Of a DNA stretch of 64,000 nt, positions 1-64,000 are shown in pieces. The stretch is from Rhododendron vialii. Taxonomy: Eukaryota; Streptophyta; Magnoliopsida; Ericales; Ericaceae. The notes under the pieces were generated by a model. That model was given only the letters and a program-made list of their open reading frames with translations, did not search any database and was not told where the DNA came from. Each line of letters begins with the position of its first letter. Positions within the stretch are counted from its first letter, which is position 1. The position numbers were made by a program, and so were the translations under genes. The stretch spans positions 9,204,501 to 9,268,500 of the forward strand of contig NC_080559.1 of NCBI RefSeq assembly GCF_030253575.1, written 5' to 3'.

Positions 1-431
1 TCCCGTTAGCGCTATGCACAGCCCAAAAGTGAGTGAAAGAAAACACCTGGTAAATTTCGCAGTAAAAAAATTGAGTCTCCTACTATCAAGAGGATTAGCT
101 ACAAAAGGTATTTATCCAGCTGTGAAATTCTCAAATTCGGAAAGGGGGGAAGAAAAAAAAACGAGTACTTAAATAACAGAATATCCAGCTTTCCGGTAAT
201 CTAACAGAAAATCTTACATTAGATAACAAATTCCTCAACAGAACAAACATTTGGTAAATCCCGAGTAGGGATTTATTTCAGATTCATTAAGATATTACAT
301 TCAACACTACCCAGTATTGCTAACCCCCTGAGACCAGCCAGCCACATCGCTGTATTTTTCGAAAGCGAATAATAACAGTATACAAGAAGAATACAACTAC
401 AAGTCAGACAAATGGGCATGAGTGATGCCTC
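1..431. other. 3' flank of the kinesin-5 gene
   Basis: AT-rich sequence downstream of the minus-strand kinesin stop codon, presumably holding its 3' UTR and polyadenylation site. I see no other gene or repeat here. Confidence 0.5.
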
Positions 432-3400
432 TTACGAATTGAGTTGAGTGAGAGGCGAGCGTGGTATAAGAGACGGCTTCAGGCCCTTTACTTCAAATGA
501 TTCGTACGAATGGTTTTCTCGGAATTCCTCTACCAGGGATTCCATGGGCATGGCTCGAAGCGATTCAATTGTCCCCTTGCTGGGAATGTCTGGCTCGCTT
601 CTGATTGGTGTTGTGCCGGTAGGCTCGTAATCCTAATCATCAATTTTGAAACAATCAAGATGACAATCTAACGACTTATCAAAAAAAAAAAGGATGACAA
701 TCTAACTCTATTTTGATCGGGCAACAGAAAATGTGTAACTATTGTGAAGTAACAGAATATCTCAAACCGGTACAATTTGGAAGTAAATAGCAAACGAGAG
801 TTGACAAATAGTTGTGAACACGTGTTCTCAGCCTATATCCGGAAATGAATGAGTAAAATACAGATGGTAATGCCACAATGATTCGTTCTTAAACAAGCAG
901 GAATAGTCATGGTAGAGCCCTCAGTAGGTCTTGAAACAAACAGAAAAACAGATGTATCAGACGGTCAAAGAAGCATATTATGACTCTGGTTGATGATCCA
1001 AAAAAAAATTTATGACATTGGTTTTATGACTCTAAATATATTGGCCAGAGCAACAACACATAGGTCACAAGTCTCATATGTACATTACAAGGACAATAGC
1101 AGAAACTTTCAATCTTAATTTGTGCAGGAAAAGAAAAAAGGAAGAGAAACAAAAGGACAGATTTCCTCTCCCCACAATTTTTTGTATTTCCCATGAAACA
1201 TCCAAGAGAAAGAGGAAACACATTGTTTTTATAGTTATGTTCCTCAACATTCGCTAGATCAGATTTCTGTATTCTTCGGCCAAAAACGTGGACTAGGTGG
1301 CCAAAAGGTTTTTGTTAAAGTCTGAAGAACTGGATAGTTCAGGTTAGAGTGGGGCGGCCAAGAATGCACAAGCAAGATGCAACTTATCTGGAATCACAAG
1401 TACGATGCAAGATCGCATACCATGTATTTCTGTTGGAAGGTGTCCAGTGCTTTTTGTTCAATAGAAGCCGATTGGCCGGAATGATTCTCCCGGAGAACCT
1501 CAAGAGTAGTCACATGAGCCTTGACTGCACTCAAAATACCACTTACAGAGCCACATTCCTGCTCTGATACACCTGGGAAAAAAATTCAAACCATTTCCAT
1601 TAAAAACTGAAAAACAACAATAAATTAGTTTCAGCAGCACTTGTTATGCTTCTAGAAATGGTACCCTGACCCCTGTAAGGATACAAGGATGCATATAAAC
1701 AAGAGGGAATAGGCATATAAATGCTTCACAACCACAAAGAACTAGAGTGTCCTCGTCTTAAAATTTTACAGAGCACCAGCAGCTGATAGAGTCCAATCAA
1801 AGCGCAAAACTGGCTTACACATCCAGCAATCACTCTTCCATACTCTTCCATGGTCCCAAGTTGTTGGTCCTTCCAATTTGGGAAGTTCCAAAATAATCCA
1901 CTTTGAAAAGTCATGACTATGAAGATATTAAGACGTGAGAATAAACGGCAATTATAAAGGGCACTTTTGAAAATCGGTGCCTTTGGATATGATTGACCTT
2001 GAACGTCTTGTTAAGAATTTTGAATTCCACAGAAGGACTAACAGTGGAGAGAGCATCGGATAATAAAATTGAACTCAAAGTCAATGTAAGATATTTAATA
2101 TTTCATTAGCATTGGCCATTGGCTATCAACACTCAAACAAGCCAAGCAACTTTCTCAGACATATGACCGACTACGACGAGAAATTCAAGGGTGCGGGACA
2201 GGCATGGAAATCATCAATGGGAACAGAAGACACACTGAGTGCATGTCTAATGCACACAGAGATATGACCAAAAAATCTTTATCAGAAATTGGACTAGTAT
2301 TTACTTTGGCTCCGTATGAGGACAATATCAGTGAAATACTAAATCCTTTATTCAATGAGTTGGCTCTCTATGTTCTCAAAGCTTGTTCGGTCAGCGGGAA
2401 GGAAGCCAGAAAGTCAAGTCAGGTTTAGTTCCGGCAGTAGCAATGGCTTCTTTATCTCTCCATATTCAAAAAAACAAGATTGTTTAAAATTGATAGGACA
2501 AAATCTCATCTTTTTTTTTCAAAACATAGACTTGTATCCTAACACTAATATCTATTTAGTGGAATATGGTATACCATGTGACTGCGCCTTTTGCCGCACC
2601 CTAAATGAAAGAGTTCTTATGCTTATGCATCGAGAAAATTATATATGGGGAAATATGTAGAATAAAAATTAGTGTGTTCTTTGAACCCAGGATGTTCACT
2701 TAAACCCTGTCATGTTATAGTGCAACCCCTAAACAAAGGATCCATAACGTATGCATCATAGTGAAACGAGGTGCACTTGAGGCTCAAACAATGAGTAAAT
2801 AGGCAACATAGTTGTCCAAAAGTCAAGCTCCTCTGTTATGTTAGAGCATCCAACTTGAAACCAATTGCGGGTAGTGGACAGGCTTCCCTTGTACATATAC
2901 GAGTTTTGTGAGTAACAATCAACAGATGTGGGACAAGCTCTAGCATAGATCCAAAGGTGAATCTATTCAACACATAGGCATTTATGTTTTTGACTGGCAA
3001 TAAAATTGATCTTATTCTTAGGTCATACAATACACCAGCAATGTCAAGTAAGAAAGTCTGTGGAAGGTTTAAGGCAAGCTGTAACACTTATTTTTCCCAT
3101 GAAAACTAGTTTTTAGCCATGCAATCAAAGATAGTGAATTTGGGAAGGATTGGAAATTCATGGAGATGAGTTTGAAGCCAAAATATGTTGTGGTTCAATG
3201 GAACATATCTAGCCTGGCCACATGGACACATCCTACAAACAAGCTACAACATACAGATTGCATTGTCAAATTCCAACCTTGAAATTTAACCCTAATGTAG
3301 AAAGGAGTCATTTCAAAACATGATTTAAATTCGCAAACAAACAGAGAATATATCAGAATAATATCATACGAACTCGAAAAGATAAGATGTGATTGATACT

Positions 3401-5630
3401 CACAATCAAACTGCTGAATAATATCTTCACTATTTTTTGCCACATCATCTTCAACTGAAGCCCTTGCCAAGCTAATCTCAGTATCATGTTGCTCATTACT
3501 ATCAGACACATTCCTGGAACAAAAGGTCCAAGAATTATCTCAAATTAACGGCATCTGCAACTAATGCACTCAAAATCCATTCAAGTATTGAATTCCACCA
3601 TTACCTTTTTCATTCCCACATAAATATTTACCAACATTCTGTAAGAAACAGCTTTTGAAATAAAAATGCATGCTTTGACTTTCCATAGAGGAGTTATTTT
3701 TCGGGACATGCCGAATTTGCAAGAGCGAAAAACAATTAGGAAGAAGTATATGGCTACAATTCACTGAACCATCAATAAAACCGAAAACAATCCCCATGTT
3801 TCATAACTAGAAAGGACTGACGTCAAATTTTCCAATTACGTCTAGTGCAGAATACTCATAGTCTTCTGTTTCTTGACAAACAATGTTAGGGCCACCAACC
3901 TGACAAGGGAGACCAACGTTGAAACATGTTGACAACCCATTTCGTTAATGGTCTCATGTGTCCCTTTCCACTGCTTGGAAGCTGCTTCAGTAGTGTTTAC
4001 ACTGCGAAGGAAAAATGGAAACCAACAGGCAACATTGAAAGATCAATTGTAGAACATATTATACAAGTCCCTATCCATGGCAGAACATATTACACGAGGT
4101 CCCAACTTGCCAGCAAAAGTTTATCCGAATATCCAGAAGCAAACAAAACAGAGAGAAATAAGCACTGCATCATTCACTTTTTACCATTGCTGGAGGAGTA
4201 ACTCCATACGGCAATGTTTGGCAGCAGAGAAATCTGCACTATCTTTTGCATCATTGTCTGCTTGCAAGGATAACTCCTGCCATTTTCTTTTTGCATCTGT
4301 AGTGATACCCTCCATCGAGGAAACATGCCCGTCCAAAAATTTCTTATTTCCAACAACTGTTTCTTTGAGACTAATGAGCCGTGCATCCACCTGTCAGCAT
4401 AACCATTAGTCCTTCCTGAAAACAAAACAAGAGAAGCAAAAAAGCATTCAAGACAGCAAACACAAACATACCAAGTCCTTTTGGCGACGAATATGATTAG
4501 AGACTAGGCCAGTTACATCAGCAATAAGCTTCTCTGCAACTGATTTTGATTGCTCCTGTATACGTTAAGCTTAAACTGTGAAACACTACTCAAAACCTAT
4601 TATCTCTGCAAACAAGATTCTGAATATTTACCTCGTAAGCCTTCTGAAACTCTACTATACTTCTTGATTGGATGTCATCAATTTTGGTTACATGGCTTTG
4701 AAGCTTTCCTGATTCTTCCATAAGCTTATGGAGAAATCCATTGGTGAACTCTGACATATTCTTGGAGTGCTCAATACTTACATTAAATCTCTGCACAATT
4801 ACACAAACGTAAACAAAATTTGGTTTAAATAACAGTAAAACAGTCAAGACAATTACTAAACTCAAAAATGCAAAAATGCAAAAGAAGGTAAAGAACTTAA
4901 TGTAAGTCCACAGATCAACTAATTAGGCATCCTCTCTAGAAGGACTTTGCAAAATCATAAGCGGACATTTTTCTGTAATAATTGGCCATGAAAGTTGGAA
5001 TTTCAAGTGAGATATGTCACCAAGTACCATTAGAGAAACTAGATATTCTCGAAGGATGTGAAGAACTAATGAATCAAACCTGGCGAAGATCTCTAGCGAA
5101 ATGAGCCATTTCTCCTTGGTGAGTTGACAGAGTGCCTTGAAGATCCTCAAAAATAGAATTCGCTTCAACAGCCTCTGCAGCTAAAAACTGATTCACAAAT
5201 AACAAAAAGAAAGACAGAAGGCATGATATCAATCAATCATCAACGAGAATTACGATAGCATAAGAAAAGCCATTCACGCAAACATGAAATTGGTGCAACC
5301 TACTTGCTCAATAGAAGATGCATTAGAAGAAACTGAGGCTGAAATCTCCTCTAAACCAGCATCAGAGCTTGCATTGTGCAGACGAACAACATTTTGTATT
5401 GCCTCAATGTGAGATATATACAGCGCCCTAGAAGCAGTCATTTTTTTCTTTAAATCCATGATGGCCTGTGATAGGAATTTGACTTAACATCCATGTGTGT
5501 AAAAAGAAATGGGAACGTGGATGAAGCTCAATCTCATACAAAAGCAAGTACTTATAAGCTTGTAGCAAAGATCAATCATTCCAATAAAATACACACAAAA
5601 TATTAGATAGGTAGATAGATATATATACAG

Positions 5631-5676
<46 letters not shown>

Positions 5677-8600
5677 ATGAAGTGGTCGAATAAGATCAGC
5701 CAAAACTTCACCAGTACCTTATTGTGTATGTCCAAAAACGACTGACAAAGTTTCTCAATGCACTGGAGGTGTTCATTTTGACGAGACATTGAGGTTGCTA
5801 AGGTATTACAAAGGGAACCTAGTTGCTGCACTAGATCGGCTTGGAAATCATTCACAACTGACCTGTTATCAACATTCAGTTTGTCTTCTCTTGCTATAAA
5901 AAAACACATCACACGGCAGCAGTCAGAAACAGATGTACGTAATCAAGACACTTAGTAGGATATGAATTGTAACTGACATAACGTACCGATTTTCGAATAT
6001 AACAAAGCATTATCCTGCAGAGATTTCTCCAAGTCAGATCGCAAGACGCATGCTTGATGAGCCAATGCATTTTCTGTTCCAAATAGGAATCGACATTAGA
6101 AGATTCAGCAACCAGAAGTATTTCCAACAAAAAGAACAAATCAAGCATACCTGCTTTTTTATGCTCAGATATGACAAAATCACGCTCCTTGAGAGCATAC
6201 TGGCATCTCCTTAACTCTTCCTCAGTGCAAGCCAACGATTTGCTTGTTTGGTTCAAGTTTCTCTGCAAAACTTTGCATTTTATGATGAAAGCAAGGGAAG
6301 AATCAAAAAGTTTACAATGGATACAAGATGCATCAAACCTAAAAGTGTACAAGAGGCACTGAAGAGATGTTTCCAAGACTCAAGCTTTGAATTTTTATTT
6401 TTTTTATCAGCAAAAGTAACATTTTATTAAAAGAAAACTTGACAAAGGGTACATCAAGTTCAGGGGGTAAGGGGAGGGGAATCCAACTAAGGGTTGGATG
6501 AAGAAGAAAACACCAAGTGGGCTGAGGCCCAAACATCTGTGGGCAAAGCCCAATAGCACCCTATAGGCTTCAAAACGCCCAGATTTAAACACATAAAGCT
6601 CAAATACATCACAAAGGCCTAAAATGCCCAGATTTAAAATTTGGGTTTTGATTTGGCATGCATTGGATGATGCTCCACCTACTTGGAGTTAGCTTAAATA
6701 TGTGGTAGTCTTGAAGTCTTGTTTTAGTTCTGTTTTTGTATTCTCTGTTACTGACACGTTTTTTCAGTCGAAAGAGTATCTTGCTAATTGTGTGATTCGA
6801 TGGATATGGGTTTTTTGCCCATGATCCGTCTTATGGGTCAAGTTCTTCTTTTATTCTTTTTCTTTCTTTTTCCTTTTTTTTTTTTTTTGGAGGGGGGGGG
6901 GGGGGGGGGGGGGGGGTATTATATTTTGGCTTATTTGGGTTGAGATTGATTTAATAAATCAAAAGTTAAGTAGTTTCCTTATTTAAATTAGGAATGTAAA
7001 GCAAAGTCTCACATAGCCTAGGTACCTAAGTAATATAAAGTATATAACCATGAGGGCACCCTAACTTCAGTAGCTAGCTTTTGGGGTTGAGTTCTTCCCA
7101 AGATCATGTAACATGGCATCAAAGCTAGGTTCCAGAGATGGGTAGGGTGTATTTCTCTGGCCTGGCCTACGGGTACCCTCGCTTAAATAGCATGAGGGTT
7201 CCCTCACTTAAACAGCTAGCTTTTAGGGTTAAGTTATACAAAAGACCATGTAACTGTCTCTATAGAATATATGAGGATGTAATGCCTCAGTAATAAGGGA
7301 GATGGATATTACAGCACATTCAAAACTTTATAACATCTTTGATGGATTGTGTTCTACCCAAGACCATGTAACAGCCTCTATAGAATATATGAGGATGTCA
7401 TGCCTCAATAATAAGGGAGATGGATATTACAGCACAATCAGAGCTTTATAGCATCATTGATGGATTGTGTAATGAAATCAAACACTTGGTGCGATGCCTA
7501 AGGATTCAAGTAGTGATTCCTAAACCTATCTTCTTCTCTCTTTTTATTCTTGTTTTCTATTTGCAATCTGCCCCTGTTACTGTTCACATAGTACTATTCA
7601 CAGCCCTAAAAGTGTTCTAAAAGGCGGCGACATGATTGTCCCTAGGCGGTTTGTTTAGGCGCTCGGCTGGGCTAGGCGCCTAGGTGCTAGGCGGGCGCCT
7701 AGGGTCTGGAATCTCCAAAAAAAAAACCAAGGCAGGCGCCAAGGCGGCCTGGCGCCTTTTAGACCACTGCCTAAACAACATAAATTAGTACTGGAACCTT
7801 GCCTAATCACTTCTCCAAAACCCTACTTCTTTGTTTCCTGAACCTTGCCTAATCACTGCTCCAAAACCCTACTTCTTTGTTTCCTTTACAGATCCTAAAT
7901 CCTGCAATTGTCCTACATCAGGTTATATAACACAGTGAACATAAATTACCTTGGTGGCACCAAGTTCACTGCTTAAACCAGAGCATTCTTGAACCTGAGC
8001 ATCATATTTATCTTGCAGTTCTTCAAGTTGCTGGTCATAACAAACAAGGAATGTGAGGTGACACAAAAAAACACAACAACATTACAGATGAATCTTGTTA
8101 TTTGTTAAAGTTTTAAATGTAACTGACCTTCTGATGAGTATCTATTGTAACACCCATTTGTTCAATCTGATCAGCCATTGCCTAGACATGAAGAAAGAAT
8201 ATACAATTTAGGAGGAGAATACTAGAATAGTAAGATTCAGAAAATCAATATAAAATGATTTAGGAAACATATGTCGCCTGATGGTGTGTCAATCCAAAGG
8301 TTACTCAATCCATGTACTAAGAAGTAAGAATGTACATGCAACACATCCCAAATGCTTCACTGAAAATTCAAGCAGACAACAGAAATACGACGATTTTGAA
8401 AGCAAATGGATTGGATTAGCAATGAAGAGTCTTCAACGGTCAAGAGGTCAATTACAGAACTATAAAGGAATAAAAAAGTAAAAAACTGCTCAAACAGTGA
8501 AAGAAAGACAAGACAAGACCAATCCAGTACCTTCTTTTCACTTTCTTCCTGATAGTATCGGTCCTTCGGTATATAGACACCATTTTTCTCACGAGCAGCA

Positions 8601-11600
8601 TAGACCTCTGGATGATAGGTGCATATAACACAGGTAAACATATCAAATAGAAGTATAACTGAATTACTAGTAGATAAAAGCATCTTCACATCAAAAACAG
8701 GTATCCAAAAGTTTTTACCTGCCTTCAGCCGTTCAATTTCACCATAAAGATCCTTTATCAGTGTTGATTTCATCATTTTCTGGTTGACCTACGAAACAGA
8801 AGACAAAAAGAGAAGTTAATTATGGCCATCTGAGTTACACCACCATCAACGACAAAAGTTAGGTCATCTCTCGACTCTCAGGTCTCAACAGAAAGATGAC
8901 AAATGCATATTGAATCCACCCAAGCTACATTGCAGACTTTATTTTCGTTTTGGTGAAGCTGAAGCAATTATAGGACATTCAGCTTACTAGCAACATGGTA
9001 CAACGTTCTCATAGATTATCCACTGACAGGAAATGCCAACATCACTAGCAACACGGTCCAAAGTCTTACACAAAGTTCCTTCCAGAGAATTCCAGGAAGT
9101 GATGAGTTTAGAAATAGTTTAAAAAACTAGCATTTCATTTCCCGTATCTGGAGACCACATTATGGGTTGACAACTAGTAGACCACGTTCACATTATGTGC
9201 GTATTTATGCATGTATATACATGTTGACCAGCTTTGTAAAACTAGGAAGACCATGGTTACTGAACCAGTTTTTAAGGACAAGATGTTAATCCACGCAAAA
9301 AAAAACTCAATCCGGGGAGGAAGTGAAATAAACAATTGATTCGTTTCAGAAAAAATTATTAACAAAAGAAGAACAATCTGGAAAGCAAATGAAATTGGAA
9401 GTGTGAGTTATGGAATTCTAATGCTAAAGGATGATCAAATCTGTAATCATGTATGTTTTTAGGACATTCCTTATCTCAATCTTGAGAATTTGCAGATTAT
9501 GCAATAAACCCTAGTTATGCTAGATATACAAAATTACAGACCAAGAAATGTTAAACTAAGTATCTAAGTGACTATCCAACTTAGAACTAATGAGAAATAT
9601 CTGTAAAGAATGCAAACAAACAGAGAAGAAAGCTCAAAATATAGGAAAAACAATATGTAAAGATCAACCTCTGGCTTATTTCTAATATTTTTTGCCCTAT
9701 GTGCATAATCCAGTGTACTCAATGTCTCCTCCAGACAATGTACTGCAGGTGATACTGTTGCAATAATGCATGTCTTGGTTCTTCCTCCCAGTGAATCACG
9801 AAGCAGACGAGTAAGCTTGCTATCCCTGAATTAACATAGATGCTAAGAAATCTGAAAAGAAGAGAAGGACAAGGTAAATATTTCAGAAAACAACTTTAAC
9901 CTGTAAGGGATGTGCCCAAGATGCTCCACAAGAGCATTAATAACTCGTCCAAGAGTTAGCAAACTTTTGTTTATCTCTCCAGCTTCTCTTGCACGGCCCT
10001 ATGTAACATAATAACTCATGTTTAACCACAAGCATAAATAGAAAGGAATCATAACATACCTACACAGACAAAACAAAAAAATGTAGGAAAAGCAAGTCAA
10101 ATCAATACGAAAATCTTTTCATCAATTTGTAGTCCCTAATTCAGGGCATGTACTTGGTCCAATCTGCCCCAATCGCAATCAAAGGGACCGGTTGTAGCCT
10201 GCGGACTCCAATGAGGACTGGAACACAATTTCACTGAGTAAAGTAGGCTGTAGTAACTGGAAAATAACTAAGTATCCTAGTTTTATTACCAAATTCTTTT
10301 GTTTTTTAATTAATTAGAGGAGAATGTCAAAATACCTCCCTAGCACCAGAGCGAGAAATATTTTCTGAACCAGCTAAATCAACCAGATTCAACTTGCCAC
10401 ATTTGATAAGCTCTTCACCTTCTGGGGTTGCTTCCTTGATGTGTATAGTTATGGAAAAAAGGGAATGGGACCGACTGAAAAAACAAAATATATCCTTAAT
10501 AAACAAGGAAACTAACTACATATCTTACTGCATCAAGAGTGAAAGTATCATTACCTTGATTGTTTGTTTAATAAAGTTTCAGCAGTGCGACGTTTTGCAG
10601 ACCCTCTTTCAAGTAGAGTAAAAATCTCATTAGCACTTGTCACAATTTCCTCCTCTAATCCTCTTACAAGAACGCCACCTTTCCCATCTTCCATGAGAGG
10701 CAACTGTTTTTTCTGCCTATCCTCCACCGGAACCCTAGATATCTCCTCAGGGGCGAGCAAGTCAGTGATCTCCTCATTATACAACTCTAAGAAAGTGACT
10801 TTAACACTATACTCAGCATTCTGACCCTCCAACGTGTCAAAAATTTGCTTCACAGCTCTAGGTATGACACCTGCTTCTTGAGGCAACTCCCCATTAGGTC
10901 CACTCTGTCACAAAAATAGAGACAGCATCCATATCAAAATTGAACAACTATTACAACCTTTAAAATGAACTAACCAGTAACCACAAAAACAACTGTACCT
11001 TTGACCTCTTACATTCTCCTTCCATGGTGTAAGTTTTTCCTGTACCAGTTTGTCCATATGCAAAAATGGTGCAATTGAACCCCTCCAAAACTTCATGAAC
11101 AATGGGAACAACTGCTTGATCATAAAGATCCCTTTGTTGAGCTGAAGGGCCAAAAACCTACATGTAGCACAAATTGACAGTATATAACTTGAAAGTACTG
11201 CAACATGTATAAAGAAGGTAAATCACTATCAAGGTACAACAGGGCTCCGTAGATTTTAAAACCAACAATCTCCTCCACTCCTTAAAAGACCTAACACCTC
11301 TGATTATATGACCTGCCCTAGTCCTGTGTAACTTTATTTGGCTTCTAAGTTCTAATTCTACCACTAGAACAGGTTTACTATAAAATTTTATAGTTAACCT
11401 AGCTTTGGTGAAACTTAACCGTGATATTCATCAAGTTGGTAAAAAATAAACAAAAAAGACAGAAATGCTAACTTTGCAATGCACAAAATGCCAAATTTAG
11501 CAAACTAACAGTTAAAAGTTGAAGAATCTTCAAGAGAATGATGCTTCTTTCGAGCAAGGCTATTAGATTGACTTTGCAACACCTATGTTAAGTAGTTAAC

Positions 11601-12907
11601 ACAACACAATTTTCCTGTATGAAAAATCTAACCATATTGCTTCTCTCTGGGTTACATACATCCATGCTGGTAGAAATACAAATTAGGGGAGAAGTGTCCC
11701 ACTCTAACTTCGTATCAGACATAGATAACGAAAGTGAAGTGTTTGATATCTCATAGGGAGAAGCATAAAAAACTCCTTCGGATCCTTTTTTTATCTCTTT
11801 CAACTCTACAGAGCCAATGCAGATAAGGCAACAAGAACTAAGTAAAAAAACAAGACTTGGATCATTCATTACACAACTACCAAATCTTTATTTTTCCTAG
11901 AGTCACTTGAAGTGCCATAAAGAAAATGAGAAACAGAAAAGGAAGAAGAAGAAAAGAAACTTGGAAAGGCACCCCCACCCCACCATCAGTTTTTCTTTTT
12001 GTGCAAAGGACCACAGCGTCAATGAAGGCTCCACCTAATAGGCTCGCCCATCTCATGGGCTACAAAAACAGAAAACAAAAATGTTGGTTTTCACCTAAAA
12101 CTGATCTACAAGTACCTAATCTCCTTGCCCTGTTATTATTTATAATACGGGCTATATTCACAAATTGGTAGTGAAACTGCATGCAAAACACCGCAACATT
12201 TATAAAGGATCAACCATTAGGGCTTGCCGTCAAATGGGCTGTGAAATCACCACAAGGATAATAGGATATTGATTTTCACCTATAATTGGTTTTTCTCACA
12301 CAATTTCTTCGTGATAGTCTTCTTAAAAGCTACCAGCTTTACTCTTTCATTGTATGAGTTTCCAATACTCTTATCAATTCTGATGCCGTCTTTCAAGTTG
12401 CGTGATGGAAAAAAGCAATTTCTTCTCACTAGAAATAGAAAATAGGTCTCGGAGGGGTCTTATGGAAGTCATGGAACTCCTCTATAACCTCAATACACAC
12501 ACAGACTATGATGCACACTTCTGGTAAGACAAACAAACAAAAAATAAACCCTATCAATCATACACACAAAACTCACTAAATTGAACAGAATTAAAAGCTC
12601 TTTAAGACCGAATACCTTGTCGAACGTGAAAACCCTATCGATGTGTTTCCCGGCAATGTTTTGAGAGACTGCTACTTCTCTCTGGTACTCGTTGCAGGTC
12701 ACCACCTGCGGCGCGTTGTTCCTCAACTCATCTTCGCTAAATGGCCTGGAAAACAAACACACATACGTAAATGACTAGTCGTAGTTAACAAAGTTGTACC
12801 TTTAGATCTCCAAATTGAAGACCTCGTAAAACGAAACCCTAAACCCAGGCGTACTGGTACCTGCAACGGAGAAGGACTTGAACATTGACGCCTTTCTCTT
12901 TCGACAT
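432..12907 (-). CDS. KIN-5C: Kinesin-5 motor protein, KIN-5C / TKRP125 type, 23 coding exons
   Basis: Plus-end-directed BimC/Eg5-class kinesin that crosslinks antiparallel microtubules in spindle and phragmoplast. Exons in coding order: 12861-12907, 12616-12745, 10999-11157, 10555-10904, 10336-10474, 9901-9998, 9669-9825, 8719-8788, 8531-8607, 8128-8181, 7950-8030, 6151-6262, 5987-6073, 5718-5893, 5304-5465, 5080-5187, 4632-4790, 4472-4555, 4185-4390, 3900-4001, 3404-3513, 1421-1572, 432-632. They total 3021 nt without a break: 1006 aa, the length I remember for tobacco TKRP125. Seen: P-loop GQTGTGKT (94-101), switch I NKQSSRSH (225-232), switch II DLAGSE (261-266), neck [10 protein letters not shown] near 355, a long stalk, and a C-terminal BimC box GTTPIR with the Cdk-type Thr at 948. 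The start ATG has an in-frame TAA two codons upstream, so the pre-motor N-terminus is only about 7 residues. The 1.7-kb intron 11 holds several repeats. No defect seen. Confidence 0.95.
5636..5672. repeat. (GA)n microsatellite in kinesin intron 14
   Basis: About 18 GA units preceded by a GATA-rich stretch, close to the 5' splice site of the intron following exon 5718-5893. Probably length-polymorphic. Confidence 0.9.
6395..6600 (-). mobile_element. 3' end of a truncated LINE (L1-like)
   Basis: Read on the minus strand, the segment has a typical plant L1 3' end: an AATAAAATGTTAC-like stretch followed by an A-rich tail (T-rich on plus, 6395-6407). No reverse-transcriptase sequence is visible, so this would be a strongly 5'-truncated copy in kinesin intron 11. 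The 5' limit is uncertain and no target duplication was found. Confidence 0.4.
6884..6917. repeat. Poly-T plus poly-G run
   Basis: A T-rich tract runs into about 26 consecutive G residues in kinesin intron 11. It could form a G-quadruplex on the plus strand. Such runs are also prone to assembly error. Confidence 0.8.
7245..7476. repeat. Tandem duplication of about 118 bp
   Basis: Two adjacent direct copies (7245-7362 and 7363-7476), each starting ACCATGTAAC and containing a TATAGAATATATGAGGATGT segment. They lie in kinesin intron 11. Origin unclear; the wording resembles retroelement LTR debris, but no ends are defined. Confidence 0.75.
7620..7775. repeat. GGCGCC/TAGGCG-rich dispersed repeat
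   Basis: A strikingly GC-rich island in an AT-rich intron, built of overlapping GCGCCTAGG-type motifs on both strands. It resembles a common plant non-coding repeat with partial palindromes. No ends or target duplication could be fixed. Confidence 0.45.
7794..7885. repeat. 46-bp tandem duplication
   Basis: Two nearly identical 46-bp copies (7794-7839 and 7840-7885) beginning GAACCTTGCCTAATCAC, just downstream of kinesin exon 11 in the direction of transcription. Confidence 0.85.
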
Positions 12908-12996
12908 TTTTTAACGAAGAACGAGGAGAGAGAGAGAGAGTCGGCCGGCGCCTATGAGGTTTTCTTCTGTAGATCCAGGCACTCACGAGTTTAGTT

Positions 12997-13000
<4 letters not shown>

Positions 13001-13042
<42 letters not shown>

Positions 13043-13048
13043 TTTTTG

Positions 13049-13078
<30 letters not shown>
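13001..13078. repeat. (CT)n tract upstream of the kinesin start
   Basis: Two long CT runs with a short interruption, about 95-170 bp upstream of the kinesin ATG and so in its probable 5' leader or core promoter (GA-rich on the transcribed strand). Such pyrimidine/purine tracts are common in plant leaders and can bind GAGA-type BBR/BPC factors. That role is inferred. Confidence 0.7.
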
Positions 13079-13084
<6 letters not shown>

Positions 13085-13963
13085 TCAAAATAAGAGCGGG
13101 ACGGGATGGAGATTTGAACTTTTGGCAGCCGCTCCCCAATCTGTACGAGGGTAGATCTGATGGTCTGTGCGACGTTTGAATTCGGGTTTCGTTCGTTTTA
13201 CCGAAATACCCTAATGTTCTTTTTGTTTTTAAATTTAATCAAGGGTAAAGTACATTTAACCCCTTAAACTAACACCCGTTAGTACTTTACCTCCCCAAAC
13301 TATAAAAATTGACACTTAATCCCCTCTAATTTTGAAAATCCCAATGCCTTTGGCATCGTTAACGAAAAACCATTGAATTGCCATATTGCCTTTAATTAGT
13401 AGGATACCATTGTCCAAGGCCATCAATCTTCTTTTTTCCTCTTAACACAACCACCACTCGACTTAAAGATTTAAAACAATCAGCCATCATACAAACAAAC
13501 CCAATCGACCTTTAACATACAAACCCAAGATGGCGGGATTTGATAATAGGTCGCTTGAGAGACTCTATCTCACAACCATGTAAGCAGAGTCCACGCCATC
13601 CGTCGAGTATGACCTCTACTCTAGCAGCCTTAAGTTATTTCTCGTCATCTTCAAACTCCATCGTCTCCGATGACACCGTTGCTCCTCCTGCCAAAAAACT
13701 ACTTCTTTTGCCCCTTCCTTGTCCACCATCTCCTTCGGTCTAACAAGGTAAATGTAAATAACGTTTACTCTCGCGGCTACCACCGCCTCACCGAGGTTTA
13801 AACCAGCAAACCCTGAAGATGGATGAAATCGATGGCATCGACGAAGGCAACAACCATCATGATTCCATAGATTTATCTCTCAACAAACCCAAACCAATTA
13901 TACTCTTTCTCTCCCTAAATCTATCCCTCTATTGGAACATTTAACTACATCACTTACATCTTC

Positions 13964-14020
<57 letters not shown>

Positions 14021-25639: not shown

Positions 25640-27738
25640 ATTTCTTCTCATGAGTTTCTGGTGTTGAACATGTTCTCTAATGGGAACATTCACATTTCTA
25701 AGCGTTCAATAAAATTCTTTCTATCTGTCTCTTGTTTAAGAATTGATCAAGTATTCTCTTCCAACTTTTCATTTCGAATTTTTATCTATCAGGCAAGTGC
25801 ATTATAGCTATTGTTCACCTGCGTAATTCTCGGGCGTTTTGTATAATATGCAAACATTCCTAATTCTTATGAGTGCAAAAAACAATGTCCTGCTTATAAT
25901 CGATGGTTTAGTTGTTCCAATAAAGTGGATAAAGTTCCTGGAAGATCAAAGAGTTGCCAAATGCCAACCCCGTTAATTAATATAGGAATTGGATTCTCTC
26001 TGGTCCTTAATTTGGATTGGAGGGGATAGTCCAAATCTAGATTGTTTATTGGCGGACAGTCCAAATTTGGAATATATTAATGTATGATTTAGATTTGGAT
26101 GGTCCCGTTCAGGTTTTGGACTAGAAAGAATTTTAACCCATAATTATAGTAGTAATTGCTTTGTCAAGTAAAAGCTCTAGATCGTTTATTGGCGGACAGT
26201 CCAAATCTGAAATACATTAATGTATGATTTAGATTTGGATGGTCCGTTCAGGTTTTGGACTAGAAAGAATTTGAACCCATAATTATAGTAGTAATTGCTT
26301 TGTCAAGTAAAAGCATTTATGGTGCTGATTTTGTGGTAGTTTGTATACAGAAAATGTTATGGTACATGAAAATGTCTAAGAAAAAGAATGGATAGTGTTG
26401 ATGTGAATCTCAATCGTCCATTCTCTTTCCAAGACAATCATGTGTCCTATCAAGTCCCTTTGTTTACCGCGGCTACAACACATGGTATAGTAGTATACCA
26501 ATTTGCTCAAGCTTCTCCGGTACGTTATTATTTTAAAACTGTACAAAAAAATGAGCAAATTATATGTTTTCGCAACTCAAGGTCCGACTAGTTTATATGC
26601 ACATTTTCGCAACTCAAGGTCCGACTAGTTTATATGCACATTGACTAACTTTGGGAAACCAATCATACAGTCCATTAGCAGGAATTGAGATTAAAATCAG
26701 GACAATCCTATACGTAGGCCGGTCCTGAATTTTTGGAGGCCTAAAGCGAAAGTAAAAAATGAGGTTTTTTTACAAATTTGTAAGACAAACATAAGATAAA
26801 AAAATCACTTTTCCCAAAATAAGAGAGCACTGACCAATAAGAAAAAATCCCAACTGCATTCGGAACAAGTGATCTATCACTTGCTGTATTGGCACCGTGC
26901 ATGCACAGATTTTTAATGGCTTCAAAGTTCAAAGCTCTTGTTCTATGAAAATGAGAAATTTAGATTTTTTATGTTAAGCTCTAGTACACGTTTGCACCCA
27001 AAAACAGGAAGATATTTAGATTCCAATGAAGTAAGATTAAGGCATTTAGTTGGGGCAACCGCTGAAACAAACCCTCTCTCTTTCTCCGAACCCTTCTCTC
27101 TAAATGTTGGTATGTGTTCTTTTCAAACCAAATTAATGAATCAAGTCAGTGAAGAAAGCGTGTCGTCAATCACTCAAGGTGAGTATGGTTGGTGTGTTGT
27201 TTTGAAAAACATGGCACTGGCCGGACAATGGTAAGGAAAAAACAAGAGCCCAAAAAAAAGAAGGTAAAATCACGGGCACAAAAAAAAGCATGATAAAAGC
27301 ACGGACACGAAAAAAATACGGACACGGAACGACAAGCTGTTATATTTATTGTAAATTATTTTTAACGATTAATAATTTTGTTTTGCCAAGAAAAACGAAA
27401 ACTTCCTTGGTCAATGGTCTTTACTATAGAAAACCTAATTCCAATTAGTAAGATGAATTATCTGATAAAAATGGATCATTTAGTTCTCCAATTTATAAAT
27501 ATGCCACCGAGTATTTTTGGATCTTGCTTTGACTGAATTCGTGTTGGGTCTTTATTTCATCTTTGGATGAGCTTTTTTTTTTTTGGTTATATACTACATA
27601 AAACTACTATATATTTTGGGAACCTAAAAATCTGTCAATTTTTTTTTTTTGAGCTTAAAGCCATGTAACTTGGGCTTTAGCCAGCCCTATATGAGTTGAC
27701 CTCATTCGAGTTGAAACCTCATGATACCTAGTATATTA
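25640..27738. other. Intergenic, with two tandem duplications
   Basis: Begins with the acyltransferase 3' UTR. It contains a 140-bp direct duplication (26041-26180 and 26181-26318, TTTATTGGCGGACAGTCC) and a perfect 37-bp duplication (26567-26603 and 26604-26640). A possible worn TIR element spans about 26714-27693, with ends like TAGGCCGGTCCTGAA and TAGGGCTGGC on opposite strands. No gene is supported. Confidence 0.6.
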
Positions 27739-27971
27739 CTCCATCTGTTCCATATTGAGGGTCCTATACTCTCTTTTGTCATTTTTGAAATAAAAAAATC
27801 AATTATTTTTGTGCATAATTTTTTGAATTTTTTGCACAGTATTTAAAATCTCGATTTATACTTTAATTTGGTGCAAAAAAATTCAAAAAATTATACACGA
27901 AAAATTGATTTTTTTCATTTAAAAAATGACACGATTTTTCATAATGGACTCTCAATATGAAACGGAAGAAG
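27739..27971. mobile_element. Stowaway-like MITE (Tc1/mariner), TA target duplication
   Basis: Ends CTCCATCTGTTCCATATTGA and, reversed, CTTCTTCCGTTTCATATTGA, flanked by TA on both sides. 233 bp, AT-rich, palindromic arms with long A/T runs. Size, TIR wording and TA duplication all fit the plant Stowaway group. Confidence 0.85.
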
Positions 27972-28153
27972 TACTGTTTAGACTTTTACTAATTTGGAAA
28001 GGAAAGGGTAAGAAATATACCCCACCTTTTGGAACTGAACTAATATGTACAATACGATTGATCTCTACTTCATTTGAAGGAGCCATAATTCTCTCACTGA
28101 AAGATGATCAAAATGAAAAACTCTCAATCAAGCTTCCTTCAAGTTTTCTCTCT

Positions 28154-28546
28154 CTAAATGAACTCTTCAACCAGCTTCCCAAAGTCAAACCTCCCATGAC
28201 AGCATTCAACAGCACTCACCACCTCTTGAAAAGCGTTGACACTGCAAGGCACCACCAGCCCATTCCTCTGCTCAAACCCAAACTCATCGTACGCCTTCTC
28301 TAACAGCATCTTGAACAGAGGGTGCGTCAAGTACCCCGTCGGCACCACGAACCGCCGCCGCTCCTCCCCCACGTACACCGCCAAAAACCCCGTCGGGGTG
28401 GCGGCCGACGTCCCCGAGCCTTCCTCCCATTGGTGATCATCCCTTAGCAAACACTCGTGGTACGTTGGCTCATGATCACGTGAACCCCCCATTACCCTCA
28501 CTTTCTTGGCTAGTTTCTTGACAGACCCCATTTTCTTTCCCAGCAT
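28154..28546 (-). CDS. SAUR family protein (small auxin-up RNA), intronless
   Basis: 130-aa protein with the complete SAUR domain at about residues 50-125: GFLAVYVGEERRRFVVP, then YLTHPLFKMLLEKAYDEFGF and a VVPCSVNAFQEVVS segment. SAURs inhibit PP2C.D phosphatases, which keeps plasma-membrane H+-ATPases active and promotes cell expansion. They are typically single-exon genes, as here. The N-terminus is basic (KKMGSVKKLAKKVR); translation could equally begin at the second Met (residue 6). A long (GA)n tract lies immediately upstream of the ATG in the leader. The protein is somewhat longer than the smallest SAURs because of the insert around residues 25-48. The subfamily member is not decided. 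Confidence 0.92.
   Translation of the reverse strand: MLGKKMGSVKKLAKKVRVMGGSRDHEPTYHECLLRDDHQWEEGSGTSAATPTGFLAVYVGEERRRFVVPTGYLTHPLFKMLLEKAYDEFGFEQRNGLVVPCSVNAFQEVVSAVECCHGRFDFGKLVEEFI

Positions 28547-28547
<1 letters not shown>

Positions 28548-28609
<62 letters not shown>
28548..28609. repeat. (CT/GA)n microsatellite in the SAUR leader
   Basis: About 30 GA units on the plus strand, CT on the SAUR transcript, ending next to the start codon. Likely part of the 5' UTR or core promoter and likely polymorphic. Confidence 0.85.
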
Positions 28610-28611
<2 letters not shown>

Positions 28612-28773
28612 TGTGGGTTTAGAACTTCGGAAGGGGAATGGCTTAAAATAGCTAGTGACGTGCTTTTGACTTCAAAAAAATTGAGAACCTATGATTGTGG
28701 AGGTGGTTTTAGGTTCTCTGTCGTTGGGGATTGTCTTCATGATTATTCTTCCACGTGTAGAATAATTAGCTTA

Positions 28774-29408
28774 AGGCTCGATTGGATGCGGGATTAGATT
28801 AAAGCCCCGTTTCGGAAAGGAAAATAAGTATTTATTTTTTAAGAAGGCAATTTCAAGTTCAAAAATCATGTGCTTACGCAAATTATTTTTCTATCAATAT
28901 GGATCTTGTTTGATAGATCTCATTGAGATTTTTAATACGGTGCAAAAAAAATTAAAAAATTATTTTTCGTTTACATTATTTTTAAGTTTAAAAATGTAAA
29001 ATAAGTACTTATTTTTTAAGAAGGTGTTCTGAAACGGGGCCTAAGAGGTATTATGTAAAAAAGAGGAATTGGATAGTAGGAGATATTATGTAAGAAGGGT
29101 TGGCCCACATTGATGTGACAGAATGATTAAATAATACTTGATTTGGCTGATGGATGAAATGAGAGATAATGTTATTTTGTAGTTGAAATGAAAGAGAGAG
29201 AATATTAGGAGGGGGGATTCCACAATGCCGGCTCAAACCCTATCTATATGTAAGCCCCCCTCAGGGGGTATTAGGGAGGGTTATGGAGGAGGGGGTATTA
29301 TCAAATTCCCCGATTTTGTCTTCTCAAACCATGTTATAGAACCGGCCCCACGGATTAAAAGAGGGAGTTGGACAATACTCCTTCATAGTGTGGCATCCAA
29401 ACGAGCCC
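28774..29408. mobile_element. Tourist-like element (TSD TTA) with a nested MITE
   Basis: Outer ends AGGCTCGATTGGATGC and, reversed, GGGCTCGTTTGGATGC, flanked by TTA (28771-28773 and 29409-29411), suggesting PIF/Harbinger type. Nested inside at about 28804-29041 is a second MITE with ends GCCCCGTTTCGG and, reversed, GGCCCCGTTTCAG. An inverted second copy of the inner element lies at 53176-53416. Confidence 0.65.
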
Positions 29409-29411
29409 TTA

Positions 29412-31117
29412 GGGCAATAGGAAATCAATGGTTGAATTAATTATTCTTAGGAAGTCATGGGAATTGGGACCGACATAGGATTAATTTATAAGAATTTTAC
29501 ACAATTAAAAACAATACCAATATTTTTTAGCTTTTTCACATGTTTTCTTTATTTAATGAACGCATAAGGAAACATGCATGGATTTATCGACAAGCAATAG
29601 TGATTGACAACAAAAAAAAAAATTACCGATATTCTTTTTTTAGCCCTTTTTTTATTATATAGAACTCCATAAAATAATATTTTTAAAATTTATAAATATT
29701 TTTTTATGTATTTTTGTGGGACCCAAAGTGAGTCCCACACGTTTGCGGTAAGCCTAGACTTTCTGATTGACAAGTGAGGAGTGCCAAGATAGAAATCAGA
29801 ATATATCCCTTGGATTGGGCGGCAGCAGCACCACTTTAGCAAATGATAAGGCTTCCGGTGCCTTAGTACATGGATGGCCTACATCTCAAGTTAGGGCGGC
29901 CAAATCAACCGAAGTGCTCATTCGGCTAAATAAGTTATTTGACTTATTTTTTTAATTTTTTTTAAATTTTTTTTATATTTATTAGTTTTTTGTCCATTTT
30001 TTGAGGATTATTGTTTTGTCATGACGATAGGAATCTAAAAATTAATAAATTACGATCAAAATCTAATTTTTTTTGAATAAAGACGAAAATAAGCCAATAA
30101 ACCAAATGAGTTACTTGAGTTCGTTAAAAGCTTCTTCAAGAGTTGTTCGTCACATAAACAAATGAAGCTTGAATATCTTTTTGAAGCTCGAGCGTTAAGT
30201 TTTCAAATCAAACTCAAACAAACTATTATTCGGCTCGTTTGACTAATGATGTATAAAAACATCAAGCTACTAACTACTAAGACGGCTCATGTTTAGCTTG
30301 ATTAAAGCTCATTTGACATCGGCTAGCTCGTCTCATAAATAAGGTAAGCTCAAACATAATTTTTAAGCTCGTTAAATTTTCAAACCAGGCCTAATCAACC
30401 ACCTTCTCAGATCGTTTGGTCGTTTATCATCCCTATCTGATCAAGTCTCTATCATCTAATTACACATAAAAGAAATTCAAATCCAGGAGAAAAAAGGTTT
30501 ATATTATAATGTTTCGTCCAAATTGAAGCTTGCAACTTATCAAAAAGGAAAGAATTGAAAAAAGTTAATCACCCAAAGTAAATAATAAATAATAAGGTTT
30601 CGTTATCAACTCTTAAGTAGGTTAGATTTTACAATATCACTCATGATATATATAGCCTATAGTGCTTTTAAAAAAACAGGTAAGAAATAAGAATCAAATA
30701 CCAACCACCATTTTAATATTATCTCAACTTACGAGAAGTAGAATCTGAAATTATTCTATGACCTACAACAAAAAAAAATGTATGGTTTGTTATAACCGTT
30801 CTATAATTGATTCGAGTGCCATATTTTATAAGGACTTGGCTTCCCTTCCTTCCGTACCAAAAAAAGGGTGCAATGCACTAGTTAACTCTCAAAAAATAGA
30901 GTCAGGTTATACGGACTTTTTCTCCGATTTTAATTGGGCTCCTACAAGTGGATAGTAGAATCGAACTTGCAAAATTAATTGAGATACACATAAGTTAGTT
31001 CGAATACCCAAACTATGAAAATAACTTTAAAAGATAGAGAATCCTAACGCACCAACCACTCAATGTTGAAGCAAAGGAAGAGGGAGGGAGAGAGAATCCT
31101 CAACACATACCTTCTAA

Positions 31118-31174
<57 letters not shown>

Positions 31175-31987
31175 TGCGGTTGGTGGTCGGCTGAAAATGA
31201 TGGATAGCTTTGTTGTAGTGGGGAGGTTGTAGTTGATCATGTACTTAATTAATACTTATCTTTTGCCTTTTGGGTATTGGAAATGGGTTGCTTTAGACCC
31301 CATAACGTGCTTGGAGCTAGGAAAGAAGCCTACTATAATTCTGACCAAAATGCTTGGATATTAGTAAAGAAATTAAGGGCGACACTGACTTTAAGTCACA
31401 TAATTTGCATGCGTGAGTGAGAATATAGAACGAGACTGTAAAAGCTTATTTAAAACACATTTAAAATTACTTAAATCCGTGAAAGCAAGGATCGAGAGCG
31501 CGAGCGCAGTATAAAAATTGAAAAGAAGAGTGCACGACATTTTAAAGAGTATATTGTAACACTTTCCTTTAAAAAATTACGTGAATAAGAACCGTATTGC
31601 TTTCGGAGAGAAAGGGAGAGATCTAGACAGTATAGTTGACATGAGAATGGATCTCCATTAACAACAGGACATAGATGATCTAGAGTGAACTGGACCAAAG
31701 CACAATCCATTTGTCAATTTTTTGAGGCTTGGTTCACGGCACAAGACCCTATTGTACAATGAAGTACATCAACTTGTGAGGGGACTCCATTGGACATTAT
31801 TTAGCAAGATCTTAAATAATGATGGAAATGGAACCTTTTAATAGTATTCTGTAGGGCCTATCATTCTTTCAAACAGAAAGTCTACCCCCAACGTTTTGTT
31901 TCCCCACTCTCCCATCGCAGCTCTAGCTCAATTTTATTGTTCGTCTCAGTAGGTCAGAATTTTAAAAAACTCTCTTAGGAAAAAATT
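29412..31987. other. Intergenic stretch without a gene
   Basis: AT-rich and featureless apart from a long GA microsatellite (31121-31171) and GCTCGT-rich repeat text around 30120-30400 that resembles a common dispersed plant repeat. No coding region or RNA gene is supported. Confidence 0.5.
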
Positions 31988-32140
31988 TTATTTTTATTTT
32001 TATTTTTTGCCATTCATTAATCCTAATCTACACTATCCTAGGGGACTTGGGGGAGGGACATGAGGCTTACGGGGATCGAACCATGCCCATGTGCATGAGA
32101 GTATGTAAAGGAAGTCAACTACACTCCAGTCCACTTGGTT
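31988..32140 (-). mobile_element. tRNA-derived SINE
   Basis: On the minus strand it has a pol III B-box-like GGTTCGATCCC in the 5' half and ends in an A-rich tail of AAATA units. It is flanked by imperfect direct repeats TTAGGAAAAAATT (31975-31987) and TTAGGGAAGAATT (32141-32153). The A box is less clear. Body about 153 bp. Confidence 0.6.
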
Positions 32141-32768
32141 TTAGGGAAGAATTAAGCCTCTTCCATTTAGGTTTTGATCACATGTGATCGGCACACCCAA
32201 CTTTTCCATCCAAAATGTTAACCATCATTAACGATTAGACCACATAAGATGCAAACCGAAACGATTAGTCCGACGGTTGTCGGGTGTTCAATTTTTTTTA
32301 AAGCTTTTGTCCGTAATTCAATGAGATAAGTTAACCAAAAATAATAATGTAGTTATTGTCATGAATGCAAAATTAACACATTCAGACTAACGACAATAAA
32401 GATGGAGAGAATATAGATCATGCTACTTACCCCTATAGATTCTTCTTTTTCTCTTTCGTTTTTTATTATGATTGTGAGATGTAATTGAGTTGTGATTAAG
32501 TGTTTAATTGGTTTTAGCCAACTTCAATTGATTTTATGAAACGCCATTAATTTATGACACTTGTCATGATGAAAGTCCTCCTCACTAATGACCACTTTAA
32601 TATATAGTATAGGTAGATAGATATAGATATTTGTAATAAATTAAGTTATGTAAGTGTCGTTGCCGATAAAAAAAAGTTATGCAAGTGCCATTAAATTTAT
32701 ATCAATGTAATTATCATAGTTGACAGAAAAACGAAGAAGAATTTCCTTCTCTTATGTTTGGCTTATTA

Positions 32769-33253
32769 GATCATCTCCAACCCTTACACAATTTTTACTC
32801 AAATTTCAATAAAAATCTGACTAAAAGTTTGGTTTGGAACTGGCTTCCTCAGTTCTTTACTCGGATTTCAAACCCTAACCAACGTCCTTCGCTCACCGCC
32901 GCCAAAAAATTGCAATGCGTCTCCCTGTGCTACCCTTGCCCGAGTGACGACGACGACGACTAACTCCTGTGTCTCGATCAATCGATCGATCTCCTGCATC
33001 TTTTTCTCTCTTGATCTTTGCTGACGACGATGATCGACCTCTCTCTCTCTCTCGACCTCTGCTACTCTCGCCTGAGTCGTCAACAACAGCCCTCAACCAC
33101 GAGTAATCACCACCGCCTACCACCAAAATATAGCCATTGAAATTTGGTGAAAAATTGGGTAAAGCTTAAATTTGGTATAACTTTGGGTAAGGAGTGGAGC
33201 TCCAATTTGATTGTTTTTTACTCGGATCTGAATTTAAGTTTAAATTTGAGTAA
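32769..33253. repeat. Older Harbinger-like remnant with GC-rich insert
   Basis: Begins TTA then GATCATCTCCAACCC, like the end of a Tourist element, with phrases shared with the adjacent MITE (TTACTCAAATTT). The middle (about 32880-33080) is unusually GC-rich (GACGACGACGAC, CTCTCTCTCG) and could be captured host sequence. The right end is unclear. Confidence 0.4.
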
Positions 33254-33565
33254 GAGCATCTCCACTCCTTACTCAAATTTTGACTCAAACTTAAATTTGA
33301 GTAAAATCACCCAAAACTCCCCTTCACTCCTTACCCAAACCTAAACCATTACTCAAAATTGGTTAGACTCAAACTCTTACTAAATTTTTGAAGACAAATT
33401 TCACACCTTTAAGTTTACGATATTGTCATTAATGAAGTTTTTACTCAAATTTGCGCATATTTATGCTTGGATTTGACATTTGAGTTTACTCATTGGAACA
33501 TACGATACCAAATGAAGCATTACTCATATTTTTACTCAAATTTGAGTAAATGGGTGGAGATGCTC
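33254..33565. mobile_element. Tourist-like MITE (PIF/Harbinger), TSD TAA
   Basis: 312 bp with ends GAGCATCTCCACTCC and, reversed, GAGCATCTCCACCC, flanked by TAA (33251-33253 and 33566-33568). The body repeats ACTCAAATTTGAGTAA on both strands. Confidence 0.85.
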
Positions 33566-33568
33566 TAA

Positions 33569-34273
33569 GGCCATCTATAGTGGCATAATAAAAAATGGAT
33601 AACCAAAAGTTGACACATCAACTTTTGATTATTCATTTAATAGGTTGCTAAGTTTACCAATGTTGAGGTTCACAATGGTCGCTTTTAGTCCATAACCAAA
33701 ATAAGGGGTCCACAACAATTTCAATCTCTCTCCCTCTCCCCTCTGTTTCCCGCCATTCACTTCTTTTCGTTAACGTTTTTTTTGGGCAAAAATATATTGA
33801 TTATCTCCCTTAATTTTGGGGAAAAATCAGCGACTTTCTTTCATTCTATTATGAAATTTTTTTTTGGGGGGAAGGGGAATAGAAATGGGAAAGAAGAATG
33901 AAATACCTTAATTTGGCGACGATTGGTTGAATTGTAGATGATCAAGAGATATGAACTTCACTTTTGGAGGGAAAGAAAGAGAAATAGTTTGTGGATAAAG
34001 TAGAGAATATATAGAGTTGGCGAAGAAGAGAAGAAGAAAATACCAATTGAAACATGCGTGTATATAAATTTTGGAACTAGTTAACTTATGTGATGTGGGG
34101 TCGACAAATTTTGATTATTGAAAAATGTTGCTAGTTTTGGTTATCCAAAGCCTAAAATTTGATTATTTCTAAGGATGTTGCTAAGTTTGATTATACCATT
34201 GTGAGCCATCTTTTGTACAAACATTGTTAACTTTAAAAACAATTGACTTTTGATTATACCACTGTGGATGGCC
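33569..34273. mobile_element. Tourist-like element, TSD TAA, abutting the previous one
   Basis: 705 bp with ends GGCCATCTATAGTGG and, reversed, GGCCATCCACAGTGG, flanked by TAA (33566-33568 and 34274-34276). Its left TAA is the right TAA of the neighbouring MITE, so the two share one target triplet. No transposase reading frame. Confidence 0.78.
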
Positions 34274-34929
34274 TAAGGAGTAGAGATGATATTGGGGAAA
34301 GGAAAAAAAAGTACCCCGTCCAAAAATCGCTTTATTTCATTTGTAAGAGGGTGAATAATTTGGAAAAAGTGTGCTTTTACTTTCCTTTTTCAAAAATTTA
34401 AATAATAATTTTTTTAAAAATAAATTAAATGACTCGATCTGTATGTGTGTGTGTGTATATATATATATATATAATTTTTTATTGAACGGTTCAATAAAAA
34501 ATTATTCAAATCAAGCCATACCCGGTCATTTTGTTTGCCAATTTCTCGTAAATACGCTTAAAATCATGTTCTGAACACATTGAACGGCTCGGATCATCAA
34601 ATTTCAATCGGAAAATGGGAGGTGCAGACGGTAAAAGGGTGTGGACTTGAAACGTGGTGGTGTACATATACACATACACACACACTCTCTCTACTAATCC
34701 TATCAGGGATCCTAGACATGCACAAAATCTAGACTTCTTTTGTAGGTCGTTGGATGAGTCATCCAATGGCTATGACAAAAGGGAAGAATCTCGCGGGTCA
34801 AATGCATAAAAAAAGAGACGGGTTGGAGGAAACGGGTTCTCTACTCATGCGTGTCAAGACCCAATCCCCTCTTTCCCAATTCCCAGTTCATTACGTTCGG
34901 AGAGAGGGAGAGAGAGAAGAGGCGATTTA

Positions 34930-35645
34930 TGTTGGAGCATAAACTTGATTTGGTATTTTGGCCCAAGAAAAATGAAGTCCAAGACAAACCCAATAAAAAA
35001 GCCCAAATAGTAGATATTATTGGAGGAGTATTAAATATGTTGTTTCTAGAAGGAGTACTGCTACCGGTACAGAAAAATTGGGACCGAAATCCTACCGACG
35101 GCCGCCGGTGGGCCGTCTCCGGCCACCGGACGGCCGATCCGAGCCGTTCAAAAATTCTAAAAAAAAAAACCGAGGGGCCCAACGCGGGAATCAATGTCAT
35201 CCGAGGTGTGTAGGGTGCTTGATCGGAGCACCCCTTTTCGTGTATATACGCACGAAAAGGGGTGCTCCGATCAAGCACCCTACACACCTCGGATGACATT
35301 GATTCCCGCGTTGGGCCCCTCGGTTTTTTTTTTTAGAATTTTTGAACGGCTCGGATCGGCCGTCCGGTGGCCGGAGACGGCCCACCGGCGGCCGTCGGTA
35401 GGATTTCGGTCCCAATTTTTCTGTACCGGTATCTTTACTGTTCTAGAAGACCTTGTTCTAGAAGATCCCTGGAAAGTATCTAGATATTTGTTGTTAGTAT
35501 AAGTCACATGTGTAAAATCTAGAATGTACCTATAAATTATCTTGTAAAAGATATCAAAAAAGTTCAAGTTCTAAGTGAAATACAAGTACTCTTCTCCTTC
35601 AAAAATCCTGTCCAAATATATACCTGATACTCTCCCCTTCAGACA
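34930..35645. mobile_element. Solo LTR fossil, itself split by a MITE
   Basis: Starts TGTTGGAGCA and ends CAGACA, flanked by near-identical 5-bp repeats ATTTA (34925-34929) and ATTCA (35646-35650). The uninterrupted right arm of the surrounding palindrome shows the empty site (GGCAATTAAGGCG near 36915), which supports both borders. Net length about 320 bp once the inserted MITE is discounted. Copia-like by size and wording; no internal retroelement region is present. It is younger than the inverted duplication. Confidence 0.7.
35053..35440. mobile_element. Foldback MITE, copy 2 (9-bp TSD TTCTAGAAG)
   Basis: 388-bp near-perfect palindrome, homologous throughout to the element at 21920-22327 (shared CATCCGAGGTGTGTAGG, GACGGCCGATCCGAGCCGT). 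It is flanked by exact 9-bp repeats TTCTAGAAG (35044-35052 and 35441-35449). It sits inside a solo LTR. Overlapping reading frames on both strands are palindrome artefacts. Confidence 0.92.
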
Positions 35646-36736
35646 ATTCAGGCGTTCGAAGATTTTTTAACGATCGATCTGAAACGAACAATATATCCAA
35701 GCGACGACGACTCCACGGTCTCTTCTCTTTCTCTTTCTCTCTCTCTCTGCATTTTTCTGCAAAACCAGAAATTAGGGCTTGAGGATTTTTTTTTTGGTTT
35801 TGAACCAAAAAAAGCACCAAAAGAACGACTAAAGAAGAAGATTGAATCTCTCTCCCAATCTAGTTAGGGTTCGAGACCTGATTATGGTTTTGCTAATTTC
35901 AAACAGAAATTAGGTTTTGTGAACTGGGTTTGTCAAATTAGGGTTATGCATACGCCTTGGGCTTAATAGTTTCAAATTCAAAATTCCAGTTTATGAAAGT
36001 TTGAGTACTAGCAGAGTAGGTTCGATTTCTAGTTCATGGGATTTAGGATATTGTATAGTCGGTAGTCTTTTGGATAAATTGCAGCATTAATTTGATATAT
36101 TCCCTTTTTTGCACAGATGGTGCGTGAGAAGGCCCTTCGTGCACTCCATGAAGGATTTCATAGTTTCTGAAAACCTATTAAAAGACGCCATTGCAGATGC
36201 ATCATTCTTGTTCTGGGGTCATATTAGACATCAAACCTAAAAAGTTTTCATGTCCAATCCTTGCTTTATCGCGACACCAGAACAAGATGATGCATCTGCA
36301 ATGGCGTATTTTAATAGCTTTTCAGAAACTATGAAATCCTTTTCATGGAGTGCACGATGGGCCTTCTCACTGCACCATCTGTGCAAAAAAGGCAATCCAA
36401 TTAATGCCGCAATTTGTCCAAAATTAAAGCAGCAACAGCAAGGAATCCAATATGAAATCACGTTTCACTCTTCGACAAACTAGAATAATCAACCAATGGA
36501 CCACAATATAAATACAGAAAAAAATGAACAACATCAAAAGAATTGGAACTCGGATGTATTAGGCTGAGGCATACGAGGATTTATCCAGTTCTGGTTCCAA
36601 ACAGCCTGAGGCCCTGATCTTCTCCTAATTTCTGGTTCGTCAAACCATAACCCTAATTTGACAAACCTAGTTCACAAAACCTAATTTTCGTTTGAAATCA
36701 GCAAAACCATAATCGGGTCTTGAACCCTAACCAAAT

Positions 36737-36831
36737 TGAGAGAGAGAGAGAGAGAGAGATTCGATCTTAGTGCTCTTTTTGGTTCGAAACAAAAAAAACC
36801 CCTAAAAGCCTAATTCTGTATTTGTAAAAAT

Positions 36832-36867
<36 letters not shown>
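36737..36867. repeat. Two GA microsatellites in the right palindrome arm
   Basis: GA runs at about 36738-36760 and 36835-36867 correspond to CT-rich segments of the left arm (about 35725-35745 and 35848). They have expanded differently since the inverted duplication. Confidence 0.75.
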
Positions 36868-36869
<2 letters not shown>

Positions 36870-37992
36870 ATTGGAGTCGTTGTCGCTTGGATTGTTCGTT
36901 TCGAATTCGAACGCCTTAATTGCCTCCTCCTCTCTCTCTCCCTCCCTCCCTCCCTCCCTTTCTCTCTCTGACCGTAATGAACTAGGAATTGAGAAATGGG
37001 GGATTGGGTCTTGACTCATGTGAGTGGAGAACCTGTTTCCTCCGACCCGTCTCTTTTTTTATGCATTTGACCCACGAGATTCTTCCATTTTATCACAGCT
37101 ATTGGATGACTCATCCAACGGCCTACAAAAGAAGTCCGTATTTTGTGCATGTCTAAGATCCCTGATAGGATCAGTAGCGCTTTTGCATTCTCTTTGAGCA
37201 GGTGTGCCTAAAGACCATATTACCCTCTCCAATTTCGGATAGTACCCAAAACACCATCATGAAACAAATTCATTTAAATTTGTAGACCTAATTTGTATAA
37301 CGTTTTAGTTGTCTGTTTTGTTTTTCTTTTAGTTCGTATGTTTTTTTTTTTTTTTGGGATCAATGATCGTTTGAGGTGTTCTTGCTTTTTTGTAATTACT
37401 TAGATTTAACTTAATTGTTATTAGTATAAAAATTGGCAGTAACATTGTTGGAGGCTTTCAATTACAAAAAAATAAAGGAAGGACAAAAGAGACTTCGAAC
37501 CAAAAAAACTTAATCGTTATTTTACTTGTCGTTATTTCTTCCAAGCACCAAAAATTTTAAAAACTACTTGGAGAATTTCAATTAACGAAGAAGAAAACAA
37601 TTTAACAATATAACTTTAAAAAAATTGCGTAAAACATTATTCATACACATTGTATATCATAATAAATAACCAAAGATATGGTAAAAAATTAATTCATAAT
37701 TCATTTTCATCACATATCTCCCAAAAGCTACTACCGTTGCAAAATGCATCCTGAACATGTCATCCAAATAATTTACCAAATCCAAAATATATTCTGACCA
37801 TAAAAATAAAAAGCCATAAAGTAGGTTTCCAAAATCAATTAGACCGGTTCTGGACTAAAGTCCCAATATACCCATCGTTTTAGGCCCTCAAAAGTTGGCT
37901 AATTTTAGGATCCGAAAATCTATAGACTGTTTGTATACCAAAAAATAGTAAAGGCCCAAGTCCCAGCACAATTCAGCATTCAAAAGCAATGA

Positions 37993-38340
37993 GGCCCAAA
38001 AATTCGGAGACATGATCTTTTTGTGCCGAGAGATTTTCTGGTTATTGAATTTAAATCTTAAAAAAAAATACACACAATTCAATGGCTGAAAAACTTCTCA
38101 GTACAAATGGCGCCGGAGTTTTCGGACGAAGCCGAAGAGATCGGACCCCAAAAATTGGGAGGCAGGATCTTCTGTGTCGAAAATTTTTGCGCCTCTGTGC
38201 CGAGAGATTTTTTGGTCGTTGAAAATTTTAAATTTAAAAAAAAAAAATAACACAATCCAACGGCTGAAAAATCTCTTTGCACAGAGGCACAAGAATTTTC
38301 GGAGCCGGAGAGATCGGGCCCCAAAAAATAGGCGGCCGAA
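37993..38340. repeat. Tandem duplication, about 174-bp period
   Basis: Two direct units share GTGCCGAGAGATTTT, CCAACGGCTGAAAAA-type phrases and GAGATCGG. The second unit also carries small inverted repeats (GCCTCTGTGC / GCACAGAGGC). Likely part of a dispersed palindromic repeat; no coding content. Confidence 0.65.
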
Positions 38341-38364
38341 TTGAGACTTGTCAAGGTACAGGGT

Positions 38365-38515
38365 TTCATTTGCAAAACAAAAATGCTAGACACAGAACGT
38401 ACGGTTGTGATGGCGTCATCTCAAAACGAGGTCGTTTTGACCTTTTAAAAAAAAAAAAACCCACCTCCCAGGTCGCATTTCCCCTTTTCCTTCCATCCCC
38501 ACATTCACGATGAGA
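38365..38515. repeat. Dispersed repeat, copy A
   Basis: Shares ACAAAAATGCTAG, a TCATCTCAAAACGA..TCGTTTT palindrome, a poly-A run and CCCCTTTTCC-like text, in the same order, with the minus strand of 42668-42835. Both copies lie next to C-rich stretches that read like gene 5' ends. Confidence 0.6.
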
Positions 38516-38990
38516 AGATTATCGAGGGGGAGGGTTGCTCCCACCACCACCATCACCGGCGACGACGCTTCCACCTCCACTGGTGACCACGCTTCCCACC
38601 TCCACGTCCACCACCGGTACCCAACCCCAAGTCGTCTGTTCTCAAATCCCCTCTCCCTATCTCGGGCTGATTCTCCTGGTCACCGCAGACGAGGGCAGCG
38701 CTCCCCACCGCCGGCGACCGCCACCACAACCGGCTTCTGGGCAGTCCGACGTTACCCCACCACGAAGGTCTCTCTCTCCTTGAACTAATTGCTGAGTTGC
38801 TGGAAAAAAAACCTAAATTGAGTTTCTTGAAAAAAAAAAAAAAACCCCTAAATTGTTTCTGTGGGTGTCAATCCCTGAAATTCTATTTGACTCCCAAAGT
38901 AACTTTATCCACCACAGATTCAAGGCTCTGACCCGATCAGAGGTGCTTGGCATGGCAAATTCAGAGAAATTGTGCCTCGAGCAACGGCAG
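38516..38990. other. C-rich stretch, coding not supported
   Basis: A CCACC/CGGCG-rich segment with short overlapping open frames in two phases and proline/threonine-rich translations. It resembles a gene leader or first exon, but no continuing exons or known domain were found, so no gene is called. Confidence 0.35.
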
Positions 38991-38999
38991 CGGCAGGTA

Positions 39000-39869
39000 A
39001 ATAATTGTATATGTTTTGGCATCTTGTTACACTAATACTTGGTTTGCTGATCGAAATTCTAGAAGGAAATATCCTAGGTTTGCTGATCGAAATTCAAGTA
39101 GGTATGAATTCCAAAGTTCTTAGTGTGAAATTCATATTCCTTGCTGCTCTAGTAGATTGATTTCAAGTTTAATTGGAATTGGGAGTTGAGTTTTTGTTAG
39201 GGAGTTGAAGAACTCATGAAAGCCCTACTGAATGTTTGGATTTTGTGTAGTTTAAGTAGTTTAGAACAGAAATTACTTGGTTTAGAATTCTGCAGAATTG
39301 GAAAATTCATGTTTGTCTGATTTTGGGGAATTTTATTGAGATAGTTCGAAAGTTCTTAAATTTCTGAGAATTTTACTGAGAGTTCCTCTATGAGTCTTCT
39401 ATCTACAGTAAAAATTTCAGGATCAAGTTCGAAGTATTGAGCTCTATAGAAATTCTTAACCTAGCATCACTCATTTTCGGAACTGTGCAGTCTGCACCGA
39501 CACATGTTGAGGAAACAGCCATAATTTTTAGCTCGAGCGATGAAATTACGAACCGCTTTCTGATTTTGAAACTAGATTCATAGACCTTAAAAAATATGTG
39601 GAGTTTGTACCTTAGTTATTTCTATGCAAAGTCAGATTTTAAGTTGAAGTTGATGAAATTGCAGATTCTGAAATTATTTCTTGAGATTGGTTGTCTAACT
39701 TCATATCTTTCACTCTAGGACCTTATGTTCATTAAAGATAGGCTTATTAGCATCTTCTGATCATGTTTTTGTTGCTTATGAGGTAATTGTTACTTGATAT
39801 GGCCTTGGTGGGAGTTCCACCGGCGTTTTGTTATGGCTTAACCTCTAGGGACGGGCTAGGGTCGTTACA
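39000..39869. mobile_element. Probable LTR retrotransposon fragment (Ty3/gypsy-like LTR)
   Basis: Wording such as GAACTGTGCAGTCTGCACCGA, a long T/A-rich body and the end GGGCTAGGGTCGTTACA is like long plant gypsy LTRs. Left border and target duplication were not found; no internal coding region is present. Treated as an old fragment or solo LTR. Confidence 0.35.
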
Positions 39870-40530
39870 CTAGCAGTCCACACATGGTCCAACAACGAAC
39901 ATGACTAACGAGATTGCCATGGCTCAACAACACACTGAGTTGGACTGACTGAACAGCAGCAGAGAATGAGCAGCAGCAGCTGCTTTGACTATAGGATACC
40001 TTCTTCCCTTCTCAAATGGATGGACTGACTGATCATTGCTTCCATGACCCAGCATTCCATAGTTCCATATGATAATTCACGAAGCTTGGGGATTCTTGTA
40101 GGATATACGCTAGACACAAACTGGACACTACTTCCCTGATCATCAAAACTGCTACTATCCCAGCAAGAGGGAGAGCACAAAGCAGTTCCACAACTCCAAA
40201 ATCAAGTTCTCCTTGGTGTATGGAGCGTCCAGCCAAGAAGAGATGTTAGCGACACTTAGGATTTTTCTTTTTCATTTTGCTTGTAATATAGCTTAGGGTA
40301 GATGATGATGATGATGTTCGGCTCATGCCTCTTTTGTAAAACATTATGTATTCATGTCGGCTAAATTTAAAACTTTCGTTTCAATTGCAATTGAACTACT
40401 AGTTTGCTCTTTTTTCTATTGCTATTGTTGACTGGGAAGTCGGGCTAGATTGAAAACAAGGGAAACTCTGTCGAATTTTTTAGAAAATACCTTGAGACAA
40501 ATCTTTCAAGATACAAGATACAAATCTTTC

Positions 40531-40994
40531 TGTTGTTGTTATTGTTGTACTGACTGAGATGCTAGACGTCGGGCTAGGACCAAAAAACAGGGGAGATTAT
40601 GCCGAAATTTTTCCAGAACCAAATACACTAGCATGATTCTAGTATTGATATTGCGGACTGAATTCACCTCAAAACTTAGTACTATTTTGCTTTCATTCTA
40701 AGCTATCAATAACACCATGAACTGACCAAATCATCCTCCATAAAAAAACGACTTTCAAAAACTTATCTGATGGAACTATGAATTCAACTTCAACCTTCCA
40801 AAAAGAATCTCAATTGACCAAATCTTACTCCAGAAAAAGCCTTTAAAAACTCAATTGATTGTTATTCCTCCGGCCACGAAATGATAATGTCGAATCGAAT
40901 AGAATCTCATGTTCAATTTTGGCATGGTCTCCCCTGTTTTTTGGTCCTAGCCTGACGTCTTAGTCAGTACAGCAATAACAACAATAGAAACAAC
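40531..40994. repeat. Inverted repeat pair, about 90-bp arms
   Basis: GTCGGGCTAGGACCAAAAAA CAGGGGAGA on the left (40569-40597) reappears reversed on the right (about 40927-40955), with TTGTTGTTATTGTTGTACTG-type sequence outside. A third, weaker copy in direct orientation lies at about 40395-40475. Probably a miniature element; ends not fixed. Confidence 0.6.
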
Positions 40995-41224
40995 ATGAGA
41001 TTACGCACAAGCCCACCCCAGGCATTTTTTATTCTAAATCACCATTCACAAGCCACATTCATAGCCAAAATCCATTGCCAAATTATCCATTCCCAACAAA
41101 AACAATAAAACAATATAGTAACACAAATAGGCTACAATCGAAGTTAGATTTCGCAAAACTAAAACTTGATACTACAATTTGATATTCCAACAAATTACTT
41201 CATATTTCAAAGTACATCAATTGA

Positions 41225-42510
41225 TCATTTTCTTGGCCTTTGATTCACTTGAATAGCTTCAATCTCTTTCAACGGCATGTGGCATCTCCAAGTTGTTGAA
41301 CTGCCAAGCGGAGTCATCTCTGTGTCGATATCTGTCTGTTTAAACTCACGAATCATCTTGGTCCAAGTTTCTTTGTTGGCTACAAGCACTAGCAGTTCTT
41401 TCTCCTCGAGCCCTTTCAGTGGTCCAAGTTTCCTATCTTCTTTTTCTTCATTGTAGAAATTCCTAAACAAATCCTGGTCCGAGCAGAGTTGAAAGAAACT
41501 AGTCAACTGGAATGGTGATTGACCACCTAAGAGAAGCTAAAAACAGCATCATTTCAAACAATTAAAATCAGGCTAAATGCATATAATAAGATGGGAGGTA
41601 CATGACAACATCTTTCCTTCACATAGAGCAAATATCCTTGCTTCAAAGGCAGCCTGCAGGGTTCGAGTAACCTCAACAGGTTGCTATATAAATGATGTAT
41701 TCAACACTTATCTATTAAGTCCACTACTTTGTTAATATAGTACTACTTATCTATTAAGTAAAGGATAATGAAAATCCAACAAAGATGTAGTATTGCAGTC
41801 TCAAAGGTTAGGGTCTCATCAGGACTCAGGAGTTAACACCAGGCCAGTCTCTCTCCTTTCAATTGTGTCGCACAAAAAACTATATAAATATGTCTTCTTA
41901 TAGGATTGGTAGTATTGAGACACATGAACCATTTTCACAAGGCAGAAACAAAACTAATGCATTATCTACACAATAAAATAGAGAAAACAAATCATATGCC
42001 TTAAAATCTACACATAACATCTGTATGTACATATAGAGCCTTTGGAGAGCCTTTGGGAGGCTTGCTAATATCGGGTTCAAATATGATAAACAAGGCAGAA
42101 GGGAGCTTGGTTCTTTGTAAATACATGAATCAAATGGGGATGTTAGGATAAAATGAATCTCTATTCTCAGATAGCCAACAATTATATGAAGTAATTCTAA
42201 AAAGTTAGAGCACACTGATTTTTTCTATAAAATGAAACAAATCTAGCTATGTAACAGTTCTAGATACACAAAAGCCCTAATTTAAGGAAAGAAAGTAGGA
42301 TACAACAATGCCAATCAAGTAGGATACAACAATACCTTCAAAGCCCTAATTTTCGAGCAACCCTAATCTCAGAATAGAGGATTTGTATTAAAATCAAAGA
42401 AGTCTAAGGAAGAAACACAAAATGGGGAAGATTAGTAGGAAAAAATGAGTGATTTACACGTTTCGGATCAAGCCATCTATCTTCAAAATTTTTACCTCTT
42501 CAAGTTTCAT
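41225..42510 (-). CDS. Uncharacterised 108-aa protein, 2 exons
   Basis: Coding exon 1 (42496-42510) gives only MKLEE; exon 2 (41225-41536) follows in phase after an intron of about 960 bp. Exon 2 translates to a charged, well-formed sequence including LLLGGQSPFQLTSFFQLC, GLEEKELLVLVANKETW and GSSTTWRCHMPLKEIEAIQ, ending RPRK. I do not recognise the family. There is no signal peptide or membrane segment. The real-gene case rests on a clean acceptor, phase agreement, protein-like composition and a pyrimidine/GA-rich leader just upstream (42541-42561), which it may share as a divergent promoter with the phosphopantetheinyl transferase gene. It could also be the 3' part of a larger gene with exons missed in the intron. 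Confidence 0.5.
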
Positions 42511-42667
42511 TCGATTTTGTTGGAGAAAGTGTAACAAACGGTCTCTCTCTCGAGAGAGAGAATGCCGGGGTACCTAGAGGCCGGTGGTGATGGCGGTCTC
42601 CGCCGATGGGGGAGCGCTGGGTTGGGTGGTGGTGGGAGTCCCTCTCTCGCTCCTCTTGTCTATATTC

Positions 42668-42835
42668 TAATCGTGAAATGGGGAAGGGGAAGAAGGGCGA
42701 CTATTCCTTGCGACCGGTTTTTTTTTTTTAAAGCAAAACGACGTCGTTTTGAGAATGACATCAGCAGTTGTGTGAGTTGTTGTGCGTCCGTATGTTGTGT
42801 GCCTAGCATTTTTGTTTGCCAAAAGGGAAAAAATT
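42668..42835. repeat. Dispersed repeat, copy B (inverted to copy A)
   Basis: Minus-strand homologue of 38365-38515, with the palindrome AAAACGACGTCGTTTT at its centre. It lies within the probable promoter or leader of the phosphopantetheinyl transferase gene. Confidence 0.6.
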
Positions 42836-44854
42836 GGGTGACGGCGGCAGAGGCGGTGGATGCGAAGCGAGGAGCAGCTTGGGGTTCCTCCCTTCGCAAG
42901 GGCTATACACCTTCGATTCTTCCGAAGAGTTCTGGTGGTAATCTTCTCTCTCTCTCTCAATTATCGAGCTACTCGCGCTTTTAAAACTTGTTCAAGATTG
43001 GTTTGTTACCGAGCTTGAACATTTTTTTTTAAGCTCAGATTTTTTTTTAATGGCAAGACGAGATCGTGTTTGGCTAGTTTATCACCCATACTCTTAATCA
43101 CATTATGTATCTATGATGTTTTTGGCCTGTTCGATCGTTAGATTCAGCTGCAAAATTTGATTGATTGTTGTTTTAGAGTATCTTTGGACTATTAAAGTGT
43201 GATCCATTGGAATTTTTTCTACTGTTGTTTAGATCAGTCGTTGTTACTTTCTATAGATTATGCCGAACTCTTGTAATTTCCCTACAGTTTTAGTTGGCAC
43301 TGGATTCATTTGATGAGTTTCAAGGTTTTTTTTTTTTTGGTCAGAGTTAATCATTCGCGACTATATCACGTATACGACGTGTTGCTTAATCGCCTTACAG
43401 GGCTTTTCCCATCTTTATGAATATGATACTATGGTTTTGATTTGGATGATGGGCTCGTTGTAATTTACTTTATTTTAACCGAGTATTTGATTTGGGTTTC
43501 TTTCTCTCGCATTCATGGTGTTGTCTTTCTCACAGCTTGTCAGTGCTTTGAGTTCCCCCTTTGGAAGATGTGATTTGATGAGAAAAGAAAGGGTTATGGT
43601 TTCTCACCAAATCTCATCATTTTTTGTGAGAACTGGTGAGAAACAAAATAAGCCGTGCATTTACACATATTCCTCATCATCTCTCACCATTTATCCAAAC
43701 AAGTGGTGAGAATCCCTTCTCTATTCTTTTCTTTTCTCACCAAATCCCTAATCCAAAGGAAAGTGTCTTCAATTCCCCCCTCACAACAGAGAAAAGAACT
43801 GTGATGATATATTACAACAAACAAGCAAACAACATGTCAATTTACTCAAATATTCAAGTTAATATTTGAGATAAGGTAAATCTAGGTCTGGGATGGGATG
43901 GGTTTAGGCTTGAATTTGGTTGAAATTAGGGGTAGATTTTATGAATTGCAAGTCATAATGATTCAAGATTCCCCTGCAATGGGGAAGACTGTATGGTTTT
44001 AGTCTTTTAGAGGTAGGATGGGGTGATTAGAGTAGGGCTGTTGGGGGTTAAAGAAAATATGTTTGGGATGTTCTGGTTTCCCAAATCCAACTGAATAGAG
44101 GTTTACTAAACTCATTTTTACTAATCTCTAATCTGATGCCAAACAAGTGTATTTTTTGACCTTTTTCGTAAGAGCACATCTTATTAATGGGGATGCTGAG
44201 TTAAAATTACATAAACAGCACTATTATGAATTTTCTTTTTTACACCTTTTTTGAAAAATCTGAATCTCAAATGTAAGCCTATCAGAATTGATTGATTGCA
44301 GTTCCACATTGTTTTTTGTGGTGTGTTTGGTTCCTTAGTTACATAGTTTTTCTACCATTGCTTTACAATGTTGTGAGAAAAAAAAGGATTTAGAACAACT
44401 AAGCAGAGGTGATCATGTCTGTTTAGTTGTTCTAAATCTTTTTTTTTTCCCTCGTAACATTGCTGGTGCTAAGTACACAAGGTTGGATTCAAAAAAAGAA
44501 CTTATTTTTAGGGGGAATAGACTAGGTATTCTTGCAGATTCTATGTCATGTATATTTATTTGTGCATTACATAAGGCTCCCGCTCTGAGCTGAAAAGGCT
44601 CTCTGTGTTTGTAAACTCTATCTCATCTTATGAAATTAAAGATCTACGTAGGAAAGGGTGAAATTTAGTCGTGTCTTCCAACATTTTGGCGTGAGATTAG
44701 TCCTTTAGATGAATCCGACTCAATGAACTTAGTGTTGTGTCTTTGCTTACCTCTTGTACAGTACAGTGATACCCTTCCTTGTATATGTGAAACTGTCTTA
44801 TTTCGTTCTTGTTGTTATGGTGCAGAAGATTGATTTAGCACAATCCCAACATGC
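42836..44854 (+). other. Leader exon and first intron of the phosphopantetheinyl transferase gene
   Basis: No coding exon seen. A GC-rich stretch to about 42932, followed by GTAATC, looks like a non-coding 5' exon. A good acceptor (TGCAG at about 44824) precedes the exon that holds the start codon. The intervening 1.9 kb is AT-rich and contains one hairpin (44363-44462). Confidence 0.45.
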
Positions 44855-47800
44855 ATGTCACGTCATCTACTAAGTTCAAGTTCCATGATGAAGACACATT
44901 GCTTCAGTCAGAGGTTCTTTAATTCTGTATCCCCTCTGGTCCCTGTGCAACTTCCATCTCAAATGTATGCAAGCCTGTATTTCTTACTTTTGAATACCAT
45001 TTGTAGGTTCGTTTAAATGGGAATGTCATTATTACCTTTATATCATCCCAATTGGGATGCGGTTGCCGTAAGTTCTTCACTTAAGAAAACAACCCCAGTT
45101 TCAAAATGATCATCCAACGTGGAACCAATTCAATTGTTGATAAAAGCAATAGCTGGACTTGCATTTGACTTCCCTGTGCTCATTTTCTCAGTCTTGATAT
45201 CTCTTGTTTGATAGAGACTGTTGAAAATAGGTTTTGGTATCATGGGTTTTACTTTTTTGTTCTAGATGGTTATGTGCAGTTGAGAAGTTGGAAGATCATG
45301 TGAAAGTTGAAAGGAATTAAGTTTGATTACTTACAAAAATTTCTGAAGGGTTGTACTACTTTCTCCTCATGTACTAAGATGCCATATATCATGCTTAAAA
45401 AATTAATGGAATTTAGCATTTTATCATTATGTCCATCTTCTTGCATTTGTTGGACATCCTAAAATAGTTAAATATCTAGCATGCTAGTGCTTAGTTCAGC
45501 TTGTGGTATGAACTCTGAAAAATTTCATGTAATTTCCAGGGAAACCCATCTTTGGTACATTTTACCAAATGAAGTGAAGAATGCATCCCTTCTCAGTCAA
45601 TATCTGGAACTCCTATCACCTTGTGAGAAAGAAAATGTTTTGGGTATGCGTGGAGATGAGCTTAGGAAAAGAGCCCTGCTAGCCCGTGCCTTGGTTCGCA
45701 CCACCATAGCAAGATGTAGGACCATTATCTTTCAAATGTATTTCTGAAAATGAAACCTGTCATTGATTGGATGTTATCAGCTATGAGCTATCTGGGCAAT
45801 TTACTTACATTTTACAACTTTTCTCTGTCTCTGTGTGTGCGTTAGGGGGGGGGGGGGGGGGGGGGGGCGGGGTCTTGGTGGGGGTTTGGTTGGGTCTTAC
45901 TTGGGATCTCTGCATAAACTGATAGCAGCAATGTTTAAGGGTTCATTTTTATATATTCGTCTGTCATCCAGTATTAGGAAATATCTAATGGGTTAGGATC
46001 TATTAACACAGACCTGAAATTATGGGGGATTGTGGGCCGGGTTGGGCTTGACCTTGGCTCGTCACCCAAACCAAACTAGTTGGGTGCTCTCTGATGTAAA
46101 CCGATTTCAACAGTGAGTCACGTCCAAACCGTCTGCTGCACTTCTTCGGTTCTCTGGTAGGTTACAGTCAGATCAATCGGATTGATCCTTAAACTGACTG
46201 ATCGGCAGATTCAGGAGCAAAACCAACTATAACATGAGCCAAAATAGGATGGAGAACCCAAAAATATCATGTGTGCCTACTGTTTTGAAAATTGTTGTTG
46301 TGATCTTTCAATGTCGTAGAGAGATGTTGTGCAACACCTTGCAGTAACTTTACATTTTTCTCATTCTAGATCAGATAAACTCTCAAGTTAGTCCGAGGTC
46401 TTTGAAGTTTACGAAGAACACCTATGGGAAGCCTGAGGTTTGTTTTTCTTCTGTGAAGGCTAGAGAACTTCCCGTCGTTTCCTCATGCTTTTTTTGTGTG
46501 TGTGTGTGTTCCTTCTATATTTTGGAAGGTAAATAAACTTGTATATCATTAGATTTTCTAATTGGATACGTTGATAGGTGGAGTGGCAACAAAGTGAAGA
46601 TTCGCACCCACCACCGTTGCATTTCAACCTATCACATACTTCCTCTTTGATAGCCTGTGGGGTGGCAATTGATTCTCCAGTTAGTACACTTCGATCCTTC
46701 TCATGGACTTCACTTTCATTCAGTTAATATATATACTTACCTAGTTACCTTGGCTCTCCTTTTGCTTCTTTTTTTTTTTTTTCCTTTTCTTAAATTGATG
46801 TATACCTTTCCGGTTATAGATTGGTATTGATGTGGAAGAAAAGCAACGGACAATAAAGCACGATATCTTGTCTTTTGCTAGGCGGTATTTTTCGCATGAA
46901 GAAGTGGATTTCTTAGCAGCTGTTCCAAACGCTGAAGTTCAGCGTCAGGAGTTCATAAAATTGTGGACGCTAAAGGTTAGCTATGTTTCTCGAATAACTA
47001 GTACTAGATATACTTTTAGTTGGAAATAATCCTTTTTTTTTTTCTCACCATATACTGAAGTTTAAAGGAAATCATAAATCTGCTAAAATCTGTGGAAAGC
47101 CTCAGAGATGACTGTCATTGTGTTTACAGGGATGAGATGAAATCCTACTATTGCTATCCTATTTTCTTTTACTTTGGTTAGAAAGTTGAATGAGCTAACA
47201 TTATCAGAAAATTGAAAAAGTCGGTTCCTTAATATTTGGTGTTTTTAGTAGAAATTCTTCTGAAGAAAATTTGGAGCCATTTCTTTGGAAGTTTTCTTTT
47301 TATTGGAGTTCTCTGGGAAGTTCAATAATGACTTTTAGAGTACAGAGAAAGGATCTATTTCCAAAATTTACGAGGTGAAAACTCTGTTTTCCTCCAACTC
47401 CCTGAATGTTTGGGTTAAGACTTCAGGAATGCCCAGTATTCCGCTGTTTTGTCATACCTACACTTTTTATCAAAAAAGAAACAGCTATCTAATTTCCAAA
47501 TCAACAAATGCGCATACGCGCACACATCTGTTTTTCGTATTTCATTTCCTTTGATTCTGTCCATTTTAACACCTCTTTTCCAGCCTGGCATATTCTACGA
47601 GGAGTTAACCTTGTCATTGCTTGTCTCTTGAAGCCATCCATCTCAATGAATGTAGGATCTTTAGTCTTTATGGGAGAAGGAAGCCACAATAACCAATAAC
47701 TTCAATCCAACAGAGAACAATGCATCGGATCTAGTTTCTAGCACCCATTCATGATGATTTTTGTAACTTCACATTCTATTATACTGCAATAGACAGTGAA

Positions 47801-48972
47801 GCCATCTAGCTACCATGGCCTTTTCTGCATCCAATGTCACCTTGAATTTCTGCGTGTCTCTTCTGCCATGCTTATCAGAGGGGTTTGCGTGCTTGATTTA
47901 TTATTGTGATATTTATTTTTCTTGTTTCCTTTCTATTTACTTTCAGGAAGCATATGTCAAAGCTCTGGGAAGGGGCTTCTCTGGTGCACCTTTCAAGACC
48001 TTTACCATGCGGTACCAGGATGCTACTAGAGGAACTTGTGACCTCTCTGGCAATTTAAACTCTGAGGTATGTCACAAAATTGAGAGGTGATTTTTTTTAC
48101 CCAAGTGAGGTGATTTGGTAACCATTTCTGTCACAGGGCCCATGTGTTGGGGGAGCAATTACCATACACTATCCCTCATGTGGCAGTGTGTCCCCACAAT
48201 GCTTCCACTCACCCGTGCGTTCTTCGGTTCCTTTGTCTAGGTTTTGACCTTCGTAATGAGAATTTACATTTGCTGAGCCAAAAGAACGAGAATTTACATT
48301 TAACTACCAAGCAAAATAACCCAAGTTAGGGTGGGTTTAACTTAAATTAAGCGAAGTGTCTTTTCGTTTTTCCTTCCTAATTTCTCGTTACGTTTTTTTG
48401 GATTAATCGTTCCTCTTGGTGGGAGGAATCTAAAAACTAAACAATTATTATGAATGAAAGCTAAACAAATTCAGTAAAGATGTTTTTTTTTGTTGTTGTA
48501 AAACACCAAGAATAGTCGGTCTTCAAGAATTATTAATTTAGTTCAAATTGTCTTTTACACCACTCAACATTTAACATCCATCTTCGATGCAGTGAAAAAA
48601 GGAAGCTATCATTTGTTTTTCACTACTTATATCTCCACCTTGTACGTTCAGGCATCTGAAATAGTTGTTGATTCTTCTGAAGAACCCTCCAACTCAGCAG
48701 GCAACTGGCAGTTCTCCCTCCTGGAATTAGCTGGTTCTCATTTTGCTTCCATTTGCATGGAAAATATTAGCCCTGCTGATGGTGAGAATGACTCTATGTT
48801 ACAAGGAATTAAAGAATGTGAAACTAAATAAATTCGAAAAATTGTCTTCCCTATATGTGTAGGTAGAGGGAAGCAGCCGATGAAGTTGACGGTGTGGAAG
48901 ACGGTTCCGTTGGTTGAAGATGAATGTGTTTCTGGGACTGATGCAGTTATAAGAATTGGTGGCTCGAACTAG
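44855..48972 (+). CDS. Sfp-type 4'-phosphopantetheinyl transferase, 8 coding exons
   Basis: Transfers phosphopantetheine from CoA to a serine of acyl-carrier proteins. It matches Arabidopsis At3g11470 (mitochondrial PPT, which activates mitochondrial ACP) as I remember it. Exons 44855-44913, 45540-45715, 46370-46437, 46578-46679, 46820-46975, 47947-48066, 48652-48781 and 48863-48972 join in frame to 306 aa. Seen: ETHLWYILP near the N-terminus, LLARALVRTTIARY (about 69-80), LHFNLSHTSSLIACGVA, the metal-binding GIDVE (Asp139, Glu141) and WTLKEAYVKALG with the catalytic Trp184, Lys187, Glu188, Lys192. All key residues are present. The start ATG (MSRHLL) opens a short Ser-rich stretch that could serve as a targeting peptide; a second Met pair follows at 11-12. 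It is convergent with the PPR gene. Confidence 0.93.
45847..45868. repeat. Poly-G run in intron
   Basis: More than 20 G in a row (one C interruption) in the intron after the second coding exon of the phosphopantetheinyl transferase gene. Possible G-quadruplex in the transcript, or a sequencing-length artefact. Confidence 0.75.
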
Positions 48973-50054
48973 CAGCAGCTATTATACTGTTAGGTGTTAA
49001 TATATCTGATGTTGATTGTTCCAAACTGTCAACTGATTATTCAGGCCATGGAAATGGACAATAAGTAAAACATTGCATGCTGAACAGCATTGCGCGTTTT
49101 TCTATTGGCTGTGTTATTCTGTACCAAAATTTGAAAGTAATGTTGGGTGGGTCGAGTTCAATTTCAAGCTGTGTGCAGTCATTATACGCACGTATAAAAT
49201 ATGTACATGGTAGTGTAATATAGAAAGAAGGAATTGTTGTTCCACTCATTCCATGTAACATATTTCTTTGATTATGTTATGGCAATGTTTTCCAGTTTTC
49301 CTTAACTCAGAAAAGGTTTAAGATAATGATTTTTGCACTCCACTTTCTCATGAATGCACTCCAAAATTTATTCTTTAGTGCTTAAAATTACACACAATGA
49401 CACGACACAAACACTAAAAGACAGTTTGAGTCCATTTAGAGAGAGAGAGAGAGCCGTGAATCCTTGCTGCGCAAGTATTTCCAATTCATGCAATCAAGCC
49501 ATGTTGATGACCCAATGAACCGCTAATTGCACGCTTCTAAGACCTATGTATGCATGTATACGAAAGATGACCTTGAAGAAGATCAATTAAACTTATCTTC
49601 TTGATGAGTACAGCTCTGCAATTTACATGTATATTAGAATTCCATGAAATGCTCTCTTTTTTTGACAAAACAAATCCTAATTCACGTCTACCTTGCTCTC
49701 TTTATATAATTTTCTGCAACAAGAACCTCCTTTCATTCTAGTCAGTTGCTGGAGGAATTTTTTTAATCTCCAAAACCTTGTGTGAGAAAAATCCCTGCTG
49801 TCTACCTTAAAAATACAACACAGCTTCTTCCCCTCTGGAATAGATGTCACAAAACCCTGAGCAGAATGGAAAATTCCGGAGAAATATTTTGCTCTCAGCT
49901 TTAAAATGCCTTTACCCTTCTCTGCAAATTTTTAGTAGTTCGATTAGATTCTCTCCTTTTTTGTAATGGTGTTACAAGTCAGTAATGGGTGAGTGATGCG
50001 TAACAACCTGCCAACTTGTAGATTGTCAAACAATTGAACTCATCAAGGCAAGTT
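48973..50054. other. Convergent intergenic region between the PPT and PPR genes
   Basis: About 1.1 kb holding both 3' UTRs. AT-rich, with a short GA run at 49440. No further gene or mobile element seen. Confidence 0.55.
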
Positions 50055-51941
50055 TCACCAGAACTCATTGCAAGAACAGGCTCCGTCTTTAAAATGGTGG
50101 AAACGAGTTGCGTCTCTAATGACAAACTGCCGATCCACAACCTTGCTGACCAACTTTATGAACAAGTGACAGTCTCCACATATCCTCAAGTTCTTTATCA
50201 CAAGAATCTCCCTTCCTAAACCGGAGTTTAGAAGCCCAAAAGCAATAGCCAACCTTTCGCTATGCACTCCCACCCCATTTACAAGCTCTTCAGTTCTTCT
50301 AGCTGGATCAGTTTTCTCATACCTGCCAAGTTCGTTCACCAAACCTTCCAACCTGTCCAACATCCTATACATCTCCTCTGTTTGAGGGTGACTTCTATCT
50401 CCTACCATAAAAAGGTGAGTCCTTCCTTTGTATTCCACGTAACTACACCCGGGATCCTTTTTAAGCTTCCGTTCCCTCATCATCACTCGAACCCTCCTTA
50501 CCCCTTCCATATCCTTTGCCTCTGTGTACATGTTCGACATCAAAACATAGAAGCCGATGTTCCAGGGTTCGAATTTAATGACACGATTAAAAGCTAATTC
50601 TGCTAGGTTGACATTTCTATGGATCTTACAAGCACCCAAAAGAGCCCCCCATACAACACCATCAGGTTCCACAGGCATTGATTCAATGAGTCCATGAGCT
50701 TCCGCAAGTCGACCAGCTCGACCCAAAAGATCCACCACGCAAGAGTAGTGCTCCAAACCCGGCTGCAACCCATAGTTGCTTTCCATTAAACTAAAATAAC
50801 CCGAGCCCTTATCGGTCAATCCTGCATGGCTACAAGCAGATAAAATGCTCACAAACACTGCTCCATCAGGTTTAATCCCTGTCTTGATCATCTCATCAAA
50901 CAATTCTACTGCAATTTCTCCTTGCCCGTGCATTCCATACCCGCCTATAATTGCTGTCCACGATACTAAGGTTTTCTCTGGCATTTCATCAAAAATAGAG
51001 CGAGCTCTTGCTAAATTACCACATCTAGCATTCATGTTTATCAAAGCATTTTTCAGGAACAGATTATATCCGAACCCACCAGATTCTATTTGTTGTTCAA
51101 CCTTCAGACCAACCTTGCGGGCACCAAGGTTAGCACAAGATGACAGAACCCCAACAAGTGCTACGGGATCTGGACAAATCCCCAAGGATTCCATCTCATG
51201 GTAAAGCTCCAAAACTTGAGTAGCAAGTCCATTCTGGGCATACCCAGAAATCATAGCATTCCATGTAATCAACCCCCTCTCAGGCATGTCATCAAAAAGA
51301 TTCCTAGCAAGTTCAATCGACCCGCATCGAACATACATTGTAAGCAAACAATTTGCCACAGACAAGTCAGTGTCCAATCCACATTTCACAACAAACCCAT
51401 GAACAGACATCCCAAAATACCTATCGTTAGGAACAGTACAACCAGGAACCAAACCCAAAATCGTAACATCGTTAACCGACACACCCACTTCCCTCATTCG
51501 GCAAAACAAAGTAATCGCATCGGAAAATCTTGAATTATAAGTGTACCCAGCAATCAAAGCGTTGTAACAAACACTCAGGGTTCTACACAGAGGATTTTCG
51601 TCGAACAGCTTACGTGCACTATTGATGAACCTACACTTACAGTACATGGAAATCAATGCGGTTAGGACAAAGGGATCGGATTGGGACCCGGCTCTGACAA
51701 CGTGGGAGTGGAGCTGTGCGCCGAGGAGGGGGAGGGAGAGGGCGGCGCAGGACTTGAGGGCGAAAGGGAAGGTGAAGGCAGCGGGGGAGGGGTCGCCGGA
51801 GCGGAGGAGGCTGCGGTAGAGGAGGAGGGCTTGGTGGTAGTCGCCTTGTTTGGCTAGGTCTCTCAATTGGGTAGTCCATGAATTTGTAGTGCTTGTAGTG
51901 TTTGTGCAATGCAATGAGCAGAGTGGTCTAGCTTTTTTCAT
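50055..51941 (-). CDS. MEF10: PPR protein, PLS-DYW class, MEF10-like RNA editing factor
   Basis: Intronless, 628 aa. After a short N-terminal stretch that may target mitochondria, PPR repeats of P, L and S type run from about residue 35 to 440 (phrases such as CYNALIAGYTYN, ITWNAMISGYAQNG, VSWTAIIGGYGMHG). E/E+ domains follow, then a DYW cytidine-deaminase-like domain. Its zinc site is intact: HSE at 560-562 and CGDC at 588-591. The C-terminus is EFW instead of DYW. Order and wording match Arabidopsis MEF10 (At3g11460), a mitochondrial C-to-U editing factor reported for a nad2 site; the target here is inferred, not shown. The neighbouring PPT gene supports orthology, since the Arabidopsis counterparts are adjacent. 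The start is the first ATG in frame; the upstream DNA is filled with foldback repeats. Confidence 0.93.
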   Translation of the reverse strand: MKKARPLCSLHCTNTTSTTNSWTTQLRDLAKQGDYHQALLLYRSLLRSGDPSPAAFTFPFALKSCAALSLPLLGAQLHSHVVRAGSQSDPFVLTALISMYCKCRFINSARKLFDENPLCRTLSVCYNALIAGYTYNSRFSDAITLFCRMREVGVSVNDVTILGLVPGCTVPNDRYFGMSVHGFVVKCGLDTDLSVANCLLTMYVRCGSIELARNLFDDMPERGLITWNAMISGYAQNGLATQVLELYHEMESLGICPDPVALVGVLSSCANLGARKVGLKVEQQIESGGFGYNLFLKNALINMNARCGNLARARSIFDEMPEKTLVSWTAIIGGYGMHGQGEIAVELFDEMIKTGIKPDGAVFVSILSACSHAGLTDKGSGYFSLMESNYGLQPGLEHYSCVVDLLGRAGRLAEAHGLIESMPVEPDGVVWGALLGACKIHRNVNLAELAFNRVIKFEPWNIGFYVLMSNMYTEAKDMEGVRRVRVMMRERKLKKDPGCSYVEYKGRTHLFMVGDRSHPQTEEMYRMLDRLEGLVNELGRYEKTDPARRTEELVNGVGVHSERLAIAFGLLNSGLGREILVIKNLRICGDCHLFIKLVSKVVDRQFVIRDATRFHHFKDGACSCNEFW

Positions 51942-52019
51942 CTGTCATTTTTTTCAATACCCTTGGTTGGCAACTACTGTAGTCGTTAATAAACCAGCGA
52001 AAAAGCTATGGACACCCAC

Positions 52020-52237
52020 CTTGGAAAAAAATTCCAGCGCCGGGCCCACGTGATTTCCGCTCGGTACATCCGAGTCCTCCATTGTAAATTTGGACGGCTC
52101 AGATTTGGAGAGAGAAAGTATTGGGATGATAGAAGAGAGAGGTTTCTATCCGAGTCGTTCAAAAGTATATTGGATAGCCTGGATGTGCCGAGCGGGTACC
52201 ACGTGGGATATACTCACCCGGCACCGAAAAATTCCCA
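52020..52237. repeat. Foldback repeat in the PPR promoter
   Basis: Inverted arms GGGCCCACGTGATTTCCGCTC.. and, reversed, CCCACGTGGTACCCGCTCGGC.., with outer parts GGAAAAAAATTCC / GGAATTTTTCGG. Both arms carry a CACGTG G-box core. It lies 80-300 bp upstream of the MEF10-like start codon. Confidence 0.65.
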
Positions 52238-52623
52238 CCTATTGGGCACTGATCGTGCACATACCGCCACATGGGACCAGTGAAAAATCAACTCAACCGG
52301 ATAAGTGTAGATGCTTGATTCAATATTCTAAGTTTTCGTTCAGATTATAGGTCGGGCCATTTGAAAAATTATTGAACGGCTCGAATTATCCGTGTGGGAC
52401 CTCAAAGCACTGATTGTGCACATACCGCTAAGCTGGACAAGTGAGAAATCAACTCAATTGGATAAGTGTAGGTGCTTGATTTAATATTCTAATTTTTTAT
52501 TTAGATTACAAGTCGGGCCACTTGAAAAAAATAATTAAAAATTATTGAACAGTTCAAATTATCTGTATGGGTCCCTGAAGTAAGTTCCATGTGCTGGTAT
52601 ATGCACAATCAGTGCCCAATAGG
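52238..52623. mobile_element. Miniature element with inverted ends and an internal tandem repeat
   Basis: Ends CCTATTGGGCACTGATCGTG and, reversed, CCTATTGGGCACTGATTGTG. Inside, about 165 bp is repeated in tandem (GTGCACATACCGC.., AATCAACTCAA.., AAGTCGGGCCA..). No target duplication is clear. Confidence 0.7.
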
Positions 52624-52869
52624 TCAATGTCCATACAAGGACTCATAAACCAGATATTGGGTTTTTCAACTTGCATGTGTATACGACCATAAACACTTTA
52701 TATACACAAACTCTCTCACATTAAGTATATGCCCCACGCTTAGGCTTTATGTTTAGTTGTCGGAAATATTGTAAGAGAAATTGATTCCCCATAAAAAATT
52801 AAGTGAGGTGAAGTAAATGGAAATAAAATTTATTTTCCTGTGTGTTGTGTATTGGTGCTTCAAAACCGG

Positions 52870-53172
52870 ACTCGGATTCTCTCGACATCTATGTCTCTCC
52901 ATATCTTCCAAAGGTTTTTATCCCGGAGTTACATCTCATAAATGAGGGAATCGGATAGCTGAGTTTGCACCAACACGAAAGAGCAAACCCATTCAAATAT
53001 TACGACGTCATTTCTCAAGGGCGTTAGAGATAAACCACATCGCAACATTTGGGTTTGCTCCTTCGTGTTGGTGCAATCTTAGCTGTCCAATTCTCTCATT
53101 TATGAAGTGTCAGAACCAGGATAAAACCTTTGGAAAATATGGAGAGACATAAATGTAGAGAGGATCTGACTT
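52870..53172. mobile_element. Foldback MITE, about 110-bp arms
   Basis: Arms contain CTATGTCTCTCCATATCTTCC and, reversed, TTATGTCTCTCCATATTTTCC, then matching AAACCTTT, TTGCACCAACACGAA and GGGTTTGCTC segments. It lies directly beside the MITE at 53176. Confidence 0.75.
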
Positions 53173-53175
53173 CTG

Positions 53176-53416
53176 AGGCCCCGTTCCAAAACACCTTCTT
53201 AAAAACTAAGTACTTATTTCACATTTTAAACTCAAAAATAATGTAAATGAAAAATAATTTTTCAATTTTTTTGGCACCGTATTAAAAATCTCAATAAGAT
53301 CTATCAAACAATTTTCATATTAATAGGAAAATTATTTGCGTAAGCACATGATTTTTTGAGCTTGAAATTACCTTCTTATAAAATAATTACTTATTTCCCT
53401 TTCGGGAACGAGGCCT
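53176..53416. mobile_element. MITE with AGGCCCCGTT ends, inverted copy of 28804-29041
   Basis: About 240 bp. Shares ACACCTTCTTA, AAGTACTTATTT, AATTATTTGCGTAAGCACATG and AAATTACCTTCTTA blocks, on the opposite strand, with the inner element at 28804-29041. It ends about 310 bp upstream of the sigma factor start codon. Confidence 0.75.
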
Positions 53417-53729
53417 GAGCCCCAAGACTCCCAAGTCCCAACCAAGCTTGAGAATTGAGATGGCGGATTGGTGGGAATGAAAATTGAAAATAGAAAGAAA
53501 GGTAAGGGCACCAATGCAATTTGGAGAAAGTTAAGGGATGTTATTGCGAAACAGAGTAGATTAGATACTGAAATCTGAAAGTATCCATATACCTCATCCA
53601 TTCAAATATTTGGGTTTTATCACTTTTGGGGCAACGAAAAGGAGAGGAGAGACAGTGATGAATGAAGAACCCATGTAGATGGAGATAACACTACAGAACA
53701 TGAACATACGTACATATGTATATACACCA

Positions 53730-56700
53730 ATGGAGGCAGGAAGAAACTTGCTTACTTTGTCTCCTCCGATCCTCCCTCCCCAAACCCATCATCGGATTTC
53801 TTCATTTTGTTCTTTTTCAGGTAAATTTTGTATGGAAATAGGGAGTAATGCATGGATATCTGAATTCTGTAATGCGGGCGTTCAAAGAGCAAATGGGTAT
53901 ATCCTTTTTTTTTTTTTGCTTTGGTCTTTACAGCCTGCCTCTTTCTTTTTCTTTTTTTATATCCAGACGTCTGGACCAGCTTAAGCGCAACTAATTCCGA
54001 AACCCTGAAACATTCCCTTGGATCCAAGGTTTGAAATGTTTGGCCTCTATGGATTCGAACATGCGACCTCACGGAGGAGAAACACTTATTAGCTTTCCCA
54101 TGCCCACTTGGCCAAACCCCTTGGGGTTTTTACAGCCTGCCTTTGGTATTGAGTTCACTGTGAATACGGACAAAAGGTTACCCCAGATTGATGATGTAAC
54201 TTAATGATTTGAAGTTCTTGTTAGCTTCACTTTCTGGTTAAGGTTGTGCCTCTAAAATTAAACAAAACAGCACCATGTTTGGAAGAATGTATGAAAATTG
54301 CAGGATTGGATTGTGGTTTTGAAGGTAACTGGCTGCGTCATATTTGACAATGGTTGCAATTACGTGTTGCATATATGTTTTGTTTTCTGTGTCTTCTGCT
54401 CCTGAATTATCTCCAATGATTCATCAATTTAAATTTGATGGAAAGGGACTGAAAGTACAATCCATCTATTTCATGAAGTTCATATTAACTCTAGACACAT
54501 CATAGTTTTTCATTATGTTAAGATAGATTCAAGTTTTTTCACCAAATTTGGTGAAAGATGCTTCTAAGGATAAACTTGTAACATTTTGGAAGGAATTAAT
54601 GAAATGCTTGCAAGTGAAAGAACAGCAAGGCTCTTTGACCAGAACTAGTTAAATAAGGTTTTGGGATGAGTTGGGAATATTTATAAAGGATTTGATGAAA
54701 ACCCGGAGGGTTCCATAGCAAACCGAGCTTTTGGCAAAATCTTGACAGGAATCTCTCTTTTACACTACTATTTTTTAACTTTCTCACAAATTTCATTAAT
54801 CAAATGAACACATTGTTGGAAAACACATTTCCCTTTCCTTTACCTCACTAGAGTTTTCTCGGGAATAATTTTCTTGCATTCATTTCTTGACAAGTGAATG
54901 GAGCCATTGCTTTCTCTGTTTGCACGACTGCTTTAGATGCCATTTTTACCATTGATAGTTTAGGTTGGAAAGTTTATAATTGTCAATTTGGTCTTGTATG
55001 TGAGAAAGCTGTAGAAATGATGGATCTCTTATTACTATATAGAGGAGATAATAAGCAAGGAACTTCCATTGTTGCTCTCGATCCTATGGCTTCTTGAGAT
55101 TAAGATCTTGTGCCCTCGGGGGATGGTGTTAGGATGTTTTTTCCTGGAATACCTAGGAAAGTTTTGGGGGGATCGTGCACCTTAACAAACCACGTCGCTT
55201 GGAGGAGCTTTCAACCACTAAACATCCTGGAGAGGTATGGTTTACGTCCTGTTGTGGAACTCTGGTGTAGAAAACCTTTTCCTGGCTTCAGCAGGAAGAG
55301 TGATCCATTCTGCTGAGGTAGGTTGGATTCTATGGATCATGTTTTTTCCCTTGTTGGGGTTACTGGGTTACAGTCTTACAGAAGCTAGTGTGTTTCAATT
55401 GGTTTAGTGTTGGGACTTTGGTTGTCGGGTCAAGAGAGACGAAGGATTAGATACTGGATAGTGGTTACCTTGAGCCTTTGTTGGCGTTATGGAGAGAGAA
55501 ATAGGAGGATTTTTTAGGCCATTCTATCACGCAAGCACAGACTTATATTAGCCTTACTTAGAGTGTTCAATCTTTGGATCAAGGAGGGTTTTGTCTCTTC
55601 TCATTTTTTCTGTATATTCTACCTCTTTTTGGTAGCCTTCATATTAGGGACCTCCTCCTGGCGTCTATCTCACTTGAGTCTTGATGGAGAGAAAAAAAAT
55701 CACGACAATTCAGGGCAAACTCTACTTAGAGGGGTTGACGGATAATTGGTGCTCAAACTTAAATGGAGTGATGTAGTTATAATTCTTTGTTTCAATCTCC
55801 TTCGGTACCCTTCTAAATCTTACTATAATTCCTCAACCATTGCCATTTTTCCGCAGTCTGCATCACGATCCAATGTTTTGTATATATTCTCTTCTTATTC
55901 TGATGCTATGTGTTAAGTTACCAATTGTTCCAAAAGCTTAAGTTGTTAGGAAATGAGCCGACCAATGTATATCAAGCTATCTAACACCCTCCCTCACTTG
56001 CAACCCCATCTTGCACGTGGAGATGCAAATTTTCATAAATAGAGTGAAACCGAATACGAATGGGAGAAACAGAATGCAAACAGGGAACAAATGCAATCAG
56101 AGAGACTTGAACCCAAGACCTCTCCCAATACCATGTTAAGTTACCAATTGTCCCAAAAGCTAAAGCTGTTAATAAATTGACCAAACAATGTCTATCAAGC
56201 TATCTAATACTATGCATCAGGGTCTAATTTTTTGCGGAATCAATGAACAGCGTCCATTGTCTAGTGGATAGGACAGAAGTCTTCTAAATGGGCTTAACTG
56301 AACTCATAGTCAATAGATCATTATTTTCCCATACATTAACTATGCTCTGACCAGCATTTTATAGGGTATGTAAACCTGCAAAATTAAAAATAGGAAATGA
56401 TTTTTGGGGGAATAATGGATTTCCTGGGGCTGAGGGAAATTTTTGTGAGGGTAATGGTATTTGATATTGCAGAGTAATGCTCCTCAGAAGATTTCTTTGT
56501 GTTTTTGCTGGTGGGTTGCTATCTACTTGCTCATAATTCCATCTTTGTTTTGGTTTCAAGCACATTTTTCTTATAAGTACACCAAGCTCGTGTAATCCTG
56601 TTATTGCAGTTTTGATGCTTCATGAGCAATCAGCTCGTTCACTTCCCTTTTTGGCTACTACTTCTTTAGCTCAACATTTCCCAACCTCAGTCGTTCAACA

Positions 56701-59700
56701 AGAGCAGCGTGACGAGGGTAGGTCATTGTTGCGCATAACGAGGGAAGACAAAACATGCCAGGTAAAACTCTCGGGATATCAGCTACATATTCTTAAGAAA
56801 ACCTAGCTTAAGTGCACTTTTAGTTGGCATATTTTCGTTCTCCCATCAGAAGCCCTTGTACAGTTTTTCACCATATTGACCATGGTTTATATTCAATTCT
56901 TTGGGAGTGGAGAGTTTTATTCTGCCTCACATTATATCCAACCCTTCAGTGTGATAAACCACCACCAACTGCATCTTTTGCATAGAATGACATGATCTCT
57001 TCTGAGGTACTAATACTTAACTTTGTATTGCGTCAAGGTAATATTGGAGAAGACACGAGAGGAGAGTGAGTCCTCAGCACATGAAGACGATATTAGCTAT
57101 TCTTATGAACGGCTAAAGGATTTAGAATGTCGGATTCTGAATTTGCCTGCTTTATGGTATCTGTAAGATTTTTTGCCACCCTGCTTTCACAATGTTTTAT
57201 GGAATATATGGCAATCGTTGTCTTCACTCTCTTCAATTTATTAGTCGCTTGTTTGGTATCTGTTGCAGATTGCCGTCCTTGCAGTATGGTGATTTAACAT
57301 CCTTTTCTATGCTGTCTGGTTTTAGTAAAACAAAGAGGCTTGTGGATGTTGAATCACATGATGTGGTTGCCCTTGCTAAGAAAGCTTTGTCAGCCTCAAA
57401 ACAAGCAGCTTTGTTAGCCGATGAGTTACATTTATTTGGACCCAAAGTTGATGAATTCCGCGCCGAAGTTGATGAATTCCAAACTCCTAGGTCTGTTTCT
57501 TTCTAAAAGTCCCTTCCGCCATAACCCCCCCAACACACACAGAACCCCCCCAACGCACAACGCACACAGAGAAAAAAAGAAAGAAAGAAAAATAGAAAGA
57601 AAAACCCTTTGTCTCTTTTTGTTGCTCCATTTTTTGGAAGCCAACTTCCCACGGTGACATCATAAGTGTTTCAAAGTTTTAACTTTCCGAAGGTGCCTTC
57701 CTCTATGGAATTTAATTTGATCCTTTCAGTTCCACTGCAATTGGAAGAGAAGGCCAAAATAAGATTGGTAGTCCATTTCTGGAAGCCAACTTCTCACGGA
57801 GACATCATAATTGTTTCAAAGTTTTTCACTTTCCAAAGGTGCCCTCCTCTATGGCATTTAATTCGATCCTTTAATTTTCACTGCGATCGGAAGAGAAGGC
57901 CAATATAGGAATGATAGCAAACTTTTCCATCAATTCTGGTAAGTGGACTTATATTATGGGAAACTTCAAGATGGCCCAAATGGAATAATGGTAAAAAGGG
58001 ACAAGGAGTGTTTGTATAGATGTATATTATCATGTTCTTGGTACAAAATCAATTTCAAATGGGAATCATGTCTTGAACCTTTTTTCAGTTCCACATCCAC
58101 AAGTTTCTCAAATTTCCCGCTTGAGGAGGTGATAACTGTAAGGTCAACACGTCTACTAGAGAGGCAAAAGAAAAGAGGCGGACCAATTCCTGAAGTTATG
58201 GTTCAGGAGACTAGAAATCCTCCAAGGTCAAAATCAAGAAGAAAATCAAGTAAACCATACGAACCAGACAATCCTGTTCGAAATTTCCTGCGGAGACCAG
58301 AAAAGAAGAAACTTTTGACCGTACAAGAAGAAACTGAATTGTTTACTCAGATACATGTACACTTGGTGCTCTATCTTCTTTTCTACAACAAATTTCGGAA
58401 AATAAGAGATCTGCTTATTACTGTTCATATTTTATCAGGTTTTGAAGAGATTAGAAGAATTGAAGAGTAGGCTTCAGTCTGAGGTTGACCGTGAACCAAC
58501 AATGGCAGAATGGGCTTCTGCTGCTGGGCTTAGTTGTCAGGCCTTGAAGTGGCAAGTCCGTTGTGGTAACAACTGCCGGGAGAGAATAATTTATGCCAAT
58601 TCCCGTATGGTGGTTCATATTGCTAAAAAATATTGTGGACGTGGTCTCAACCTTGAGGATTTATTGCAGGTACAAAAAGTTTATTTTCTAACGTCTGTAG
58701 TTTTTTATGATAACCTCTTCACGTCACCTTTCCCAAGGAACTCAACCCCATTGCTCGTTTCATCATGAAATATACTTACATAGAAGACCAAATTAACCTA
58801 GAAGTTAAATACTTGCTTGTAAATCCCTTTTGATATTTCTTTTGACCTAAATTTGTTAGAAGTATGATTCTCTTAAAAAATAGCATATGCGTGTTTGAGA
58901 TAGCTATGGATGCAGATTTTAGATTATAGCTTCAGATTCTGGTGCAGATTATAGATTTGAATTATTGTTGAAGCAGATAAACTTGTTTACAATAGGTGTC
59001 GAATTATGATAAAAGCTAATATTGTTTACTGCAAAAAGATGAAAATCAACTTCCAGAATACTTATAATATAAAATCTGATCCGAAAAGCAGCTTAAACCC
59101 AGCTTCTGTAGAATCGGATTTTATCCCTATTTCAGCTTCTAGGAATTCATAGATTCTCAAAATCTGCTCATAAAATTTTTGACAAACACTCACAAGCTTT
59201 TTAAAGCTAAATCTCGAAATGTGCTCCGAGAATTATTTGTGAACACCCAGATGGTAATCTATACCAGTTATCAATCATGTTTGGTAAATTGATAAGCTAT
59301 GATGCATGGACACGGACACGGACACTGAAACCGACACCGGGACACGGGAATTCTAAAAAAATGTGGACACGGACAAGGCAGGGGACACGCCACGTGTATA
59401 TTTATTTATATATATAAATAAATAAATAATTATAGTTTAACACCTAGAAATTTAAAAAAAATTATAATTTGGCCCCAATTTTTAAAAAAAAATTACAATT
59501 TGACCAATTTTTTTAAAATTACAGTTTGGCCCCCAAAATTTTTAAAAAAATTGCAGTTTGGCCCCTGTCGTGTCCCCATTGGTGTCCCCGCCGTGTCCCC
59601 AGCGGTGTCCTGTCGTGTCCCCAGCAATGTCCCGCCGTGTCCCCAGCTGTGTCCCCCTCAAAATTTAATATTAAAATATGGGACACGCCACGTGGCGTGT

Positions 59701-62025
59701 CCCGTACGTATCTCCGAGGTGTCCCGCCGTGTCCCCGTGTCCTGACACTGCGATTCTTCGACCTCTAAAGGTGTCGGTGCTTCATAGTTGATAAGCATAG
59801 CCAAGATAAAAGCAATCAATCAAGTTTGAAAGCCATTTAATACAACACACCCGGGAAATTTCCTCTTATATTTGGTACAGATTCTTTGTTTTGGTTGCGC
59901 TTTGCCGACATTATCACAAGTTCTCTTTCCCTCCCTTGGCAATCAGATACTAGTAGTTATGCAGAGTCAAAGAAACTAGCTTCTTTACTCATCCATTGGC
60001 TTGTCTGTTGCAGGAGGGAAGTGGAGGTCTTATGCGAAGTGTTGAAAAATTCAAGCAGCGGCCGGGTTGCCGGTTTTCATCTTATGCTTACCTTTGGATA
60101 AAGCAAGCAATTAGGAAAGCCATTGTTCAAAACTCTAGGACAATTGCAATCCCAGTGCGCACCCCTCTTCCTTCTCAACTATTCAGCTTCTTGTATTCAG
60201 CTACATTATGAAGTTAATCTGTGTTTTTCTTCAATTATTTAGAAGACTAAGCTGTTGAAGATTATTTGAGCAAGGTTTCAGAATTTTAAAATTGTTGAGT
60301 TTGACCCTAAAAAATTGAATGTTGAAGGAGAGTTCATACAACCTTCTGTACAAGGTGATGGATGCAAAGAGATTATGCATTGAAGATGGAAATCATCAAC
60401 CAAAAACAGAGGATATTGCCACAAGAGTTGGAATGACAGATGAGAAGTTGCAAAGATTTCTGTGTTCTGTGAGGAAGCCTGTCTCAATCGACCAACCTAT
60501 ATGGACGGACCAAGACACTACGTATCAGGTACCCATTTATGATTTCCATGTGGTATAACTGCAATTAGATTTTTAGGTACTTAAGATTTGCTGATAGGAA
60601 AAAGAAAAACAATAAAACCTCAGCTAGAGTATATGAAAATAGAAAGTAAAGAATAGATTTTTAGGTATTCGTGTCATCTTTTAATCATCTCAAACGTGGT
60701 TGTTAGATGTGTTCTTTCTCAATCTGCCAACCGTTATGTGTCTGTCTTGCAACTTAGTTTGCAGATAACAACGGTTTGAAGCTCCATTTGATGGCCTGAT
60801 TATTTAAAAATTGATAATTAACTACTTGAGTAGAACATTTTGGAGTTACAAGTAAAATTGAATCTCATGAAAAAATCTGCGAACCCTAGTACGAAGGTAT
60901 GGTTTGCAACTTGCAGACTAATCTGGAAATAAGAAAATAAATAAATCTCCCGAACTGATAGGTAAGATTGAAGGCATGGTTTTCATTTTGCTCCTTGAAT
61001 TCTGTTTTGTATCCAATTTTAAGTTTGAAAATACATTTTTTGCCTCCACCCACCCACCCACCCACACAACCCCTGGCCTTACCTCCATCCCTGCCTCTCC
61101 CCTTTTATCCTCTAGAAAAGGGGAAACTCAACCAAAACTCCAAAAGGGAACACAATCCATCTAGAAATGCAAAAAAAAAATTAAGAATTATCAATGGAAA
61201 GATAAGTATCTAGCTTGATCACAATTCAGAGGAAGTTTGACTTAATAGGTACGACAAAGTTACATCATTTTATTGTTTGACGCTTACCACTCGAAACAGA
61301 ATATTGAGGCTTCACCTTGAATTAATATTAACTTCTATCAACTATGAAAAAATTATGTGATGACTCTCTCTGCATCGCACGGGCACGCTGCGTTATCTAT
61401 AGTAATAACCAATTATGTAAGAAGTAGTGATGCAGACGTATGTACAGTAAAGTTCAATTATGAGTGGTGATGTAGTAGGTATGTGTAAAAGCAGACGTAT
61501 GACTAAGATCAGTAAAGTATGTAACTCATAGTGTCGGTATTCCCCTCCTTATGCCTATAAAAGGTGGGCACCACCTTATTGTAAATCCAAGCTAGTGTAA
61601 ATTAGTGTGTTCTCTATAATTCATCCCTTGTTGTGTTCTCTCTTTGATCCTAACCTACTTTGTGTTTGTACCCACTTTGTGTCAATGGAAAGCTTTGTGA
61701 TCTGTAGTTTTGCTATTTTTTGGCTATGCTCTTGCAGGAAATCACCGCTGACCCTGCAATTGAGAACCCAGAAGTTAGCATGGAAAAACATTTCATGAAG
61801 CAGCATCTTCGCTACCTCCTGAGCACTCTCACTCCTAGAGAGCAGACAATAATTCGGATGAGATTTGGCCTTGAGGGTTCGAACATACAATTGTTGTCAG
61901 ATATTGGTGTTGGTTTTGGGATATGCAAGGAGAGGGTCCGGCAGCTGGAGAGCAAAGCATTGTCAAAGTTGAAGCGAAGGCTCAGCAGCCAAGACCAAGA
62001 TGCTTATGCAAATTTACTTAGGTAG
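53730..62025 (+). CDS. SIG6: Plastid RNA polymerase sigma factor, SIG6 type, 9 exons
   Basis: Nuclear-encoded sigma-70 factor that directs the plastid-encoded RNA polymerase to chloroplast promoters. Exons 53730-53820, 56610-56761, 57038-57162, 57269-57490, 58089-58356, 58439-58669, 60014-60154, 60328-60528 and 61738-62025 join in frame to 572 aa. The N-terminus MEAGRNLLTLSPP resembles a Ser/Pro-rich transit peptide and Arabidopsis SIG6 (At2g36990) as remembered. DVVALAKKALSASKQAAL (exon 4) and PIWTDQDTTYQEIT (exons 8-9) are SIG6-like. Region 1.2/2.1 begins near LTVQEETELF; region 2 includes YCGRGLNLEDLLQEGSGGLM and SSYAYLWIKQAIRKA (residues 385-399); region 4 ends with KERVRQLESKALSKLKRR. 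Odd: the usual Trp-Trp pair of region 2.3 reads Leu390-Trp391, and RTIRLP reads RTIAIP (Ala408). Introns hold a SINE, a TRIM and a MITE. The reading frame is intact, so it is probably functional but diverged. Confidence 0.93.
53941..54128 (-). mobile_element. tRNA-derived SINE with 14-bp target duplication
   Basis: On the minus strand: pol III A box TGGCCAAGTGGG, about 40 bp later B box GTTCGAATC, then a tRNA-unrelated body and a tail ending in A-rich AAAAAAAGAAAAAGAAAG. Exact 14-bp direct repeats TTTACAGCCTGCCT flank it (53927-53940 and 54129-54142). About 188 bp, in intron 1 of the sigma factor, antisense to it. The exact flanks suggest a fairly recent insertion. Confidence 0.9.
55911..56209 (-). 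mobile_element. TRIM (miniature LTR retrotransposon), looks structurally whole
   Basis: 299 bp. Two terminal direct repeats of 76 bp (55911-55986 and 56134-56209). Next to the 5' repeat on the minus strand is a TGGTATTGGGAGAG primer-binding-site-like start, and before the 3' repeat a GTGAGGGAGGG polypurine tract. Exact 5-bp flanking repeats CTATG (55906-55910 and 56210-56214). Non-coding, as TRIMs are; it depends on other elements for movement. Lies in intron 1 of the sigma factor. Confidence 0.88.
57636..57915. repeat. 145-bp tandem duplication in sigma factor intron 4
   Basis: Units 57636-57780 and 57781-about 57915 share GGAAGCCAACTTC, GACATCATAA, TTTCAAAGTTTT and GGAAGAGAAGGCCAA in order. 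Confidence 0.85.
59298..59787. mobile_element. MULE-type MITE, 9-bp TSD TTGATAAGC
   Basis: 490 bp. Ends TATGATGCATGGACACGG and, reversed, CTATGAAGCACCGACACC. Exact 9-bp repeats TTGATAAGC (59289-59297 and 59788-59796). The interior is dominated by GTGTCCCC/GGGACACG repeats that give long but meaningless open frames. Lies in intron 6 of the sigma factor, just before exon 7. Confidence 0.88.
61440..61660. mobile_element. Possible solo LTR fragment
   Basis: A TATAAAAGG box followed 25-80 bp later by CACCTTATTGTAAATCC and a CT-rich stretch reads like the R/U5 part of a small copia-type LTR. No borders or target duplication were identified. In sigma factor intron 8. Confidence 0.3.
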
Positions 62026-63173
62026 ATGTAGAGATACTTTTCGCTTATGTCCTGGTATCCACACGGTCAGATTTTCTCAAGTGAATTTGTTAGGGAAATT
62101 ACTGAGTTGCTCTAGAACACACAGTTGTTGCACGTAATGCTCCTGATCGAAGAGGGAGCGAAGGGGATGTATGCGGTGATGATTGCTACTCTTATTTGTC
62201 ACGGAGCCTCTCGTTCGAGTTGGTGATCAACTCGTTTATTTTGTCAGCGAATTGAATCTATTAGGACATCAAAAGAAATGTACATTACCTTTGTGGCCAA
62301 TGTATTCTCTCTCTCTCTCTCTCACATTTGGTATAGTATTGAGATTATTTACTTTTCAATTAGTCTCGAACCACACCCACATCAGTCATCACACATCCAC
62401 ACACGAGTGTGGTTCAAGCATTTTTATTTTATTTTTAGAATTTAGTAATGTTCTTCGTGGTGTTCAAAGGTCATGACCTCACGTGAAGATTAATGACAAG
62501 TTACGAATAATTATGTAGTTCTAATTATGTATTTTTATGGTTCGATTTCCTTATCTTTTTTTAGTCTATTTGTTTGAATAATTTTGTATGGTGTTTGTAA
62601 CATAAAGTTAGTTACTAATGGATGCGTAAGATACACACAGGAAGATTACGAATTGGCAGACTTCTTTGCAAAGATATTGTAAAAGGAAAAAACTTCTTTA
62701 CGGAGCAACCCGAAAATAAAGCTTACGGCGCTCAATCGCACGCGCCCAAAAGTGTTTTGGACGGTCTGGATTGAAAATCATTTTGACCGGTAAAAATTGA
62801 AAAGCAGATTTTAACCATTGATTGCCGAAATGAATGATCAAGATTGCGCGAAGTCGTAGATAAGTTTCTTCCATCGTAAAAATATCGACCAAAGTTGAAT
62901 GGTAGACTTTTCTAATTTTGGATATCCGGAGTTAGTTAAATCCAACAGCTTTTCCCGGGCATTTGGCACTTCTCTCTCTCTCTCTCCAAACAATTCACAA
63001 TAGTGGGGATACTGACAAGTGTCTGAGAAGAAGTTTCTCTCCGGAATTTCCTCCAAAGACTCTGCTTTACAGATCTGTTTTCTCTCCTCTCTTTACAGCA
63101 ACAAGGCAAAAAGGAAACAAAGAACAGAAATTTGTCAGATTGAAGGAAAAAGATTATCCATCCGGTGAAGATA
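62026..63173. other. Intergenic region and leader of the next gene
   Basis: Sigma factor 3' UTR, a short CT run (62306-62324) and, from about 62965, a CT-rich leader-like stretch preceding the next start codon. No other gene seen. Confidence 0.5.
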
Positions 63174-63317
63174 ATGGAGGGACAATATGGGATTCCAGAG
63201 GAAAATGATCAAATATTTCCACCCGCAGATGTGGACAAAGAATTGAATCCTGGCCGCAACAAGAGTTTCGATGTTGATCCTGTCTCTTCCCAAGTTGCTG
63301 CCTCAAAAGAGAATAAG
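63174..63317 (+). CDS. First coding exon of an unrecognised gene (partial)
   Basis: ATG at 63174 opens 48 codons ending NKAG-type: the exon stops at AAG followed by a good donor GTAGGA. The translation starts MEGQYGIPEENDQIFPP and ends VSSQVAASKENK; it is acidic and soluble-looking, without a signal peptide. The rest lies beyond the window, since 63318-64000 is AT-rich intron-like sequence without a clear second exon. The leader upstream is CT-rich, as for other genes here. I do not recognise the family. Confidence 0.5.
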
Positions 63318-64000
63318 GTAGGACTATAACTTTTTCTGCGCTTTATAGTGCCTCTTTGGATGGCGAGAAAGGATCTTTCTCGTCAAATCTTTATCACAGT
63401 TACCCTTTATCGCCAAATCTCTATCACGGGGAGAGTTTTGGTGAAAAGAGAGAGGAGCCAATAACACAATGTTGGTTTTGGCTGATAAAAGAAAAAGCAA
63501 ATATATTGCATGCATGGTAATTTTAAATTCATACCGGGTACACGTTTGCGGATAAATATATATTTTTAATATCTTTGCTCTCTCATAAGTACCCCACTAT
63601 GTATGTAGCCGTACCCAACACAAAAATGAAACTAAGTTTGTAAGACTTCTTTTTTCTACGCTAACCATAGAAGGTATATGAAAAAAACTTCCTGCAAGTG
63701 GGAGAACTATTTGAATAAGTATTGGAGTCTTTTTGTCTACCAAAGGGAGCAGATCAAAATATAAATAGCATCAAAAGCTAGATCACTTTTTTTTCTAGTT
63801 TCTATGTAAACTGTTTAGTTGATACATATAGAATGTCCACACATAAAATTCACAATTAAGCACTAATGACTTCAACTCTACAGATCAACCTTTTTCCTTT
63901 GGAAATTGATTTTCACACTCTTCTTTTTATCACCCTCTTATTCTTTGGTTTCCGGTTTTAAAAAAGGTGATGATGTGATATTATATGCGTAAATGAAAAA
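63318..64000. other. Probable first intron of the partial gene
   Basis: AT-rich, stops in all plus frames, begins with a donor GTAGGA. No repeat or other gene supported. Confidence 0.45.

Follow-up and report, generated by a model that had tools for sequence, protein, structure and literature searches.

Structure of the inverted duplication

The window analysed here is the whole 64,000-nucleotide stretch of Rhododendron vialii DNA (NC_080559.1, positions 9,204,501 to 9,268,500), and it contains an inverted repeat at 34691-37177 with arms at 34691-36216 and 36276-37177. Both arms share CT/GA tracts, TTAGGGTT stretches, an TTGCACAG splice-acceptor-like site and then an ATG. The left arm seems longer because an insert of 716 bp, starting with TG and ending with CA, sits within it. 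The features of the locus are listed below in window coordinates.

34444..34685, no strand: neighbouring repeat that stops 5 bp short of the left arm; dinucleotide runs flank it, (TG)n/(TA)n at 34444-34473 on the left side and (AC)n at 34676-34685 on the right side
34691..37177, no strand: whole inverted duplication, very probably a foldback-type remnant of a Mutator-like element (MULE) with long terminal inverted repeats (TIRs), from self-alignment and family placement
34691..34929, + strand: outer part of the left arm, read as TIR and start of the leader (88% to 36951-37177; aligns to the TIR of relative L060)
34930..35645, no strand: 716-bp TG...CA insert, solo-LTR-like, with flanks ATTTA/ATTCA
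35044..35448, no strand: palindromic (MITE-like) element of 405 bp inside the LTR-like insert, with a relative at 21919-22319
35646..36216, + strand: inner part of the left arm, comprising a CT-rich leader, an intron-like stretch, the TTGCACAG acceptor-like site and an exon-like end (leader relatives L026, L027 and L012)
36117..36216, + strand: exon-like end of the left arm, following the AG; its reading frame is shifted with respect to that of the right arm
36217..36275, no strand: loop of 59 bp, which matched only its own locus
36240..36464, - strand: open frame of 75 aa over the exon-like end of the right arm, with no Pfam match at E <= 1
36276..37177, - strand: right arm, reading inwards, from self-alignment

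The imperfect inverted repeat of 2.5 kb with a loop of about 60 bp that had been described from the raw letters proved to be real. After removal of the insert, the alignment of the two arms (817 and 902 nt, with 7 bases of the insert still inside the 817) gave 655 identities over 751 aligned positions (87%) and 217 gap columns, and its score of 879 compares with a mean of -0.8, a standard deviation of 17 and a maximum of 50 in 200 mononucleotide shuffles. Ungapped blocks pair 34691-34917 with 36951-37177 (227 nt, 88%), 35847-35948 with 36646-36747 (91%) and 36151-36205 with 36287-36341 (96%), while the middle stretch, about 35950-36067 against 36424-36640, yielded no convincing alignment. At about 810 and 902 nt and 87% identity, the arms qualify as the long TIRs looked for in a MULE.

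The two 5-bp flanks of the insert differ by one mismatch. Its right part (35449-35645) has at least 65 matches in the genome (the best 40 of 72 candidates were scored), and those on C11 include some pairs on the same strand at spacings of about 6 and 11 kb, for example C11:9355484 and C11:9361407; the insert is therefore read as solo-LTR-like. The palindromic element within it is 96.6% self-complementary and matches 21919-22285 in two orientations, at 82% and 84%. An LTR-like element holding the palindromic element landed in the left arm at a later time.

Elsewhere in the window, 15473-22319 is occupied by a run of palindromic elements and repeats, reminiscent of the transposable element arrays described for SaTar elements, with self-complementary stretches at 16672-17443, 17820-18746, 21243-21744 and 21928-22319 and an inverted pair at 20153-20554/20832-21237; a scan for dinucleotide runs of at least five units found none in it. 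Short tandem duplications at 7233-7470, 26036-26314, 57626-57917 and 38022-38336 have periods of about 118, 140, 146 and 174 bp. Two protein-coding regions were also recognized by Pfam, a SAUR-type auxin-inducible protein at 28157-28618 on the minus strand (E 1.8e-24) and, on the same strand at 50058-51944, a PPR protein of 629 aa with E and DYW deaminase domains.

Of the five dinucleotide runs in the window, three belong to the flanks of the neighbouring repeat, which itself has relatives. Its (AC)n run adjoins the left arm, and the right end of the duplication lacks a dinucleotide run of five or more units. Among the family elements inspected, 7 of 9 have a terminus preceded by a (TA)n or (CA)n run, a comparison in which the ends taken for L060 lay outside its TIR; the L065 terminus has no such run, and the right end of L060 follows one. 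An exact target-site duplication of 8-11 bp was not found at the locus. The best candidate, 8 bp with one mismatch and lying 8 bp outside the right end, is equalled by 11% of 300 shuffles.

Relatives of the arms and their transposase

Searches of the window's own genome (532.6 Mb, 13 contigs) returned seven matches to the outer left arm, two of which are the locus itself and five of which lie outside it (L010, L011, L012, L013 and L014). The arm homologue in L014 (4995-4928, 80% over 71 bp) has a (TA)n/(CA)n run on its outer side and a CT- and TTAGGG-rich leader on its inner side. It is followed on the same strand by a FAR1/MULE transposase starting at 4040, decayed by many stops, whose first matched codon (residue 25) lies 888 bp downstream of the homologue. 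Judged from sequence, L014 is the main evidence that the apparent plant 5′ UTR and intron of the arms are MULE leader. No transposase was detected at E 1e-5 in the DNA fetched for L010 and L011 (about 3 kb each) or for L012 and L013 (9.9 kb each), and no partner terminus for the arm-like stretch was seen in the latter two. The inner right arm gave 11 matches: three to its own locus, five to short CT tracts of 31-54 nt, which were dropped, and three that are informative (L018/L026, L019/L027 and L020/L028). The fetched DNA of L026 and L027 likewise held no transposase at E 1e-5.

L027 (C4:30824317-30827698) is a 3.4-kb element whose TIRs are 87% identical and whose terminus and leader can be aligned to the arms in the window. 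Its TIR has at least 41 matches in the genome (the best 40 of 63 candidates were scored), and 18 of these form nine facing pairs less than 10 kb apart, L027's own included. The eight pairs other than L027 were fetched, and all eight have inverted ends because the pairs were chosen that way. An ORF of 748 aa with MULE (E 2-3e-30), FAR1 (E 3-8e-18) and SWIM (E 2e-6) domains by Pfam is present in three of them (L059, L060 and L061), and in L061 it starts 231 bp inside the inner TIR edge. The inverted repeats of these three measure 929, 1167 and 870 bp, lengths to which adjoining microsatellite sequence contributes and, for L060, an adjoining repeat as well. Without these the TIRs come to about 0.8-0.9 kb, so that termini of the size of the window arms are usual among these elements. 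Repeats of 124-249 bp were found in the remaining five. Since long inverted termini are common among the fetched relatives, the layout of the arms needs no special origin.

Further ORFs were seen in L059, at 2066-2476 on the plus strand with a ribonuclease H1 N-terminal domain (Pfam Cauli_VI, E 6.9e-17) and at 2932-3492 on the minus strand with a KOW match under the curated cut-off; both are possibly captured genes. L060 carries, at 3822-5215 beyond its main ORF, three extra copies of transposase residues 715-744 spaced 652 bp apart.

Direct comparison of the outer arms with the TIRs of L060 and L061 gave alignment scores of 70-91, whereas 500 mononucleotide shuffles for each averaged 21-22 and peaked at 34-41; the left outer arm and the L060 TIR account for the score of 91 (shuffles 21.8, sd 3.1). 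The termini are therefore homologous to those of elements with a Mutator-type transposase, at 80% over 71 bp for L014 and at a low 69-76% over 63-147 columns for the three elements with an intact ORF. Because identity to the latter is low, the family placement rests on L014 together with a chain of matches that leads from the window via L012, L026 and L027 to L059, L060 and L061. In these alignments, each arm opens with homology to a MULE terminus and continues into CT/GA-rich leader sequence like that found ahead of the transposase in relatives.

Proposed origin and competing explanations

The locus is very probably an old, non-autonomous, foldback-type MULE from a group of long-TIR elements that have a FAR1-type transposase and are mostly found beside microsatellites. 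It looks largely ordinary, consisting of the ends of an old Mutator-like element and not of a silencing copy of a plant gene. A larger element may have lost its interior, or one of its ends may have been duplicated in inverted orientation; either event would leave two leader ends pointing inwards, both carrying an exon-like fragment. Movement, if any, would have been by transposase supplied in trans, and the element is presumably now a relic. The original prediction had likened the arms to a 5′ UTR, intron and exon, and they do have leader-like, intron-like and exon-like parts, but the outer arm and the leader match MULE ends. That match does not extend over the arms end to end, the extent at which the prediction itself would have yielded to a DNA transposon family.

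The part of the arms left without relatives is the exon-like core, the innermost 100 bp or so, which together with the loop had its own locus as sole match in the 532.6-Mb genome. The core was searched by DNA (E <= 1) and by peptide (E <= 10), and the inner right arm and the core plus loop by DNA; such a search scores the best candidates only, so that a diverged donor could be missed and the lack of a match is not proof of rarity. Since, among the candidates scored, the core returned its own locus alone by DNA, by peptide and together with the loop, no parent gene was found, and a host parent gene was rejected. The exon frames of both arms gave no Pfam match at E <= 1. L012 was also considered as the promoter of a parent gene and rejected, as its homology fades at the intron and is followed by an ORF that we take to be gag-like.

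Among the competing explanations, the most probable by a narrow margin, although still very unlikely, is a Pack-MULE whose captured host-gene fragment is now present in both arms and comes from a donor that was later lost or diverged. It would account for an exon-like core that is absent from the aligned family members. In addition, a 73-bp segment of the right arm at 36515-36587 is 86% identical to L028 4906-4975, between the exons of a gene on C7 that we presume from its peptides to be HUB1-like, and some of the element interior may therefore be captured DNA. The shared 73 bp are, however, confined to the right arm and are possibly a captured fragment or possibly a small repeat; L028, offering a single short stretch in one arm only, was set aside as donor, and the best-candidate genome search identified no donor gene for the core with DNA (E <= 1) or peptide (E <= 10) queries.

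The proposed foldback MULE might itself produce RNA. The element without its insert (1771 nt) has a predicted fold of -1008 kcal/mol, and -1016 kcal/mol on the other strand, compared with -431 +/- 15 kcal/mol for shuffled controls (n=8) and -343 to -585 kcal/mol for six other window stretches of the same length; 624 of the 810 left-arm bases pair across the loop. By this prediction, a transcript of the locus would form a long hairpin. Were either terminus still able to drive transcription, the RNA would run through the loop and fold back on itself, to be diced into siRNAs whose main targets would be the locus and its closest relatives. After low-complexity filtering, 1529 arm 21-mers remained; 95 of them come within two mismatches of L012, 28 of L026, 23 of L027, 11 of L013 and 1 of L066, and none of L059, L060, L061, L062 or L065; any diced RNAs would therefore suit near relatives but miss the transposase-bearing copies that were examined.

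The second alternative recalls Mu killer of maize, in which two inverted copies of a terminus and its downstream sequence are arranged as they are here (PMC3440606). A silencer of this type, an inverted duplication of one end of a MULE whose long hairpin is diced and silences related MULEs in trans, would be consistent with the strong fold predicted for either strand and with the 21-mers that fit L012, L026, L027, L013 and L066. Two inverted copies of one MULE terminus are indeed present, an arrangement common to any MULE with near-identical long TIRs. Against this explanation, no transposase coding sequence was found in the arms by Pfam on the two exon frames or by tblastn of the L061 transposase at 1e-5, none of the 21-mers fits the transposase-bearing L059-L061, and the arms have decayed to 87% identity, with the left one interrupted. 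We regard it as highly improbable, and by the same analogy there is little likelihood that this is a natural Mu killer-like locus where the self-complementary RNA of inward-facing termini silences a microsatellite-associated MULE subfamily.

Least probable of all, and by a reading of the evidence hardly tenable, is the origin that the original prediction had favoured, an inverted duplication of a host-gene fragment giving siRNAs or a young MIRNA that silence the parent gene in trans, which has in its favour the gene-like look, the acceptor-like site and ATG shared by both arms and the 75-aa frame, but for which the searches supplied neither a parent gene nor a Pfam match nor an Rfam family at gathering score, while the outer arm and leader match transposon ends. 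The 43 Rfam matches at E <= 1, 42 to microRNA families and one to an IRES, all fell below the gathering score, and a known RNA family was rejected; 30 lie on 36748-36988, mainly on GA/CT tracts, three on the palindrome at 35207-35287, and ten on a hairpin at 38155-38326, outside the element. Rfam therefore recognized no known MIRNA precursor family, which a young MIRNA need not have.

Comparison with known systems

Long TIRs of the foldback type have been described for MuTAnT and FARE1 (PMC4486113). Microsatellite-associated MULEs are likewise known, namely MuTAnT, with TAFT also named (PMC4486113), and SaTar (PMC5907723). MuTAnT of Medicago, SaTar/AgS-MULE of guayule and rice, and TAFT of maize resemble the locus in several respects: a Mutator-type transposase, as in the window's relatives, TIR ends that adjoin (TA)n/(CA)n, a neighbouring repeat flanked in the same way and unclear target-site duplications (PMC5907723, PMC4486113). 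The comparison is by description, and the window element differs in adjoining a microsatellite at its left end only, in arms of about 0.8-0.9 kb that include the leader, and in relatives whose transposase has a FAR1 domain. FARE1, an Arabidopsis foldback element classified among the MULEs, has long palindromic repeats at both ends, as here, when compared by its description (PMC4486113).

MULEs with multiple long TIRs and Pack-MULEs are rearranged long-TIR MULEs like the present one (PMC3310237), but their extra TIRs are mostly in tandem, whereas in the window two leader-bearing ends face each other. The same source states that Mutator TIRs harbour promoters and are transcribed inwards (PMC3310237). 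A search of the literature on Rhododendron together with Mutator, transposable element and hairpin found no report.

Mu killer has MULE ends that face each other together with part of a transposase gene in inverted orientation (PMC3440606). The window arms, in contrast, are without transposase coding sequence, are 13% diverged and have no close match to the transposase-bearing relatives, and the locus is filed with the long-TIR MULEs and not as a Mu killer-type silencer. Seen as raw sequence, long MULE termini with leader and intron-like parts can pass for an inverted host-gene copy, and the locus is a caution for the annotation of long-hairpin siRNA loci. Should it be transcribed and diced, it would offer a natural case to compare with Mu killer.
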